DNA from: Quadrisphaera setariae
GTDB lineage: Bacteria > Actinomycetota > Actinomycetes > Actinomycetales > Quadrisphaeraceae
NCBI RefSeq assembly: GCF_008041935.1
Contig: NZ_VKAC01000015.1
Coordinates: 1 to 64,000 of the forward strand
DNA: 64,000 nt
Reading direction: 5' to 3'
Shown: one piece after another, positions 1 to 64,000 of the stretch
Numbering within the stretch: the stretch's first letter is position 1
How the letters are laid out: the number at the start of each line of letters is the position of its first letter
Position numbers and translations under genes: made by a program
Notes under the pieces: generated by a model
The model's database searches: none
What the model was told of the DNA's origin: nothing
What the model saw: only the letters and a program-made list of their open reading frames with translations

Positions 1-136
1 GCTCCAGGGCGGTGTTGGCGCCGGCGACGTAGGTGGCGTGGTGCTTGTCGTGGTGCAGCTGCATGATCGCGCCGCTGATGTGCGGCTCGAGGGCGCTGTA
101 GTCGTAGGGCAGGTCGGGCAGGGTGTACACCGCCAC
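1..136 (-). CDS. sodA: Superoxide dismutase (Fe/Mn type), N-terminal fragment
   Basis: Only the first 45 codons lie in the window; the gene continues past its left edge. The reading frame on the minus strand begins with GTG at 136 and gives [20 protein letters not shown], followed by a His-rich stretch ([11 protein letters not shown], residues 27-37). This is the hallmark N-terminus of Fe/Mn superoxide dismutases, and the His near residue 28 is a metal ligand in the family. A strong GAGGAGGAG ribosome-binding site lies just upstream of the start. The enzyme converts superoxide to O2 and H2O2 in the cytoplasm. The metal (Fe or Mn) cannot be told from this part. It is divergent from the ferritin-like gene at 446. 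Confidence 0.92.
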
Positions 137-445
137 GGGATCTCCTCCTCGTGTCTCCTCGCCGCCCGCAGCGGGGACTGCCGGGCGGCCCGTTCAGTGC
201 GTCGCGCCCGTCCACGTGCAGCGGCGCGGGCGCGCCGACCCTCCGAGCATTCCGCGCCCCTCACCGCCGAGCAACAGCGGGGTGGCCACCGGCGACCGGG
301 TCCTGGTGCGCGCCCGGTCTGCCGGGGGTCTGCCGGAAGGGGGGCGGTTCGTCCGGTTCTGCTCCCATCCCGGCTCCCCGCTGCTCCGAACGGGTGGCGG
401 GTGGAGCCGACGGCGGCCCCGCCACCTCTCGAGAGGACTGACCGG
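137..445. other. Divergent intergenic region, sodA / ferritin-like gene
   Basis: About 309 bp separate the two divergent starts. It must carry both promoters and leaders, but I found no convincing -35/-10 pair, inverted repeat or small gene. The only clear sites are the two ribosome-binding sites: GAGGAGGAG before sodA and AGAGGA about 8 nt before the ATG at 446. Confidence 0.4.
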
Positions 446-1399
446 ATGTTCGGCAAGCAGCTCGTCACGGACATGATCTCCCGCAGCGCGGAGAGCGGCG
501 CCGACCGCCGCGCCTTCCTGCGCACCGCGGGGGTGGCGGGCCTGGGCGTCATCGGCGCCACCGCGGTGGCCGCTCCGGCCCAGGCCCACGAGAAGAAGGG
601 CGGCGGGGGCGGGGGAGGCGGCGGTGGCATCAGCGATGGCGCCATCCTCAACTTCGCCCTCAACCTCGAGTACCTCGAGGCGGAGTTCTACTCGCGCGCG
701 TTCTACGGCCGCGGCCTCGACGACGGCCTCACCACCGGCAGGCTGAACCGCGGAGACGTCAACGGCGGCCGCAAGGTGCAGTTCAAGAGCAAGCTGGTGC
801 GCGGCATCGCCGAGGAGATCGCCAACGACGAGATCGCCCACGTGAAGTTCCTGCGCGGGGCCCTCGGCGGCGCTGCCGTCGCCCGCCCGGCCATCGACTT
901 CACCGGCGCCTTCAACGCCGCGGCGAAGGCGGCGGGCCTCATCAAGGACGGGCAGACCTTCGACGCCTTCGCGGACGACACGAGCTTCCTGCTGGGCGCC
1001 TTCCTCTTCGAGGACGTCGGCGTCACCGCCTACAAGGGCGGTGCGCCGCTCATCAGCAGCAAGACCTACCTCGACGCCGCCGCGGGCATCCTCGCCGTGG
1101 AGGCATACCACGCGGGGGCGGTGCGGACCGTCATCTACACCGAGGGCCTGGCCGACGCCGCGAACAAGATCTCCGACGCCCGCGACTCCCTCGACGGGAA
1201 GAGCGACGACGACCAGGGCGTCTCGCAGGCGGGCGGCCGCATCAACGTCACCCCCGTCGACGGCAACGCCATCGCCTTCGGCCGCACCCCGCAGCAGGTG
1301 CACAACATCGCCTACCTCAACCCGGCGCAGGGCGTGCGCTCCGGCGGTTTCTTCCCCGCCGGCACGAACAACGAGGACTCCCGCCTCACGACCACCTGA
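446..1399 (+). CDS. Tat-exported ferritin-like domain protein (Ferritin_2 type)
   Basis: The product has 317 residues. The N-terminus carries a twin-arginine-type signal (DRRAFLRTAG followed by a hydrophobic Ala/Gly/Val segment ending APAQA, about residues 20-48). A pure glycine linker (about 53-62) follows, then a four-helix ferritin-like domain. Candidate metal ligands are visible: EYLEAEFY, the ExxH-like NDEIAHV and VEAYH. Such proteins resemble the desiccation-related Ferritin_2 family; a di-iron or structural role outside the membrane is inferred, since no activity can be read directly. The ATG at 446 is preferred because of AGAGGA upstream and because longer in-frame extensions read through untranslated sequence. 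Its neighbour sodA suggests oxidative or drying stress. Confidence 0.85.
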   Translation: MFGKQLVTDMISRSAESGADRRAFLRTAGVAGLGVIGATAVAAPAQAHEKKGGGGGGGGGGISDGAILNFALNLEYLEAEFYSRAFYGRGLDDGLTTGRLNRGDVNGGRKVQFKSKLVRGIAEEIANDEIAHVKFLRGALGGAAVARPAIDFTGAFNAAAKAAGLIKDGQTFDAFADDTSFLLGAFLFEDVGVTAYKGGAPLISSKTYLDAAAGILAVEAYHAGAVRTVIYTEGLADAANKISDARDSLDGKSDDDQGVSQAGGRINVTPVDGNAIAFGRTPQQVHNIAYLNPAQGVRSGGFFPAGTNNEDSRLTTT

Positions 1400-1415
1400 G
1401 CACCGGGGGCCCGCC

Positions 1416-1835
1416 TCAGCGCCCTCGGGCGGCCGCCAGCGCGCCACGCAGCAGCGACAGCGCCGCGTCGTCGTCGAGACCCGCGGCCACGGCCTCACGC
1501 GCCAGCGACGCCGCGGCGGCGCGAGCCGCGGCGTCACCGCGCTGCGCGGTGCGGTCGCGCACGACGGTGCCGGCGCGGCTCGCGGTGCTCACGACGTCGG
1601 AGGCCTCCAGCGCCCGGTAGGCGCGCGCCACGGTGCCGGCGGCCACGCCGAGCTCCTCGGCCAGCGCCCGGACCGTGGGGAGCCGGTCACCGGGGACCAG
1701 CCGCCCGTCGTCGACCGCGGCGACCACCTGGTCGTGCACCTGCTGCCACGGCGCCGGGGCCCCGGCGCCGCGGTCGAGGCGCACCCCGAGGCCCGCGCCG
1801 CCGGCGCTCCCGCCGCCCCCGTGACCGGCTGCCAC
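1416..1835 (-). CDS. GntR-family transcriptional regulator, short YtrA-like form
   Basis: At 139 residues this is a minimal GntR protein. The winged helix-turn-helix is clear (VHDQVVAAVDDGRLVPGDRL, then LPTVRALAEELGVAAGTVAR, residues about 33-72), but there is no FCD or UTRA ligand domain; the C-terminus is a short helical region that probably dimerises, as in the YtrA subgroup. The GTG start at 1835 is 1 bp after the stop of the MBL gene, so it is the third gene of the mscR operon and translationally coupled. A role in controlling this aldehyde/NO detoxification operon is inferred from position only. Its stop faces that of the ferritin-like gene, 16 bp away. Confidence 0.85.
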   Translation of the reverse strand: MAAGHGGGGSAGGAGLGVRLDRGAGAPAPWQQVHDQVVAAVDDGRLVPGDRLPTVRALAEELGVAAGTVARAYRALEASDVVSTASRAGTVVRDRTAQRGDAAARAAAASLAREAVAAGLDDDAALSLLRGALAAARGR

Positions 1836-1836
1836 G

Positions 1837-2493
1837 TCAGTGGCCCCTGTCGATCCACTCCTGCAGGTGCGGGGCCTCGTCGCCGACCGTGGTCGTCCCG
1901 CCGTGGCCCGGCACGACGGTGGTGCCGGGCGGCAGCGCGAGGACCCGCTCCCGGATGGACGTGATGATCGTGGGGAAGTCGCTGAAGGAGCGCCCCGTGG
2001 CGCCCGGACCGCCGGCGAAGAGCGTGTCGCCGGTCAGCACCGTCTCCAGCGCGGGCACGTAGAGGCATACCGAGCCGGGGGAGTGCCCCGGGGTGTGCAG
2101 CACGTGGACCTCCGTGCCGGCCACGGTGAGCACCTGGCCGTCCTCGAGGAGCTCGGTGGGGGCCGCCGCCGGGTGGGTCAGGGTCCACAGGCCGAGGTCG
2201 TCGCGGTGCAGCAGCACGGGGGCGGCGAAGCGCTCCCCGGCGGCCGGCGCCAGGCGCACGTGGTCGTCGTGGGCGTGGGTGCAGACCACGGCCACCACGC
2301 GCCGGTCGCCCACGACCTCGGCGATCGCGCCGAGGTCGTGCGGGGCGTCGACGACGAGGCACTCGGCGTCGTCCCCGAGCACGAGCACGTTGTTCTCGAC
2401 GTCGAAGGTCTGCCCGTCCAGGCTGAAGGTGCCCTCGGAGGTGCTCCGGTCGAGGCGCAGCCCGCCCTTCCGCGAGGTCCCGGGGGCGCTCAC
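1837..2493 (-). CDS. MBL-fold hydrolase, mscR partner
   Basis: A 218-residue metallo-beta-lactamase fold protein. The metal-binding motif THAHDDH is present (about residues 72-78), with downstream His at HTPGHSPGS and Asp at LTGDTLF, and the final PGHG. The GTG start overlaps the mscR stop by 4 bp, so the two are co-translated. In mycobacteria an MBL-fold gene also follows mscR, and it is a natural candidate for the hydrolase that releases formate from S-formylmycothiol. That specific reaction is inference; the glyoxalase-II-like fold is seen directly. Confidence 0.88.
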
Positions 2494-3575
2494 AGCACCA
2501 CCACCGACCGCAGCACGTCGCCGCGGCCCATGGCGGCGAACGCGGCCTCGACGTCTCCCAGGCCCACGGTCTCGGTGACGAAGTCCTGCAGGGGGAACCT
2601 GCCCTGCAGCGCCAGGGCGGCGAGCATCGGGAAGTCGCGCTCGGGCAGGCAGTCGCCGTACCAGCTGGACTTCAGGGCGCCACCGCGGCCGAAGACGTCG
2701 AGCAGGGGCAGCTCGAGCGTCATCTGCGGCGTCGGCACGCCCACGAGGACGACGGTGCCGGCGAGGTCGCGGGCGTAGAACGCCTGCTGGTAGGTCTCGG
2801 GGCGGCCCACGGCCTCGACGACGACGTCGGCGCCGTTCCCGCCGGTGAGCGCCCGGACGCCCTCGACGGCGTCGGTCTGGCGGCTGTTGATCGTGTGGGT
2901 GGCGCCGAACCTCTTGGCGACCTCGAGCTTGCGGTCGTCGACGTCGACGGCGATGACCGTGGTGGCGCCGGCGAGCACCGCTCCGGCGATGGCGGCGTCG
3001 CCGACGCCGCCGCAGCCGATGACGGCCACGGAGTCACCGCGGGTGACCGCTCCGGTGTTCACGGCGGCGCCGAAGCCCGCCATGATCCCGCAGCCGAGCA
3101 GGCCCGCCGCGGACGCCGGGAGGGCCGGGTCGACCTTGGTGCACTGGCCGGCGTGCACGAGCGTCTTCTCGGCGAAGGCGCCGATGCCGAGCGCGGGGGA
3201 CAGGGGCGTCCCGTCGGCCAGGGTCATCTTCTGCTCGGCGTTGTGGGTGGCGAAGCAGTACCAGGGCCGCCCGCGGCGGCAGGCGCGGCAGCTGCCGCAG
3301 ACCGCGCGCCAGTTGAGGACCACGTAGTCGCCCACGGCGACGTCGGTGACGGCCTCGCCGACCGCGGACACCACGCCGGCCGCCTCGTGGCCGAGCAGGA
3401 AGGGGTAGTCGTCGGAGATGCCGCCCTCGCGGTAGTGCAGGTCCGTGTGGCAGACCCCGCACGCCTGGACGTCGACCACGGCCTCGAAGGGGCCCGGGTC
3501 GGGGACGACGACGTCGACGAGCTCCACGGGAGCTCCCTTGCTGAGGGCGACGACGCCCTTCACGGTGTGCGGCAT
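2490..3575 (-). CDS. mscR: S-(hydroxymethyl)mycothiol dehydrogenase / nitrosomycothiol reductase
   Basis: A 361-residue zinc-dependent medium-chain dehydrogenase. Catalytic zinc ligands are visible as Cys39 (ACGVCHTD) and His63-Glu64 (LLGHEAAG); the structural zinc site is Cys93, Cys96, Cys99, Cys107. The NAD-binding glycine motif is GCGGVG. Length, the class III-like pattern and the MBL neighbour fit mycothiol-dependent formaldehyde dehydrogenase, which oxidises the formaldehyde-mycothiol adduct with NAD and also reduces S-nitrosomycothiol. It is the first gene of a three-gene operon. The ATG at 3575 lies 6 nt after a TAGCGT hexamer, so the mRNA is probably leaderless. Confidence 0.92.
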
Positions 3576-3581
3576 GGTCCG

Positions 3582-3587
3582 ACGCTA
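3582..3587 (-). promoter_or_regulatory. -10 element of mscR (leaderless)
   Basis: TAGCGT read on the minus strand, with 6 nt to the ATG at 3575, which places the transcript start at the A of the start codon. No clear -35 is visible. Confidence 0.55.
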
Positions 3588-3698
3588 GCGACCGGCCCCG
3601 ACCCGCACCACCACCGGGAGCGCAGCTGTGGACCACTGATGGATCAGTCATCCGGTCAGTGCGGTCCGGCGCTGGACGGGGCCGCCCGTCTGCGCCGA

Positions 3699-3704
3699 TA
3701 GCCT
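3699..3704 (+). promoter_or_regulatory. -10 element of cysS
   Basis: TAGCCT with 6 nt to the GTG at 3711. The intervening GGAGGG could act as a ribosome-binding site if transcription starts further upstream, so leaderless expression is likely but not certain. Confidence 0.5.
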
Positions 3705-3710
3705 GGAGGG

Positions 3711-5138
3711 GTGCCACTCCGCCTGTACGACACCGAGGCCGCCGCCGTGCGCGACTTCGCGCCCCTCGTCCCCGGAGCCGCGTCGATCTACCTGTGCGGC
3801 GCCACCGTGCAGGCACCGCCGCACATCGGGCACCTGCGCTCGGGCGTCGCCTTCGACGTGCTCGCCCGCTGGCTCGAGGTCGGCCACGGCCTCGACGTCA
3901 CCTTCGTGCGCAACGTCACCGACATCGACGACAAGATCCTCGCCAAGGCCGCCGAGGCGGGCCGCCCCTGGTGGGGGTGGGCCTACACGCACGAGCAGGC
4001 CTTCACCGCCGCCTACGACGCCGTGGGCGTGCGCCGCCCCACCTACGAGCCCCGCGCCACCGGTCACGTGCCCGAGATGGTCGAGCTCATGGAGCTGCTG
4101 GTCGAGCGCGGGCACGCCTACCCCGCCGCCGACGGGTCCGGCGACGTCTACTTCGACGTCCGCTCGTTCGCCCAGTACGGGGCGCTGACGCACGTCTCCC
4201 TCGACGACGTCGCCCCCGCCGAGGACGCCGACCCGCGCGGCAAGCGCGACCCCCGCGACTTCGCCCTGTGGAAGGGCTCCAAGCCCTCCGAGCCGGCCAC
4301 CGCCTCCTGGCCCACGCCCTTCGGCCGCGGGCGCCCCGGCTGGCACCTGGAGTGCTCGGCCATGGCGCGGCGCTACCTCGGCGACGCGTTCGACATCCAC
4401 GCCGGCGGCCTCGACCTCCGCTTCCCCCACCACGAGAACGAGCAGGCGCAGAGCCGCGCCGCCGGCCTCGGCTTCGCGTCGTACTGGCTGCACAACGGCT
4501 GGGTGACGCAGAGCGGCGAGAAGATGAGCAAGTCGCTCGGCAACTCCCTGCTGGTCACCGAGGTGCTCCGCGACACCACGCCGCTGGCGCTGCGCTACTA
4601 CCTCGGCTCGGCGCACTACCGCTCCAACCTCGAGCACTCGGCCACCTCCCTCGCCGAGGCCGAGTCCGCGATCGGGCGCGTGGAGACGTTCCTGCGCCGC
4701 GTGCAGCCGGTGCTGGCCTCGCGGGTCGGTGCCGCCGCGCCCGCGCCGCGCATCCCCCCGGCGTTCGCCGCCGCCATGGACGACGACCTCAACGTGCCGG
4801 GCGCCCTCGCCGTCCTCCACGACACCGTCCGCGCGGGCAACGCGGCGCTGGACGGCGGCCACGAGCAGTTCGCGGTGGCCGCCGCCAACGACGTCAACGC
4901 CATCGTGCGCACGCTCGGCATCGACCCCCTCGACCCCCGCTGGACCGGTGCGGGCGGCGCGGCGGCCACCGCCCAGGCCTCCGCGCTGGACGTGCTGGTC
5001 GAGGCCCAGCTGGAGGCCCGGGCCCGCGCCCGGGCCGAGAAGGACTTCGCCGCGGCCGACGCCATCCGCGACCTCCTCGGCCGCGCCGGCGTGGTGGTGC
5101 AGGACTCGCCCGGCGGCGCCCGCTGGTCGCTCGGCTGA
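3711..5138 (+). CDS. cysS: Cysteinyl-tRNA synthetase
   Basis: A 475-residue class I aminoacyl-tRNA synthetase that charges tRNA-Cys. The zinc-ligand Cys29 (YLCGATV), the HIGH-type motif PHIGH (37-41), the WHLECSAM and [16 protein letters not shown] segments that form the zinc and cysteine site, and KMSKS (about 271-275) are all intact. The paralogue MshC of mycothiol synthesis is shorter and has a different first motif, so CysS is the better call. The C-terminal half holds the helical anticodon-binding region ([14 protein letters not shown]). It is followed by rlmB, the usual actinobacterial order. The start is GTG at 3711. Confidence 0.96.
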
Positions 5139-5206
5139 CGCAGCTCCCACCGCCCGAACCGCCCGACAGCACCACCGACCCGCGCTGGACCAGCAGCACC
5201 CACCAG

Positions 5207-5239
5207 CACCCAGCAGACCCGAACACCCAGCAGACCCGA
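5207..5239 (+). repeat. 16-bp direct repeat in the rlmB leader
   Basis: CACCCAGCAGACCCGA occurs at 5207-5222 and again at 5224-5239, one base apart. The surrounding 5165-5250 stretch is C/A-rich and nearly free of stable secondary structure, ending in the AGGAG site of rlmB. Confidence 0.8.
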
Positions 5240-5250
5240 CAGGAGCACCC

Positions 5251-6309
5251 ATGGCCGGCAACTCGTCCCGGCGCGGCGCCGTGCGCAAGGCCGGCTCCAA
5301 GAAGACGCCCACCACGGGGACCGGCGGCAAGAACCGCCGCGGCCTCGAGGGCCGCGGTCCCACGCCGCCCGCCGAGGAGCGCACCGGCCACCCGGCCGCA
5401 CGGCGTGCGGCCTCCGCCGCACGCCGCTCCGCCGAGGGCGCCCCTGCGGCAGCGGGCGGTGCCTCGCGCTCGACCAGGGGCAGCGACGACGGGCTCCGCG
5501 CCCAGCGCCCCACCGGCCGCACCACCACCAGCCGGGCCGGCAACGAGGCGGTCGCGGGCCGCAACCCCGTCGTCGAGGCGCTGCGCACCCACGTGCCCGC
5601 CACCGCGCTGCACGTGGCCACCCGCATCGAGACCGACGACCGGGTGCGCGAGGCGCTGCGGCTCGCGGCCGACCGCGGCCTCCCGGTGCTGGAGGTCGCC
5701 CGCCCGGAGCTCGACCGGATGTCCGGCGGGGCGGTGCACCAGGGCCTGGTGCTCACGGTGCCGCCCTACCAGTACGCCTCCCTCGCCGACGTCCTCGAGG
5801 CCGACACCACCGCTGGCCGCGCGCCGCTCGTCGTCGCCCTCGACGGCGTGACCGACCCCCGCAACCTGGGCGCTGTGGTCCGCACGGCCGCCGCCTTCGG
5901 CGCCTCCTGCGTCCTCGTGCCCGAGCGCCGCTCCGCCGGCATGACGGCGAGCGCGTGGAAGACCTCCGCGGGCGCCGCCGCGCGCCTGCCGGTGGCCCGA
6001 GAGACCAACCTCACCCGCGCCCTGGAGGCCGCCAAGGCCGCCGGCTGCTTCGTCATCGGGCTCGACGCCGACGCGGACGCCCCGATCGGCTCCGCCGACG
6101 TCGCCCGCATCGCCGAGGGGCCGGTCGCCGTGGTGGTCGGCTCGGAGGGCCGCGGGCTCTCCCGGCTGGTGCGCGAGACCTGCGACCTGGTCGCCTCGAT
6201 CCCCATGGCGGGGCAGGTGGAGTCCCTCAACGCGGGTGTCGCCTGCAGCATCGCGCTGTACGAGGTCGCCCGGGCCCGCGAGGCCGCGGGAGCCAGCGCC
6301 CGCCTCTGA
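5251..6309 (+). CDS. rlmB: 23S rRNA (guanosine-2'-O-)-methyltransferase, TrmH/SPOUT family
   Basis: A 352-residue protein with a long basic, low-complexity N-terminal extension (about residues 1-95, rich in Arg, Ala, Ser and Gly), then the substrate-binding domain ([20 protein letters not shown]) and the trefoil-knot SPOUT domain. The three family motifs are present: [27 protein letters not shown] and [20 protein letters not shown]. It methylates a 23S rRNA guanosine using S-adenosylmethionine; the exact nucleotide (G2251 in E. coli) is transferred from the family. The ATG at 5251 has AGGAG 6 nt upstream. It sits 112 bp after cysS, across the direct-repeat leader. Confidence 0.92.
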
Positions 6310-6379
6310 GCGCCGGGCCCGGTCAGAGAGCGGCGGCACAGCCCTCAAGGCCGGGACGACTGGGTCCGATGCCCCAGGC

Positions 6380-8179
6380 ATGGTTCGAGCGGGTGGCAGT
6401 GCGGCCGCGAGCGCGAGGCGCCTCCTCAGGGGCGCAGCCGCCCTGCGCCCCGGGGTCACGCGCGAGACGCTGAGGGCCACCACCTGCGTCAGCTACGCCA
6501 GCGCGGCCGTGCTCGTGCTCCTGGGACTCGCGGTGGAGCCCTCCTCGAGCTGGCGGAGCGACCCGCAAGGCGTCCTGGCGCTGGGTGCGCTCGCCGTGGC
6601 GCTCGCCGTGGCGCTGCTGGGGCGCCGGATGCCCCCGTGGAGCTACAACGCCACCATGGTCGCCGGGACGGCAGCGATCGCCGCGGGAGTGGCCCTCAGC
6701 GCAGGCACGGGGCGGGCGCCCTCCTTGGCGTGGCTCTTCGCCATCGCCGTGGTGGAGGCCGTCTACTTCTTCCCGCTGCCGGTGGCGTGCCTGCACGTCG
6801 CCCTGGTGCTGTCCGCGCTGGTGGCCTCAGCGGCCGGGGCGGTCGGCGTGGGCTTCGCGGACCTGGTGCTGGTCGGCGGGTCGCTCCTCGTCGTGGCGGT
6901 CCTGGTGCACCTGGTGACCGCTGCCAGCGCCGCCGCTGGCGTGGACCTGCTCACCGGGCTCCTCGACCGCGCCGGCACCACGCGGCGGATGGCGCGGGCC
7001 GTCGCGCTGGAGTCCGCGCGCCTCGACGGCCTCGTGCTGGCGCTGGTGGGGCTGGACGGCTTCGCGAGGGTCAACGAGGTCCGCGGTCACGCCGAGGGCG
7101 ATGCCCTGCTGCGGGCCACCGCCCAGCGCTGGCGTGCCCGGCTGCCCGAAGACGTCCTGCTCGGCAGGTGGAGCGGTGACCAGTTCGCGGTGCTCGTGCG
7201 GGGCTGCACCGACCAGGCGTGGGACCTCGTGCAGGAGCTCCGGTGCGACCTGCCCGGGGGCCTGCGGTGCAGCGCCGGCGTCGCCGTCCTCGAGCTGGGG
7301 GACGAGCTGGAGGACCTCGTCGACCACGCCGAGGGCGCCCTGGCCGCGGCCAAGCGGGACGGCGGTGGAGAGGTGCGCCTGTGGGCCCTGGGCACCCCGA
7401 CCACCAGGGGCCTGCTGCAGGCGCTGGAGCGCGGTGACGTGCACGTCCACTACCAGCCGGTGGTCGACCTGCGCACCGGGACGACGACTGGCGCCGAGGC
7501 CCTCGTCCGCTGGACCCGCGAGGACGGCTCGACCGTCATGCCCGGCGACTTCCTGCCCCAGGCCGAGGCCAGCGGCGCCGTCGTGCAGCTCGGGCGCCAC
7601 GTGGTCGAGCGCGCGTGCGCCGACGCCGCCTCGTGGCCGGTGCTGCCGGGGAGAGCCGCGCTGACCGTCGCGGTCAACGCCTCCGGACCCGAGCTGGCCG
7701 AGGCGGACTACGCGACCTGGGTGGTGGCCGCGCTGCACCGCGCCGGTCTGCCGGGTGAGCGCCTCGTCGTCGAGGTGGTCGAGGGCGTGCTGGACGAGAG
7801 GTCCCCCGTGGTCGCCGGGAACCTGCACGCGCTGCGCGCTGCTGGCGTCCGCATCGCCGTGGACGACTTCGGCACCGGCTGGTCGAGCATGGCTCGCCTG
7901 GGGCAGCTGCCGCTGGACCTGCTCAAGGTGGACCGCAGCTTCGTCGCCGCGGTCGAGCCCGGGCGCGAGGCCCCCGTATGCGCGGGCGTCATCGCCCTCG
8001 CGCACGCCCTGGACCTCACGATCGTCGCCGAGGGCGTCGAGACCGCGCACCAGGCCGCCTGGCTCGCCGCCCAGGGCTGCGAGGAGGGGCAGGGCTGGTG
8101 GTGGGCCCCGGCCCTGCCCACCGGCGCGTTCGTCGCCAGGCTCGAGCAGGAGGCCACCGGTGCCAGGGCTGACGCGTGA
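6380..8179 (+). CDS. Membrane GGDEF-EAL protein, probable c-di-GMP phosphodiesterase
   Basis: A 599-residue protein with about six N-terminal membrane helices (residues about 35-185), a degenerate GGDEF domain and a C-terminal EAL domain. The GGDEF signature is replaced by SGDQF (265-269), so cyclase activity is unlikely. The EAL domain looks intact: EAL at 373-375, the DDFGTGWSSMARL loop, LLKVDRSFV, and EGVET. It should hydrolyse c-di-GMP to pGpG at the cytoplasmic face. The start is uncertain: ATG 6380 is chosen because it directly precedes the basic lead-in to the first helix, although the ribosome-binding site is poor. It is followed after 10 bp by a related GGDEF gene. Confidence 0.88.
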   Translation: MVRAGGSAAASARRLLRGAAALRPGVTRETLRATTCVSYASAAVLVLLGLAVEPSSSWRSDPQGVLALGALAVALAVALLGRRMPPWSYNATMVAGTAAIAAGVALSAGTGRAPSLAWLFAIAVVEAVYFFPLPVACLHVALVLSALVASAAGAVGVGFADLVLVGGSLLVVAVLVHLVTAASAAAGVDLLTGLLDRAGTTRRMARAVALESARLDGLVLALVGLDGFARVNEVRGHAEGDALLRATAQRWRARLPEDVLLGRWSGDQFAVLVRGCTDQAWDLVQELRCDLPGGLRCSAGVAVLELGDELEDLVDHAEGALAAAKRDGGGEVRLWALGTPTTRGLLQALERGDVHVHYQPVVDLRTGTTTGAEALVRWTREDGSTVMPGDFLPQAEASGAVVQLGRHVVERACADAASWPVLPGRAALTVAVNASGPELAEADYATWVVAALHRAGLPGERLVVEVVEGVLDERSPVVAGNLHALRAAGVRIAVDDFGTGWSSMARLGQLPLDLLKVDRSFVAAVEPGREAPVCAGVIALAHALDLTIVAEGVETAHQAAWLAAQGCEEGQGWWWAPALPTGAFVARLEQEATGARADA

Positions 8180-8192
8180 GGGCTGACGCGTG
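8165..8192 (+). repeat. 14-bp perfect tandem repeat joining two c-di-GMP genes
   Basis: AGGGCTGACGCGTG occurs twice in a row (8165-8178 and 8179-8192). The first copy supplies the TGA stop of the EAL gene (8177-8179) and the second supplies the GTG start of the GGDEF gene (8190-8192). Confidence 0.9.
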
Positions 8193-9332
8193 AGGGCCAG
8201 GCGCCTGGCGCCGCTGCTCGCCGAGCTCGCCCGCGCACAACCCGCCGCGGGGCTGCGGGTGATGGTCTGGACGACCTCCGCCACCATGGTCTTCTGCGGG
8301 CTGTACGTCGCCGTCGCCTCGCTCCTGCGCTCCGGCGCGTCACCCCCCGGCGCCCCCTTCTGGGTAGCGGTGGCAGCCGTCGTCACGGGTGCGGTCCTCG
8401 CCGTGTTCCGCCGCCACTACCGCACCTGGCACTACCACCTCGTACAGCCGGCCACGGCCGTGGCCGTCTTCGTGGGCGTCCACCTCGACGGCGGGGGGAG
8501 CGCGAGCGTCGCCGACGCCACCCTCTTCATGCTCCTCGCGGCGCTGGCGACGTTCTTCTTCCCCTGGACCCTCGCCGCGGTGCACGTCGGCGTCAGCACG
8601 GTGCTCCTCATCGGCGTGCTGGGGGCCGCCCCCGAGGTCGGTGCAGGCGACGTCGTCGTCATGGCGTGCTCCACGGTGGGCGTGGGCGTGCTCGTCGGGG
8701 TGCTGTCCCGGGTCACCGCCCGCGCCGTGCTGGCCGCCGAGCTCGACGTCCTCACGCGTCTCCCCAACCGCCGCGGCACCGAGCGCCACGTCGTCGCCGC
8801 GCTCGCGGACCCGCGCTCCGCGCGGCCGCTGTCCCTGGCGGTGGTCGACCTGGACCACTTCAAGCAGGTCAACGACACCCTCGGCCACGCCGCCGGCGAC
8901 GAGCTCCTGCGCCGCGCCGCCGGCGCGTGGACCTCCCTGGTCCCGCCGGGTGCGGTGCTCGGGCGCTGGGGCGGCGACGAGTTCGTGCTGCTCGCCCCGC
9001 TCGCGCCCGCGCAGGCCGGCGCGCTCGTCGACGCCCTGCGCGCGGTGCTCCCCGAGGGCCGCAGCTGCACCGCCGGCGTCACGGGCGTGGCGGCCGGGGA
9101 CGTCCTCGACGACGCCCTCGCGCGCGCCGACCAGGCCCTGTACGCGGCCAAGCGCGACGGCCGCGGCCGCACGCGCGTGTGGTCGGCGGCCGACGGCTCC
9201 GGTCAGCCGTGGCTGGACAGCCAGCCGTCGATGCGGTCCGACTCCGGGTCGTCCGGGTCGTCGACGTCGTCCCTGCCGGGACCGCCCAGCAGTGGCGCCT
9301 CGTCGCCGTCCATCCCCACCGCGGCCATCTGA
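8190..9332 (+). CDS. Membrane diguanylate cyclase (GGDEF)
   Basis: A 380-residue protein with about six membrane segments (about 20-185), a short linker and one GGDEF domain with the intact active-site motif GGDEF (261-265) and the substrate-site pattern DLDHFKQVNDTLGHAAGDELL. No RxxD inhibitory site is visible before the motif, so product feedback is probably absent. It should make c-di-GMP from GTP, opposing the preceding EAL protein, whose membrane half has a similar plan. The last 43 codons (9203-9332) are low-complexity Ser/Gly/Pro and overlap the 3' end of the opposite-strand DUF4032 gene. The GTG start lies in the second copy of a 14-bp tandem repeat. Confidence 0.85.
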   Translation: MRARRLAPLLAELARAQPAAGLRVMVWTTSATMVFCGLYVAVASLLRSGASPPGAPFWVAVAAVVTGAVLAVFRRHYRTWHYHLVQPATAVAVFVGVHLDGGGSASVADATLFMLLAALATFFFPWTLAAVHVGVSTVLLIGVLGAAPEVGAGDVVVMACSTVGVGVLVGVLSRVTARAVLAAELDVLTRLPNRRGTERHVVAALADPRSARPLSLAVVDLDHFKQVNDTLGHAAGDELLRRAAGAWTSLVPPGAVLGRWGGDEFVLLAPLAPAQAGALVDALRAVLPEGRSCTAGVTGVAAGDVLDDALARADQALYAAKRDGRGRTRVWSAADGSGQPWLDSQPSMRSDSGSSGSSTSSLPGPPSSGASSPSIPTAAI

Positions 9333-10570
9333 CCGGTGTCCATCATCCCGGTCTGCAGGATCAGCGCCTGCTCGTCGGGGCGCTTCGACAGCACGTCGTC
9401 GACGTAGGAGCGGACCGCCTCGAGCAGCGGGATGTCGCGCTGCGCCTCCTGGGAGCGGTACCAGCGGTGCTCCAGCACCTCGTGGAAGATCTCCGCGGGC
9501 TCCAGCTTGCGGCGCATGCGGCGCGGGACCGCCCGCACGACGGGGTCGAAGACCTGCGCCAGCCAGTCGTGGGCGGAGATCTCCTCGTCGTCGTTCTGGC
9601 GGTCGGTGGCGGCCACGTAGGAGTCGAGGTCGTTGAGCAGGCGGCGCGCCTGGTTGTTCTCGGCGTCGATGCCCGTGAGGCGCAGCAGGCGCCGCGAGTG
9701 GTGGCCCGCGTCGACCACCTTCGGCTGGATCTGCACCACCGAGCCGCCGACGTCGGTGGAGATGGACAGCTCGCCGACGTCGAAGCCCAGCTCGTTGAGG
9801 CGCTCGATGCGGGCCTGCACGCGCCACCGCTCGCCCTGCTCGAAGGACTCCAGGCCCGTGAGCTCCTCCCACAGGGAGTAGTAGCGCTCCACGATGCTGT
9901 TGGCCACCTCGACCGGGTCGACGCTCTCGTCGAGGTACTCCGCCGCCTCGAGGTCCATGAGCTCACCGGCGATGTTGATGCGGGCCACCTCGACGTCGTT
10001 GCTGCGCTGCCCGTCGGACAGCTCCTGGTGCAGCTCGCCGGTCTCGGCGTCCACGAGGTAGGCGGCGAACTCGCCGGCGTCACGGCGGAACAGCGTGTTG
10101 GACAGCGACACGTCGCCCCAGTAGAAGCCCGCCAGGTGCAGGCGCACGAGCAGCACCGCCAGGGCGTCCACGAGCCGGGTGGCGGTGTCGGGGCGCAGCG
10201 ACTGGCTGAACAGCGCGCGGTAGGGCAGGGAGAACTGCAGGTGCTGGGTGACCAGCGCCGGGTCGAGCGGCTCCCCCTCGGGCGAGGTCCGGCCCGTCAC
10301 CACCGCGACGGGGACGACGCACGGGACGTCGAGGCGGCGCAGCACGCGCAGCAGGCCGTACTCGCGCCTCACCAGCTCCTCGGTGTTCTCCTTCACGGCC
10401 ACCACCGCGTCGGCCAGGCGGACGAACCTCACCACGTGGCGGGAGATGCCCCGGGGGAGCGCTGCGAGCGTCTCCGCGGGCCAGCGGCTCAGCGGGGCGT
10501 CCCACGGCAGGTCGGGCAGGGCCAGCGCCGACCGCTCGGCGGTGAGGGCGGTGATCTGCAGCGGCGCCAT
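9203..10570 (-). CDS. DUF4032 protein with Kdo/WaaP-like kinase fold
   Basis: A 455-residue protein of unknown function, conserved in actinobacteria. The N-terminal half resembles an atypical protein or lipopolysaccharide kinase: [10 protein letters not shown] matches the ATP-anchoring lysine strand, [10 protein letters not shown] matches a catalytic-loop pattern and LVDAETGE a metal-binding Asp. The C-terminal DUF4032 part (from about residue 245) has no known role. ATG 10570 is preceded by GGAGG at 8 nt. It is divergent from lysC and convergent with the GGDEF gene, which it overlaps by 130 bp. Kinase activity is inferred from motifs only. Confidence 0.8.
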
Positions 10571-10697
10571 GCCCCGATCCTCCCGCACGAGCAGCCGGTC
10601 GGGCAGCACCGCCGCCGCCGGTAGAGTCCTGTGCCGGTCCGTGCTCCGCGCGCTCGCGCGAGAAGCTGCACGACGAACTGCGCAGGAGGTGCCCCCG

Positions 10698-11972
10698 GTG
10701 GGCCTGGTCGTCCAGAAGTACGGCGGCTCGTCGGTCGCCGACGCCGCCGGCATCAAGCGGGTGGCCGCGCGCATCGCCGAGACGCGCCGCGCCGGCCACG
10801 ACGTGGTCGTGGTGGTCTCCGCCATGGGCGACACCACCGACGAGCTGCTCGACCTCGCCGAGCAGGTCAGCCCGCTGCCGCCGGCGCGGGAGCTCGACAT
10901 GCTGCTCACCTCCGGCGAGCGCATCTCGATGGCGCTGCTGGCCATGGCCACCGCCAACCTCGGCATCCGCGCGCGCTCGTTCACCGGCAGCCAGGCCGGC
11001 GTCATCACCGACTCCGCCCACGGGAAGGCGCGCATCATCGACGTCAGCCCCGGGCGCATCCGCGACGCGCTCGACGCCGGCGACGTCGCCGTGGTCGCCG
11101 GGTTCCAGGGCGTCTCGGTGGACACCAAGGACATCACCACCCTCGGCCGCGGCGGCTCCGACACCACGGCCGTGGCCCTGGCCGCCGCGCTCGGCGCCGA
11201 CGTGTGCGAGATCTACACCGACGTCGACGGCGTCTTCACCGCGGACCCGCGCATCGCGCCCGCCGCCCGCCGCCTCGAGACCGTCACCTACGAGGAGATG
11301 CTCGAGCTGGCCGCCAGCGGCGCCAAGGTGCTGGTGCTGCGGTGCGTCGAGTACGCCCGCCGCTACGGCGTGCCCGTGCACGTGCGCAGCTCGTTCAGCC
11401 CCAGGCCCGGGACGCTCGTGGCCGGATCGATGGAGGACCTTCCCGTGGAGCACGCGATCATCACCGGCGTCGCGCACGACCGCAGCGAGGCGAAGATCAC
11501 CGTGGTGGGGGTGCCCGACAAGCCGGGCACCGCCGCCGAGCTGTTCGAGCACGTCGCTGCCGCCGGCATCAACATCGACATGATCGTCCAGAACGTGTCG
11601 GCCGCCGCGACGGGCCTCACCGACGTCTCCTTCACGCTGCCCAAGGCCGACGGCCAGGTCGCGATGACGGCGCTGTCGCAGGTGCAGGCCTCGGTCGGCT
11701 TCGGCTCCCTGCGCTTCGACGACCAGATCGGCAAGCTCTCCCTCATCGGGGCGGGCATGCGCAGCAACCCCGGCGTCTCCGCGCGGTTCTTCAAGGCCCT
11801 CGCCGACAGCGGGATCAACATCGACATGATCTCCACCTCGGAGATCCGCATCTCGGTGGTCACCCGCGACGCCGACCTCGACGACGCCGTGCGCGCCGTC
11901 CACACGGCCTTCGGGCTGGACGCGTCCGCCGGCGAGGACCAGGCCACCGTCTACGGAGGGACCGGGCGATGA
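10698..11972 (+). CDS. lysC: Aspartate kinase
   Basis: A 424-residue enzyme that phosphorylates aspartate with ATP, the first step towards lysine, threonine, methionine and diaminopimelate. The amino-acid kinase domain carries KYGGSS (residues 7-12), [10 protein letters not shown] and [15 protein letters not shown]; two ACT domains follow (about 265-340 and 345-410) for allosteric control. GTG 10698 follows AGGAGG. An internal GTG at 11445 (codon 250) has its own GGAGGA 7 nt upstream, matching the separately translated beta subunit known in corynebacteria. The stop overlaps the asd start by 4 bp (ATGA). Confidence 0.95.
11432..11447 (+). promoter_or_regulatory. Internal ribosome-binding site and start for aspartokinase beta subunit
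   Basis: GGAGGA at 11432-11437 lies 7 nt before an in-frame GTG at 11445-11447, codon 250 of lysC. The resulting 175-residue product would begin just before the first ACT domain, as in the alpha2beta2 aspartokinase of Corynebacterium. Confidence 0.6.
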
Positions 11973-13075
11973 GCGACAGCACCCCCACCAGCGCGCAGGC
12001 GACGGGCCGCAAGCCCGTCCTCGCCGTCGTCGGCGCCACCGGCGCCGTCGGCACGGTGATGCTCGGCATCCTGTCCACCCGCGAGGACGTCTGGGGCGAG
12101 ATCCGCCTCGTCGCCTCGGCCCGCTCCGCGGGCAAGAAGCTGCGCGTGCGCGGCGAGGACGTCGAGGTCCAGGCGCTCGCGCCGGAGGTCTTCGACGGCG
12201 TCGACGTGGCGATGTTCGACGTCCCCGACGAGGTGAGCCTCGAGTGGGGCCCCGTCGCCGCCGCCCGCGGCGCGGTCGTCGTCGACAACTCCGGCGCGTT
12301 CCGCATGGACCCCGACGTGCCGCTCGTGGTGCCGGAGGTGAACCCGTCGGCGATCCGCAACCGGCCCCGGGGGATCATCTCCAACCCCAACTGCACGACG
12401 CTGACGATGATGGACGCGCTCGGCGCGCTGCACCGCCAGTGGGGCCTCACCGAGCTCGTCGTCGCCTCCTACCAGGCGGCGTCCGGCGCTGGGCAGCCCG
12501 GCATCGACAGGCTCCACGCCGAGCTCGAGGCCGTCTCCGGGGACGCGACCCTCGGCACCCGGCCCGGTGACGTGCGCACCGCCGTCGCCGAGCGCCTCGG
12601 TGACGAGCCCTCGCCGTTCCCGGCGCCGCTGGCGCTCAACGTGGTGCCGTGGGCGGGTTCGCTCAAGGACGACGGCTGGTCCAGCGAGGAGCTCAAGGTC
12701 CGCGCCGAGAGCCGCAAGATCCTCGGCATCCCCGACCTCAAGGTCTCGGCCACCTGCGTGCGCGTGCCCGTGGTGACCACGCACTCCCTCGCGGTGCACG
12801 CGACGTTCCAGAAGCCCATCAAGGTGGAGGCGGCGCGGCAGGCCCTGGTGGAGGCGCCCAGCGTCGTCGTCCTGGACGACCCGGCCAACGGTGACTTCCC
12901 CACGCCCGCCGACGTGGTGGGCTCCGACCCGACGTGGGTGGGGCGCATCCGCCAGGCGCTGGACTTCCCCCACACCCTCGACCTGTTCGTCTGCGGTGAC
13001 AACCTCCGCAAGGGCGCCGCGCTCAACACCGCGCAGATCGCCGAGCTCGTGGCCGCGGAGCTCTCCGGCCGCTGA
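11969..13075 (+). CDS. asd: Aspartate-semialdehyde dehydrogenase
   Basis: A 368-residue enzyme that reduces aspartyl phosphate to aspartate semialdehyde with NADPH, the step after LysC. The dinucleotide motif [13 protein letters not shown] (about 20-32) and the catalytic cysteine in SNPNCTTL (Cys142) are present, as are the C-terminal substrate residues around [10 protein letters not shown]. The first 14 residues are a variable extension. It overlaps lysC by ATGA, so the two are one operon, and it ends at a strong terminator. Confidence 0.95.
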
Positions 13076-13086
13076 GCCGTCGCGAT

Positions 13087-13135
13087 CACGCGGGAGACCC
13101 GCACCCGAGGCTCTCGGGTGCGGGTCTCCCGCGTG
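13087..13135. terminator. Bidirectional terminator, 23-bp perfect stem
   Basis: Arms 13087-13109 and 13113-13135 are exact reverse complements with a 3-nt GCT loop. It lies between the stops of asd (13075, plus) and the permease (13137, minus) and ends both units. Confidence 0.85.
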
Positions 13136-13136
13136 T

Positions 13137-14699
13137 TCAGCCGGCGTGCTGGGGCTGGGCCTGCAGCTGGGAGGCCGCGCGCACCTCGCGGCGCCCGACG
13201 GCCCAGAACGCCACGGCGAGGGCCGTGAAGACGAGCAGCGGCACCAGCTCCACGAACAGGTAGGTCCAGCGCTCGGAGAAGGCCCAGCCGTCGGCGCGGA
13301 AGTCCGCGGTGAACCAGCCGTCACCGAGGCCCGGGAAGAGGATCTGCACGGTGCAGAAGACGATCCACGCGGTGGAGACGACCGTCAGCAGCCCGATCGC
13401 CGGGGCGCGGTAGGGGCGCGGCGCGTCCGGGAGCCGGCGGCGCAGCACCCAGGCGGCAGGGAAGATGCCGAGGTAGCTGATGAGGGTGGTGGACACCGCC
13501 AGCGCCAGGGCCACGGTGAAGAACTTGCCGGCGTCACCGGAGGTGATGGTGTTCGCCGCCACGAAGACCAGCGTCGAGATGACCCCGGAGAGCACGTTGA
13601 CGCGCAGCGGGGTGCCGAAGCGCTCCGAGAAGCGCCCCAGGGCGCGCGGACCGGCGCCGTCGTAGCAGGAGACCGCCAGCGTGCGGTCCGACCCCATGAT
13701 CCAGGTCAGTCCCGAGGTGAACGCCACGACGACGACGAGGATCCCCAGCACGTACCCGACCGCAGTGGAGAAGGCGGTGAGCGTCACGGCCGTGGTGCCG
13801 TCGGCAGCGGTGGTGACCGTGCCGCCGAACACCGTCAGCGCCTGGCGCACGGCGTCGGGGAAGCCCGCCAGGCCGCTGGCCTGCTGCTCGGGGAGCACCA
13901 GGAGGATCCCCAGGACGGGGAGCCCGTACAGCAGCCCGGTGGCGAGGATGGACTTGGCGATGCCGGCGGGCACGTCGCGCTTCGCGTCCTCCATCTCCTC
14001 GCCGGCGGCGCTGGGCAGCTCGAAGCCCACGAGGCTGAAGAGGATGAGCGGCACGAGCACCACGAACCCGGAGAAGCTCGGCGCGTAGCTGCCCGCCGAC
14101 GGCCCGTGGAAGCCGTGCACGAAGCCGTAGGCGACCACCAGCACGCTGAACAGGCCCAGCAGCGCGAAGCGGGCCAGGGCCCCGATGGTCGCGATCCACT
14201 TGCCCACCCGGAAGCTCAGGACGGCGAACAGCACGCCCGCCCAGATGAACGCGAGGGCGAAGACGTACTGGAAGGTCGTGGAGAAGGCCTGGCCGTGGTG
14301 GAAGAACGTCATGAGGCCGCCCAGCGCGGTCCCCACCAGGGTGCCGCCCATCCACACGGGGTTGGTCACCCAGTAGAAGACGTTGTTGATGGCGCCGACC
14401 AGGCGCCCGAACGCCATCCGCACCCACACGTAGGGACCGCCCTCGTCGGGGAACGCCGCGCCGAGCTCCGCCAGCAGCGCCGCTGACGGCACGGCGAAGA
14501 GGAGCACGCAGACGACGAGCCACGTGAAGCCCTCGCCGCCCTTTGTGGCCAGCGTGCCGAGCCCGTCGATGCCGACGAGGGTGCACACGAGGAAGAAGAA
14601 GATGTCGGCCCTGCCGAAGTGCTTCTGGAGCTTGCTCTTCTCGGCCTCAGCGCCGAGGGCTCCTTCGCCCTCGTCTGCGCGCAGGTCTGCCACTGCCAT
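13137..14699 (-). CDS. APC-superfamily amino-acid/polyamine permease
   Basis: About 520 residues with some 12 membrane helices. Family features include the first-helix FFFLVCTLVGIDGLGTLAT, the FPDEGGPYVWVRMAFG segment typical of APC transporters, and the helix-6 region LVPLILFSLVGFELPSAAGE. It probably moves an amino acid, polyamine or related amine across the plasma membrane; substrate and direction cannot be read from sequence. ATG 14699 is preferred because AGGTGG lies 5 nt upstream; a GTG at 14708 is the alternative. Upstream, CCCGATGAGT occurs twice (14732-14741, 14746-14755), a possible operator. Confidence 0.85.
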   Translation of the reverse strand: MAVADLRADEGEGALGAEAEKSKLQKHFGRADIFFFLVCTLVGIDGLGTLATKGGEGFTWLVVCVLLFAVPSAALLAELGAAFPDEGGPYVWVRMAFGRLVGAINNVFYWVTNPVWMGGTLVGTALGGLMTFFHHGQAFSTTFQYVFALAFIWAGVLFAVLSFRVGKWIATIGALARFALLGLFSVLVVAYGFVHGFHGPSAGSYAPSFSGFVVLVPLILFSLVGFELPSAAGEEMEDAKRDVPAGIAKSILATGLLYGLPVLGILLVLPEQQASGLAGFPDAVRQALTVFGGTVTTAADGTTAVTLTAFSTAVGYVLGILVVVVAFTSGLTWIMGSDRTLAVSCYDGAGPRALGRFSERFGTPLRVNVLSGVISTLVFVAANTITSGDAGKFFTVALALAVSTTLISYLGIFPAAWVLRRRLPDAPRPYRAPAIGLLTVVSTAWIVFCTVQILFPGLGDGWFTADFRADGWAFSERWTYLFVELVPLLVFTALAVAFWAVGRREVRAASQLQAQPQHAG

Positions 14700-14731
14700 G
14701 ACCGCCACCTGACCCGTCGTCCTGGTCCTGC

Positions 14732-14755
14732 CCCGATGAGTAGCACCCGATGAGT
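14732..14755. repeat. 10-bp direct repeat upstream of the permease
   Basis: CCCGATGAGT at 14732-14741 and 14746-14755, centre spacing 14 bp, 33-57 bp before the permease ATG. It could bind a regulator; nothing shows which one. Confidence 0.4.
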
Positions 14756-14840
14756 TGCTGTGAGCACCGGACGCGAGGGGGAGAGTGGCACTGGTCGTGT
14801 GTCATCCGCATGAACGGAGGCTGCTGGTCCGCTGAACGGA

Positions 14841-14869
14841 CGAGGGCCCCCGCTCAGCGGGGGCCCTCG
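14841..14869 (-). terminator. Terminator of tRNA-Pro
   Basis: A 13-bp perfect stem (14841-14853 with 14857-14869, loop TCA) only 7 nt downstream of the tRNA 3' end on the minus strand. Confidence 0.8.
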
Positions 14870-14875
14870 TGACTG

Positions 14876-14952
<77 letters not shown>

Positions 14953-14966
14953 GAGCAGCGCAGACC

Positions 14967-14972
14967 ACTCTA
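14967..14972 (-). promoter_or_regulatory. -10 element of tRNA-Pro
   Basis: TAGAGT on the minus strand, 14 nt before the tRNA 5' end; a weak TCGAGA -35 candidate lies 18 bp upstream. Confidence 0.45.
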
Positions 14973-15041
14973 GCCGAATGCGGCTACTGCTCTCGACGCG
15001 GTTCCGCCGTGCGGGCGCGCCGGGCCCCGGTCAGCCCTCGA

Positions 15042-15956
15042 TCAGGCGGGCACGAGCTCCAGGAGGGTCGCCTCGGGGGCGCACGCGAACCGCACCGGCG
15101 CGTACGGGCTGGTGCCCAGGCCGGCGCTGACGTGCAGCCAGCTGGACCGGCGTCCACGCTCCCAGCGGTGCAGGCCCTTGGCCATCGAGCGCGGCAGGTC
15201 GCAGTTGGTGGTGAGCGCGCCGACGAAGGGCACGCAGAGCTGGCCGCCGTGGGTGTGCCCGGCGATGAGCAGCTGGTGCCCGTCGGTGGTCATGGCGTCG
15301 AGGACGCGGCGGTACGGGGCGTGGGCCACCCCCACCGACAGGTCGGCGGCGGGGTCGGCCGGCCCGGCGACGTCGAGGTACCGGTCGCGCTGCAGGTGCG
15401 GGTCGTCCACGCCCACGAGGTCCAGGCGGCGCCCACCGACCTGCAGGCGGCCCCTGGCGTTGGTGAGGTCCAGCCAGCCCGCGGCGCCGAACGCGTCGGT
15501 GAGCTGGTCGGTGGGCAGGGGAGTGGGCTTCGCGTGGGCGCGGGACGGCCGCCACAGGTACGCGGCGGGGTTCTTGGGCTTCGGCGCGAAGTAGTCGTTG
15601 GAGCCCAGCACGAAGGCCCCCGGCAGCTCCAGCAGCGGCTCCAGGGCGGCCAGCACCTCCGGCACCGCCTGCGGGGAGGTGATGTTGTCGCCGGTGTCGA
15701 CGACGAGGTCGGGCTCCAGCCGGGCCAGGGAGCGGATCCACTCCTGCTTGGCGCGCTGCCCCGCGATCATGTGGATGTCGGAGACGTGGAGCACCTTCAG
15801 CGGGGCCTGCCCGGAGGGCAGCACAGGCACCTGGAAGCGGCGGAGGCGGAACGCGCGCACCTCGTACCCGGCGCCCCAGGCCACCGCCCCGGCGCCGGCG
15901 GCCGTGGCCAGGCCCGCGCCCAGCGCGGCGGTGCGGAGGAATCCCAGGCGACTCAC
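15042..15956 (-). CDS. Membrane-anchored metallophosphoesterase
   Basis: A 304-residue calcineurin-like phosphoesterase. An N-terminal hydrophobic segment (about 8-27) anchors or exports it. Metal-binding motifs are in order: DIH (HVSDIHM), GDN (VDTGDNI), GSND (LGSNDYF, the usual GNHD variant) and GHTHGGQL. The substrate is unknown; relatives act on phospholipid-type or nucleotide diesters. The GTG start at 15956 leaves a 28-bp gap to the divergent YqeY-like gene; the weak AGGGTGG lies 6 nt before it. Start choice is moderately sure. Confidence 0.85.
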   Translation of the reverse strand: MSRLGFLRTAALGAGLATAAGAGAVAWGAGYEVRAFRLRRFQVPVLPSGQAPLKVLHVSDIHMIAGQRAKQEWIRSLARLEPDLVVDTGDNITSPQAVPEVLAALEPLLELPGAFVLGSNDYFAPKPKNPAAYLWRPSRAHAKPTPLPTDQLTDAFGAAGWLDLTNARGRLQVGGRRLDLVGVDDPHLQRDRYLDVAGPADPAADLSVGVAHAPYRRVLDAMTTDGHQLLIAGHTHGGQLCVPFVGALTTNCDLPRSMAKGLHRWERGRRSSWLHVSAGLGTSPYAPVRFACAPEATLLELVPA

Positions 15957-15971
15957 GCCGGTCCACCCTGC

Positions 15972-15977
15972 CAGACT
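15972..15977 (+). promoter_or_regulatory. -10-like element of the YqeY gene
   Basis: CAGACT, 7 nt before the GTG at 15985, fitting a leaderless or near-leaderless transcript. The match is weaker than at the other sites in the window. Confidence 0.35.
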
Positions 15978-15984
15978 CGGGCCG

Positions 15985-16485
15985 GTGAGCTCTCCGACCA
16001 CCCCATCCAGCAGTCCCGGCAGCACCTCCCTGGCCGAGCGCCTCCGCGCCGACCTCAACACCTCCATGCGCGCTCGTGACGAGGTGCGCACCGCGACGCT
16101 GCGCATGGCGCTGACGGCGGTCAAGACCGCGTCCGTGGCTGGCACCGAGGCCCGCGAGCTGTCCGACGACGAGGTGCTCGCCGTGCTGCGCACCGAGGTG
16201 AAGAAGCGCAAGGAGGCCGCCGAGGCGTTCGCCGGCGCCGGCCGCACCGAGTCCGCCGAGCGCGAGCGGGCGGAGGAGGCCGTGCTGGTCGCCTACCTGC
16301 CGGCCCAGCTCGACGACGACGCGCTGGCCGCCGCGGTGGAGGCCGCTGTCGCGCAGGTCGCCGCCGCCGGCAAGACCGGCCCGTCGGCGATGGGCGCGGT
16401 CATGGGCGTCCTGCGCCCGCAGGTGGGGTCCACCGTGGACGGCGGCCGCCTGGCCGCCGCCGTCAAGGGCGCCCTGGCGCACTGA
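15985..16485 (+). CDS. GatB/YqeY domain protein
   Basis: A 166-residue protein consisting of a Ser/Pro/Thr-rich lead (1-17) and a YqeY domain: LAERLRADLNTSMRARDEVR, then EVKKRKEAAEAFAGAGR and GKTGPSAMGAVMGVLRPQV. The domain resembles the tail of GatB, which contacts tRNA in the amidotransferase; free YqeY proteins may act on tRNA-dependent amide formation but the function is not established. The GTG start is set by the divergent neighbour and the -10-like CAGACT. Confidence 0.88.
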   Translation: MSSPTTPSSSPGSTSLAERLRADLNTSMRARDEVRTATLRMALTAVKTASVAGTEARELSDDEVLAVLRTEVKKRKEAAEAFAGAGRTESAERERAEEAVLVAYLPAQLDDDALAAAVEAAVAQVAAAGKTGPSAMGAVMGVLRPQVGSTVDGGRLAAAVKGALAH

Positions 16486-16486
16486 C

Positions 16487-16508
16487 GCGACCGCCCTCCG
16501 GGGGTCGC
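16487..16508 (+). terminator. Possible terminator of the YqeY gene
   Basis: GCGACC/GGTCGC arms (16487-16492, 16503-16508) with a partly paired interior, 1 nt after the stop. Alternative pairing of GCCCTCCG with CGGAGGGC at 16532-16539 is also possible. Confidence 0.3.
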
Positions 16509-16538
16509 TCGGCGACGTCACGAGCGGCCCGCGGAGGG

Positions 16539-17771
16539 CTACAGCGACAGGACGACGCCAGCGACCGCGGCGTTGGCGAGGTTGGCCATGGCCCCGGCGA
16601 GCAGCGCGCGCGGCGCCAGCTGCGCCACCTCGCCGCGTCGCTCCGGGCACAGCGACCCGAGCACGCCGATCATGATGGCGATCGAGCCGAGGTTGGCGAA
16701 GCCCGCCAGGGCGATGGTCACCACGGCCACCGTCAGCGGGTCGAGCGAGGCGACCTGCGGCCCGAAGTCGGAGTAGGCCACGAACTCGTTGAGGAACGTC
16801 TTCTGGCCGATCCACGAGCCGGCCAGGCCGGCCTCCGACCACGGCACCCCCAGCAGCCACGCCAGCGGTGACAGCAGCCACCCGAGGATCCCCTGCACGG
16901 TGACGCCCTGGGCGCCGAAGAGGCCCGCCACGCCACCGACGATCCCGTTGACAAGCGCCAGCACCGCGATGAAGGCGATGAGCAGGGCGCCCACGACGAC
17001 GGCGATCCGCCCGCCCGCCATGGCCCCGCGCCCCAGGGCGTCGATGGCGTTGGCCGACTCGGTGTCACGGACCGCGCGGACGTCGTCGTCGCCCGAGGTC
17101 TCCTGCACCGGCTCGGTCTCCGGGAGCAGCAGCTTTGCCATGAGCAGCGACGCGGGAGCGTTCATGGCCGTGGCGGCCAGCAGGTACGGCAGCGGCGCGC
17201 CCAGCTGCGCGTAGCCGAGGAGCGTGGAGCCCGCCGCCGCGGCGAAGCCGCCGGTGATGACGGCGAACAGCTGCGAGCGCGTCAGCCGCCGCAGGTACGG
17301 GGCGATCATCAGCGGGGCCTCGCTCTGCCCCAGGAAGATGACCACGGACGCGAAGAAGCTCTCCAGCCGGGAGACCCGGAGGAGCCACCCGAGGGCGCCG
17401 CCCAGGGCCCACGCGACGTGCTGGACCACGCGCAGGTAGAAGAGCAGCTGGATGATCGCCCCGAGGAAGATGATCACAGGGAGCACGCCGAAGGCGAAGA
17501 CCGACCCGAGTGACGGGCCGACCTGCGTCAGCGGACCGAACAGGAACGTCGTGCCCTCGTCGGCGTAGCCGATGAGCTTCTCGACGCCGCCGGCGACGGC
17601 GTCCAGGGCCGCCCGGCCGGGTCCCCAGCGCAGCACGAGGAAGGCGAAGACCGCCTGCAGCGCGAGGGCCGTGCCGACCGTCCGCCAGGGGATGCGGCGC
17701 CTGTGCGCCGAGAACAGCACGCCGACGCCCACCAGCACCGCAAGGCCCAGGAGTCCGCGCACGGGGGACAC
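16539..17771 (-). CDS. NupC-family concentrative nucleoside transporter
   Basis: A 410-residue membrane protein with about ten hydrophobic segments. The N-terminal NupC-type helices, the gate region (VFAFGVLPVIIFLGAIIQLL), the FLGQSEAPLMIAPYL substrate loop and the C-terminal FLNEFVAYSDF and GFANLGSIAIMIGVLGS segments match concentrative nucleoside transporters. It takes up nucleosides with protons or sodium. Two GTG starts are possible, 17771 and 17762, each with a GGAGG-type site. It is downstream of ponA2 but separated from it by a terminator. Confidence 0.9.
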   Translation of the reverse strand: MSPVRGLLGLAVLVGVGVLFSAHRRRIPWRTVGTALALQAVFAFLVLRWGPGRAALDAVAGGVEKLIGYADEGTTFLFGPLTQVGPSLGSVFAFGVLPVIIFLGAIIQLLFYLRVVQHVAWALGGALGWLLRVSRLESFFASVVIFLGQSEAPLMIAPYLRRLTRSQLFAVITGGFAAAAGSTLLGYAQLGAPLPYLLAATAMNAPASLLMAKLLLPETEPVQETSGDDDVRAVRDTESANAIDALGRGAMAGGRIAVVVGALLIAFIAVLALVNGIVGGVAGLFGAQGVTVQGILGWLLSPLAWLLGVPWSEAGLAGSWIGQKTFLNEFVAYSDFGPQVASLDPLTVAVVTIALAGFANLGSIAIMIGVLGSLCPERRGEVAQLAPRALLAGAMANLANAAVAGVVLSL

Positions 17772-17828
17772 CCTCCAGCGCCTCCGGCGCCGCTGCCAGT
17801 CGGGAAGATCGACCGCTCAGCGCCACGA

Positions 17829-17867
17829 CGACGGGGCCCGCGCCGCCGTGCGCCGCGGACCCCGTCG
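17829..17867 (-). terminator. Terminator of ponA2
   Basis: Stem CGACGGGG/CCCCGTCG (17829-17836, 17860-17867), extended after one mismatch by five more pairs, 28 nt past the ponA2 stop. Confidence 0.6.
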
Positions 17868-17895
17868 GTCTCGCCGTGGTGGGTGGAGGAGGGCG

Positions 17896-20487
17896 TCAGC
17901 CCTGGTCGCCTCCGCCGTCCCCGCCCTGCTGGCCTCCGCCCTGGTCCCCGCCGGGGACCGGCTCGACGGTCGTGCCCTGGCCGCCACCGCCCTGGCCGCC
18001 ACCGCCCTGGCCGCCGCCGTTGCCGCCGCCCTGGTCACCGCCGCCCTGGCCGCCGCCCTGGTCACCGCCGCCCTGGCCGCCGCCGTTGTCGCCGCCGCCC
18101 TGGTCACCGCCGTTGTCGCCGCCGCCCTGACCGCCACCGGGCGCCTGGGTGGCCGTCTGGCCGCCGCCGCCTCGGGGGCTGGGGGTGTACGTCGGCTTCG
18201 GGGGAGCCGGCGGGCGGCCGATGGTGCTCTGCGGCGGGTCGACGAAGTCCTGCTGGTCCGCTCCGTCGAGCGCGCGGTTCATGTACGCCCGCCAGATGGG
18301 GGCTGAGACCGTGGCGCCGTACATGCTCCCGTAGCGGCGGCCCCCGATGGTGGCGCCGTTGATGGACATGCTCTTCTCCGGCACGCCGATCCACACCGAC
18401 GTCGCCAGCTGCGGCGTGTAGCCGGTGAACCACGTGGCCACCGAGTTGTTGGTGGTACCGGTCTTCCCGGCCGACTCGCGGCCGCCGGCAAGGCTCATCC
18501 CCTGGGCCGTGCCCTGGACGATCGTCTGCTGCAGTGCGTAGTTGACGCCGTTGGCGACGTCCTTGTCGATGGCCTGGTTGCACTGCGGGCCCTTGACGGG
18601 CAGGCCCTTGCCGTCGGCGTCAGTGATCTGCGCGATGGCGAGGGGGGCGCAGTAGTTGCCCTGGGCGGCGAACGCGGCGTAAGCGGTGGCGATGGACAGG
18701 GGGGCCACCTCGTCCACGCCGAGCATCATCGACGGGGTCACGTTGAGGTCCGTGCTGACCTGTCCCGTCACGTTCCGCTTGTCGGCCCTGGCCTTGTGCA
18801 CGCCGAGCGCCTGGGCGGTCGCAGCGACGTCGCACAGCTGCAGCTGGTTCTCCATGGCGGCGTAGCCCGTGTTCACGGAGTCGAACGTCGCCTTCATCAC
18901 CGACAGGTTGCCGCTGTCCTCGCCGTCCCCGGCGTTGCCCGGGCCGTAGGGCTTCCCCACGTACCCGGCTCCCGAGTAGCAGCTGCCGTACTTCCAGCTG
19001 CTGTTCGGGTAGTCGCGCTGGGTGGCGTTCACGGTGGCGTTGAGGGTGCGCCCCGAGGCCAGCCACTGGGCCAGCACGAAGGGCTTGAAGTTGGAGCCCG
19101 GCTGGAAGCCCGACGACCCGCCCTGGAGGTAGTCGGTGTTGTAGTTGATGGCCGTGGCCCCCACCGGCGCGTCCGGGGACGTGCTGTACGTGCGGTTCTG
19201 CGCCATGGCGATGATCTTGCCGGTTCCGGGCTCGACCGAGACGATCGAGGCACCGAGGTTGGACGTGCCCCCGGTGCGCTGGGGCTTGCCCTCCTTGTTG
19301 ATGACGTTGGTGGGGACCGTGGAGTCCTCTGCGGGGACGCCGTTCGCGACCTCCTCGAAGGCCGCCTGCTGCCTGTTCCGGTCGAGCGTCGTGGTGATGG
19401 TCAGGCCGCCGCGGTAGAGCTGGCGCAGCCGCTCCTCCTTGGTGCCGCCGAAGGCGTCGTCGTCGCGGAACTGCTTCACCGCGTAGTCGCAGAAGAAGCC
19501 CGCCTGGCCGGCCTGCTCGCAGCCGTTGGGGGTCTGCTGCACGTTCAGCATCTGCGCGATCGGCACGGCGACGGCGGCGTCGTGGTCGGCCTGGGAGATG
19601 GTGCCCAGCTGCAGCATGCGGCCCAGCACCGTGTCGCGCCGCTGCTGCGCGTCCTGCGGGTTGTTCACCGGGTCGTAGCCGACGGGGTTCTGCACGATGC
19701 CGGCCAGCAGGGCCGCCTGGGGCAGGTCGAGGTCGGTCGCGGACCGGTTGAACCAGTGCCGGCTCGCGGCCTCGACGCCGTACTGGCCGCCGCCGAAGTT
19801 GGCGATGTTGAGGTAGTTCTCGAGGATCTGGTCCTTGGAGAACTTCTTCTCCGCGGCGATGGCCAGCTTCATCTCGCGCAGCTTGCGGACGTAGCCGTCC
19901 ACGCCGGACCTGACGGTCACCTCGTTGAACGCCTTCTGGCGGTCCTCGGCGGAGGCGTTGGTGGGCAGCGCCGAGAGCGCCTCCTCCACCTGCACGTTCT
20001 TGATCCACTGCTGGGTGAGGGTCGAGGCGCCCTGGACGTCGCCGCCCTGGGAGTTCTGCACGAAGGCGCGGGCCAGGCCGCGCGGGTCGACCCCGCCGTG
20101 CTCGTAGAAGCGGTTGTCCTCGATGTCGACGATGGCCTTCTGCATCACCGGCGCCACCTTGTCGAGGGGCACGAGGATGCGGTTCTCGTAGTAGAAGGTG
20201 GCCATCAGCGAGCCGTCGGAGTACAGGATCCGGGTCTGCTGGCTCAGCGGCGGCTGGTCGAGCGAGGCGGGCAGGCTGTTGAACGCCTGGACCGTGTCGT
20301 TGCTGGTCTGACCAGCGGCGATGACGGCGGGGGCCGCGAGGCCCGCCACGAGCACGCCAGCGCCGACGCTGGCGGCGAGGAAGCCCGCCAGCAGCTTGGT
20401 GGCGCGGCCGAACGAGGTGCCGCGCGACCGCTGCTGGACGCCGGCCTCGCCGTCGTCGGGACGGGGGCGAGGAGCGCGGGCCGGCAT
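17896..20487 (-). CDS. ponA2: Bifunctional penicillin-binding protein (class A PBP)
   Basis: An 863-residue cell-wall synthase. Order: basic cytoplasmic tail, one membrane helix (about 35-62), glycosyltransferase domain with EDNRFYEHGGVDPRGLARAF, GASTLTQQWIKN and KKFSKDQILENYLN, then the transpeptidase domain with the active serine in SNFK (Ser465-Lys468), SVN and KTG (675-677). Both activities look intact. Mycobacterial PonA2 ends in a PASTA domain; here about 60 residues of Gly/Gln/Asp repeats follow a Pro-rich linker instead. It is divergent from whiB4, as in mycobacteria. ATG 20487 is set by TACGCT 6 nt upstream. Confidence 0.93.
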   Translation of the reverse strand: MPARAPRPRPDDGEAGVQQRSRGTSFGRATKLLAGFLAASVGAGVLVAGLAAPAVIAAGQTSNDTVQAFNSLPASLDQPPLSQQTRILYSDGSLMATFYYENRILVPLDKVAPVMQKAIVDIEDNRFYEHGGVDPRGLARAFVQNSQGGDVQGASTLTQQWIKNVQVEEALSALPTNASAEDRQKAFNEVTVRSGVDGYVRKLREMKLAIAAEKKFSKDQILENYLNIANFGGGQYGVEAASRHWFNRSATDLDLPQAALLAGIVQNPVGYDPVNNPQDAQQRRDTVLGRMLQLGTISQADHDAAVAVPIAQMLNVQQTPNGCEQAGQAGFFCDYAVKQFRDDDAFGGTKEERLRQLYRGGLTITTTLDRNRQQAAFEEVANGVPAEDSTVPTNVINKEGKPQRTGGTSNLGASIVSVEPGTGKIIAMAQNRTYSTSPDAPVGATAINYNTDYLQGGSSGFQPGSNFKPFVLAQWLASGRTLNATVNATQRDYPNSSWKYGSCYSGAGYVGKPYGPGNAGDGEDSGNLSVMKATFDSVNTGYAAMENQLQLCDVAATAQALGVHKARADKRNVTGQVSTDLNVTPSMMLGVDEVAPLSIATAYAAFAAQGNYCAPLAIAQITDADGKGLPVKGPQCNQAIDKDVANGVNYALQQTIVQGTAQGMSLAGGRESAGKTGTTNNSVATWFTGYTPQLATSVWIGVPEKSMSINGATIGGRRYGSMYGATVSAPIWRAYMNRALDGADQQDFVDPPQSTIGRPPAPPKPTYTPSPRGGGGQTATQAPGGGQGGGDNGGDQGGGDNGGGQGGGDQGGGQGGGDQGGGNGGGQGGGGQGGGGQGTTVEPVPGGDQGGGQQGGDGGGDQG
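17910..18145 (-). repeat. Gly/Gln/Asp repeat tract in the ponA2 3' end
   Basis: Imperfect 12-18 bp repeats encoding GGGQ, GGGD and GGDN units. They form an extracytoplasmic low-complexity tail and are prone to length change by slippage. Confidence 0.8.
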
Positions 20488-20493
20488 GCCTCC

Positions 20494-20499
20494 AGCGTA
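20494..20499 (-). promoter_or_regulatory. -10 element of ponA2 (leaderless)
   Basis: TACGCT on the minus strand with exactly 6 nt to the ATG at 20487, fixing that start over an upstream GTG at 20526. Confidence 0.55.
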
Positions 20500-20571
20500 C
20501 GTGGCCGCTGCGTCCGGCCCGGCCACGACGAGAGGCCCTTACCAGACCGTGATGTGCGCGGGCAGTGGCCA

Positions 20572-20587
20572 CGGTGACTAGTCACCG
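20572..20587. promoter_or_regulatory. 16-bp perfect palindrome between ponA2 and whiB4
   Basis: CGGTGACTAGTCACCG is perfectly symmetric and lies 85 bp upstream of ponA2 and 173 bp upstream of whiB4. The half-site GTGAC with 2-fold symmetry suits a dimeric regulator; spacing (GTGA-N4-TCAC) differs from the GTGA-N6-TCAC Crp site. Confidence 0.55.
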
Positions 20588-20759
20588 GTGGTCCTGGAAA
20601 TGGCCCGCACGAGGGGTGGGCGCAGGACGTGACCAGTTCGTAACTTCATCCATGTCACTCGTCCGACCGGATGGACAAGGCCTGAAACGCCTCAAGATCC
20701 GCCGGGTGAGATCCCCGATCGGCGCTTCCCCGCCGCACCACCGACCGGAAGGCACCACC

Positions 20760-21083
20760 ATGAGCGAGACCGTCTACCTCGAGCCCGCCGAGTGGACCAC
20801 CCAGGCCGCCTGCCGCACGAGCGACCCGGACGCGCTCTTCGTCCAGGGCGCCGAGCAGAACCGCGCCAAGGTCGTCTGCCAGGCCTGCCCCGTGCGCACC
20901 GAGTGCCTCGCCGACTCCCTCGACAACCGCATCGAGTTCGGCGTCTGGGGCGGCATGACCGAGCGCGAGCGCCGCGCGATCCTCAAGCGCCGCCCGAACG
21001 TGCAGTCCTGGAGCCGCCTCCTGCAGGCCGCGAAGGCCGAGCACGCCCGCGCCGAGGCCGCGTCCGCCGCTCGCACCGCCTGA
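20760..21083 (+). CDS. whiB4: WhiB-family Fe-S transcriptional regulator, WhiB4-like
   Basis: A 107-residue redox sensor. Four cysteines (AACRTSDPD, VVCQACPVRTEC) bind a 4Fe-4S cluster in the family, followed by the GVWGGMTERERR turn that contacts the sigma factor and a basic C-terminal tail (ILKRRPNVQSWSRLL) for DNA. The GGMTERxRRA-LK-P-V-SW tail and the divergent ponA2 match WhiB4 of mycobacteria. The ATG at 20760 has no strong ribosome-binding site; the 270-bp divergent region carries a perfect palindrome. Its stop meets the stop of the convergent ATPase gene inside the inverted repeat TGACGGACCGTCA. Confidence 0.9.
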   Translation: MSETVYLEPAEWTTQAACRTSDPDALFVQGAEQNRAKVVCQACPVRTECLADSLDNRIEFGVWGGMTERERRAILKRRPNVQSWSRLLQAAKAEHARAEAASAARTA

Positions 21084-21090
21084 CGGACCG

Positions 21091-22332
21091 TCAGGCCGGG
21101 GCCCCCGACCGAGGGGCCCGACCGGCCAGAGCGGCCCCCACCGCCCGCAGCCCGTCCAGGTCGGCGACGTCGCCCTCCAGGGCCGGCACCAGCGCGGTGG
21201 CCGTGCCGGAGCCCCCGAGGCCCTCGGCCACGAGGCGGCTCTCCCGCTCCACCCGCTCTAGCAGCTCCACCTGCAGGTCCAGCACCTGCGCCGCCCGCCG
21301 GTCCGCCGCGGTCCCGTCCCGCAGCGAGGCAGCGGCCCGTCGCGCAGCCGCCGCGTCCAGGCCCGGTGCGGCGCTCGTCGCCCGGTTGACCACGACCGCC
21401 GCCGGTGACAGGTCCGCCGACCGCAGCCGGTCCACGAGGAAGACCGCCTCCGCGAGGGGCTCGGTCTCCGGTGCGGTGACCACCACGAACGCCGTCCGGG
21501 CGTCGCGCAGCGCCGCCGACGTCGCCTCGGCCCGCTCCCGGAAGCCGCCGAAGACCTCGTCCAGCCCCTCCACCAGCGCCTGCACGTCGCGCAGCAGACG
21601 ACCGCCGATGACGCGGTCCATGGCCGCCGCTACCCCGCCGGCCAGCGCCCCGACCACCCGGCCCCCGGCGGCCCGCAGCCCCGTGCCGGAGCGCGCCGAG
21701 CCCGCGAAGCGCACCGGCGCCATGAGCAGCCGGGCGAACCTGCCGTCGAGGAACGAGGCCAGGCGCGCGGGGGCGTCGAGGAAGTCCAGGGCCGAACGGC
21801 TCGGCGGGGTGTCGACGACGACGAGGTCCCACCCCGTCGGCGTGCCCCGCCCGGCGCGCAGCTGCCCGAGCCGCTCCATGGCCATGTACTCCTGCGTCCC
21901 GGAGAACGAGGTGGCCAGGGAGGTGTAGACGGGGTTGGCCTTCACCTGCGCCGCGCGCGCCGGGGGCAGGGCGGCGTCGACGAGGCCGTCGAGGGTGCGG
22001 CGCGCGTCCAGCACCAGCGCGTCGAGGCTGCCGCCGCGGCTCGCGTCGACGCCGGGCACGCGCCGCGGCTCGTCGGGTGCGAGGCCGCCGTCGTCGTCGG
22101 GTGCGAGCCCGCCGCCGTCGTCCTCGGGGTCCTGGGTGCCGAGCGCCTGGGCCAGGCGGCGGGCGGGGTCCACCGTGAGCACCGCCACCCGGCGGCCGCG
22201 CTCGGCGGCGCGCAGCGCGATCGCCGCGGCCGTGGTCGTCTTGCCGACACCGCCGGAGCCCGCGCAGACGACCACCTCCACACCCGGGTCGTCGAGGAGA
22301 GCGTCGACGTCCCACCCGGGTGCCGCGCTCAC
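21091..22332 (-). CDS. ArsA/Get3-like ATPase, second of pair
   Basis: A 413-residue SIMIBI ATPase. The deviant P-loop AGSGGVGKTTTAAAIAL (about 24-40), DPARRLAQALG, and the VVVDTPPSR switch are conserved. An acidic Gly/Asp insertion with a repeated LAPDDDGG unit (about residues 65-90) is unusual. It overlaps the preceding ATPase by 4 bp (GTGA), so the pair is coexpressed and probably forms a heterodimer, as suggested for the mycobacterial homologues next to whiB4. Cargo (tail-anchored proteins, or an oxyanion) is unknown. Confidence 0.85.
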   Translation of the reverse strand: MSAAPGWDVDALLDDPGVEVVVCAGSGGVGKTTTAAAIALRAAERGRRVAVLTVDPARRLAQALGTQDPEDDGGGLAPDDDGGLAPDEPRRVPGVDASRGGSLDALVLDARRTLDGLVDAALPPARAAQVKANPVYTSLATSFSGTQEYMAMERLGQLRAGRGTPTGWDLVVVDTPPSRSALDFLDAPARLASFLDGRFARLLMAPVRFAGSARSGTGLRAAGGRVVGALAGGVAAAMDRVIGGRLLRDVQALVEGLDEVFGGFRERAEATSAALRDARTAFVVVTAPETEPLAEAVFLVDRLRSADLSPAAVVVNRATSAAPGLDAAAARRAAASLRDGTAADRRAAQVLDLQVELLERVERESRLVAEGLGGSGTATALVPALEGDVADLDGLRAVGAALAGRAPRSGAPA

Positions 22333-23438
22333 GCCGCACCTCCCGCCGGCGCCGTCGGGCCGGTGGGGGCGGGCCGGTCCCGCGGCGTGGGCAGCGGGGC
22401 GGCGGCGAGGTCGTCGGCGAGGCGGTAGAGGCCCTCGAGGTCCACCCCGCCGGGCAGGTCCGGGAGCTCGCGCACCGGCCGGCCGGCGCCTGCGGCGACC
22501 TCGAGCCAGCGCCGCTGCTCGGCCACCCGCCCCGCCCGGCCCCGGTTCTGGGTGAGCAGGGCCGCCACCAGCGCCTCGACGCCGTCGTCCGCGGGAGCGC
22601 TCCCGCCGTCGTCCAGGTCGGGCTGAGGGGCCAGGGCGCGGCGCAGCGCGCCGCGGACCCGGCTCGGCGCCCCGCCGTCCTCGGCCGGCGCGGTGAGCAC
22701 CCGGTTGGCGACGACGGCGCCCACCGGCAGGTCGGCGGCGCGCAGCTCCGCGGCGGCCTCCAGCGTCTCGGTCACGGGCAGCTCCTCGGGCAGGCAGACC
22801 AGGTGCACCGCCGTCTGCTCGGAGCGCAGCAGCGCCGCCACCGACGCGGCGCGGGCGGCGATCGGACCGCCGACGGCCAGCTGGGCCAGCTCGTCGCCGA
22901 TGCCGAGGAAGCGGGTGATGCGGCCGGTGGGCGGTGCGTCCAGGACGACCGCGTCGTAGACGGGCTGCGCAGACGAGGTGCTGCCGGCCCGCCCGCCGTC
23001 GACCGTGCGGCGCACCGCCTCGTAGACCTTGCCGACCAGCAGCACGTCGCGCAGGCCCGGGGCCACGTCGGCGATGAACTCCACGGCCCCCGCGCGGTCC
23101 AGCACGGTGGACACCCGGCCCCCGCGGCCGCCGAGGACCCCGCCGTGGAAGGTGTCGAGGTAGTCGACCAGCGCCGCCCGCGGCTCCACGGCCAGGCCCA
23201 CCACCTGGCCCCCGCCGGCGCCCTCGGCCAGCTCGACCTCCTCGTAGGGGAGGGCCTCGGTGCCGAGCAGGCGCGAGACGCCCTGGCGCCCCTCCACCTC
23301 GCACACGAGGACCCGCTTGCCCTCGTCCGCGAGCGACAGCGCCAGCGCCACCGCCACGGTGGTCTTGCCGGTGCCGCCCTTGCCGGTCACGACGTGGAGC
23401 CGGGGCTGCGCGCCCCGGGCCTCGGTGCGTGCGATCAC
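22329..23438 (-). CDS. ArsA/Get3-like ATPase, first of pair
   Basis: A 369-residue paralogue of the next gene. The P-loop is VVTGKGGTGKTTVAVALAL (about 13-31), with the extra lysine of the deviant Walker A class, then DAPPTGRITRFL as switch II. The first two-thirds match ArsA/Get3; the C-terminus is Pro/Ala-rich. The GTG start at 23438 lies 6 nt after TACTGT, which indicates a leaderless mRNA starting here and covering both ATPase genes. It is divergent from the small DUF4177 gene. Confidence 0.88.
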   Translation of the reverse strand: MIARTEARGAQPRLHVVTGKGGTGKTTVAVALALSLADEGKRVLVCEVEGRQGVSRLLGTEALPYEEVELAEGAGGGQVVGLAVEPRAALVDYLDTFHGGVLGGRGGRVSTVLDRAGAVEFIADVAPGLRDVLLVGKVYEAVRRTVDGGRAGSTSSAQPVYDAVVLDAPPTGRITRFLGIGDELAQLAVGGPIAARAASVAALLRSEQTAVHLVCLPEELPVTETLEAAAELRAADLPVGAVVANRVLTAPAEDGGAPSRVRGALRRALAPQPDLDDGGSAPADDGVEALVAALLTQNRGRAGRVAEQRRWLEVAAGAGRPVRELPDLPGGVDLEGLYRLADDLAAAPLPTPRDRPAPTGPTAPAGGAA

Positions 23439-23444
23439 CCGCCG

Positions 23445-23450
23445 ACAGTA
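23445..23450 (-). promoter_or_regulatory. -10 element of the ATPase pair (leaderless)
   Basis: TACTGT on the minus strand, 6 nt before the GTG at 23438. Confidence 0.55.
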
Positions 23451-23479
23451 CGGACGGGTCCGCCGGCGCGCCTGCGGAC

Positions 23480-23485
23480 TAGGCT
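23480..23485 (+). promoter_or_regulatory. -10 element of DUF4177-ridA
   Basis: TAGGCT, 8 nt before the GTG at 23494; the transcript would begin at or within a couple of bases of the start codon. Confidence 0.5.
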
Positions 23486-23493
23486 CGCCAGGC

Positions 23494-23652
23494 GTGACCC
23501 AGTGGGAGTACCTGACAGCGCCGCTCATCGTGCACAGCACCAAGGCGATCCTCGACAACTTCGGCGAGGAGGGCTGGGAGCTGGTGCAGGTGGTGCCCGG
23601 CCCCGGCGGCAACGGCCTCGTGGCCTACCTCAAGCGCCCGAAGCAGGGCTGA
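23494..23652 (+). CDS. DUF4177 small protein
   Basis: A 52-residue protein (start TQWEYLTAPLIVHSTKAIL) with the pattern WEY..., GEEGWELVQVVPG and AYLKRP typical of DUF4177. Function is unknown. An equally small gene sits at the same place in mycobacteria between the Get3-like pair and the RidA gene, so conservation of position argues that it is real. It ends 3 bp before ridA and probably shares its transcript. Confidence 0.8.
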   Translation: MTQWEYLTAPLIVHSTKAILDNFGEEGWELVQVVPGPGGNGLVAYLKRPKQG

Positions 23653-23655
23653 TCC

Positions 23656-24120
23656 GTGGGCGCTCGCGAGAACCTCGCCTCCCTCGGCCTGGAGCTGCCG
23701 CCCGTGGCGGCGCCCGTGGCCTCCTACGTGCCGACGGTGCGGACCGGCTCGCTGGTCTTCACCTCCGGGCAGCTGCCTTTCGTCGGCGGCGCCCTCCCCG
23801 TGACCGGCCTGGTGGGCGAGGGTGACGGCCTCGTGGACCCCGCCACCGCCGAGGAGCAGGCGCGCACCGCGGCGCTCAACGCCGTCGCCGCGCTCGACGC
23901 CGAGGTGGGGCTCGACGCCGTCGTGCGCATCGTCAAGCTGACCGTCTTCGTGGCCAGCGCCGACGGCTTCACCGGGCAGCCGGCCGTGGCCAACGGCGCC
24001 AGCGACCTGCTCGCGGACGTCTTCGGCGAGGCCGGCCGCCACGCCCGCTCCGCCGTGGGGGTGGCCCAGCTGCCGCTCTCCGCGCCGGTCGAGCTGGAGC
24101 TCGTGGCCGAGGTCGTCTGA
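23656..24120 (+). CDS. RidA/YjgF-family protein
   Basis: A 154-residue RidA-fold protein. It carries VRTGSLVFTSGQLPF, the ALNAVAALDAEVG helix, VKLTVFVAS and the C-terminal HARSAVGVAQLPLSAPVELELVAEV, which includes the arginine that binds the substrate carboxylate in active RidA proteins. Archetypal members hydrolyse reactive enamine/imine intermediates; this longer, LER-type subgroup is less well characterised. In mycobacteria an MBL-fold gene lies between this gene and crp; here only a terminator does. Confidence 0.88.
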   Translation: MGARENLASLGLELPPVAAPVASYVPTVRTGSLVFTSGQLPFVGGALPVTGLVGEGDGLVDPATAEEQARTAALNAVAALDAEVGLDAVVRIVKLTVFVASADGFTGQPAVANGASDLLADVFGEAGRHARSAVGVAQLPLSAPVELELVAEVV

Positions 24121-24136
24121 CCCCTCCGCGCCCCCT

Positions 24137-24167
24137 GCCTCGGCCGCCCGGGTGGTGCGGCCGAGGC
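24137..24167 (+). terminator. Terminator after the RidA gene
   Basis: An 11-bp perfect stem GCCTCGGCCGC/GCGGCCGAGGC (24137-24147, 24157-24167) with a 9-nt loop, 16 nt past the stop. Confidence 0.7.
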
Positions 24168-24186
24168 CTCCGGGGACCGCGTGCGG

Positions 24187-24192
24187 CAGACT
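24187..24192 (+). promoter_or_regulatory. -10-like element of crp
   Basis: CAGACT, 6 nt before the GTG at 24199. It supports this start over the in-frame GTG at 24181, which would lie upstream of the promoter element. Confidence 0.45.
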
Positions 24193-24198
24193 GCCGCC

Positions 24199-24876
24199 GT
24201 GGATCAGGACGTGCTGCGACGCGCCCCCCTCTTCGTGGGGGTCGACGAGGAGGCATCCGAGGTCCTGCTGTCGCTGGCCCGGGTGGTGGAGCTCAAGCGC
24301 GGGCAGGTCCTCTTCGCCCAGGGTGACGAGCCCGCCGACCTCTTCGTCATCCAGAGCGGCAAGATCAAGCTCGGGCGCACCTCGGCGGACGGTCGGGAGA
24401 ACCTCCTCGCGGTGCTCGGCCCGGGCGAGATGTTCGGCGAGCTCAGCTGGTTCGACCCGGGCCCCCGCACGTCCAGCGCCGTGGCCGTGGGCCCGGCCCG
24501 CCTCGTCGCCCTCGACTACGAGCAGCTCTACGCGTGGATGGCGCCCCGGCCCGAGGTGGCGCAGCAGCTGCTGCGCGCCCTGGCCCGGCGCCTGCGGCGC
24601 GCCAACACGGCCCTCGCCGACCTCGTCTTCACCGACGTGCCCGGACGCGTCGCAGGCACCCTGCTCGACCTGGCCCTGCGCTTCGGCCGCACCACCGAGA
24701 ACGGCCTGCTGGTCCAGCACGACCTCACCCAGGAGGAGCTCGCCCAGCTGGTCGGCGCCTCCCGCGAGACCGTGAACAAGGCCCTCGCCGACTTCGCCGC
24801 CCGCGGCTGGGTGCGCCTGGAGGCCCGCTCGGTCAACCTGCTCGACGTGGAGCGGCTGCGCCGCCGCGCGCGCTGA
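24199..24876 (+). CDS. crp: Crp/Fnr-family cAMP-responsive regulator
   Basis: A 225-residue protein very close to mycobacterial Crp. The cyclic-nucleotide domain contains [14 protein letters not shown] and the phosphate-binding cassette [19 protein letters not shown]; the helix-turn-helix is [22 protein letters not shown] with the recognition arginine. The signature [20 protein letters not shown] links the two. It should bind symmetric TGTGA-type sites and respond to cAMP. It sits alone between two terminator-like hairpins, followed by nth. Confidence 0.93.
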
Positions 24877-24892
24877 CCTCCCCGAGTTCCCC

Positions 24893-24907
24893 GGGGCTGT
24901 CAGCCCC
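24893..24907 (+). terminator. Possible short terminator after crp
   Basis: GGGGCT/AGCCCC with a 3-nt loop, 16 nt after the stop and directly before the nth promoter. Only 6 bp, so weak. Confidence 0.35.
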
Positions 24908-24913
24908 CGCCCG

Positions 24914-24919
24914 TACCCT
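24914..24919 (+). promoter_or_regulatory. -10 element of nth operon (leaderless)
   Basis: TACCCT, 6 nt before the GTG at 24926. Confidence 0.5.
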
Positions 24920-24925
24920 TCGCTG

Positions 24926-25672
24926 GTGAGGCCAGCCGACGTCGAGCGCGAGACCCCCCTCGGGCGGGTGCGCCGGGCCCGGCGCATGCACCGGGCGCTG
25001 GCCGAGCGCTACCCCGACGCCCGCTGCGAGCTCGACTTCACCTCGCCGTTCCAGCTGCTCGTGGCGACGGTGCTGTCCGCCCAGACCACCGACGTGCGCG
25101 TCAACAGCGTCACGCCGGAGCTGTTCGCCACCTGGCCGACCCCGACCGACCTCGCCGGCGCCGACCGCACCGCGCTGGAGGAGGTGCTGCGACCGGTGGG
25201 CTTCTACCGCGCCAAGGCCGCCTCGGTGCAGGGCCTGGCCGCGCGCCTCGTGGAGGTCTACCGCGGCGAGGTGCCCCGACGCCTGGAGGACCTCGTCACG
25301 CTGCCGGGTGTGGGCCGCAAGACCGCCAACGTGGTGCGCGGTGACGCGTTCGGGCTCCCCGGCATCACCGTGGACACGCACGTGGGGCGGCTGTCGCGGC
25401 GGTTCGGCTGGACCACCCACGAGGACCCGGTGGACGTCGAGGACGACCTCGCCGAGCTCTTCCCCAAGGGCGACTGGACCCCGCTGAGCCACCGCGTGAT
25501 CTTCCACGGCCGGCGCACCTGCCACGCCCGCCGGCCCGCGTGCGGTGCCTGCCCCCTCGCCCGGGACTGCCCCTCCTACGGCGCCGGCGAGACCGACCCC
25601 GTGAAGGCGGCCGCCCTCGTCAAGCCCGGTCCCCCCGTCGCGGCCGCTCCGGTCCTGGCGGGTCCGGGGTGA
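24926..25672 (+). CDS. nth: Endonuclease III
   Basis: A 248-residue DNA glycosylase/AP lyase that removes oxidised pyrimidines. The helix-hairpin-helix [15 protein letters not shown], the catalytic Asp in [13 protein letters not shown] and the C-x6-C-x2-C-x5-C iron-sulphur loop ([17 protein letters not shown]) are all intact. The last 25 residues are a low-complexity tail. Its stop overlaps the NUDIX gene by GTGA, and that gene overlaps marP in the same way, so nth-NUDIX-marP is one coupled operon. Confidence 0.94.
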
Positions 25673-26385
25673 CGCGGCCTGACTGGCTGGAGCGTCTCGC
25701 CGGCTCCCTGCCGCAGGTGGGCGAGGCCGTGGCCGAGCACCTGGGCGAGCGCACCCGCGCCGCCCGGGCCGAGGGCGTCCGCCTGGGCGCCCGCAGCGGC
25801 CGCCGCGCGGCGGTGCTCGTGCTCTTCGGCCCCGGCGCCGACGGCGCGGGTGACGTCGTCCTCCTCGAGAGGGCGTCCGGCCTGCGCTCGCACTCCGGTC
25901 AGATCGCCTTCCCCGGCGGGGGCGTCGAGGACGACGACGGCGGCGACCCCGTGCGCGCGGCGCTGCGCGAGGCGCGCGAGGAGGTCCGCCTCGACACCGC
26001 TGGCGTGGAGGTGCTGGGCGTCGCGCCGGCGCTGCACGTGCCGCCCACGGGCGCCTCGGTGGTGCCCGTCCTGGCCTGGGAGCCCGTGCCGTCGTCGCTG
26101 GCCGTGGGCGACCCCGTGGAGGTGGCCCGCGTGCTGCGGGTCCCGCTGGCCGTGCTCACCGACCCCGCCTCCCGCGCCGTGGTCCGCACCCGGTCCGGCT
26201 GGACCGGGCCGACGTTCGCCCTGGAGGCGCCGGACAGCGACGACGGCGGGCTGGTCGCCTGGGGCTTCACCGCCGCCGTCCTCGACGTGCTGCTGCGCGT
26301 GGCCGGCCTGGAGCGCCCCTGGGACGCCTCGCGCGCGCTGCCGATGTCGGCCGTCACCGGTGGCCTGCCGGAGGGCGCCCGGTGA
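25669..26385 (+). CDS. NUDIX hydrolase, CoA-pyrophosphatase type
   Basis: A 238-residue NUDIX protein. The UPF0035-type lead [20 protein letters not shown] is followed by the NUDIX helix [13 protein letters not shown], whose glutamates bind the metal. These features are typical of enzymes that cleave CoA or acyl-CoA at the pyrophosphate bond; the true substrate is not proven. It overlaps nth (upstream) and marP (downstream) by GTGA. The extended C-terminal part from about residue 185 is an ordinary family feature. Confidence 0.88.
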
Positions 26386-27566
26386 GCACCCTCGACGTCG
26401 TCCTCCTCCTGCTGCTCATCGTGTACGGGCTGTCGGGCCTGCGGCAGGGCCTCGTGGTGGGGCTCCTCTCGGTGGGCGCCTTCATCGCCGGCGCCGGGCT
26501 GGGGATGTGGCTGCTGCCGATGCTCGTCGGGTCCATGGAGCCCGGGCGCACCCGCACCGTGGTGGTGGTGGCGGGCGTCCTGCTCATCGCGTGGGGCTGC
26601 CAGCTGCTGGGGTCCCTCGTGGGCCGGCGCCTGCGCGACGTCATCACCTGGCAGCCCGCGCAGGTGGTCGACTCCGCGCTCGGCGCCGTCGCCGCGGTGC
26701 TCGCGGTGGCCCTGGTCTCCTGGTTCGTCGCCGGTGCGGTCCGCGCCGGGCCGATGCCCTCCCTGGCGCGCGCCGTGGCGTCCTCCCAGGTCATCTCCAC
26801 CATCGGCACGCTGGTGCCGCCGCAGGCCGAGTCGCTCTTCGCCGGGTTCCGCTCCGTGGTGGAGGCCAACGACTTCCCGCGCGTCTTCAGCGGCACCGGG
26901 GAGGAGCCGCTCAAGGAGGTCGCCGCACCCAACGACGCCGTGGTCGGCGGCGCCGCGTCGATCGCCCAGGCCGGCATCGTGAAGATCACCGGGACGGCGG
27001 AGGCGTGCCGCAAGGGCAGCGAGGGCAGCGGCTTCGTCGTGGCCCCGCAGCGCGTGGTCACCAACGCGCACGTCGTGGCGGGGGTGAGCGAGCCGCAGGT
27101 GCAGGTGGGCGGCAAGGGCGAGCGGCTCGACGCCACCGTGGTGCTCTTCGACCCCAGCGAGGACCTCGCCGTGCTCGCCGTGCCCGGGCTCCGCGCCGAG
27201 CCGCTGGGCGCCGGGCGGCAGCTGGGGCCCTCCGCTGACGCCGTCGTCGCCGGGTTCCCCCAGGACGGGCCGTTCACCGCCGTCCCCGCCCGCGTCCGCG
27301 AGGTCGTGCGCGCCGAGGGCAAGGACATCTACGGCAAGGCCACCGTCATCCGGCAGGTCTACTCCCTCGCCGCCGACGTCGAGCCCGGCAACTCCGGCGG
27401 TCCGCTGCTCGACCCGGGCGGCAACGTGGTCGGCGTGGTGTTCGCGCGCTCCCTCACCGACCGGGGGACCGGCTACGCGCTCACCCTCGACGAGACCCGC
27501 CCGGTGCTGCAGAAGGCGCAGGAGGCCACCCGCGAGGTGTCCACCGGGCCCTGCACCACCGGCTGA
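26382..27566 (+). CDS. marP: Membrane serine protease MarP
   Basis: A 394-residue periplasmic protease anchored by four N-terminal CvpA-like helices (about 5-125). The chymotrypsin-like domain has the triad His230 (TNAHVV), Asp261 (EDLAVLAV) and Ser338 (EPGNSGGPLL). Cys209 and Cys391 match the disulphide that regulates the mycobacterial enzyme. Homologues protect against acid and oxidative stress and process a peptidoglycan hydrolase. It is the last gene of the nth operon; its stop is 4 bp from the convergent hydrolase stop. Confidence 0.93.
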   Translation: MSTLDVVLLLLLIVYGLSGLRQGLVVGLLSVGAFIAGAGLGMWLLPMLVGSMEPGRTRTVVVVAGVLLIAWGCQLLGSLVGRRLRDVITWQPAQVVDSALGAVAAVLAVALVSWFVAGAVRAGPMPSLARAVASSQVISTIGTLVPPQAESLFAGFRSVVEANDFPRVFSGTGEEPLKEVAAPNDAVVGGAASIAQAGIVKITGTAEACRKGSEGSGFVVAPQRVVTNAHVVAGVSEPQVQVGGKGERLDATVVLFDPSEDLAVLAVPGLRAEPLGAGRQLGPSADAVVAGFPQDGPFTAVPARVREVVRAEGKDIYGKATVIRQVYSLAADVEPGNSGGPLLDPGGNVVGVVFARSLTDRGTGYALTLDETRPVLQKAQEATREVSTGPCTTG

Positions 27567-27570
27567 CGAC

Positions 27571-28521
27571 TCAGAGGGGCGCGGTGCCGCTGAGCCAGTC
27601 GAGGAGCAGCTCGGAGGTGGTCTGCGGGGCCTCCTCGCCGAGGAAGTGGCCGGCGCCGGGCACCTCCGCCCAGCGGTAGCCGGCGCCCGCCCAGGCGGCG
27701 CTGCGACGGGCCGTTCCGGGCTGCACGGCACCGTCGAGCGCGCCCTGCACGGTGAGCACCGGCACCTGCGCAGGCCGCGACACCGCGCGGGCGAAGGCGT
27801 GGCCGTCGGCGCGCACGCGCGAGCGCGCCACCCACCGGTAGCACTCCAGGGCGGCGTGCGCGGCGAAGGGCACGCGCAGCGCCGCCGCGTGCTCGGCGAC
27901 CACCGCCTCGTCGGCCCAGCCAGGTGCCCCCCACTCGCGCAGCACCTGCTCCACCATCGAGCCGTCGCGCACCGCCCACTCGGGGAAGGCGGGCACCTGC
28001 ACGCGGCCCAGGTGGCGCGCTGCCGACGCCGTGAGCACCCGCCACGGCTCCCGCAGCACCAGCAGCGGGTGCGGCTCGCCCAGCGAGGCGACGGCCGCGG
28101 TGGTGGCCGGCTGGAGGGCGGGAGAGGCCCAGGCCGCCCAGGCCCCCCATCCGCTGCCCACGAGCACCGCGCGCTGGGCCCCGAGGGCTCGCACCACACC
28201 GGCGGCGTCGGCGGCGAGGGTGGCGGTGTCGTAGCCGCGGGGCGGCTTGTCGGAGGCGCCGCTGCCGCGCAGGTCCATCGCCGCGGCGCGGTAGCCCGCC
28301 TCCGAGAGGGCGACGAGCTGGTGCCTCCACGCGCGCCACGACTGCGGGAAGCCGTGCAGCAGCAGCACCAGGGGAGCTGAGCCGTCGTCCGGCCCGGCCT
28401 CGGCCACGTGGAAGCGGCAGCCGTTGGCGGTGACGTAGCGGTGGCGCCACGGGCCGGGGTCGAGCAGCTCGGCGGCGTCGACCGGGGGTCCCGCGCGCAG
28501 ACCTCGGGGGAGGGCCCTCAC
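27571..28521 (-). CDS. Alpha/beta hydrolase, epoxide-hydrolase-like, nucleophile missing
   Basis: A 316-residue alpha/beta hydrolase whose oxyanion motif HGFPQSWRAW matches epoxide hydrolases (EphE-like; the locus order also fits). The nucleophile elbow reads VGSGWGAW: the expected Asp of GxDxG is Gly124, and the preceding His is Ser. The C-terminal His (VPGAGHFLGEE) and an acid (QGALDGAV) remain. Classical epoxide hydrolysis therefore looks impossible. The GTG start at 28521 and its GGGGGAGGG site lie inside an 18-bp hairpin. Alternatively the start is internal, but no good one exists. Confidence 0.8.
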   Translation of the reverse strand: MRALPRGLRAGPPVDAAELLDPGPWRHRYVTANGCRFHVAEAGPDDGSAPLVLLLHGFPQSWRAWRHQLVALSEAGYRAAAMDLRGSGASDKPPRGYDTATLAADAAGVVRALGAQRAVLVGSGWGAWAAWASPALQPATTAAVASLGEPHPLLVLREPWRVLTASAARHLGRVQVPAFPEWAVRDGSMVEQVLREWGAPGWADEAVVAEHAAALRVPFAAHAALECYRWVARSRVRADGHAFARAVSRPAQVPVLTVQGALDGAVQPGTARRSAAWAGAGYRWAEVPGAGHFLGEEAPQTTSELLLDWLSGTAPL

Positions 28522-28542
28522 GGACCCTCCCCCGAGGTCTGC
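28497..28542 (-). promoter_or_regulatory. 18-bp hairpin enclosing the hydrolase start
   Basis: Arms 28497-28514 and 28525-28542 are exact reverse complements with a 10-nt loop. On the minus strand the 5' arm contains the GGGGGAGGG ribosome-binding site and the loop holds the GTG. It may terminate the upstream holin-like gene, block translation of the hydrolase, or both. Confidence 0.65.
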
Positions 28543-28582
28543 ACCGGCCGCGCGCCCGTGACGGGCCAGCGGCCGGGTCGGC

Positions 28583-28975
28583 TCAGCGGTGGCCCTTGAT
28601 GGCCTCGATCGACTGCTTGGAGGTGGCGATCGTCCGCTCCGGCTTGCCGACCTTGCTGATGCGGCCCTTGCCGATGAGCGCCAGCACGGCGGCGATGACC
28701 AGCAGCACCACCGCGACGATGAGGAACGCCACCCAGTAGGGCATCCACAGCGTCAGCAGCCACGCGATCGCCAGGAGCACGAACAGGCCCCCGATGGCGC
28801 CGAAGACCGCGGCGCCGACGAAGAGCCCGGCGCCGATGGCGCCCTGCTTCACCTCGGCGGTGATCTCCGCCTTGGCCAGCGCGATCTCGGCGCGCACCAG
28901 CGCGGACAGGTCACGGCTGGCGTCTGCGACGAGCTGACCGATGGTGCGCTCGCTGGCGCCTGCGCTCTGGCTCAC
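28583..28975 (-). CDS. Phage-holin-3_6/DUF1469 family membrane protein
   Basis: A 130-residue membrane protein with an amphipathic N-terminal helix (GQLVADASRDLSALVRAEIA) and two long hydrophobic hairpin segments (about 48-73 and 78-102), then a basic tail. The Pfam holin name is historical; actinobacterial members sit in ordinary envelope gene clusters and their function is unknown. No other phage gene is nearby. The start at 28975 follows a weak site. It is separated from the hydrolase by the 18-bp hairpin. Confidence 0.8.
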   Translation of the reverse strand: MSQSAGASERTIGQLVADASRDLSALVRAEIALAKAEITAEVKQGAIGAGLFVGAAVFGAIGGLFVLLAIAWLLTLWMPYWVAFLIVAVVLLVIAAVLALIGKGRISKVGKPERTIATSKQSIEAIKGHR

Positions 28976-29168
28976 GGCGGGTGCCTCCTCAAGCTCTGGC
29001 CCGCGCGCCCGGCCGCCGGTCGGCGGCGCGCTGCGGGCGCGGTCCCTGGTCGGCGAGCCTAGGGGTGCCCCAGGGCTCCCGCGCGGTGGGAGGTGCGTGA
29101 TCCACCTCGTGGGCCAACGGGCGGACCAGCGGGCGGCCCGACGCGCTCTCCAGCGAGCCGCCAGCCGG

Positions 29169-31154
<1,986 letters not shown>

Positions 31155-31217
31155 CGCGTCCTCCGGGTCGTGCACGCGTCGTGGTGCTTCACGGTCGGCA
31201 GGGGGCGGCCGGGGCCG

Positions 31218-31223
31218 ACCCTA
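31218..31223 (-). promoter_or_regulatory. Possible -10 element of acsA
   Basis: TAGGGT on the minus strand, giving a leader of about 55-60 nt before the ATG at 31154. No recognisable -35. Confidence 0.35.
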
Positions 31224-31352
31224 GCCAGCGGGTCTGGTGGCGCCGAGGGTGGTGGCTCCCGGTTGGTCGCCGGTCGGTCGGGGCCCCGCTCGCGGCAGCG
31301 GACCCGATCGGCCGGTGATCGTCGTCGTCCTCATCCCAGCGGTGGTCAGGAC

Positions 31353-31388
31353 GGTCCGCCACCCCGCGGCGCCCTGGGGCGGCGGACC
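31353..31388 (-). terminator. Terminator of the acetate symporter operon
   Basis: GGTCCGCC/GGCGGACC (31353-31360, 31381-31388), continued after one mismatch by CCCC/GGGG, 7 nt past the actP stop. Confidence 0.6.
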
Positions 31389-31395
31389 GGGGCGC

Positions 31396-33030
31396 TCAGT
31401 GGTCGACGGCGCCCTCGGCACCGGCGCCGGTGAGGGCGCGCACCTCCATCTCGGTGGCCTTCGCCTCGTGGTCGGGCTCGGGCCTGCCGGTCATCGTGCC
31501 CAGCCACCCGAGCAGGAACGCCAGGGGGATGGACACGATGCCCGGGTTCTCCAGGGGGAACAGGGAGAAGTCGATCGAGGGGTCCTTGACGAGGGAGAGG
31601 TTGTTCTCCGGGTCGGCCGGGTTCGGCTTCCCCGAGACCACCGGGGAGAAGATGATCAGCGTCAGGCAGCTGATGAGGCCGCCGTAGATCGACCACAGCG
31701 CCCCGCGGGTGTTGAAGCGCCGCCAGAACAGCGAGTACACGAGCGTGGGCAGGTTGGCGCTCGCCGCCACCGCGAACGCCAGCGCCACGAGGAACGCCAC
31801 GTTCTGCCCCACGGCGAACATGCCGCCGAGGATCGCCACCGCCCCGATGACGACGACGGTGCGCCGGGCGACCTTCACCTCCTCGGCCGGGTCGGCCCTG
31901 CCGTCCTTGACCACGCTGGCGTAGACGTCGTGCGCGAACGATGCCGCCGCCGTGATGGCCAGGCCCGCCACCACGGCGAGGATGGTCGCGAAGGCCACCG
32001 CGGCGATGAAGCCCAGCAGCAGGGTGCCGCCGAGCTGGTAGGCCAGCAGCGGCGCGGCGCTGTTCACCCCGCCGGGAGCGCTGGTGATGGCCTCCGGTCC
32101 CACGAGGGCCCCGGCGCCGTACCCCAGCACCAGCGTGAACAGGTAGAACAGGCCGATCAGCCAGATCGCCCAGACCACGCTGCGGCGGGCCTGCTTGGCG
32201 TCGGGCACCGTGTAGAAGCGCATGAGCACGTGCGGCAGGCCCGCGGTGCCCAGCACCAGCGCCAGGGCCAGCGACAGGAAGTTGAGCTTGGTCAGCGCCG
32301 AGGCGCCGTACTGGTTCATCGGCTCGACCAGCTTCTCCGGGTCCGCCACGCCCTCCGCCGCGGCGGTGTCGATGGCGGCCTGCATGAGGCTGGAGACGTT
32401 GAAGCCGTAGGTCGCGAGCACCCACACGGTCATCGCGCCGGCGCCGGCGATGAGGAGGACGGCCTTGACGATCTGCACCCAGGTGGTGCCCTTCATGCCA
32501 CCGACGAGCACGTAGACGATCATCAGGACGCCGACGACGGCGACCACCGCGTACTGGCCCGCTGGCGCGGTGATGCCCAGCAGCAGCGCCACGAGGCCGC
32601 CCGCCCCCGCCATCTGGGCCAGCAGGTAGAAGAAGCAGACGGCCAGGGTGGCCAGCGCGGCGGCCATGCGCACGGGGCGCTGCCGCAGCCGGAAGCTCAG
32701 GACGTCGGCCATCGTGAACTTGCCGGTGTTGCGCAGCAGCTCCGCGACGAGCAGCAGGGCCACGAGCCACGCCACGAGGAAGCCGATGGAGTACAGGAAG
32801 CCGTCGTAGCCGTAGATGGCGATGGCACCGGCGATGCCCAGGAAGCTGGCTGCCGAGAGGTAGTCGCCGGCGATGGCGGTGCCGTTCTGCGGTCCCGAGA
32901 ACGAGCGACCCGCGGCGTAGTAGTCCGCCGCGGTCTTGTTGTTCCGGGAGGCCCTCAGGACGATGACCATGGTCACCGCCACGAACGCCCCGAAGATGCC
33001 GATGTTGACCAGGGGGTTGCCGAGGTTCAC
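31396..33030 (-). CDS. actP: Sodium/solute symporter, ActP-like acetate permease
   Basis: A 544-residue SSS-family symporter with about 13 helices. The N-terminal DYYAAGRSFSGPQNGTAIAG segment, the FLGIAGAIAIYGYDGFLYSIG core and TAGLPHVLMRFYTVPDAK are typical of acetate permeases. It imports acetate (or pyruvate/propionate) with a cation. The GTG start overlaps the DUF485 stop by 4 bp, the usual YjcH-ActP arrangement, and acsA downstream activates the imported acetate. Confidence 0.93.
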   Translation of the reverse strand: MNLGNPLVNIGIFGAFVAVTMVIVLRASRNNKTAADYYAAGRSFSGPQNGTAIAGDYLSAASFLGIAGAIAIYGYDGFLYSIGFLVAWLVALLLVAELLRNTGKFTMADVLSFRLRQRPVRMAAALATLAVCFFYLLAQMAGAGGLVALLLGITAPAGQYAVVAVVGVLMIVYVLVGGMKGTTWVQIVKAVLLIAGAGAMTVWVLATYGFNVSSLMQAAIDTAAAEGVADPEKLVEPMNQYGASALTKLNFLSLALALVLGTAGLPHVLMRFYTVPDAKQARRSVVWAIWLIGLFYLFTLVLGYGAGALVGPEAITSAPGGVNSAAPLLAYQLGGTLLLGFIAAVAFATILAVVAGLAITAAASFAHDVYASVVKDGRADPAEEVKVARRTVVVIGAVAILGGMFAVGQNVAFLVALAFAVAASANLPTLVYSLFWRRFNTRGALWSIYGGLISCLTLIIFSPVVSGKPNPADPENNLSLVKDPSIDFSLFPLENPGIVSIPLAFLLGWLGTMTGRPEPDHEAKATEMEVRALTGAGAEGAVDH

Positions 33031-33404
33031 GGCTGCACCTCGCGGGTGCTGCCGGCGCTGGTGCCCGTGATGCGCTCGCGCAGCGCCTCGGCGCGGGCGT
33101 CGAAGCGCCGGTCCGCCCAGCGGCGGTAGGCCATGGTGATGGCGAAGGTCGTCGCGAACTGGCCCAGGCCCAGGACCAGCCCGAGGGTGATCGTGGTGCC
33201 GCCCAGGCGCGTGCCCATGAGCTCCGGCGCGTAGGCGGCCAGCAGCACGTAGAGGGCGTACCAGGCCAGGAAGGCCGCCGTGGTGGGGAAGACCACCCGC
33301 CGGAAGGAGCGTCGCAGGGCCTCGAACTCCTCGCTGCGCCTCACCGCCTCGAGGTCCGGGGGAACGCCCCGTCCGTCGCTGACCGTCCTGCGCTCAGTGC
33401 TCAC
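33027..33404 (-). CDS. DUF485 (YjcH-like) membrane protein
   Basis: A 125-residue protein with two membrane helices (about 40-62 and 72-95) following the family motif EFEALRRSFRRVVFPTTAAF. DUF485 proteins are encoded next to acetate permeases and may support the transporter; their exact role is unknown. GTG 33404 has AGGAGG 5 nt upstream, which rules out a longer extension. It is first in the DUF485-actP operon. Confidence 0.88.
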   Translation of the reverse strand: MSTERRTVSDGRGVPPDLEAVRRSEEFEALRRSFRRVVFPTTAAFLAWYALYVLLAAYAPELMGTRLGGTTITLGLVLGLGQFATTFAITMAYRRWADRRFDARAEALRERITGTSAGSTREVQP

Positions 33405-33485
33405 AGCGCCTCCTGGTGCGGGCCGGAGCTCCTTCGCTCCGACCGGGCGCACCAGTCGACCGACTCCCCGCGCATTCGTCAAGCC

Positions 33486-33514
33486 GGAGTAAAAGACGGT
33501 CAAGAGGAGGTCAA
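33486..33514 (-). promoter_or_regulatory. Promoter of DUF485-actP
   Basis: On the minus strand TTGACC (33514-33509) and TACTCC (33491-33486) are separated by 17 bp, the best sigma-70-type pair in the window. CTTGAC recurs twice more, at 33504-33499 and 33483-33478. Confidence 0.5.
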
Positions 33515-33562
33515 GAACGACTCGGTGGGCCGGAGGGGTGGCCCTCCGCAGCGGTGCCCGGG

Positions 33563-33580
33563 GCGTCCTGCGCCCACAGG
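33563..33580 (+). repeat. 18-bp tad-locus promoter element, copy 1
   Basis: GCGTCCTGCGCCCACAGG, identical to 37341-37358. Followed at 33611-33619 by GTCCACAGG. Located 88 bp before the ssd start. Confidence 0.85.
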
Positions 33581-33655
33581 TCCCGCTCCGAGGCGCTGGG
33601 GCCGGCCGCCGTCCACAGGGACGCTGCGCGCGGAGCGCGGCGGCCGCCCCGGCGG

Positions 33656-33661
33656 CAGGGT
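33656..33661 (+). promoter_or_regulatory. -10-like element of ssd
   Basis: CAGGGT, 6 nt before the GTG at 33668; spacing fits the leaderless pattern but the hexamer is a weak match. Confidence 0.35.
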
Positions 33662-33667
33662 CGCCGC

Positions 33668-34741
33668 GTGGACGAGGTGCTGCTGGTGACCGGTCGATCG
33701 GTGGTGGTGGAGCAGGTGCGCCGCCTGGCCGCCGCAGGGGGCGTGCTGCTGAGGGTGGTGGCCGACGCCGCTGCGGCCGGTGCCGCGTGGCGCGGCGCTC
33801 CCGTCGTGCTGCTCGGAGACGACGCCGCCGCCCTCGGGGTGCCCTGGCGCCGGCCCGGCGTGCTCCTGGTGGCGCCCTCGACCCCTGGGCAGGACACCGC
33901 CCCCCTGTGGCGCAGCGCCGTCGAGGTCGGTGCGGAAGGCGTGGCGCTCCTGCCAGGCGACGCCCCCGCCGTCGCCTCCCTCATCGCCACCGCCGCCGAC
34001 GGCCCCGGCACCGGCGGGCTCGTGGTGGGTGTGGTCGGCGGCTGCGGCGGTGCCGGCGCGTCCGTGCTCGCCGCCGCCGTCGCCCGCACCGCCGCGGCGG
34101 CCGACCCGCCCCACCCCGTGGTGCTGCTCGACGCCGACCCCCTCGGCGGAGGCGCGGACGCCCTCGTGGGCGCCCACGACGAGCCCGGCCTGCGCTGGCA
34201 CGACGTGCTGGACGCCCCCGCCCCCCTGCGCTCGGCGGCGCTCGCGGACGGGCTGCCGCGCGGTCGCGACGGCGTCCGGGTGCTCTCGTGGGCGCCCTGG
34301 CCCGAGCCGAGGAGCGCGCCACCGGCCGCGGTCGAGGCCGTCCTGGAGGCCGCGGCCAGAGCCAGCGGGACCGTGGTGGTCGACCTGCCTCGCCACAGCG
34401 GCTCCTCGCTGCTGTGGCGCCTCGACCTGCTGGTCCTGGTGGTGCCGGCCCACCTGCGCGCCGTCGCCTCGGCGGGCGCGCAGCTGCCGGTGCTGATGGG
34501 CCACGCCGGTGACGTCCGCCTCGTGGTGGCCGAGCCGCCGGGCGCCCCGCTGGACCCCGACGACGTCTCCGACGCCCTAGCGCTGCCCCTCCTGGGCCGT
34601 CTCCCGCCGGACCGCGACGTGAGGTCCGCGACGGGACGCGGAGACCCGCTGCCCCGGCCGCGCGGCGCGCTGGCGCGGTGCGCGCGGTCCGTCCTGGCGG
34701 TCCTCGCAGACCCCGACGACCGCTCCGGGCGGGCGGCGTGA
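33668..34741 (+). CDS. ssd: Septum-site-determining protein Ssd / TadZ-CpaE-like
   Basis: A 357-residue MinD/ParA-superfamily protein. An N-terminal receiver-like domain (about 1-105) precedes the ATPase-like domain, but its P-loop reads VGGCGGAGASVLAAAVA with no Walker lysine, so ATP hydrolysis is doubtful. LLDADPLGGGADAL and VVDLPRHSGSSL are the later motifs. As first gene of the tad unit it probably positions the secretion machine, as TadZ/CpaE does; the mycobacterial homologue affects septum formation. It overlaps tadA by GTGA. Confidence 0.85.
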   Translation: MDEVLLVTGRSVVVEQVRRLAAAGGVLLRVVADAAAAGAAWRGAPVVLLGDDAAALGVPWRRPGVLLVAPSTPGQDTAPLWRSAVEVGAEGVALLPGDAPAVASLIATAADGPGTGGLVVGVVGGCGGAGASVLAAAVARTAAAADPPHPVVLLDADPLGGGADALVGAHDEPGLRWHDVLDAPAPLRSAALADGLPRGRDGVRVLSWAPWPEPRSAPPAAVEAVLEAAARASGTVVVDLPRHSGSSLLWRLDLLVLVVPAHLRAVASAGAQLPVLMGHAGDVRLVVAEPPGAPLDPDDVSDALALPLLGRLPPDRDVRSATGRGDPLPRPRGALARCARSVLAVLADPDDRSGRAA

Positions 34742-35787
34742 GCGCCGGCCCCCTGCAGGAGCTCCTCGACCTGCCCGGCACCACCGACGTGCTGGTCAAC
34801 GGTCCCGGCTCGGTGTGGGTGGACCGCGGGGACGGTCTGGCCAGGGTGGACCTGGACGTGGGGCCGGAGGCCCAGGTCCGTGCGCTGGCCGTGCGCCTGG
34901 CCGCGCTGGCCGGACGCCGCCTCGACGACGCGAGCCCGTGCGTCGACGCGGTCCTCGCCGACGGCACGCGCCTGCACGCGGTGCTCCCACCCGTCTCCGG
35001 CAGCGGGACCCTGCTGTCGCTGCGCGTCCCGCGCCGCACCCCGCTCTCCCTCGCGGAGCTCGAGGCGGCCGGCTCCCTGCCGCCGGGCTGGGGCGGGGTG
35101 CTGCGGGCCGTGGTGCACCACCGCTGCTCGCTGCTGGTCTCCGGCGGCACCGGCAGCGGCAAGACCACCCTCCTCGGGGCACTCCTGGGGATGGTCGACG
35201 CTCGCGAGCGGCTCGTGCTCGTGGAGGACTCCGGCGAGCTGTCCCCTGCGCACCCGCACGCGGTCCGCCTCCAGGCGCGGCACGGCAACGTGGAGGGCGC
35301 GGGCGCGGTGGACCAGCGCGAGCTGGTGCGGCAGGCCCTGCGGATGCGGCCCGACCGGCTGGTGGTCGGGGAGGTGCGCGGCGCGGAGGTGGCCGACCTG
35401 CTCATGGCCCTCAACTCCGGTCACGAGGGCGGCTGCTGCACCGTGCACGCCAACTCGGCCTCCGCCGTGCCGGCGCGGCTGACGGCGCTCGCGGCCCTGG
35501 CGGGCATGGGGCCCGACGTGCTGGCGGCGCAGGCCGCCGCGGGGCTCCAGGTGGTGGTGCACCTGCGCCGCGAGGGGGCGCTCCGTCGCGTGGTGGAGGT
35601 CGGCGTGGTCGCCCTCGCCGACCGACCCGCGGGGGCGGGTGGTGGGACCGGCCTCGTGGTGGTGCCGGCCCTGCGCGCGGGCACGGCCCCTGACCACCCC
35701 GGCACGCGCGAGGAGGGCTGGGGCCGCCTGGCCGAGCTGCTGCGCCTGGCCGCGGTCCCGGTGCAGGCGTCCCGGCGCAGGTCGTGA
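34738..35787 (+). CDS. tadA: Type II/IV secretion ATPase TadA/CpaF
   Basis: A 349-residue secretion ATPase, shorter than most CpaF proteins because the N-terminal region is reduced. Walker A is SGGTGSGKTT (Lys142), with the Asp box LVLVEDSGEL, the arginine-rich ALRMRPDRLVVGEVRG (Walker B) and the His box GCCTVHANSA. It powers assembly of Flp-type pili at the inner face of the membrane. Overlaps of 4 bp with ssd and tadB show tight coupling. Confidence 0.93.
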   Translation: MSAGPLQELLDLPGTTDVLVNGPGSVWVDRGDGLARVDLDVGPEAQVRALAVRLAALAGRRLDDASPCVDAVLADGTRLHAVLPPVSGSGTLLSLRVPRRTPLSLAELEAAGSLPPGWGGVLRAVVHHRCSLLVSGGTGSGKTTLLGALLGMVDARERLVLVEDSGELSPAHPHAVRLQARHGNVEGAGAVDQRELVRQALRMRPDRLVVGEVRGAEVADLLMALNSGHEGGCCTVHANSASAVPARLTALAALAGMGPDVLAAQAAAGLQVVVHLRREGALRRVVEVGVVALADRPAGAGGGTGLVVVPALRAGTAPDHPGTREEGWGRLAELLRLAAVPVQASRRRS

Positions 35788-36638
35788 GCAGCACCGGCGC
35801 CGCAGGGGTCGCGCTGTTCGCGGCGCTCCTGGTGGGTGTCGCCGCGTGGCTGGCCGTTCCGGCCTCGGTGCGGGTGCCCAGGTCGGTGCCCGCAGCCCGG
35901 ACCACCGGTGCGGTGCGCGCTCGTCGACCGGAACGCCGAGGCGCGGTCGAAGCGGTGGGAGCGGGGCTCCGCCTGCTCGGCCGACCGCCGGACGCGGAGC
36001 CGCCGGCGGTCAGGGTGGCCCGAGCCGCCTCCGAGGTCGCGGCGCTGCTGCGAGCCGGCGCCACCCCCGCGGCGGCCTGGGCGCCCCAGCAGCTGGGCAG
36101 CACCGGAGCGGGCGGGATGGCGAGCGGCGTGGTGGTCGGGGTGGCGAGCGGTGGTGCGGTCGGCGGAGCCGGGCGCCCGCCCGACCCCGTCACCGCAGCC
36201 CTGGACGAGGCCGCGCGAGCTGCGGCCGCGGGCGAGGATCCCGCCGCCGCCCTGCGCCGCCACCGGGTGGGCGCCCGGCGCAGCGCCACGGGAGCGGGGA
36301 CCGCGCTCGCCTCCCTCGCGCTGGCCTGGCGCACCAGCGAGGTCACCGGCGCTCCCGCCGCCGCCGTGCTGGACGGGCTGGCTGCGGCGCTGCGGGACGA
36401 GGCCGCCGCCACGGACGCCCGCGACGCCTCCCTGGCCGGGCCGCGGGCCACCGCGCGGCTCCTGCTCGCCCTGCCGCCGCTGGGCCTGGCGGCCTCCACC
36501 GCCCTGGGGGCCGACCCGGTCGCCGTGCTCGCCGGCACCCCCGCCGGTCGCTGGTGCGCGGCGCTCGGCCTCGCCTTCGCCGCGGCCGGCTGGGCGTGGA
36601 CCTCGGCGCTCGTGCGCGCCGCGGTGCGAGCGCGGTGA
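35784..36638 (+). CDS. tadB: Tad pilus inner-membrane protein TadB
   Basis: A 284-residue T2SSF-family protein. It has one N-terminal helix (8-28), a cytoplasmic helical domain (RVARAASEVAALLRAGATPA, ALRRHRVGARRS, WRTSEVTGAPAAAVLDGLA) and a C-terminal helix pair (about 222-275). It forms the membrane platform with TadC. Gly/Ala-rich loops (about 110-135) are expanded. GTGA overlaps bind it to tadA and tadC. Confidence 0.85.
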   Translation: MSSTGAAGVALFAALLVGVAAWLAVPASVRVPRSVPAARTTGAVRARRPERRGAVEAVGAGLRLLGRPPDAEPPAVRVARAASEVAALLRAGATPAAAWAPQQLGSTGAGGMASGVVVGVASGGAVGGAGRPPDPVTAALDEAARAAAAGEDPAAALRRHRVGARRSATGAGTALASLALAWRTSEVTGAPAAAVLDGLAAALRDEAAATDARDASLAGPRATARLLLALPPLGLAASTALGADPVAVLAGTPAGRWCAALGLAFAAAGWAWTSALVRAAVRAR

Positions 36639-37261
36639 GCGGCCCCCCGGCGCCGGAGGCCCTCCTCGTGGGGGCGGCGTCCGTGCTCGTGGGGCTCGCC
36701 GTGCTGGTCCTGCCTCGCCGTCCACGCGTGGGCCCAGCACCAGGACACCTCCAGCCGCCGCCGACGCGCGGGTGGTCCCCCGGCCGCCGTGGTGCTCGCG
36801 ACGAGGTCGACCCGCCCCTCCTGCTCGACCTGGTCGCCGCCGTCGTGTCGGCGGGAGCGGCCCCGGTGGCGGCGGTCTCGGCAGTCGCTGCGGTGCTGCG
36901 AGAGACCGCTGGCGCCACTGCGCCCGCTGCGGAGGCGCTGGAAGCGCTGGCCGCCGGTGCCGCCGGGAGGCAGCCGCCCCGCGCTCCGGTCGACCGGTCC
37001 GAGGGCGACCCCCTGGCCGGCGCCCTCGCCGCCCTGCAGCGCTGCCTGTGGATCGCTGAGCAGACCGGGGCTCCCGTAGCAGCGCTGCTGACCTCCTCCG
37101 CCGCTGAGCTGCGCCGGCGCCGGCGACGAGCCGCCGCGCTCGCCGCAGCCCGCCTCGGGGTGCGCGTGGTGGCCCCCCTGGGCCTCTGCACGCTCCCGGC
37201 CTTCGGGCTGCTCGCGGTGGTCCCGGTGCTCCTGTCCCTGGGCAGGGGCCTGCTGGGCTGA
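36635..37261 (+). CDS. tadC: Tad pilus inner-membrane protein TadC
   Basis: A 208-residue second platform protein, a shorter T2SSF domain: LLLDLVAAVVSAGAAPVAAV, then AEQTGAPVAALLTSSAAELRRRRRR and a terminal helix GLCTLPAFGLLAVVPVLLSL. The basic RRRRRR stretch precedes the membrane segment. It is the last gene of the ssd-tadA-tadB-tadC unit; a 221-bp gap with a promoter-like element separates it from the pilin gene. Confidence 0.83.
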   Translation: MSGPPAPEALLVGAASVLVGLAVLVLPRRPRVGPAPGHLQPPPTRGWSPGRRGARDEVDPPLLLDLVAAVVSAGAAPVAAVSAVAAVLRETAGATAPAAEALEALAAGAAGRQPPRAPVDRSEGDPLAGALAALQRCLWIAEQTGAPVAALLTSSAAELRRRRRRAAALAAARLGVRVVAPLGLCTLPAFGLLAVVPVLLSLGRGLLG

Positions 37262-37340
37262 CGCCCCCGGGACCTGTCGACGGCGCTGTCGCCGGGACCG
37301 CTCTCGAACCTCGCGGTGAACCCCCTCCAGGCTCCCCAGC

Positions 37341-37358
37341 GCGTCCTGCGCCCACAGG
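37341..37358 (+). repeat. 18-bp tad-locus promoter element, copy 2
   Basis: Identical to 33563-33580. Followed at 37378-37386 by the same GTCCACAGG, 11 bp closer than in copy 1. Located in the 221-bp gap before the pilin gene. Confidence 0.85.
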
Positions 37359-37482
37359 GTCCTCGCGCCCGGGGCCTGTCCACAGGCCCGCGCCGGGTGC
37401 AGACGGCAGGCCCTCACGGGCAGCCACGGTGGTCTCGGGCCCGGCGCTCGCCGGGCCCGATCCCGCTCCTGAGGAGGACGAC

Positions 37483-37734
37483 GTGACCCACCCCGCCCCG
37501 GCACCCACGAGCCCTGGCACCGCCACGAGCCCCGGCGCCGTCGAGGACGCGCTCGACCAGCAGCACCCCGACCGAGGACCTGGCCGCGGCGACGCCGGCA
37601 TGGCGACAGCGGAGTACGCCATCGCGACCCTCGCCGCCTGCGGCTTCGCGGCGCTGCTGCTGGCTGTCCTGTCGAGCGGCGAGGTGAGGGGCATGCTCCT
37701 CGGTCTCGTGCAGCGCGCTCTGAGCCTGGTGTGA
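37483..37734 (+). CDS. DUF4244 Flp-like pilin
   Basis: An 83-residue protein with a polar Pro/Thr-rich leader and one hydrophobic helix. The junction GDAG-MATAEYAIATLAACGF has a glycine followed by Glu at +5, the type IV prepilin cleavage rule. It is the probable major pilin subunit. GTG 37483 has GAGGAGG 6 nt upstream, excluding a longer start at 37429. It overlaps the following TadE gene by GTGA. Confidence 0.85.
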   Translation: MTHPAPAPTSPGTATSPGAVEDALDQQHPDRGPGRGDAGMATAEYAIATLAACGFAALLLAVLSSGEVRGMLLGLVQRALSLV

Positions 37735-38111
37735 CCCGGCGCCCCCGCCGCGAGGGCAGTCAGGGCCGTCAGGTCGGAGCGGTGACCGCGGAGCTGGCCG
37801 TCGGCCTGGTCCCGCTCGCCGTGGTGCTGCTGCTGGCGGCCTGGCTGGCGGCGGCCGGGACGGCCCAGGTGCGCGTGCAGCTGGCGGCGGGGGCGGCGGC
37901 GCGCGCCCTGGCGCGCGGAGAGGTGCCCGCCGTCGTCGCCGGGCGGGTGGGGGAGGTGACCGCCGGGGCCACGATGAGCGTCCAGCGCTCCGGGGACTTG
38001 CTGCGCGTGGACGTCGAGGCGCCGCTGGACGCGCCCCTGGTCGGCCGCATCGGCAGGCTCACCGGCAGCGCCGTCGTGCCCGTCGAGCTGCTCGACGGCG
38101 AGGACGCGTGA
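37731..38111 (+). CDS. TadE-family minor pilin
   Basis: A 126-residue TadE-like protein. After a basic start, GAVTAELAVGLVPLAVVLLL again puts Glu at +5 after Gly, then a single helix and a small exported domain ending VVPVELLDGEDA. It is probably a minor pseudopilin of the same pilus. GTGA overlaps on both sides show it belongs to a three-gene unit with the pilin and the next gene. Confidence 0.83.
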   Translation: MTRRPRREGSQGRQVGAVTAELAVGLVPLAVVLLLAAWLAAAGTAQVRVQLAAGAAARALARGEVPAVVAGRVGEVTAGATMSVQRSGDLLRVDVEAPLDAPLVGRIGRLTGSAVVPVELLDGEDA

Positions 38112-38485
38112 CCCGTCCGCCGTCCGCGGCGCTGCCCCCCGACCGCGGCTCCGCCTCGGTGCTCGTGCTGGCAGCGGCAGCGGGAGCGCTGGTGCTGGCC
38201 GCCGCGGCGGCGGCCGCGGGGCAGGTGGCCGCGGCGGGGGCGCGTGCAGCGTCCACCGCCGACGCCGCGGCGCTCGGCGGGGCAGCGGCGGCCGCTGTCG
38301 GCGGCAGCGGGTGCGGACGGGCGCACCAGGTCGCAGGTGCCGCTGGTGGTGAGCTGGTGGGCTGCAGCCTCTCCCAGACCGCCGCGGGGCCGGTGGTCGA
38401 CGTGGTGGTCGCGGTGCGACCGGTCGGGCTCGTGGGTTCGGCGGTGCCGGTGACCGCACGGGCCAGAGCGGGAGCGGCGCCGTGA
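38108..38485 (+). CDS. TadE-like exported protein, helicase/secretion-neighbourhood type
   Basis: A 125-residue protein whose lead DRGSASVLVLAAAAGALVL forms a single membrane helix; the remainder is Ala/Gly/Val-rich with two cysteines (SGCGRAHQ, LVGCSLSQ) that could pair outside the cell. It corresponds to the small TadE-like protein found beside the actinobacterial DUF1998 helicase. No prepilin peptidase is encoded in the window. Confidence 0.8.
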   Translation: MTRPPSAALPPDRGSASVLVLAAAAGALVLAAAAAAAGQVAAAGARAASTADAAALGGAAAAAVGGSGCGRAHQVAGAAGGELVGCSLSQTAAGPVVDVVVAVRPVGLVGSAVPVTARARAGAAP

Positions 38486-38567
38486 CCGGACGACGGCCCC
38501 GTGGACGACGACGGCCCCGGGGAGGACCGCGGTCACCCCCAGGGCCGTGCGTGCTGCTGCCAGGGGG

Positions 38568-39056
38568 TCAGCTGCGCGACGAGCCACCCCGAGCGCCGCC
38601 GCTGAGGGGGGTGGTGGGGGTGTCGGCGGCCGGGCCCGTCGCGGTGCTCGACGGGCTGCCCGACGGGCTGGTGCCGTGACCCGCGGCCGACGGGGTCGTC
38701 GCGGTCGTGCTGCGGCCGGTCGACGGACCGGACGGAGCGGCGGACCCGGACCCGGACTGCGCCGGGGTGGCCGACGGACCGGCGTGCCGCGACCGCTCGG
38801 CCTCCACGCGGCGCAGGCGCTTCAGCTCGCGGCGGCGCTCCCAGTTCTTGCGGTTGCCGCGCAGCAGCAGCGCCAGGCCGAGCTCGGCCAGGAGCAGGCA
38901 CGCTGCGCCGAGCAGGAACACGGCCAGGGCGGTGAGGGTGACGGAGGTGCTGATCTGCGACCACTCCAGCTGGACCGTCGGCGTGATGCCCGTGACGACC
39001 ACGAACACCACCACCAGGGCCACGGCCAGGAGCAGCAGCACGGCGAGGACGATCAC
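38568..39056 (-). CDS. Small two-helix membrane protein, unrecognised
   Basis: A 162-residue protein with two clear membrane helices (about 2-24 and 38-62), a basic juxtamembrane helix (RGNRKNWERRRELKRLRRVEAER) and a long Ser/Thr/Pro/Gly-rich tail. No family is recognised with certainty. The GTG at 39056 follows AGGGGG. It lies 55 bp downstream of the helicase on the same strand and may be cotranscribed; its stop faces the TadE-like gene. Confidence 0.65.
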   Translation of the reverse strand: MIVLAVLLLLAVALVVVFVVVTGITPTVQLEWSQISTSVTLTALAVFLLGAACLLLAELGLALLLRGNRKNWERRRELKRLRRVEAERSRHAGPSATPAQSGSGSAAPSGPSTGRSTTATTPSAAGHGTSPSGSPSSTATGPAADTPTTPLSGGARGGSSRS

Positions 39057-39111
39057 GACGGACCCCCTGCTGGACGGGTCGGCGCCCACCGCCGACCAGG
39101 TCCCCCGGACG

Positions 39112-41622
39112 CTAGACCCGCGGGGCTGTGTCAGCGCGTCGGAGCCGCGCGTCTGCAGCAGTCCCCGGCGCGTCGCGCAGGTCGACCTCGTCGCGCACGT
39201 CCACGGACCCGTCCGCACCCGCCGAGGGCGGGCCCTCGGCGTGGGGGGAGGCAGCGGGACCGCGGCCCGCGTCGTCGTCGTCCGCTGACTCCAGGACCAG
39301 GCGCAGCAGGCGCAGCGCGCCCGCCTTGTCGAGCGGGTCGTTGCCGTTGCCGCACTTGGGCGACTGCACGCAGGAGGGGCACCCCGCGGGGCACTCGCAC
39401 TCCGCCACCAGGTCGGCGGTGGCGCGCAGCCAGGTCGCCGCGGCGGTGAAGCCGCGCTCGGCGAACCCCGCGCCCCCCGCCGCGGCGTCGTGGACCACCA
39501 CGGTGGGCAGCCCCGTGTCGGGGTGCAGCGCGGTGGAGACCCCGCCGACGTCCCACCGGTCGCACGTGGCCACCAGCGGCAGCAGCCCGATCGCCGCGTG
39601 CTCGGCGGCGTGCGCCGCACCCGGCAGGTCCGCAGCGTGGACGCCGGCCTCCTCGAGCAGCTCGGCGGGCACCGTCCACCACACCGCGACGGTCCGCAGC
39701 GTGCGGGCGGGCAGGTCCAGCGGCTCCTCACCGAGCACCTCGCCCGTGGTCGCGCGGCGGCGCAGGTAGGAGGTCACCTGCGTGGTGACCTCCACAGCGC
39801 CCGTGCACACCGCGACCGGGCCCCACGTGCGGCGACGGTCCTCCGACAGGATCCGCACGTCCGTGGTGGTGCGCGCCGACGTGGAGTGCTCGACGTCCTC
39901 GCGGCGCACCAGCGCCACGGACCCCTCCTCGTCGAGCACCTCCACCACGTGCGTCTCGCCCTGGTGCACGTAGACGGCCCCCGGGTGCACCGCGTGGTGG
40001 GCCGAGGCCGCGTCGACGCTGCCCAGCACCCGCCCGGTGGCGGCCTCCACCAGCCGCACCGGCTCCCCGCCGGTGCCCCGCAGGTCCGCCAGGTCGGTGG
40101 CGCGCTCGCGGCGGGTCCAGAACCAGCCCCCGGGCCGGCGCCGCAGCAGCCCGCCGGCCACGAGGTGGCGCAGCACGGGCTCCGCGGACGGGCCGAACAG
40201 CGGCAGGTCCTCGGCGGTGAGGGGCTTCTCCGCCGCCGCGGCGCACAGGTGCGGTCCCAGCACGTAGGGGTTGCCGGGGTCGAGGACGGTGCTCTCCACC
40301 GGCGCCCCGAGCACCACCTCCGGGTGGTGCACCACGTAGGTGTCGAGCGGGTCGTCCTCGGCCACCAGCACGGCGAGGGCGTCCTGCCCGCTGCGCCCTG
40401 CCCGTCCGGCCCGCTGCCACAGCGCCGACCGCGTGCCCGGCCACCCGGCCACCACCACGGCGTCCAGCCCCGAGACGTCCACGCCCAGCTCCAGCGCGCT
40501 CGTGGAGGCCACGCCCAGCAGGTCGCCGTCGCGCAGGCGCCGCTCCAGCTCGCGCCGCTCCTCCGGCAGGAACCCCGACCGGTAGGCGGCCACCCTGCCC
40601 GGCAGCGAGCCGTCGACCTCGGCGAGGGCCCGGCGGGCGGACAGGGCCACCGCCTCGGCGCTGCGCCGCGACCTCACGAACGCCACGGTGCGCACCCCGC
40701 CGACCACGAGGTCGGTCAGCAGGTCCGCCGCCTCGGAGGCCGCCGAGCGCCGGGTGGGCGCCCCGTTCTCGCCCGTCCCCGGCAGCAGCGGCGGCTCCCA
40801 CATCCAGAAGCGGGTGGCGCCGCGGCGGGCGGTGTCCTCCGTGACCGCCACGACCTCCTCCACCGGCACGCCGACGAGGCGGGACGCGGTGAGGGCCGGG
40901 GCGGCGGCCGTCGCCGAGGCGAGCACGAACACCGGGTCGGCGCCGGCGGCCCGGGCCAGGCGCCGCAGCCGCCGCAGCACGTCGGCCACGTGGGAGCCGA
41001 ACAGCCCGCGGTAGTGGTGGCACTCGTCCACGACCACCACGCGCAGCGCCCTCAGGAACCGGTGCCAGCGGGCGTGCCCGGGCAGCAGGGACCGGTGGAG
41101 CATGTCGGGGTTGGTGAGCACGTGGTTGGCGTGGTCGCGCACCCACCGGCGCTCCTCGCCCGGCACGTCCCCGTCGTAGGTCGCGGCGCGCACGCCCGGC
41201 ACGGCGAGGGAGCGGACCACCTGCAGCTGGTCCGCTGCGAGGGCCTTGGTGGGCGACAGGTACAGCGACGTGGCGCCGCGACCGCCCGGCTCGGCGGCGC
41301 CTTCGGCCACCGCCGTCAGCGCCGGCAGCAGGTAGGCCAGCGACTTGCCCGACGCGGTGCCGGTGGAGACCACCACGTGCCGTCCGGAGCGCGCGGCCTC
41401 GGCCGCCTCGACCTGGTGGCGCCACAGCGAGGTGACCCCGCTGCGCTCCAGCGCGGCGCGCAGCTCGGGGTGCACCCACTCCGGCCACGCGGCGGTGGTG
41501 CCGGGACGGGCGGGGACCGTGTGCTCGTGCAGCACCCGCTCACGCCGCCCGGGGGCTCGCAGCAGGTGCTCGGCGGCCCCGAGCGCCCCTCCACCGGCTC
41601 CGGGGCCCGCCGCCTGCTGCAC
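39112..41622 (-). CDS. DEAD/DEAH helicase with DUF1998 (MrfA-like)
   Basis: An 836-residue helicase. The N-terminal ATPase has VVSTGTASGKSLAYLLP (Walker A), VVVDECHHY (DEAH-type box) and VLASATAAAP; the C-terminal lobe has VASTSALELGVDVSGLDAV and WQRAGRAGR. The terminal DUF1998/MZB domain carries a zinc cysteine cluster (CECPAGCPSC, then C five residues on). Homologues of MrfA repair interstrand or mitomycin DNA damage; that role is inferred. The GTG at 41622 lies 6 nt after GACCAT. It neighbours the tad locus in other actinobacteria too. Confidence 0.9.
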   Translation of the reverse strand: MQQAAGPGAGGGALGAAEHLLRAPGRRERVLHEHTVPARPGTTAAWPEWVHPELRAALERSGVTSLWRHQVEAAEAARSGRHVVVSTGTASGKSLAYLLPALTAVAEGAAEPGGRGATSLYLSPTKALAADQLQVVRSLAVPGVRAATYDGDVPGEERRWVRDHANHVLTNPDMLHRSLLPGHARWHRFLRALRVVVVDECHHYRGLFGSHVADVLRRLRRLARAAGADPVFVLASATAAAPALTASRLVGVPVEEVVAVTEDTARRGATRFWMWEPPLLPGTGENGAPTRRSAASEAADLLTDLVVGGVRTVAFVRSRRSAEAVALSARRALAEVDGSLPGRVAAYRSGFLPEERRELERRLRDGDLLGVASTSALELGVDVSGLDAVVVAGWPGTRSALWQRAGRAGRSGQDALAVLVAEDDPLDTYVVHHPEVVLGAPVESTVLDPGNPYVLGPHLCAAAAEKPLTAEDLPLFGPSAEPVLRHLVAGGLLRRRPGGWFWTRRERATDLADLRGTGGEPVRLVEAATGRVLGSVDAASAHHAVHPGAVYVHQGETHVVEVLDEEGSVALVRREDVEHSTSARTTTDVRILSEDRRRTWGPVAVCTGAVEVTTQVTSYLRRRATTGEVLGEEPLDLPARTLRTVAVWWTVPAELLEEAGVHAADLPGAAHAAEHAAIGLLPLVATCDRWDVGGVSTALHPDTGLPTVVVHDAAAGGAGFAERGFTAAATWLRATADLVAECECPAGCPSCVQSPKCGNGNDPLDKAGALRLLRLVLESADDDDAGRGPAASPHAEGPPSAGADGSVDVRDEVDLRDAPGTAADARLRRADTAPRV

Positions 41623-41628
41623 CCCCCG

Positions 41629-41634
41629 ATGGTC
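41629..41634 (-). promoter_or_regulatory. -10-like element of the helicase gene
   Basis: GACCAT on the minus strand, 6 nt before the GTG at 41622. Keeps A2 and T6 of the -10 consensus only. Confidence 0.35.
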
Positions 41635-41677
41635 GCACCGCGTGCTGGACGGCAACCGCGCGTGGCCGAGCGGGAGG

Positions 41678-41718
41678 TCGGGTGGTTGACTGCCACCCGA
41701 GCCTGATCGACCACCCGA
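41678..41718. repeat. Three copies of an octamer upstream of bldG
   Basis: TCGGGTGG at 41678-41685 is inverted against CCACCCGA at 41693-41700, and CCACCCGA recurs at 41711-41718. The set lies 41-81 bp before the bldG start in the divergent region with the helicase. Confidence 0.6.
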
Positions 41719-41758
41719 GCGACCAGCCAGTGACCAGCACCGACCCCGAGGAGCCACC

Positions 41759-42115
41759 GTGGACCTGTCCGTCACGAGCCGCGAGCAGGGCGGCCGGACC
41801 GTCGTCGAGGTGGGCGGCGAGATCGACGTGTACACCGCCCCCGTGCTGCGCGAGCGCCTGAACGACCTCGTCGGGGAGGGCCGCCACCACCTCGTCGTCG
41901 ACATGGAGAAGGTCGACTTCCTCGACTCCACCGGACTCGGCGTGCTCGTGGGCGGCCTCAAGCGCGTCCGCTCCCACGACGGCTCGCTGCACCTGGTGTG
42001 CACGCAGGAGAAGATCCTCAAGGTCTTCCGCATCACCGGCCTGACCAAGGTCTTCCCCATCCACTCCAGCGTGGACGACGCGGTCGCGGCGTCCAGCGGA
42101 GACTCCGCCTCCTGA
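41759..42115 (+). CDS. bldG: Anti-sigma factor antagonist, BldG type (STAS)
   Basis: A 118-residue single STAS domain. The phosphorylatable serine is Ser57 in [16 protein letters not shown]. It is dephosphorylated to release a sigma factor from its anti-sigma partner; in Streptomyces BldG controls development and antibiotic synthesis. GTG 41759 is preceded by GAGGAG. The next gene, 16 bp on, encodes the likely partner ATPase; the order with hppA and topA downstream is the Streptomyces order. Confidence 0.9.
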
Positions 42116-42131
42116 GCAGGCGACCCCCGTC

Positions 42132-42599
42132 GTGACCGGGCCGGTGACCTCGCCGACCCCCGCACGAGGCCCCGGCGGCGCTCCCGCGCCGCTGGGGCCC
42201 GTCGTGCTGCGCTTCTCCGCCCTGCCCGAGCACGTCCGCATCGCGCGGCTGGTGACCACGTCGCTCGCTCGCCGCGCCGGCCTCGTCGGCGGTGACGTCG
42301 AGGGCGTGCGCCTCGCGGTGGGCGAGGCCTGCGGCAGGGCCGTCCAGCGCAGCGAGTCGGCGGGAGCCGCCGAGCTGGTCGAGGTCACCGCCACCTCCCG
42401 CGGCGGCGAGCTGGTGGTGCAGGTGGTCGACCACGCCGGCGACGACGGCCTGGAGACCGAGGAGGTGGCCATGCTCCTCATGGAGGGCCTGGCCGACGAG
42501 GTGGCCGTGACCGCCGGCCCGGGAGGTCCCGGCGGCACCACGCGGTTGACCTGGCGCCCCTCGGCCGCCTCCTCGTCGACGACGACGAGCGGCACCTGA
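42132..42599 (+). CDS. GHKL ATP-binding anti-sigma partner of BldG
   Basis: A 155-residue RsbW-like protein. The fold is seen in the N-terminal ALPEHVRIARLV, the N-box helix GVRLAVGEACGRAV and VVQVVDHAGDDG (ATP lid). The N-box residue normally Asn, which holds Mg-ATP, is Arg here (EACGRA). Either ATP is bound differently or kinase activity is lost. It is translated 16 bp after bldG from a GTG start. Likely role: binds a sigma factor and BldG; the sigma partner is not in sight. Confidence 0.82.
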   Translation: MTGPVTSPTPARGPGGAPAPLGPVVLRFSALPEHVRIARLVTTSLARRAGLVGGDVEGVRLAVGEACGRAVQRSESAGAAELVEVTATSRGGELVVQVVDHAGDDGLETEEVAMLLMEGLADEVAVTAGPGGPGGTTRLTWRPSAASSSTTTSGT

Positions 42600-42640
42600 C
42601 GAGCCCCGCCCCGCCGCGCCGCTGCGGCCCGCCGCGTCTG

Positions 42641-42646
42641 TAGTCT
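42641..42646 (+). promoter_or_regulatory. Possible -10 element of hppA
   Basis: TAGTCT, implying a leader of roughly 70 nt to the ATG at 42726. No -35 recognised. Confidence 0.4.
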
Positions 42647-42725
42647 CGCGGCGACCTGTTCCACCCCCCGTCGGGTGCCGCGAGGCCACCCGGGGGGTTC
42701 GCCCCAGCCTCGTCGAGGAGGACGG

Positions 42726-45293
42726 ATGCTCGGGCTGACGAGCTCTGCCGTGCTGGCCGGGGTGCAGACCGCGGCCGGTGCGGCCGCACCTGCCAGCACG
42801 GCCGTGACCGGCCGTGACCAGACCATCGTCATCGCGATCGCGGTCATCGCCGCCCTCGGGCTGGTGATGGCGTTCGTGTTCCGCCGGCAGGTGCTCGCCG
42901 CGGGTGAGGGCACCGAGCGGATGCAGGAGATCGCCGCCGGCGTGCAGGAGGGGGCCAGCGCCTACCTGCGCCGCCAGTTCCGCACCCTGGCGGTCTTCGC
43001 GCTGCCGGTGGTGGCGCTGCTGTTCGTGCTCCCCGGTGACTGGGAGGTCCGCGTCGGCCGGGCCGTGCTCTTCCTCGTGGGAGCCCTGTTCTCCGCGGCG
43101 GTCGGCTACCTCGGCATGTCGCTGGCGGTGCGGGCGAACGTCCGCGTCGCCGCCGCGGCCCGCACCCCCGAGGGCCGCGCCGAGGGCTTCCGCCTGGCCA
43201 TCCGCACCGGTGGCACCGTCGGCATGGCCACGGTGGGCCTGGGGCTGCTCGGCGCGTCCCTCGTCGTGCTGTTCTTCAAGTCCGACGCCCCGACGATGCT
43301 CGAGGGCTTCGGCTTCGGGGCCGCGCTCGTGGCGATGTTCATGCGCGTGGGCGGCGGCATCTTCACCAAGGCCGCTGACGTCGGCGCGGACCTGGTCGGC
43401 AAGGTCGAGCAGGGCATCCCCGAGGACGACCCCCGCAACGCCGCCACCATCGCCGACAACGTGGGCGACAACGTGGGCGACTGCGCCGGCATGGCCGCCG
43501 ACCTCTTCGAGTCCTACGCGGTGACCCTGGTGGCCGCGCTCATCCTCGGGCGCGCCGCCTTCGGCGACTCCGGACTGGTCTTCCCGCTCCTCGTGCCCGC
43601 CGTGGGCGCCATCACCGCGGTCCTCGGCATCATGCTCATCCGCGCCCGCGGCTCCGAGAGCGGCCTGGGCGCCATCCAGCGCGGCTTCTACCTGTCGGCG
43701 GTCGTGTCCGCCGTCGGTTCCACGGCGGTGGCCTTCGCCTACCTGCCCTCCAGCTTCAGCGGCCTGACCGGTCTCACCCAGGCGGCCGCCCAGGTCGACA
43801 GCGACCCGCGCTTCCTGGCCTCGGCCGCGGTGATCGTGGGCATCCTGCTCGCCGTCGTCATCCTGTGGATCACCGGCTACTACACGGGCACCGAGTCGAA
43901 GCCGACCCAGGCCGTGGCCCGCACCTCGCTGACCGGTCCCGCGACGGTGGTGCTCTCCGGCATCGGCCTCGGCCTGACCTCGGCGGTCTACACCACGCTG
44001 ATCATCGGCGGCGCCGTGCTGCTGTGCTTCCTGCTGGCGGCCGGCAGCACCACCCTGGCGCTGTTCCTCGTGGCCCTGGCCGGCACCGGCCTGCTCACCA
44101 CGGTGGGCGTCATCGTGGCCATGGACACCTTCGGCCCGGTCAGCGACAACGCCCAGGGCATCGCGGAGATGTCGGGCGACGTCGACGAGGAGGCCGCGCG
44201 CACCCTCACCGACCTCGACGCCGTCGGCAACACCACCAAGGCGATCACCAAGGGCATCGCCATCGCGACGGCAGTTCTCGCCGCGACCGCGCTGTTCGGC
44301 TCTCTGACCGACACCTTCCTCACCGCCGCGCAGTCGGCCTTCGCCAGCGTGCAGGAGGTGCCCAGCCAGTTCGTGCTGCAGTCCCTGGGCCTGCAGCTGA
44401 ACCAGGGCGGCTTCGTCATCGCCATCGGCCAGGTCACGGTGCCCTCCGTGCTGGTGGGCTTGCTCGCCGGGTCCGCCGTCGTCTTCCTCTTCTCCGGCCT
44501 GGCGATCGACGCGGTGACCCGCGCCGCGGGGGCCATCGTCTTCGAGGTGCGCCGCCAGTTCCGGGAGAAGCCCGGGATCATGGACGGCACCGAGAAGCCC
44601 GAGTACGGCCGCGTGGTGGACATCTGCACCCGCGACTCGCTGCGCGAGCTGGCCACCCCGGGCCTGCTGGCGGTGCTCGCGCCCGTGGTGGTCGGCTTCG
44701 GCCTGGGCGTGGCGTCGCTGGCCGGCTTCCTGGCCGGGGCGATCGGCACCGGCGCGCTCATGGCGGTGTTCCTGTCCAACGCCGGCGGCGCGTGGGACAA
44801 CGCCAAGAAGCTCGTCGAGGACGGCCGCTACGGCGGCAAGGGCTCCGAGGCCCATGCCGCCACCGTCATCGGCGACACCGTCGGCGACCCCTTCAAGGAC
44901 ACCGCCGGCCCGGCCATCAACCCGCTGCTCAAGGTGATGAACCTCGTCGCGATCCTCATCGTGCCGGCCGTCGTCGCCCTGACCGTGGGGGAGAGCGCCA
45001 GCACCCCGATCCGCCTGGGCATCGCGGCCGTGGCGCTGCTCGTGCTCGTCGTGGCCGTCTACCTCTCGGCGCGGCGCACCAGCGCCCTGGACGCCGACGA
45101 GGACGACGACGACCTCGACGACGACCTCGACGACGACGGCGACGGCTCGGCCCAGGACTCCCCGTCCGACGTCGACCGTCCCGCCCGCGCCGTCGAGGGC
45201 GCCCCGGCGGCCGTGGGCCTCACGAAGCCCGCGGCGGGAGCGGCCGGTGGGGCCGCCCCCCAGCGCGAGCCGGAGAGCGAGCCCAGCCGCTGA
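42726..45293 (+). CDS. hppA: Proton-translocating membrane pyrophosphatase
   Basis: An 855-residue protein with about 16 helices that couples pyrophosphate hydrolysis to proton export. The substrate site DVGADLVGKVEQGIPEDDPR and ADNVGDNVGDCAGMAADLFE are intact, as is the C-terminal GDTVGDPFKDTAGPAIN. Lysine in GNTTKA (Lys505) marks the K+-independent class. The C-terminus is extended by a highly acidic tract (Asp/Glu, about 785-805) and a Pro/Ala tail, not part of the core enzyme. ATG 42726 follows GAGGAGG. Confidence 0.95.
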   Translation: MLGLTSSAVLAGVQTAAGAAAPASTAVTGRDQTIVIAIAVIAALGLVMAFVFRRQVLAAGEGTERMQEIAAGVQEGASAYLRRQFRTLAVFALPVVALLFVLPGDWEVRVGRAVLFLVGALFSAAVGYLGMSLAVRANVRVAAAARTPEGRAEGFRLAIRTGGTVGMATVGLGLLGASLVVLFFKSDAPTMLEGFGFGAALVAMFMRVGGGIFTKAADVGADLVGKVEQGIPEDDPRNAATIADNVGDNVGDCAGMAADLFESYAVTLVAALILGRAAFGDSGLVFPLLVPAVGAITAVLGIMLIRARGSESGLGAIQRGFYLSAVVSAVGSTAVAFAYLPSSFSGLTGLTQAAAQVDSDPRFLASAAVIVGILLAVVILWITGYYTGTESKPTQAVARTSLTGPATVVLSGIGLGLTSAVYTTLIIGGAVLLCFLLAAGSTTLALFLVALAGTGLLTTVGVIVAMDTFGPVSDNAQGIAEMSGDVDEEAARTLTDLDAVGNTTKAITKGIAIATAVLAATALFGSLTDTFLTAAQSAFASVQEVPSQFVLQSLGLQLNQGGFVIAIGQVTVPSVLVGLLAGSAVVFLFSGLAIDAVTRAAGAIVFEVRRQFREKPGIMDGTEKPEYGRVVDICTRDSLRELATPGLLAVLAPVVVGFGLGVASLAGFLAGAIGTGALMAVFLSNAGGAWDNAKKLVEDGRYGGKGSEAHAATVIGDTVGDPFKDTAGPAINPLLKVMNLVAILIVPAVVALTVGESASTPIRLGIAAVALLVLVVAVYLSARRTSALDADEDDDDLDDDLDDDGDGSAQDSPSDVDRPARAVEGAPAAVGLTKPAAGAAGGAAPQREPESEPSR

Positions 45294-45295
45294 CG

Positions 45296-45301
45296 TACCG
45301 T
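45296..45301 (+). promoter_or_regulatory. -10 element of the methyltransferase gene (leaderless)
   Basis: TACCGT, 6 nt before the ATG at 45308 and beginning 3 bp after the hppA stop. Confidence 0.5.
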
Positions 45302-45307
45302 CGGGGC

Positions 45308-46912
45308 ATGACCCCGGCGGCCCAGCAGACGGCCCACCAGACGGTCCAGCGCAGGGCGCACCTCCGGCCGCCGAGGCCCCCGCAGCTCGCGGGGGTCTCG
45401 GCGGCCGCGCTGCGCTCGGACCTGGAGCGCTCCGGGTGGACGGTGGAGGGCGTCGAGCAGCTCCTCGGCCCGGTGGCGGAGGCGGCGCTGCGCCGCGACT
45501 CCCACGTGCCGGCGCTGCGCGCCGCCCGGGCCGCGGGCGACGGCGACCCGGTGGGCGTGCTCACGAGGCTGTTCCTCCTGGCGCAGCCGGTGCCCCGCGC
45601 CGCCCTCGCCGCCGCCCTGCCGGCCACCGGCAGCGACGGCGCGGTGGCCGCCGGCCTCGTCGAGGCGGCCGGCGCCGCCCCCGACGACGCGGTGCGCGCC
45701 CTCGTGGACCTGCGCCCGCACGCCGCCGTCGACGCGCTCGGGGAGGTGGCCTGGTGGGTGGCCTCGGACCTGGGCGAGCACGCCCTGGGCGACGGGCAGC
45801 CGCTGCCGCCCGAGCACGTGCTGGGGATCGGCGGGGCGTCGGCGTCGCTGGCGCGCCTGGCCGTGCGCACGCCCGCGCAGCGGGTGCTCGACGTCGGCAC
45901 CGGCAGCGGCGTGCAGGCGCTCCACGCCACCCGCCACGCCCGCTCGGTGGTGGCCACCGACACCTCCGCGCGCGCCCTGGGCTTCGCCGCCTTCAACGCC
46001 GCTGTCGCCGGGGTGGAGCTGGACCTGCGCCGCGGCAGCCTGCTGGAGCCCGTGGCCGGCGAGCGCTTCGACCAGGTGGTCTCCAACCCGCCGTTCGTCG
46101 TCACCCCGCGCGCCGCGGGCGTGCCGGGCTGGGAGTACCGCGACGGCGGCCTCGTGGGCGACGAGGTGGTCCGCCAGCTGGTCACCGGCCTCGGTGGGGT
46201 GCTCGCCCCCGGCGGCAGCGCGCAGCTGCTCGGCAACTGGGAGCACCGCGCCGGTGAGGGCTGGCGGGACCGCGTGCAGGGCTGGCTGGACGAGTCCGGC
46301 CTCGACGGCTGGGTGGTGCAGCGCGAGGTCATGGACCCGGCGCACTACGCCGAGACGTGGATCCGCGACGGCGGCCAGCGTCCCGGCCCTGAGGCCGACG
46401 CGCTGCTGGAGGCCTGGCTCGACGACTTCGCCGCCCGCGGCGTGGAGGCCGTCGGCCTGGGGTTCGTCGTCCTGCACGCGCCGCCCGCCGAGTCCTCGGC
46501 GCGCACGCGCTGGACCCGCGTGGAGGAGGTCACCGGTCCGCTGGAGCGCCCGCTCGGCGAGCACGTGGCCGCGGTGCTGGCGGCCCGTGACCGGCTGGCC
46601 GTCACCGACGACGACGCGCTGCTCGCCGCCCGCCTGCGGGTGGCCGACGACGTCACCGAGGAGCGGCACGCGCGCCCCGGCGAGGGCGGTCCGCGCGCGG
46701 TGCTGCTGCGCGCGGGCGGCGGGCTGGGCCGCGTCGCCTCCGTCGGGACGGCGCTCGCCGGCCTGGTGGGCGCCTGCGACGGCGAGCTGGAGGTCGGCCA
46801 GGTGGTCGGCGCGCTGGCGGTGCTGCTGGAGGTGGACGCCGGCGCGCTGCGCGCCGAGCTGCTGCCGCAGGTGCGCGGGCTCGTCGAGGACGGCCTGCTG
46901 GAGTGGACGTGA
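45308..46912 (+). CDS. SAM-dependent methyltransferase (small-domain RsmC/HemK type)
   Basis: A 534-residue protein with a long N-terminal helical region (about 1-180), then a Rossmann methyltransferase: motif I VLDVGTGSGVQAL, acidic loop VVATDTSARAL and the NPPF motif VVSNPPFVV (amino-group methylation of Asn/Gln or adenine/guanine). The last 150 residues have no clear assignment. Substrate unknown; the NPPF signature suits rRNA or protein release-factor modification. It is conserved between hppA and topA in Streptomyces. Confidence 0.85.
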   Translation: MTPAAQQTAHQTVQRRAHLRPPRPPQLAGVSAAALRSDLERSGWTVEGVEQLLGPVAEAALRRDSHVPALRAARAAGDGDPVGVLTRLFLLAQPVPRAALAAALPATGSDGAVAAGLVEAAGAAPDDAVRALVDLRPHAAVDALGEVAWWVASDLGEHALGDGQPLPPEHVLGIGGASASLARLAVRTPAQRVLDVGTGSGVQALHATRHARSVVATDTSARALGFAAFNAAVAGVELDLRRGSLLEPVAGERFDQVVSNPPFVVTPRAAGVPGWEYRDGGLVGDEVVRQLVTGLGGVLAPGGSAQLLGNWEHRAGEGWRDRVQGWLDESGLDGWVVQREVMDPAHYAETWIRDGGQRPGPEADALLEAWLDDFAARGVEAVGLGFVVLHAPPAESSARTRWTRVEEVTGPLERPLGEHVAAVLAARDRLAVTDDDALLAARLRVADDVTEERHARPGEGGPRAVLLRAGGGLGRVASVGTALAGLVGACDGELEVGQVVGALAVLLEVDAGALRAELLPQVRGLVEDGLLEWT

Positions 46913-46916
46913 TGCC

Positions 46917-47960
46917 GTGAGCGCCCCCACCAGCACCGGCGCGCGCAGTGCGGCGGTCGTGGTCGCCGGGGTGCTGGTCGCCGCCGCGTCCGCGGTGGGC
47001 GTGTGGGTGCTGCACCGCGTGTTCGTGCTGACCGCGCACGGGCAGGCCGTCGACGAGGCCGCGCTGGTCGGCGCGCGCACCCGGCTGTGGCGCCTGGAGG
47101 ACGGCGCGAACGTCGTCCTCGACAGCGTCTCCGCGGTGGCGGTGCTCGCGGCGCTGGCCGTGGTGGCGGTGGTCGCCCTGGCGCAGCGCCGCGTGCGCCT
47201 GGCGGTGGCCGCGGTGGTGCTCGTCGGCGGTGCGCTGGCCACCACCCAGCTGGCCAAGCACGTCCTGCTGTCCCGGCCCGACCTCGACGTCACCTACGCC
47301 CTCGACAACTCCCTGCCGAGCGGCCACACGACCTTCGCCGGCGCCGTGTCCGCGGCGGCGCTGCTCGTGGCGCCGGTCCGGCTGCGGCCGCTGGTGGCCG
47401 TGCTCGGGGCGGCCTACACGTCCGCCATCGGGGTCGGCACCCTCGCGGCGGGCTGGCACCGCCCCAGCGACGCGGTGGCCGCCATGCTCGTGGTGCTGGC
47501 CTGGGGGGCCCTGCTCGCGCCGCTGGCGGGGGGCCGCCCGACGGCGGGGGTGGGGTCGGCCGGACGCGCCGCCGCCGTCGTCGTCCTCGTGGCCGGTGCG
47601 GTGGTGGGGCTCGGCGCAGCGGCCGCCGCGCTGGCCGTCACGTGGGCGGCGGTGCCCCCGGAGCCGACCGGTCGGCTGGGCCAGCTGGTGGCCGGAGCGG
47701 GCGGTGCGCTGGGGGTGGGCGGTGCCGCCTGCTCGGCCCTGCTGGTGCTCCTCCTGCTGCAGCGCTCCGCCGATCGATCGGCTGACCGAGCGGCTGACCG
47801 AGCGGCCGACCGAGGGCCTGGCCGGGCGGTCTCCGAGACGGCCGGCCAGGTGGCCGGTGCCGGGCCGGAGACGACGCCGGACGGGTGGCCCCGCCCCGCC
47901 GGCGGGGGACCGGCGCGCCGCGCGCCGGGGGCGGGGCCGGCGCAGCGGGAGGTACGGTGA
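46917..47960 (+). CDS. PAP2-family membrane phosphatase
   Basis: A 347-residue integral membrane lipid phosphatase of the PAP2 superfamily. The three active-site motifs are KHVLLSRPD, PSGHTTF and the His-Asp segment GWHRPSDAV. About seven helices are predicted. Substrates may be undecaprenyl pyrophosphate or phosphatidic acid; not decided. The C-terminal tail is repetitive (ADRSADRAADRAADRG) from three 12-bp DNA units at 47775-47810, then Gly/Pro-rich. It starts 4 bp after the methyltransferase stop. Confidence 0.88.
   Translation: MSAPTSTGARSAAVVVAGVLVAAASAVGVWVLHRVFVLTAHGQAVDEAALVGARTRLWRLEDGANVVLDSVSAVAVLAALAVVAVVALAQRRVRLAVAAVVLVGGALATTQLAKHVLLSRPDLDVTYALDNSLPSGHTTFAGAVSAAALLVAPVRLRPLVAVLGAAYTSAIGVGTLAAGWHRPSDAVAAMLVVLAWGALLAPLAGGRPTAGVGSAGRAAAVVVLVAGAVVGLGAAAAALAVTWAAVPPEPTGRLGQLVAGAGGALGVGGAACSALLVLLLLQRSADRSADRAADRAADRGPGRAVSETAGQVAGAGPETTPDGWPRPAGGGPARRAPGAGPAQREVR
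47775..47810 (+). repeat. 12-bp tandem repeat in the PAP2 gene tail
   Basis: Three imperfect units of CGAGCGGCTGAC, encoding alternating ADR/SADR in the cytoplasmic or external tail of the phosphatase. Confidence 0.7.
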
Positions 47961-48109
47961 CCGCGCCGCAGCCGACGGCGAGGCCCGGGTCCCCCGGCTG
48001 AGCCGCCGCGCGGGACGCCCCCGGAGGGCTCACCGCTGACGGCCCGACCGCTCAGACACGCACCCGCTGGCCGCGCGCCAGCCCGACCGCCAGGAAGGCA
48101 GGCCCGTCC

Positions 48110-50992
48110 GTGGCCCGAAGCTCCACCTCCGCAGCGCCCGTGCGCCGGCTCGTCATCGTCGAGTCGCCGGCCAAGGCGCGCACCATCGCCGGCTACCTCG
48201 GCGACGGGTACGAGGTCGAGGCCAGCGTCGGCCACATCCGCGACCTGCCGCAGCCCTCCGAGCTGCCCGCGGAGATGAAGAAGGGCCCGTTCGGCAAGTT
48301 CGCCGTGGACGTGGAGAACGGCTTCGAGCCTTACTACGTGGTCGACGCCGACAAGAAGAAGAAGGTCACCGAGCTCAAGCGGGCCCTCAAGGAGGCCGAC
48401 GAGCTCTACCTCGCCACCGACGAGGACCGCGAGGGCGAGGCCATCGCGTGGCACCTGCTGCAGACCCTCCAGCCCACTGTGCCGGTCAAGCGGATGGTCT
48501 TCCACGAGATCACCCGGGAGGCCATCCAGCGCGCCCTGGAGGCCACGCGCGACATCGACGCGCACATGGTCGACGCGCAGGAGACCCGCCGGATCCTCGA
48601 CCGCCTGTACGGCTACGAGGTCTCCCCGGTGCTGTGGCGCAAGGTCCGCGCCGGCCTGTCCGCGGGCCGCGTGCAGTCCGTGGCCACCCGCATGGTCGTG
48701 GAGCGCGAGCGCGAGCGGATGGCGTTCCGCTCGGCGTCGTACTGGGACGTCCAGGCCGACCTGTCAGCGCAGGACCCGGCGTCCGCTGCCGCCCAGCGCT
48801 TCACCACCCGCCTCGTCTCCGTCGACGGCGCCCGCGTGGCCACCGGCCGCGACTTCGCCGACACCGGCCAGCTCACCGAGCGCGCCGCCGCCCTCGGCGC
48901 CGGGCTGGTGCGCCTGGACGAGGCCGCCGCCACCGCCGTCGCGCAGGGCCTGCGGGCCGCCGGCGCGCAGGGCCTGGCGGTGACCTCGGTGGAGACCAAG
49001 CCCTACTCCCGCAAGCCCGCGGCGCCGTTCACCACCTCCACGCTGCAGCAGGAGGCCAGCCGCAAGCTCGGCTCCTCGGCCCGCCAGACGATGCGCACCG
49101 CCCAGTCGCTGTACGAGAACGGCTGGATCACGTACATGCGCACCGACTCGGTGTCGCTGTCGCAGCAGGCGGTCAGCGCCGCGCGCTCGCAGGCGGCGCA
49201 GCTGTACGGCGCGGAGTACGTGGCGGAGAAGCCGCGCACCTACGCCTCCAAGGCGAAGAACGCGCAGGAGGCCCACGAGGCCATCCGTCCCGCCGGTGAC
49301 GTCTTCCGCACCCCGGCGCAGGTGGCGGGCCAGCTGCGCGGCGAGGAGTTCCGCCTCTACGAGATGATCTGGCAGCGCACCGTCGCCAGCCAGATGGCCG
49401 ACGCCCGCGGCTCCACCGCCACCGTGCGGATCGGGGGCTCGGTGGACGTCGTCGCCCCCGCCGGCGCTCCCGCGGGCGAGGGCACCTCGCCCACCGGCAC
49501 GCTGCGGCCCGGTGCGCACCAGGTGGAGCTGTCCGCCTCGGGCACCGTCATCACCTTCCGCGGCTTCCTGGCCGCCTACGAGGAGGGGCGCGACGAGGAG
49601 CGCCACGGCTCGGGGGACGCCGAGCGGCGCCTGCCGCAGCTGGAGCAGGGACAGCGCGTGGACGTGCTGGCCGCCTCCGCCGACGGCCACGAGACCTCCC
49701 CGCCGCCGCGCTACACCGAGGCGAGCCTGGTGAAGGCCCTGGAGGAGCGGGGCATCGGGCGCCCGTCCACCTACGCGGCGACCATCGCCACCATCTCCGA
49801 CCGCGGCTACGTGTGGCGCCGAGGCACCGCGCTGGTGCCCAGCTGGCTGGCGTTCGCTGTGGTGAGGCTGCTCGAGGAGCACTTCGACCACCTGGTCGAC
49901 TACGACTTCACCGCCGAGATGGAGGACGACCTCGACAGGATCGCCAGCGGTTCCGAGGACCGCCGCGCCTGGCTGAGCCGCTTCTACTTCGGCACCGACG
50001 GCGCGGGCGGCTCCGCCGCCGCGGGTGGCGGCGCCGGCGGGGGTGCGCCGTCCCCGGCCGGGCGCACCGGGCTGAAGCCGCTGGTGGAGCACCTCGGCGA
50101 CATCGACGCCCGCGGCGTCAACTCCCTCGACGTGGGCGAGGGCATCACGCTGCGGGTCGGCCGCTACGGCCCCTACCTCGAGATCCCGCCGGCGGAGGGT
50201 GCGCCCGAGGGCGCCGAGCCCCAGCGCGCCTCGGTCCCGGACGACCTCGCCCCCGACGAGCTGACCCCCGCCAAGGCCCGCGAGCTGCTGGAGACCGCCG
50301 GCGACGGCGAGCGCGAGCTCGGCACCGACCCGGCCACCGGCCGCACGGTGGTGACCCGCGCGGGGCGGTTCGGCCCCTACGTCACCGAGGTGCTCGAGGA
50401 CGGCGCTCCCAAGAGCGCCAAGCCCCGCACCGCCTCGCTGTTCAAGAGCATGCAGCTGCAGACCGTCGGGCTCGACGAGGCGCTGAAGCTGCTGTCGCTG
50501 CCGCGCCTGGTGGGCACCGACCCCGCCACCGGCGAGGAGATCACCGCCCAGAACGGCCGCTACGGGCCCTACCTCAAGAAGGGCACCGACTCGCGGTCGC
50601 TCACCAGCGAGGACCAGCTCTTCGAGGTGACCCTGGAGGAGGCCCTCGCGCTGTACGCCGAGCCCAAGCGCGGTCGCGGCGGCCGGGCGGCGGCGGCGCC
50701 GCTGCGCGAGCTCGGCACCGACCCGGTGAGCGGCTCCCCGGTGGTGGTGAAGGAGGGGCGGTTCGGTCCCTACGTCACCGACGGCACCACCAACGCCACG
50801 CTGCGCACCGCCGACACGGTCGAGGCCGTGACCCTGGAGCGCGCCGCGGAGCTGCTGGCCGAGAAGCGCGCCAAGGGACCGGCCAAGGGCACCAAGGGCG
50901 GGGCGAAGACGGGGGCCAGGGCGGGCGCGAAGACCGCGACCAAGCGGGCCCCGCGCGCGAGCACCACCCGGTCGACGCCGGCCGGGGGCTGA
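48110..50992 (+). CDS. topA: DNA topoisomerase I
   Basis: A 960-residue type IA topoisomerase that relaxes negative supercoils. The TOPRIM domain (LVIVESPAKARTIAGYLG, then YLATDEDREGEAIAWHLL) and the catalytic tyrosine Tyr342 (GWITYMRTDS) are intact. No zinc Cys motifs follow; instead four GRYGPYL/GRFGPYV repeats form the actinobacterial C-terminal domain, ending in a Lys/Ala/Gly-rich tail. GTG 48110 has only a distant AGGAAGG; the 149-bp gap before it holds nothing recognisable. Confidence 0.96.
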   Translation: MARSSTSAAPVRRLVIVESPAKARTIAGYLGDGYEVEASVGHIRDLPQPSELPAEMKKGPFGKFAVDVENGFEPYYVVDADKKKKVTELKRALKEADELYLATDEDREGEAIAWHLLQTLQPTVPVKRMVFHEITREAIQRALEATRDIDAHMVDAQETRRILDRLYGYEVSPVLWRKVRAGLSAGRVQSVATRMVVERERERMAFRSASYWDVQADLSAQDPASAAAQRFTTRLVSVDGARVATGRDFADTGQLTERAAALGAGLVRLDEAAATAVAQGLRAAGAQGLAVTSVETKPYSRKPAAPFTTSTLQQEASRKLGSSARQTMRTAQSLYENGWITYMRTDSVSLSQQAVSAARSQAAQLYGAEYVAEKPRTYASKAKNAQEAHEAIRPAGDVFRTPAQVAGQLRGEEFRLYEMIWQRTVASQMADARGSTATVRIGGSVDVVAPAGAPAGEGTSPTGTLRPGAHQVELSASGTVITFRGFLAAYEEGRDEERHGSGDAERRLPQLEQGQRVDVLAASADGHETSPPPRYTEASLVKALEERGIGRPSTYAATIATISDRGYVWRRGTALVPSWLAFAVVRLLEEHFDHLVDYDFTAEMEDDLDRIASGSEDRRAWLSRFYFGTDGAGGSAAAGGGAGGGAPSPAGRTGLKPLVEHLGDIDARGVNSLDVGEGITLRVGRYGPYLEIPPAEGAPEGAEPQRASVPDDLAPDELTPAKARELLETAGDGERELGTDPATGRTVVTRAGRFGPYVTEVLEDGAPKSAKPRTASLFKSMQLQTVGLDEALKLLSLPRLVGTDPATGEEITAQNGRYGPYLKKGTDSRSLTSEDQLFEVTLEEALALYAEPKRGRGGRAAAAPLRELGTDPVSGSPVVVKEGRFGPYVTDGTTNATLRTADTVEAVTLERAAELLAEKRAKGPAKGTKGGAKTGARAGAKTATKRAPRASTTRSTPAGG

Positions 50993-51122
50993 CGGGCTCG
51001 CGCGGCCGGGACAGGGGCTCGACCGTGAGGCGCACCGCGCCCGCCCGCACGCACCACCCGTTCGGCCCCCATCCGAGGGGCGAGCAGCGACGAACTGCTG
51101 CCAGGAGCACGGAGGAGGACCC

Positions 51123-51770
51123 GTGGGCCAGGAAGGGGTGAGTCGTGCCGGAGCAGGCGCAGGGCGCGGCGGTGACCCGCTGGCCGCGGCGATGGCCCGG
51201 GTGGCCGGGGGAGACCGGGACGCGTTCGCCGAGGTCTACGACGCCGTGGCGCCGAAGGTGCTCGGCGTGACGCGCGCCGTGCTGCGCAACCCGTCCCAGG
51301 CGGAGGAGGTGGCGCAGGAGGTGATGGTCGAGCTGTGGCGCCAGGCCGCGCGCTTCGACCCCGAGGCGGGTTCGGTCGGCGCCTGGGCGGCCACCATCGC
51401 CCACCGGCGCGCCGTCGACCGCGTGCGCTCCGTGCGGTCACGCGAGGACCGCGAGGACCGGGTGGCCGCCGGCGAGAACCGCACCGCCTACGACGACGTC
51501 TCCGAGCAGGTGCTGCAGCACGAGGACGAGACCCGCGTGCGGGCGGCGCTGGGCGGCTTGACGGACCTGCAGCGCGAGGCCGTGGTGCTCGCCTACTGGG
51601 GCGGGCGCACCTCCACGGAGATCTCCCAGCGCCTGGGCGTCCCGGTGCCCACCGTCAAGACGCGCCTGCGCGACGGGCTGACCCGGCTGCGCACCGAGAT
51701 GACGCGCTCCGAGCCCGGAGCGGCACCCGCGGCGCGGACCGCCGGCTCGACGGTGAGGAGGACGACGTGA
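51123..51770 (+). CDS. sigK: ECF sigma factor, SigK-like
   Basis: A 215-residue ECF sigma factor. Region 2 (FAEVYDAVAPKVLGVTRAVLR, AEEVAQEVMVELWRQAARFD) and region 4 (LQREAVVLAYWGGRTSTEIS, VPVPTVKTRLRDGLTRLR) are complete. GGAGGAGGA directly precedes the GTG at 51123. It overlaps the downstream rskA-like anti-sigma gene by 4 bp. SigK in mycobacteria governs exported protein genes and responds to redox through RskA; the target regulon here is unknown. Confidence 0.9.
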   Translation: MGQEGVSRAGAGAGRGGDPLAAAMARVAGGDRDAFAEVYDAVAPKVLGVTRAVLRNPSQAEEVAQEVMVELWRQAARFDPEAGSVGAWAATIAHRRAVDRVRSVRSREDREDRVAAGENRTAYDDVSEQVLQHEDETRVRAALGGLTDLQREAVVLAYWGGRTSTEISQRLGVPVPTVKTRLRDGLTRLRTEMTRSEPGAAPAARTAGSTVRRTT

Positions 51771-52606
51771 GCGAGCACGACCTGACCGCCGCCTACGCCG
51801 TCGACGCCCTCACCGGCGCCGAGGCGCGCGAGGCCGAGGCGCACCTCGCCGGCTGCGCGGCCTGCCGCGCCGAGCTGGCCGAGCTGCGCGAGGCCCTGGC
51901 CGACCTCACCGCCCCGGTGGAGCCCTCCGCCGCGCTGCGCGCCTCCGTGCTCGCGGCGCTGGACGACGTCGAGCAGCTGCCGCCCGCTCCGCCGTCGACC
52001 GCGGCAGCGCGGCCGGCCGCTGCGGCGACGACCACGCCCCCGTCCACCGCCGCTGTGGCGGAGGCGGCCCCGGAGCCCTCCGCCGAGGGCGGGGACGAGC
52101 TGGCGCTGCGGCGCGCCCGCCGGCGCTCCCGCAGCAGCCGCTGGCTGCCCGCGGTGGCCGCCGCTGCCGCCGCCGTCCTCGTGGCCGCCGCCGCTCTTGG
52201 CGGGTGGACCGCGCTGCGCTGGCGCGCCGACGCCGAGCGCGCCCAGCAGACGGCCTACGCCGTCGCGAAGATCGCCGCTGCCCCCGACGCCGTCACCGTG
52301 GCGGCGCAGGACGGCGGCGACGGATGGGGCTCCACCCGCGTGGTCGCCTCGGCGTCCCTGGGTGAGGCGGTGCTCGTGCCCACGGGCGTCGAGCAGGCGC
52401 CCCGCGGCCGCACCTGGCAGCTGTGGTGGGTCACCGGGGACCAGGCCCCCCGCTCCGCCGGCACCGTCTCGGACCCTGCGGACGCTCCTGAGGTGCTCCA
52501 GGGCGCCGCTGAGGGCGCCACCGCGGTGGCCGTGACGCTCGAGCCCGCCGGTGGCAGCACCGCCCCGACGAGCACCCCGGTGGCCGTCTACCCGCTCGCG
52601 GCGTGA
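51767..52606 (+). CDS. rskA: Anti-sigma factor, RskA-like with HxxxCxxC zinc finger
   Basis: A 279-residue membrane anti-sigma factor. The cytoplasmic N-terminus has the zinc motif HLAGCAACRAEL (about 25-36), followed by a Pro/Ala linker, one membrane helix (about 126-148) and an external RskA domain (TWQLWWVTGDQAPRSAG, VAVTLEPAGGST). A second, plain Cys-pair form is absent in mycobacterial RskA, so the visible zinc finger adds a redox/zinc sensor type. Regulated proteolysis would free SigK. Coupled to sigK by a GTGA overlap. Confidence 0.88.
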   Translation: MSEHDLTAAYAVDALTGAEAREAEAHLAGCAACRAELAELREALADLTAPVEPSAALRASVLAALDDVEQLPPAPPSTAAARPAAAATTTPPSTAAVAEAAPEPSAEGGDELALRRARRRSRSSRWLPAVAAAAAAVLVAAAALGGWTALRWRADAERAQQTAYAVAKIAAAPDAVTVAAQDGGDGWGSTRVVASASLGEAVLVPTGVEQAPRGRTWQLWWVTGDQAPRSAGTVSDPADAPEVLQGAAEGATAVAVTLEPAGGSTAPTSTPVAVYPLAA

Positions 52607-52678
52607 CCCCGCGCGGACCTCGGCGCACCACTGCTCCGGGTGGCTGTGCACGGACCGTCCGCGGTCAGCAGCCGCGGT

Positions 52679-52684
52679 TACATT
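52679..52684 (+). promoter_or_regulatory. -10 element of the MFS-tmk gene (leaderless)
   Basis: TACATT, 6 nt before the GTG at 52691; it makes that GTG the likely start and leaves the GTG at 52640 outside the transcript. Confidence 0.55.
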
Positions 52685-52690
52685 GACCCG

Positions 52691-54910
52691 GTGACGAGCG
52701 CTGCGGTGCCGGGCGGCGCCGCCGCGACGGCCGGGACGACGACGGAGGACCACGGGGTGCGCGCGGTGCTGCGCATCCGGTCCTTCCGCCAGCTGTGGTG
52801 GTGCCTGGGCCTGTCCAGCCTGGGTGACTGGCTGGGCCTGCTCGCCACCACCGCGCTCGCGGTGAGCCTGTCCGGTGGCGCCCGGGACGCCTACGCCGCC
52901 GCCAACCTCGCCGTCGCCGGCGTCCTCGTGCTGCGCCTGGCGCCCGCCGTGGTCTTCGGCCCCCTGGCCGGCGTCGTCGCCGACCGCTGGGACCGCAAGA
53001 CGACCATGGTCGTCGGCGACGTGCTGCGCGGCCTGCTCTTCGCCAGCATCCCGCTCGTCGGCACCCTGTGGTGGCTGCTCGTCGCGACGGTGCTCATCGA
53101 GGTGGTGGGGCTGTTCTGGACCCCCGCCAAGGACGCCACCGTCCCCAACATCGTCCCGCGGCCCTCGCTGGAGGCCGCCAACCAGCTGACGCTGGTGGTC
53201 ACCTACGGCACGGCCCCGGTCGCGGCGCTGCTGTTCAGCGGCCTCTCCCTGCTCAACCCGGTGCTGCCCAGCGCCCTCGACGGGGTGGCCGTCTCCCTGT
53301 ACCTCAACGCGGCCAGCTACCTCGTGGCCGCCCTGGTGGTGGCCCGCCTGGTGCTGCCGTCGCGCAGGACCGACGAGGACGGCACCGCGCCGGTGCCCGA
53401 GGGCGTGGGCCGCAGCATCGTCGAGGGCTGGCGCTACGTCTGGTCGACGCCGCTCGTGCGCGGCCTGGTGGTCGGGATGCTGGGCGCCTTCGCGGCGGGC
53501 GGCTTCGTCATCGGCGTCGCCCGGACCTTCGTGGAGGACCTCGACGCCGGCGACCCCGGCTACGGCGTGCTCTTCGCCGCGGTCTTCACGGGCCTGGCGC
53601 TCGGCATGTGGTCGGGGCCGCGGGTGCTGGCCGCGCTGCCGCGCTGGCGGCTCTTCGCGCTGTCCCTCGTCACCGCGGGCGTGGTGCTGTTCCCCCTGGC
53701 GCTGGTCCCCAACATCGTCATCGTCGCGGCCCTGTCGCTGGCGGTCGGCGCCTGCGGCGGCGTCGCCTGGGTGACCGGGTACACGCTGCTCGGGCTCGAG
53801 GTGGCCGACGAGGTGCGCGGGCGCACCTTCGCCTTCGTCCAGTCCTCCGCGCGCATCGTGCTGGTGGGCGTGCTGGCCCTGGCGCCGGCGCTGGCGGCGC
53901 TGTTCGGCACGCACCGCATCCAGGTCACCGACACCGCGGGCGTGACCTACAACGGCGCCGCGCTGACGCTGCTGGTGGCGGCGGTGCTGGCCACCGGCAT
54001 CGGCCTGGCGGCCTACCGCACCCTCGACGACGGCCAGTCCGGCCCGCTGCGCGCGGACCTGGCCCGCGCCTGGCGCCTGCGCAGCACCGCGCGGCCCGAG
54101 CGCCGCCGCAGCGGCCCCGGCTTCTTCATCTCGCTGGAGGGCGGTGACGGGGCCGGCAAGAGCACCCAGGCCCGGCTGCTGGCCGCCTGGCTGCGCGAGC
54201 GCGGCCACGAGGTGGTCCTCACCCGCGAGCCCGGAGCCACCGAGCTGGGCCTCGGCATCCGGCAGCTGCTGCTCCACGGCGGCCACGTCTCCCCGCGCGC
54301 CGAGGCCCTCCTGTACGCCGCGGACCGGGCGCACCACGTCGCCGAGCTGGTGCGCCCGGCGCTGGCGCGCGGCGCGGTGGTGGTCACCGACCGCTACCTC
54401 GACTCCTCCGTCGCCTACCAGGGCGCCGGCCGGGCGCTGGAGGCCGACGAGGTCGCCTCGCTCTCGCTGTGGGGCACCGAGGACCTCCTGCCCGACGCCA
54501 CCGTGCTGCTCGACCTGGCCCCCGAGGCCGCCCGCGCCCGCCTCGGGGAGCAGCTGGACCGGCTCGAGCGCGAGCCCGAGGCGTTCCACGAGGCCGTGCG
54601 CGAGCGCTTCCGGCAGCTGGCGCGCCGCAACCGGAGCCGCTTCCACGTGGTCGACGCGGGCGCAGCGGCCGAGGAGGTGGCGCGGGAGGTGCGCGAGCGC
54701 CTGGAGCCGCTGCTCCCCCCGCCGCCGCACCTCGACCGCCGCGCGCGGCCACCGGCACCCGAGCAGGACGCCGAGCAGCACGCCGGGCACGGGTCCGAGC
54801 ACCGCACCGAGCGGCTGGACGAGCAGCCGGTCGAGCAGCCGCGTGCGGTCTCGCCGACCGGCCCCGGCCGCGACGTCGACCCCGCCGACGCCTGGGACGC
54901 CGGCCGGTGA
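52691..54910 (+). CDS. tmk: MFS-type membrane domain fused to thymidylate kinase
   Basis: A 739-residue fusion. Residues about 30-430 form a 12-helix major-facilitator-like module (LSSLGDWLGLLATTALAVSL, VADRWDRKTTMVVGDVLRGL). From about 475 a complete thymidylate kinase follows: P-loop EGGDGAGKST (Lys490), LTREPGATELG, DRYLDSSVAYQGAGR. The kinase phosphorylates dTMP to dTDP. The same fusion exists in Streptomyces at this position, so it is not a frame error. The transporter cargo is unknown. The C-terminal 60 residues are Gln/Glu/Pro-rich. It overlaps holB by GTGA. Confidence 0.92.
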   Translation: MTSAAVPGGAAATAGTTTEDHGVRAVLRIRSFRQLWWCLGLSSLGDWLGLLATTALAVSLSGGARDAYAAANLAVAGVLVLRLAPAVVFGPLAGVVADRWDRKTTMVVGDVLRGLLFASIPLVGTLWWLLVATVLIEVVGLFWTPAKDATVPNIVPRPSLEAANQLTLVVTYGTAPVAALLFSGLSLLNPVLPSALDGVAVSLYLNAASYLVAALVVARLVLPSRRTDEDGTAPVPEGVGRSIVEGWRYVWSTPLVRGLVVGMLGAFAAGGFVIGVARTFVEDLDAGDPGYGVLFAAVFTGLALGMWSGPRVLAALPRWRLFALSLVTAGVVLFPLALVPNIVIVAALSLAVGACGGVAWVTGYTLLGLEVADEVRGRTFAFVQSSARIVLVGVLALAPALAALFGTHRIQVTDTAGVTYNGAALTLLVAAVLATGIGLAAYRTLDDGQSGPLRADLARAWRLRSTARPERRRSGPGFFISLEGGDGAGKSTQARLLAAWLRERGHEVVLTREPGATELGLGIRQLLLHGGHVSPRAEALLYAADRAHHVAELVRPALARGAVVVTDRYLDSSVAYQGAGRALEADEVASLSLWGTEDLLPDATVLLDLAPEAARARLGEQLDRLEREPEAFHEAVRERFRQLARRNRSRFHVVDAGAAAEEVAREVRERLEPLLPPPPHLDRRARPPAPEQDAEQHAGHGSEHRTERLDEQPVEQPRAVSPTGPGRDVDPADAWDAGR

Positions 54911-56052
54911 GCGTCTGGGAGGACGTCGCGGGGCAGCCGGAGGTGGTCACCCAGCTGCGCGGGGCCGTCACCACGCCCTCGGCCATGACCCACGCCTGGC
55001 TGTTCACCGGGCCGCCGGGCTCGGGCCGCTCCACGGCGGCACGGGCCTTCGCCGCCGCCCTCCAGTGCGACCGCGAGGACCTCGCCGACCGCGGCTGCGG
55101 CACCTGCCACGCGTGCCGCACGGTGCTGGCCGGCACCCACGCCGACGTGCAGGTGGTGGCCACCGAGAAGCTCAGCATCGGGGTGGACGACGTGCGCGCG
55201 CTCGTGCAGCGCGCCGCCCGCGCCCCTTCGTCCGGCCGCTGGAGGGTGGTGCTCGTGGAGGACGCCGACAGGTTCACCGAGCACAGCGCCAACACGCTGC
55301 TCAAGTCGATCGAAGAGCCCCCGCCGCGCACGGTGTGGCTGCTGTGCGCTCCCAGCCCCGAGGACATGGTGACCACCATCCAGTCGCGCTGCCGCCCGGT
55401 GCGGCTGCGGGTGCCCCCTCCCGACGACGTCGCCGCCCTGCTGGTGCGCCGCGACGGGATCGACCCGACGATGGCGGCCTACGCCGCTCGTGCGGCGCAG
55501 AGCCACGTCGGGCTGGCCCGGCGCCTGGCGCGCGACGAGGGGGCCAGGCTGCGGCGCCGGCAGGTGCTGCAGCTGGCGTTCGAGGTGACGGGCGTGGGGG
55601 AGGCCGTGGTGCGGGCAGGGGAGCTGGTGGACGTCGCCTCCGAGGAGGCGGCCGCGACGACGGCGGAGCGCGACGCCGCCGAGCGCGCGGAGCTGCTGCG
55701 CTCGCTGGGCGCCGAGGCCGCCGGATCGCTCCCGCCGGCCCTGCGCTCGCAGGTCAAGGCCCTCGAGGACGACCAGAAGAAGCGCGCCACCCGCGCCCGC
55801 CGCGACGTGCTCGACCGGGCCCTGGTCGACCTCGCCTCCCTGTACCGGGACGTGCTGGTGGTGCAGCTGGGCGCCGGGGTGGACCTCGTCAACGCCGAGC
55901 TCGCCCGCGAGGTGGCGTCCCTGGCGCGCCGGGGCACCCCCGAGCAGACGCTGACCCGGCTCGACGCCGTCGCCACCGCCCGTCGCCGCATCGCCGCGAG
56001 CGTCAGCCCGCTCCTGGCCGTCGAGGCCATGGCCCTCGCCCTGCGCCCGTGA
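54907..56052 (+). CDS. holB: DNA polymerase III subunit delta'
   Basis: A 381-residue clamp-loader subunit. The Walker A motif is degenerate (GPPGSGRSTAA, Lys replaced by Arg), as expected for delta', which does not hydrolyse ATP. A zinc finger CDREDLADRGCGTCHAC and the SRC arginine-finger motif (IQSRCRP) are present, with EEPPPRTVWLLCAPSPEDMV between. It loads the beta clamp with DnaX and delta. It is coupled by GTGA overlaps to the tmk fusion upstream and to the lipoprotein gene downstream. Confidence 0.93.
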   Translation: MSVWEDVAGQPEVVTQLRGAVTTPSAMTHAWLFTGPPGSGRSTAARAFAAALQCDREDLADRGCGTCHACRTVLAGTHADVQVVATEKLSIGVDDVRALVQRAARAPSSGRWRVVLVEDADRFTEHSANTLLKSIEEPPPRTVWLLCAPSPEDMVTTIQSRCRPVRLRVPPPDDVAALLVRRDGIDPTMAAYAARAAQSHVGLARRLARDEGARLRRRQVLQLAFEVTGVGEAVVRAGELVDVASEEAAATTAERDAAERAELLRSLGAEAAGSLPPALRSQVKALEDDQKKRATRARRDVLDRALVDLASLYRDVLVVQLGAGVDLVNAELAREVASLARRGTPEQTLTRLDAVATARRRIAASVSPLLAVEAMALALRP

Positions 56053-57644
56053 CCGCTGCGCCTCCCCCCGTCCCGGGCCGTCCCGGACGCCGCCTCCTCC
56101 GCGGCGCCGCCCTGCTGGCCGCCGCGGCCCTGGCGCTGACCGCGTGCAGCGGGACGCCGGAGCCGACCGGCGGCGCCCCCACCACGCTGCCCCCGACGCC
56201 GTCGACGACGGCGGTGCCCGGCGAGCAGGCCACGGACCCCGCCTACGCCCGCTACTACGACCAGCGGGTCGACTGGTCCGACTGCGGTGGCGGCCTGCAG
56301 TGCGCCACGGTCGAGGTCCCCGTCGACTGGTCCCAGCCCGACCGGGACCGGCTGGGGCTGGCGGTGGCCCGGCACCCCGCGACCGACCCCTCGCGGAAGG
56401 TCGGCTCGCTGCTGGTCAACCCCGGCGGGCCCGGGGCCTCCGGCGTGGCGTGGCTGCGCGGAGGCGTCCAGGCGGTGGTCAGCGACGCGGTCGAGCAGCG
56501 GTACGACGTGGTCGCCTTCGACCCGCGCGGCACCGGCTCCTCCCAGCCCGTCCAGTGCCTGTCCGACGCCGAGTTCGACGCCTACCGGGCGGACCCGGCC
56601 GACCCGACCACGCCGACCGGACTGGCGGAGGAGACCAGCGAGGCGGAGCAGTTCGCCCAGGGGTGCGAGGTGGACGCCGGGCTGCTGCTCGGGCACCTGG
56701 GCACCGCGGACGCCGTCCGCGACCTCGACGTGCTGCGGGCGGCCGTCGGCTCCGAGCGGCTCGACTACCTGGGCAAGAGCTACGGCACGCTGCTGGGCGC
56801 CGAGTACGCCGGGCGCTTCCCGCACCGGGTGGGGCGGCTCGTGCTCGACGGCGCGCTCGACCCGGCCTCCAGCGCCACCGACGTCGACCTCGTCCAGGCC
56901 GAGGGGCTGGAGCAGTCGTTGCGGGCCTACGCGCAGGCCTGCTCGCAGCGCTCCGGCTGCGACCTGGGGAGCACGGCGGACGCCGTGGTGCAGCAGGTGC
57001 GCGACGTGCTCACGGCCGCGCGCAAGGAGCCCCTGGGCACCTCGGACCCGCAGCGGCCGCTCACCGCACCGCTGGCGTTCCAGGGCGTCATCGCCACCCT
57101 CTACGACTCGGGCACCTGGCCCCTGCTCGACAGGGCCGTCCGAGACGCCCGGGGCGGTGACGGCTCACGGCTCCTGCAGCTCGCCGACGCCTACGCGGGG
57201 CGCCAGCCGGACGGGACGTACAGCTCCAACATCCTCCAGGCCTTCACCGCGATCAGCTGCCTGGACCGCCCGGTGGACGCCAGTCCCGAGGGCATGGCCG
57301 CGGAGGCGGCCCAGCTCGAGCAGCGCTCGCCCACCTTCGGCCGCTCGCTGAGCTACGGGGCCCTGCAGTGCGGGGTGTGGCCGGTGCCGCCCACCCGCAC
57401 GCCCGCCCCGGTGAAGGCCGAGGGCGCGGCGCCGGTCCTCGTCGTGGGCACCACGAACGACCCGGCCACGCCCTACGTGTGGGCGCAGTCGCTGGCCTCC
57501 CAGCTCTCCTCGGCGCGCCTGCTCACCTACCGGGGGGAGGGGCACACCGCCTACCGGAGGGGCTCGGCGTGCGTGGACGGCGCCGTGGACGGCTACCTGC
57601 TCAGCGGTGTGCTGCCCGGCCAGGACGCCACCTGCGACAGCTGA
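56049..57644 (+). CDS. Lipoprotein alpha/beta hydrolase, tripeptidyl-aminopeptidase type
   Basis: A 531-residue exported hydrolase. The lipobox LALTACSG (Cys about 34) marks a lipoprotein, followed by a Pro/Thr-rich linker. The oxyanion NPGGPGASGV, nucleophile GKSYGT (Ser), acid GTTNDPATP and His GEGHTAYRRG give a complete triad. The SlpD/SlpE-like family cleaves peptides from N-termini; the C-terminal TAP domain has paired cysteines. Located in the Streptomyces order directly after holB. Confidence 0.9.
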   Translation: MTAAPPPVPGRPGRRLLRGAALLAAAALALTACSGTPEPTGGAPTTLPPTPSTTAVPGEQATDPAYARYYDQRVDWSDCGGGLQCATVEVPVDWSQPDRDRLGLAVARHPATDPSRKVGSLLVNPGGPGASGVAWLRGGVQAVVSDAVEQRYDVVAFDPRGTGSSQPVQCLSDAEFDAYRADPADPTTPTGLAEETSEAEQFAQGCEVDAGLLLGHLGTADAVRDLDVLRAAVGSERLDYLGKSYGTLLGAEYAGRFPHRVGRLVLDGALDPASSATDVDLVQAEGLEQSLRAYAQACSQRSGCDLGSTADAVVQQVRDVLTAARKEPLGTSDPQRPLTAPLAFQGVIATLYDSGTWPLLDRAVRDARGGDGSRLLQLADAYAGRQPDGTYSSNILQAFTAISCLDRPVDASPEGMAAEAAQLEQRSPTFGRSLSYGALQCGVWPVPPTRTPAPVKAEGAAPVLVVGTTNDPATPYVWAQSLASQLSSARLLTYRGEGHTAYRRGSACVDGAVDGYLLSGVLPGQDATCDS

Positions 57645-57650
57645 CCGGCT

Positions 57651-57677
57651 GACGGGGCCCCGTCGGGAGGAGCTCCC
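57651..57677 (+). terminator. Weak hairpins after the lipoprotein hydrolase
   Basis: GACGGGGCCCCGTC (57651-57664) and GGGAG-GAG-CTCCC (57665-57677) stand in tandem starting 7 nt after the stop. Confidence 0.35.
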
Positions 57678-57684
57678 AGCGCTC

Positions 57685-57717
57685 GTCAGCGGCTGGTCAG
57701 CGGCTGGTCAGCGGTGG
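57685..57717. repeat. 11-bp tandem repeat, about three units
   Basis: GTCAGCGGCTG at 57685-57695 and 57696-57706, with a partial third copy from 57707 that carries the stop codon of the small minus-strand gene. Confidence 0.8.
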
Positions 57718-58016
57718 TCGGCCTCGAGGGCGCGCAGGCGCACCCGGTCCTGGAGGCTCAGCGTCGACTCGTCGACGGCGGTCAGCACCAGGGGCGCGGG
57801 CCGCAGCTCGACGAGCGCGTCCTGCGGGCGGGCCGACCGCGGGCCCCGACCGGCGGAGGTGAGGTCCACCACGGGGCTGGTGCGGGCGCGGCGGGCGTCC
57901 AGGTCCACGACGGCTGCTGCCGGCGGCGGCAGCACCACGGCCAGGCCGGCGGAGCGCGGACCGGTGGGCGGGCCGCTGCGGAGCCGGCTGGGAGCGGGGG
58001 TGACGTCGTCGTGCAT
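57708..58016 (-). CDS. Hypothetical protein, 102 residues
   Basis: No family recognised. The frame has strong G/C at third positions like its neighbours, and the C-terminus SLQDRVRLRALEADHR looks like a real helix. A proline/alanine-rich, basic middle lacks membrane segments. The ATG at 58016 has no good ribosome-binding site and the gene could equally be a non-coding remnant. It lies between the lipoprotein gene and tRNA-Thr. Confidence 0.5.
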   Translation of the reverse strand: MHDDVTPAPSRLRSGPPTGPRSAGLAVVLPPPAAAVVDLDARRARTSPVVDLTSAGRGPRSARPQDALVELRPAPLVLTAVDESTLSLQDRVRLRALEADHR

Positions 58017-58082
58017 GCCAGGTCAACGGCGCGCCGACGCGCGGGCTTGAGCGGTTCGGCGTGTCCGGGCTGGCGCGCCGGG

Positions 58083-58088
58083 TATGGT
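58083..58088 (+). promoter_or_regulatory. Possible -10 element of tRNA-Thr
   Basis: TATGGT, 33 nt before the tRNA 5' end. No convincing -35 at the right distance. Confidence 0.4.
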
Positions 58089-58121
58089 GGACCCCGCTGC
58101 ACAGCGTCCACCGCCGTGCAC

Positions 58122-58197
58122 GCCGCCTTAGCTCAGTCGGCAGAGCGATTCACTCGTAATGAATAGGTCCGGGGTTCGATTCCCCGAGGCGGCTCCA
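58122..58197 (+). tRNA. tRNA-Thr (anticodon CGU)
   Basis: Acceptor GCCGCCT/AGGCGGC, D-stem GCTC/GAGC, anticodon stem ATTCA/TGAAT with loop CTCGTAA (anticodon CGT), T-stem CGGGG/CCCCG with TTCGATT loop. Discriminator U and encoded CCA (58195-58197). It reads threonine ACG codons. No integrase or attachment-site duplication is visible beside it. Confidence 0.95.
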
Positions 58198-58200
58198 CGA

Positions 58201-58230
58201 AGCCCCCGCACCGGTCCCGGTGCGGGGGCT
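58201..58230 (+). terminator. Terminator of tRNA-Thr
   Basis: A 13-bp perfect stem (58201-58213 with 58218-58230) and 4-nt loop, 3 nt after the tRNA end. Confidence 0.85.
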
Positions 58231-58299
58231 TCCTCGTCCCTGCGGTCCCCTCGCCGGCCGGATCTCGCACCGTGCCCACCGCAGCGTCGTGGACGGGCC

Positions 58300-58305
58300 T
58301 AGCCT
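58300..58305 (+). promoter_or_regulatory. -10 element of the GntR/FCD gene (leaderless)
   Basis: TAGCCT, 6 nt before the GTG at 58312. Confidence 0.55.
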
Positions 58306-58311
58306 CCGCCG

Positions 58312-59004
58312 GTGCGGCACCCCTCGCCGCTCGTCGCGCGACTGCGGGCGCCGGCGGGCCAGCACCCCTCCCGCGGAGTGCTGGCGGAGCTGCGCCGCGC
58401 GGTGATCTCCGGAGACGCCCCTCCGGGCAGCGCGATCCCGCTGCGCGAGGTGGCCGAGGCGTTCGGCGTCAGCCCGATCCCCGTGCGCGAGGCGCTGCAG
58501 GTGCTCGTGGGGGAGGGCCTCGTGGTGCACCGCGCCCACGCCGGGTACGCCGTGGCCCGGCTCTCGCGCAGCGAGCTGGCCGAGCTGTACGTGGTGCGCG
58601 GGGCGCTGGAGGAGGCGGCGCTGCGCGCAGCCGCTCCCCGCGCCACCGACGACGACGTCGACCAGGCCCACGAGGCGCTCGCGGCGTTGCGCGCGTGCCT
58701 CACCGACGGCGACGTGCGCAGCTACCACGAGCACAGCCGGGCCTTCCACGTGGCGCTCATGGCCCCGGCGGGGATGCCGCGCCTGCTGGGCATGGTGGAG
58801 CAGGCGTGGAACCTCACCGAGGCGGTGCAGCCCATGCGCTGGTCGACGTGGCAGGCGCGCGAGCGCCTCCACGCCGAGCACGCGCAGATGCTGGAGGCCT
58901 TCGCCGGCCGTGACGCCGACGCGCTCGTGGCGGTGGCGCGGGCCCACCAGCGGCGGCTGGGGGACGTCGTCGCCGACGTCCCCCTCGACGAGGAGCCCGG
59001 GTGA
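58312..59004 (+). CDS. GntR/FCD-family transcriptional regulator
   Basis: A 230-residue FadR-subfamily regulator. The winged HTH is LRRAVISGDAPPGSAIPLRE, then AEAFGVSPIPVREALQVLVG (about 22-64); the C-terminal FCD ligand domain shows the metal-type residues in RAFHVALMAPAG, ERLHAEHAQML and AHQRRL. Divergence is absent: it precedes the NCS1 transporter and racemase genes on the same strand and likely regulates them. A candidate operator lies just after it at 59019-59037. Ligand unknown, perhaps a ureide or hydantoin. Confidence 0.88.
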   Translation: MRHPSPLVARLRAPAGQHPSRGVLAELRRAVISGDAPPGSAIPLREVAEAFGVSPIPVREALQVLVGEGLVVHRAHAGYAVARLSRSELAELYVVRGALEEAALRAAAPRATDDDVDQAHEALAALRACLTDGDVRSYHEHSRAFHVALMAPAGMPRLLGMVEQAWNLTEAVQPMRWSTWQARERLHAEHAQMLEAFAGRDADALVAVARAHQRRLGDVVADVPLDEEPG

Positions 59005-59018
59005 GGTGGTCCGCCGTG

Positions 59019-59037
59019 GTCGTGCGAGATATACGAC
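59019..59037. promoter_or_regulatory. Candidate GntR operator before the NCS1 gene
   Basis: GTCGT and ACGAC arms separated by 9 bp (59019-59023, 59033-59037) enclose the AT-richer GAGATAT. Located 79-97 bp before the transporter start. Confidence 0.35.
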
Positions 59038-59115
59038 GAGGGCAACCCGGTGGCAACACGGGCTTCCTAGCGTCGTCGGTCAGCAGCTCAGACCGCCCCG
59101 TCCCGAGGAGACCCC

Positions 59116-60759
59116 GTGCCTGATACCTCCACGCGCCGGTCCGGCGCCAGCAGCGCCCCGCCGGCCGCCGGCGTCGTCGTCGGCAGTCCCACCGCGGCAG
59201 CGCCCGTGGCCGCGCACGGCGCCGCCGGGGACGCGGTCATCAAGGCCGGCTACGACCCGCGCCTGACCAACGCCGACCTCGCCCCGCTGCGCGAGCAGAA
59301 GTGGGGCTCGTACAACCTCTTCGCGTTCTGGATGTCGGACGTGCACAGCGTCGGCGGGTACGTCACCGCGGGCAGCCTGTTCGCCCTCGGCCTGGCGAGC
59401 TGGCAGGTGTTCGTGGCGCTCATCGCCGGCATCACCATCGTCTACGTCCTGTGCAACCTCGTGGCCAAGCCGAGCCAGGTCACGGGCGTGCCGTACGCCG
59501 TCGTCAACCGGGCCGTGTTCGGCGTCAAGGGCGCCAACATCCCCGCGATCATCCGCGGCGCCATCGCGGTGGCCTGGTACGGCATCCAGACCTACCTCGC
59601 CTCGGCCGCGCTCGACGTCGTCCTCATCCGGCTGTGGCCGGGCCTGGCCCCCTACGCCGACGCCTCCCAGCACGGCTTCCTCGGCCTGAGCGTGCTCGGC
59701 TACGCCACGTACGCCTTCCTGTGGGCGGTGCAGGCGGCGGTGTTCTGGCGCGGCATGGAGGCCATCCGGCGCTTCATCGACTTCTGCGGCCCCGCGGTCT
59801 ACGTCGTGATGTTCGTCCTGTGCGGGTACCTGCTGGTCAAGGCCGACTTCGACGTGTCCCTCACCCTGTCGGAGGTGTCCCTGACGCCGCTGCAGCAGCT
59901 CGGGACCATGCTCTCGGCCACGGCCCTGGTGGTGGCCTACTTCTCCGGCCCGATGCTCAACTTCGGTGACTTCTCCCGCTACGCCCGCACCTTCGGTGCC
60001 GTGAAGAAGGGCAACTTCCTCGGGCTGCCGGTGAACTTCGTGCTGTTCTCCCTCCTGACAGTCCTGACGGCCGCCGCGACGCTGCCCGTGTACGGCCGCC
60101 TCATCACCGACCCGGTGGAGACCGTCGCGCAGATCGACTCCACGTTCGCCGTCGTCCTCGGTGCGGTGACGTTCACCACGGCCACCATCGGCATCAACAT
60201 CGTCGCCAACTTCATCGCCCCGGCGTTCGACTTCTCCAACGTCAACCCGCAGAAGATCTCCTGGCGCGCCGGCGGCATGATCGCCGCGGTCGGCTCCGTG
60301 GTGCTCACCCCGTGGAACTGGTACGCCGACGACACCGCCATCCACTACACGCTGGGCATCCTCGGGGCGCTCATCGGCCCGCTGTTCGGCGTGCTCATCG
60401 CCGACTACTTCCTCGTGCGCAAGCAGCGCATCGCCGTCGACGCCATGTACTCCATGGACGAGCGCGCCGGCTACTGGTACCGCAACGGCTACAACCCCGA
60501 CGCCGTCATCGCCACGGGCATCGCCGGCGGGGTGGCCATCGCCTCGGTGCTGCTGCCCCGCCTGGTCGATGAGGCGCTGTGGATCAGTGACTGGTCCTGG
60601 TTCATCGGCTGCGGCCTCGGCCTGGTGGTCTACCGCGCCCTCGCCCTGCGCCCCGGCTCCCCGACGCTGACCGCCATGGCGGTCGCCGAGGGCGGCAGCG
60701 GCATGACGGACGGCTCTATCGTCACCGACGAGACCCCGCAGGTGGTGGACGTCAGGTGA
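59116..60759 (+). CDS. NCS1-family nucleobase/hydantoin transporter
   Basis: A 547-residue nucleobase-cation-symport-1 protein with about 12 helices. The first-helix signature KWGSYNLFAFWMSDVHSVGG, SQVTGVPYAVVNRAVFGVKG, VAYFSGPMLNFGDFSRYART and IGPLFGVLIADYFLVRKQRI are diagnostic. Known members import hydantoins, allantoin, cytosine or uracil. The following hydantoin racemase gene favours a hydantoin or allantoin. GTG 59116 has GAGGAG 5 nt upstream. A 40-residue Ala/Ser-rich lead precedes the first helix. It overlaps the racemase by GTGA. Confidence 0.9.
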   Translation: MPDTSTRRSGASSAPPAAGVVVGSPTAAAPVAAHGAAGDAVIKAGYDPRLTNADLAPLREQKWGSYNLFAFWMSDVHSVGGYVTAGSLFALGLASWQVFVALIAGITIVYVLCNLVAKPSQVTGVPYAVVNRAVFGVKGANIPAIIRGAIAVAWYGIQTYLASAALDVVLIRLWPGLAPYADASQHGFLGLSVLGYATYAFLWAVQAAVFWRGMEAIRRFIDFCGPAVYVVMFVLCGYLLVKADFDVSLTLSEVSLTPLQQLGTMLSATALVVAYFSGPMLNFGDFSRYARTFGAVKKGNFLGLPVNFVLFSLLTVLTAAATLPVYGRLITDPVETVAQIDSTFAVVLGAVTFTTATIGINIVANFIAPAFDFSNVNPQKISWRAGGMIAAVGSVVLTPWNWYADDTAIHYTLGILGALIGPLFGVLIADYFLVRKQRIAVDAMYSMDERAGYWYRNGYNPDAVIATGIAGGVAIASVLLPRLVDEALWISDWSWFIGCGLGLVVYRALALRPGSPTLTAMAVAEGGSGMTDGSIVTDETPQVVDVR

Positions 60760-61487
60760 TCGTCGACGTCGTCAACCCCAACACCACGGGGTCCATGACG
60801 GCGCTCGTCGCGGAGGGTGCCCGGGCCGCAGCCGGCCCGGGCACCACCGTGCGCGCCGTCACCTCCCGCTCCGGTCCGGCGAGCATCGAGAGCCACTACG
60901 ACGAGGCGCTCGCCGTTCCCGGTCTGCTCGAGGCGGTGCTCGAGGGCAGCGCCACCGGGGCCGACGCGCACGTCGTGGCCTGCTTCGGAGATCCGGGCCT
61001 GGACGCCTGCCGCGAGGTGGCCCGCGGGCCGGTGCTCGGCATCGCCGAGGCCGCCATGCACGCCGCGGTGCTCGTCGGCCGGTCCTTCAGCGTGGTGACG
61101 ACGCTGGCGCGCACCGCGCCGCGCGCCCGCGAGCTCGCCGTCCGCTACGGCTTCGGGGAGCACTGCGCCGGCGTGCACGCCTGCGAGATCCCGGTGCTCG
61201 AGCTCGAGACCGACCCGTTGGCCCGGGCCACCATCGCCGCCGCGTGCGCGAGGGCCCTCGACGACGACGACAGCGACGTGCTCGTCCTCGGCTGCGCCGG
61301 CATGACCGACCTCGCCGCGTCGCTGTCGGACGAGCTGGGCGTGCCCGTCGTCGACGGCGTGGCCGCGGCGGTGGGCATGGCGCAGGCGCTCGTGCTGGCG
61401 GGGTTGTCCACGAGCCGGCGCGGGGAGTACGCACGGCCCCCGGCCAAGGCCTACGCCGGCGAGCTGCAGCGCTTCGCGCTGCGCTGA
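60756..61487 (+). CDS. Asp/Glu/hydantoin racemase family protein
   Basis: A 243-residue racemase of the hydantoin racemase (HyuE-like) group. The start VDVVNPNTTGSM is characteristic, and the two catalytic cysteines sit in VACFGDPGLDACRE and LGCAGMTDLA. It interconverts D- and L-5-substituted hydantoins, or acts as an allantoin racemase. No hydantoinase or carbamoylase is visible in the window, so the pathway is incomplete here. It ends at a 10-bp stem terminator. Confidence 0.88.
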   Translation: MIVDVVNPNTTGSMTALVAEGARAAAGPGTTVRAVTSRSGPASIESHYDEALAVPGLLEAVLEGSATGADAHVVACFGDPGLDACREVARGPVLGIAEAAMHAAVLVGRSFSVVTTLARTAPRARELAVRYGFGEHCAGVHACEIPVLELETDPLARATIAAACARALDDDDSDVLVLGCAGMTDLAASLSDELGVPVVDGVAAAVGMAQALVLAGLSTSRRGEYARPPAKAYAGELQRFALR

Positions 61488-61491
61488 GCCG

Positions 61492-61516
61492 GCGGCGCGG
61501 GGTGTGCCCGCGCCGC
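61492..61516 (+). terminator. Terminator of the NCS1-racemase operon
   Basis: GCGGCGCGGG/CCCGCGCCGC (61492-61501, 61507-61516) with a 5-nt loop, 4 nt after the racemase stop. Confidence 0.65.
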
Positions 61517-61537
61517 TGGCGATCTCGAGGCGCCCTG

Positions 61538-64000
61538 GTGTTCGCTGACCCGGTGCAGCCGGGGGTGAGCGACGGCGTCCTGGTCGGCGTCCTGGGAGAC
61601 CTCGAGGTGGTGGTCGACGGGCGCCCGGTGGCGGTGGGCGGCGCCGTCCCGCGGGCCCTGCTGCTGCGCCTCGTCCTGGCGCGCGGCGCGACGGTGCTCG
61701 ACGCCGCGCTCCACGAGGACCTGTGGGACGGCGCGCCCCCGCCCAGCGCGGCGGGCACCACCCAGGCGCACGTCTCGCGCCTGCGGCGGACCCTCCTGCC
61801 CGCGGGGTCGACGGGTGCCCCGCGACCTGCCGCCCCTGCTGGTCCTGCCGGCGCCGGCAGGACCAGCAGGGGCGGCGAGGCCGCCGCGCCGGTGCAGCCC
61901 CTGGTCCGCCGCGGGCCCGGGTACGCCCTGCTGCTGCCCGACGCCGCCGTCGACGCCCACCGCTTCGAGCGGCTCGCCGTCGAGGGGCGTGACCAGCTGG
62001 AGGCGGACCCCGCGCGCGCCGCCGCGCTGCTCGAGCAGTCACTGCGGCTGTGGCGCGGGCCCGCCCTCGCCGACGTGGCCGACCGCCCCTGGGCCGCGCC
62101 CGAGGCCGAGCGGCTGCAGCAGCTGCTGCTGTCGGCCAGGGAGGACGCGGTGGCGGCCCAGCTGGCGCTCGGCGACGACGCCGCCGCCGCCGGAGCCGCC
62201 GCCTCGCTCACCGCCGAGCACCCGCTGCGCGAGCGCGGGTGGGAGCTGCTGGCCGTGGCGCTGTACCGCCAGGGCCGCCAGGCGGACGCGCTGGGGCGCC
62301 TCGCTGAGCTGCGCTCCCTGCTGCAGGCCGAGCTCGGCGCCGAGCCGGGGCCGCGCGTGCAGGACCTGCTCCGGCGCCTGCTCGCCCACGACCCCGACCT
62401 GCTGCTGCCCGCCGTCGCCGTCGCCGTCGTCGTCCCGAGGAGCGCTGAGGGGACCGGCGCGGCGGAGCGGGTCGTGCCGGTCGGCCCGCCCGTGCGCTCG
62501 ACCAACCTGCCGCTGCCCGCGACACCCCTCGTGGGCCGCGCCGCGGAGCTGGAGGAGGTCGGCCGGCTCGTGCGGGAGCACCGCCTCGTCACGCTCACGG
62601 GCCCGGGCGGCACCGGCAAGACCCGGCTCGCGCTGGAGGTGGCCCGGCGCCGTGACGACGCCGACGGTCCCTGGCTGGTCGCCCTCGGCCCCGTGCCGGC
62701 TCCACCCGTGGTCGACCCGACCGGTGGTGACAGCCCCGTGCTGCGGGCGCTGTCCGCGGCCCTGGGCCTGGCCGTGCCGCTCACGGGAGACCGGGCCACC
62801 GACACCGCCACCGTGGTCCGCGTGCTGCGCGAGCGCGAGGCGCTGGTGGTCCTCGACGACTGCGAGCACCTCCTCGACGACGCCGCCGCCGTCGCCGAGG
62901 ACCTCCTCCACCACTGCCCCCGCCTGCGGCTCCTCGTGACCAGCCGGGAGGCGCTGCGCGCCGAGGGCGAGCGCACCCACGAGGTGCCCACGCTGTCGGG
63001 CGGCGTGGACGGGGACGCCGTCCGCCTCTTCCTCGCCCGCGCGGAGGCCTCCGCTCCGGGCTGGCGGCCCACCCCCGAGGAGCTGCGCGGCCTGGACCGC
63101 CTGTGCACCGCCCTGGACGGCCTGCCGCTGGCGCTGGAGCTGTCCGCCGCCCAGCTGCGCGCCCTCACCCTGGAGGACCTGCTCGGCCTCCTCGACGACC
63201 ACGAGTCCCTCCTGCGCGGAGGGCGCCGGGGGGACACGCGCCACCAGACGATGCAGGGGACCATCGCGTGGTCGTACGACAGGCTCAGCCCCGACGAGGC
63301 GGAGGTCCTCGCCTCCCTGTCGGTGTTCGCCGGGGCGTTCGACCTCGACGCCGCGCGGGAGGTCCTGGCCCGCCCCGACGCGGTGACCGCGGTCGCCGAC
63401 CTCGTCGCCCGCAGCCTGGTCTCCGTCTCCGCCCCCGGGGCGCCGCGCCGCTTCTGGCTCCTCGGAGTGGTCCGCCGCTTCGCCGCCGCGCGCCTCGACC
63501 CCGCGCGCCGCGCCGCGCTGGTGGCCCGGCACACCGCCTGGGTGGTGCGGCTGGCCGAGGCGGCTCCGCCCGACCTGCGCGGTCTGGCCGGCACCGAGGC
63601 GATGGCCCGCCTGGACGCCGCCGCCGCGGACGTCGACGCCGCGCTCGCCGCGGCCTCCCCGGGCGATGCCGTGCGCATCGGCACCGGGGCGCACTGGTCG
63701 CTGTACGCCAGGCCGTCCCGCACCGCCCCCAGCGCCGCCCGGCTGCGCGCGGCGCTGGAGGCGCTGGACGCCGACCCCGCGCTCGACCCCGGCGTCGGCC
63801 CGGCCCTGCGCTCCTACGGCTGGACCTGCGTCAGCCTCTTCGCCCGCCTCCTCGGAGACCCGGCGGCGTCCTCCGCGGCGCTCGCACGCGCCGCGGAGCT
63901 GGCGGAGCTGACCGACGACCCCCGCACCCGCGCCCGCGTGCTCACCAACCGCGCCTTCTGGCGCGCCGTCGCCGACGGGGACGCCGACGGTGCCCGCGGC
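61538..64000 (+). CDS. SARP/AfsR-like regulator with BTAD and NB-ARC ATPase domains, 3'-truncated by window end
   Basis: At least 821 codons in one uninterrupted frame to the window edge. The N-terminal OmpR-like winged helix (VLGDLEVVVDGRPVAVGGA, then AGTTQAHVSRLRRTLLPAG) is followed by a Gly/Pro/Arg linker, the BTAD helical domain (GPGYALLLPDAAVDAHRFER, ALADVADRPWAAPEAERLQQ), an NB-ARC-type ATPase (LTGPGGTGKTRL, Lys361; ALVVLDDCEHLLDD; LLVTSREALRAEGE) and then helical repeats. Such proteins activate secondary-metabolite genes in Streptomyces. The GTG at 61538 has CGAGG at a 7-nt spacing; GTG 61553 and 61565 are alternatives. A 48-bp palindrome sits in the linker. Confidence 0.9.
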   Translation, partial: MFADPVQPGVSDGVLVGVLGDLEVVVDGRPVAVGGAVPRALLLRLVLARGATVLDAALHEDLWDGAPPPSAAGTTQAHVSRLRRTLLPAGSTGAPRPAAPAGPAGAGRTSRGGEAAAPVQPLVRRGPGYALLLPDAAVDAHRFERLAVEGRDQLEADPARAAALLEQSLRLWRGPALADVADRPWAAPEAERLQQLLLSAREDAVAAQLALGDDAAAAGAAASLTAEHPLRERGWELLAVALYRQGRQADALGRLAELRSLLQAELGAEPGPRVQDLLRRLLAHDPDLLLPAVAVAVVVPRSAEGTGAAERVVPVGPPVRSTNLPLPATPLVGRAAELEEVGRLVREHRLVTLTGPGGTGKTRLALEVARRRDDADGPWLVALGPVPAPPVVDPTGGDSPVLRALSAALGLAVPLTGDRATDTATVVRVLREREALVVLDDCEHLLDDAAAVAEDLLHHCPRLRLLVTSREALRAEGERTHEVPTLSGGVDGDAVRLFLARAEASAPGWRPTPEELRGLDRLCTALDGLPLALELSAAQLRALTLEDLLGLLDDHESLLRGGRRGDTRHQTMQGTIAWSYDRLSPDEAEVLASLSVFAGAFDLDAAREVLARPDAVTAVADLVARSLVSVSAPGAPRRFWLLGVVRRFAAARLDPARRAALVARHTAWVVRLAEAAPPDLRGLAGTEAMARLDAAAADVDAALAAASPGDAVRIGTGAHWSLYARPSRTAPSAARLRAALEALDADPALDPGVGPALRSYGWTCVSLFARLLGDPAASSAALARAAELAELTDDPRTRARVLTNRAFWRAVADGDADGARG
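61829..61876. repeat. 48-bp perfect palindrome inside the SARP gene
   Basis: Arms 61829-61852 and 61853-61876 are exact reverse complements with no spacer (core TGCCGGCGCCGGCA). It encodes about residues 98-113 of the linker between the DNA-binding and BTAD domains and keeps the frame. Confidence 0.9.

Follow-up and report, generated by a model that had tools for sequence, protein, structure and literature searches.

A paired-box promoter element shared by the two tad units of Quadrisphaera setariae and by genes for DNA uptake and processing

The Quadrisphaera setariae window, the whole 64,000-nucleotide stretch of DNA that was analysed, contains two tad transcription units, ssd-tadABC and the pilin/TadE genes. 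What do their promoters have in common, and does it point to one regulator? The initial annotation, made from the sequence alone, claimed that an identical 18-mer precedes both units, each time followed downstream by GTCCACAGG. This held, and the coordinates are exact. The features are as follows.

33563 to 33580, forward: box 1 of the ssd-tadABC promoter, GCGTCCTGCGCCCACAGG, core CGCCCACAGG
33611 to 33619, forward: box 2 of the ssd-tadABC promoter, GTCCACAGG, its core 39 bp downstream of the box 1 core
33656 to 33661, forward: -10-like hexamer CAGGGT of the ssd promoter, 43 bp after the start of the second CCACAG
33668 to 34741, forward: ssd (TadZ/ParA-like), first gene of ssd-tadABC, GTG start taken at 33668
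34678 to 35787, forward: tadA, T2SSE ATPase (Pfam)
35784 to 36638, forward: tadB, T2SSF (Pfam)
36635 to 37261, forward: tadC, T2SSF (Pfam)
37341 to 37358, forward: box 1 of the pilin promoter, GCGTCCTGCGCCCACAGG
37378 to 37386, forward: box 2 of the pilin promoter, GTCCACAGG, its core 28 bp downstream of the box 1 core
37425 to 37430, forward: -10-like hexamer CACGGT of the pilin promoter, 45 bp after the start of the second CCACAG
37483 to 37734, forward: DUF4244 (Flp-type pilin) gene, GTG start taken at 37483, with GAGGAGG ahead of it
37731 to 38111, forward: gene at the TadE position

Two of these genes have no Pfam match: ssd was named from its position and from the ParA-like match of its homologue in genome G097, and the last gene is listed by position, with TadE lying downstream of the corresponding box in G097.

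A composite element with two direct repeats

Both copies of the 18-mer are intergenic. The gap between the two motifs is 30 bp at the ssd promoter and 19 bp at the pilin promoter, so that the claimed difference of 11 bp, about one helical turn, also held. We find that the 18-mer is one half of a composite promoter element in which CGYCCACAGG occurs twice as a direct repeat, with 28 or 39 bp from one CCACAGG core to the next, a difference of about one helical turn. A -10-like hexamer, nAnnnT, follows 43-46 bp past the second core, often 6-7 nt before the start codon. At the ssd promoter it ends 6 nt upstream of the GTG, a leaderless-type spacing; at the pilin promoter 52 nt separate it from the start codon. 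The conserved parts are the two boxes, and the 5' extension of box 1, cGTCgtc in the Quadrisphaera source genome, is weaker. The conserved unit is thus smaller than the exact 18-mer match implies. As the boxes were found by pattern, positions within the pattern are conserved by construction.

Within the window, the two tad promoters have the only CCACAG...TCCACAG pairs on either strand, and single CCACAGG cores are present at further sites. Outside the two tad promoters, the whole genome (4.9 Mb in 33 contigs) has no exact copy of the 18-mer. Matches with one mismatch lie at position 120293 of contig C10 and at 16406 of the window, the latter without a second box.

Genome-wide, the strict pair SCCCACAGGN{12,42}GTCCACAG gives 14 matches, compared with 0 for the reversed control and 0.14 predicted from base composition; the claim that the match exceeds chance thus held for the pair. 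Nine of the strict pairs are spaced at 28 bp, four at 39 bp and one at 27 bp. A looser pattern gives 31 matches vs 9 in the control, part of them a dense oriC cluster beside dnaA. Further looser sites with the hexamer in register, at spacings of 29, 38 and 37 bp, precede an integrase, a protein whose family is unknown and a putative secreted protein. Because such sites exist beyond the 14 strict ones, we give the count as about 14-18 in this genome.

The geometry is not peculiar to tad. In 96% of 90 promoters, which include orthologues and are not independent, nAnnnT starts at an offset of 42-49 from the second CCACAG; at other offsets the figure is about 3% per four-base bin. Many have an ATG or GTG 6-7 nt past the hexamer, as expected of leaderless transcripts, and no -35 consensus was seen in the Quadrisphaera promoters. 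Box spacings fall into classes of 27-29 bp and 39 bp, and the 28/39-bp alternatives are also seen beyond the tad units. At the ssd and comEA promoters the congeners differ, some having 39 bp and others 28-29 bp, an alternation that fits a same-face-of-helix constraint. Collectively, these results support the initial claim of a common regulatory element with helix-register spacing before both tad units; that a single protein binds it remains an inference.

Targets in Quadrisphaera and its relatives

The element is not specific to tad: at least 14 promoters carry it, several of them for DNA-uptake or DNA-processing genes. By Pfam, the targets comprise both tad units, SSB, ComEA (SLBB and HHH_3), UPF0102 followed by Mg_chelatase (yraN-comM), RcpC, Peptidase_M23, DUF4192, DUF559/MTES_1575 and DUF2786 (DUF2786/DUF7168). 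AbiEi-like proteins and a weak WXG100-like protein are also encoded downstream of sites. We called comEC, which adjoins comEA, from its position and by eye, and the gene after comM we take to be dprA from position only. Targets were assigned as the nearest downstream gene, which can err, and many ORF starts were set by eye. The initial annotation would have been refuted by the 18-mer at many unrelated loci; this condition does not apply, since most of the other loci have related functions.

Conservation in close relatives had been proposed as a check. A search for TadA covered 59 relatives. Of the 40 tad loci retrieved, 18 had their intergenic regions inspected. Close TadA relatives are encoded in Quadrisphaera granulorum DSM 44889, in Quadrisphaera sp. 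INWT6 and in a record under the title Streptomyces sp. NP160. The Quadrisphaera congeners keep the boxes at the ssd promoter; the pilin-promoter pair is intact in 3/5, and its first box is degenerate in the remaining two. Most of forty further congener sites match Quadrisphaera regulon proteins, so that the congeners keep most targets; those recurring by tblastn are comEA, ssb, comM, RcpC, M23, DUF2786, DUF4192, DUF559 and AbiEi-like genes. Some of the forty precede phage-type integrases or a MerR-like gene. In Pseudokineococcus, of the same family as Quadrisphaera, the paired boxes are absent from the tad promoters (L067, L070, L072).

Further afield, the same pair architecture is found in G097, G034 and G027, genomes of three other families, where the targets are ssb, comEA, yraN, comM, recA, comF, recQ, RcpC, TadE, tadA, M23, DUF4192, DUF559 and DUF222. 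Across the order, pairs at 27-29 bp spacing match in 155/396 genomes, with strong cases (sites/control) in G276 (16/0), G097 (16/0), G275 (16/0), G026 (14/0), G034 (14/1), G234 (13/0), G162 (12/0) and G027 (9/0). The same scan found almost no pairs in families f4, f6 and f7, and mostly none to two per genome in f9, f11, f19 and f20. When the class was scanned with spacings up to 30 bp, G517 (11/0), G580 (11/0), G541 (10/0) and G405 (7/0) stood out, and the f34 genomes were near control level. These family patterns were read from tables by eye, not computed. A record of Arcanobacterium haemolyticum has a 28-bp pair upstream of tadA and two more TCCACAG copies, 28 bp apart, downstream of it.

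The sequence around the boxes varies by lineage. Most G097 pairs (L190-L205) carry GATGC between the boxes and CAGCACCCC after the second, and other lineages have different flanks of their own.

A competence model and its rivals

The analysis shows how the element is built, that it is not random, which genes it precedes and that several families conserve it. The reading that we consider likely is that it is the site at which an activator controls a natural-transformation (competence) regulon, with both tad units among its members; here binding, activation, the involvement of a single protein and the role in transformation are all inferred. In this model, each tad unit would be transcribed from an activator-type promoter that reads, in order, box 1 CGCCCACAGG, box 2 CGTCCACAGG at 28/39 bp core-to-core, and a -10-like CAnnnT, with no recognisable -35. 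Both direct repeats would probably be bound, on the same helical face, by a sequence-specific protein that recruits RNA polymerase and switches on a proposed regulon of the tad DNA-uptake pilus, comEA-comEC, ssb, yraN-comM, rcpC/cpaB, the M23 peptidase and a number of genes that are nuclease-like or unknown.

Two criteria for a competence regulon are met: a shared cis-element lies upstream of DNA-uptake and DNA-processing genes, and relatives keep the same targets. In Micrococcus luteus, transformation requires tad genes and comEC (PMC4322843). Against the model count the families with few or no pairs, and the lack of the element at tad in Pseudokineococcus. Moreover, WXG100-like, DUF4192, DUF2786, DUF559 and AbiEi-like proteins and integrases are not known to have an established role in transformation.

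The main rival, which remains possible, is that the boxes are DnaA boxes and that DnaA binds the pair, coupling the genes to replication initiation or replication stress. In its favour, GTCCACAGG-like sites are densely packed in the oriC of the source genome, where 16/16 CCACA sites have TCCACA; some family copies read TTGTCCACA; and the TCCACAG core is stable across families. One DnaA is encoded, and a PF08299 search of the source genome found no paralogue. However, this reading expects both boxes to fit TTGTCCACA, including T4, and box 1 of the 54 Quadrisphaera promoters does not: C occupies the T4 position in 51/54, vs T in 16/16 oriC sites, and C is also favoured at -2 (49/54). The lineage-specific flanks reach past the DnaA 9-mer, and families without the pair presumably have DnaA too; DnaA is near-universal.

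A second alternative, that the element marks a DNA-damage or stress regulon of the PafBC type instead of competence, is unlikely. It is supported by recA, recQ and DUF222 genes that carry the pair in G034 and/or G097, and by a TGTCGGTG-spacer-nAnnnT element in 5/13 G034 promoters and in the G097 recA promoter (1/16 for G097). This element resembles the PafBC motif, which has the form TGTCRGTG-spacer-TAnnnT. Yet the PafBC-like element that this reading needs was found in 0/54 Quadrisphaera and 0/7 G027 promoters, and comEA-comEC, comM, comF, tad and RcpC belong to DNA uptake or processing. Both recA and ssb are competence genes elsewhere too. Finally, the many copies per genome and the single CCACAGG cores elsewhere in the window could suggest a dispersed repeat, or a sequence of the uptake-signal type, that has no promoter function. 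This is very unlikely, as there are only 14-18 paired copies, gene-oriented, in fixed spacing classes and with a positioned -10 hexamer.

Relation to known systems

Competence regulons elsewhere use the ComK K-box, the sigma-X cin-box or CRP-S sites. Like them, the competence regulon proposed here would use one cis-element for an uptake pilus, comEA/comEC, ssb, recA and comM/dprA-type genes; unlike them, the Quadrisphaera element is a direct repeat with a positioned -10 hexamer, has a different sequence and serves a Tad-type pilus. With DnaA boxes and oriC it shares the TCCACAG core and the direct orientation, but box 1 in Quadrisphaera lacks T4 and the element has a fixed 28/39 spacing and -10 register. 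PafBC acts at a -26 motif (PMC11804915); both motif types occur together in some G034/G097 promoters, whereas the PafBC-like motif is absent from those of Quadrisphaera.

The closest experimental system, M. luteus, likewise has a tad pilus and comEA/comEC, and mutations at its rcpC/cpaB locus alter transformation (PMC4322843, PMC8467076, PMC12849477). Competence there is affected by an HTH_17 protein encoded next to rcpC and by a response regulator (PMC8467076); the genetic candidates named for its regulon are likewise an HTH_17 protein, Mlut_14660, and a response regulator (PMC8467076, PMC12849477). A 2026 paper describes the M. luteus competence regulon as unknown and its upstream regulators as unidentified (PMC12849477). 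Family f6, which we take to be the Micrococcaceae, the family of M. luteus (probable, from two Arthrobacter-like tad loci), shows no enrichment of the CCACAGG pair, so no link to this experimental model could be drawn; the motif TTTTCCACTTA, guessed for f6, was not enriched either.

No description of the motif or of an actinobacterial competence box was found in the literature searched. If the competence model is right, the element would be a first handle on how actinobacteria may switch DNA uptake on, and a defined promoter element would reduce the regulator search in other actinobacteria to a pull-down or reporter experiment. The model also predicts new competence-associated genes, including those for DUF4192, DUF559-type, DUF2786 and M23 proteins. 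A bolder version holds jointly that a dedicated, undescribed activator other than DnaA runs the competence regulon across much of the class and that integrases of mobile elements captured its promoter; we see little to tip the balance either way on this joint claim. An approximate BldC-like query found nothing convincing in the retrieved loci.

Three further observations concern individual sites. Some recA and DUF222 promoters of G097 and G034 (L194, L209, L215-L218) carry the paired boxes together with the PafBC-like TGTCGGTG. Two congener sites, L263 and L272, have the 39-bp spacing and the -10 hexamer with no clear coding gene downstream; the stretches that follow read as non-coding, and Rfam gave no match to them. 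In Quadrisphaera genomes, integrase-type genes lie downstream of the element at L151 and L267, both Pfam Phage_integrase, and at L284 and L270, called by eye.
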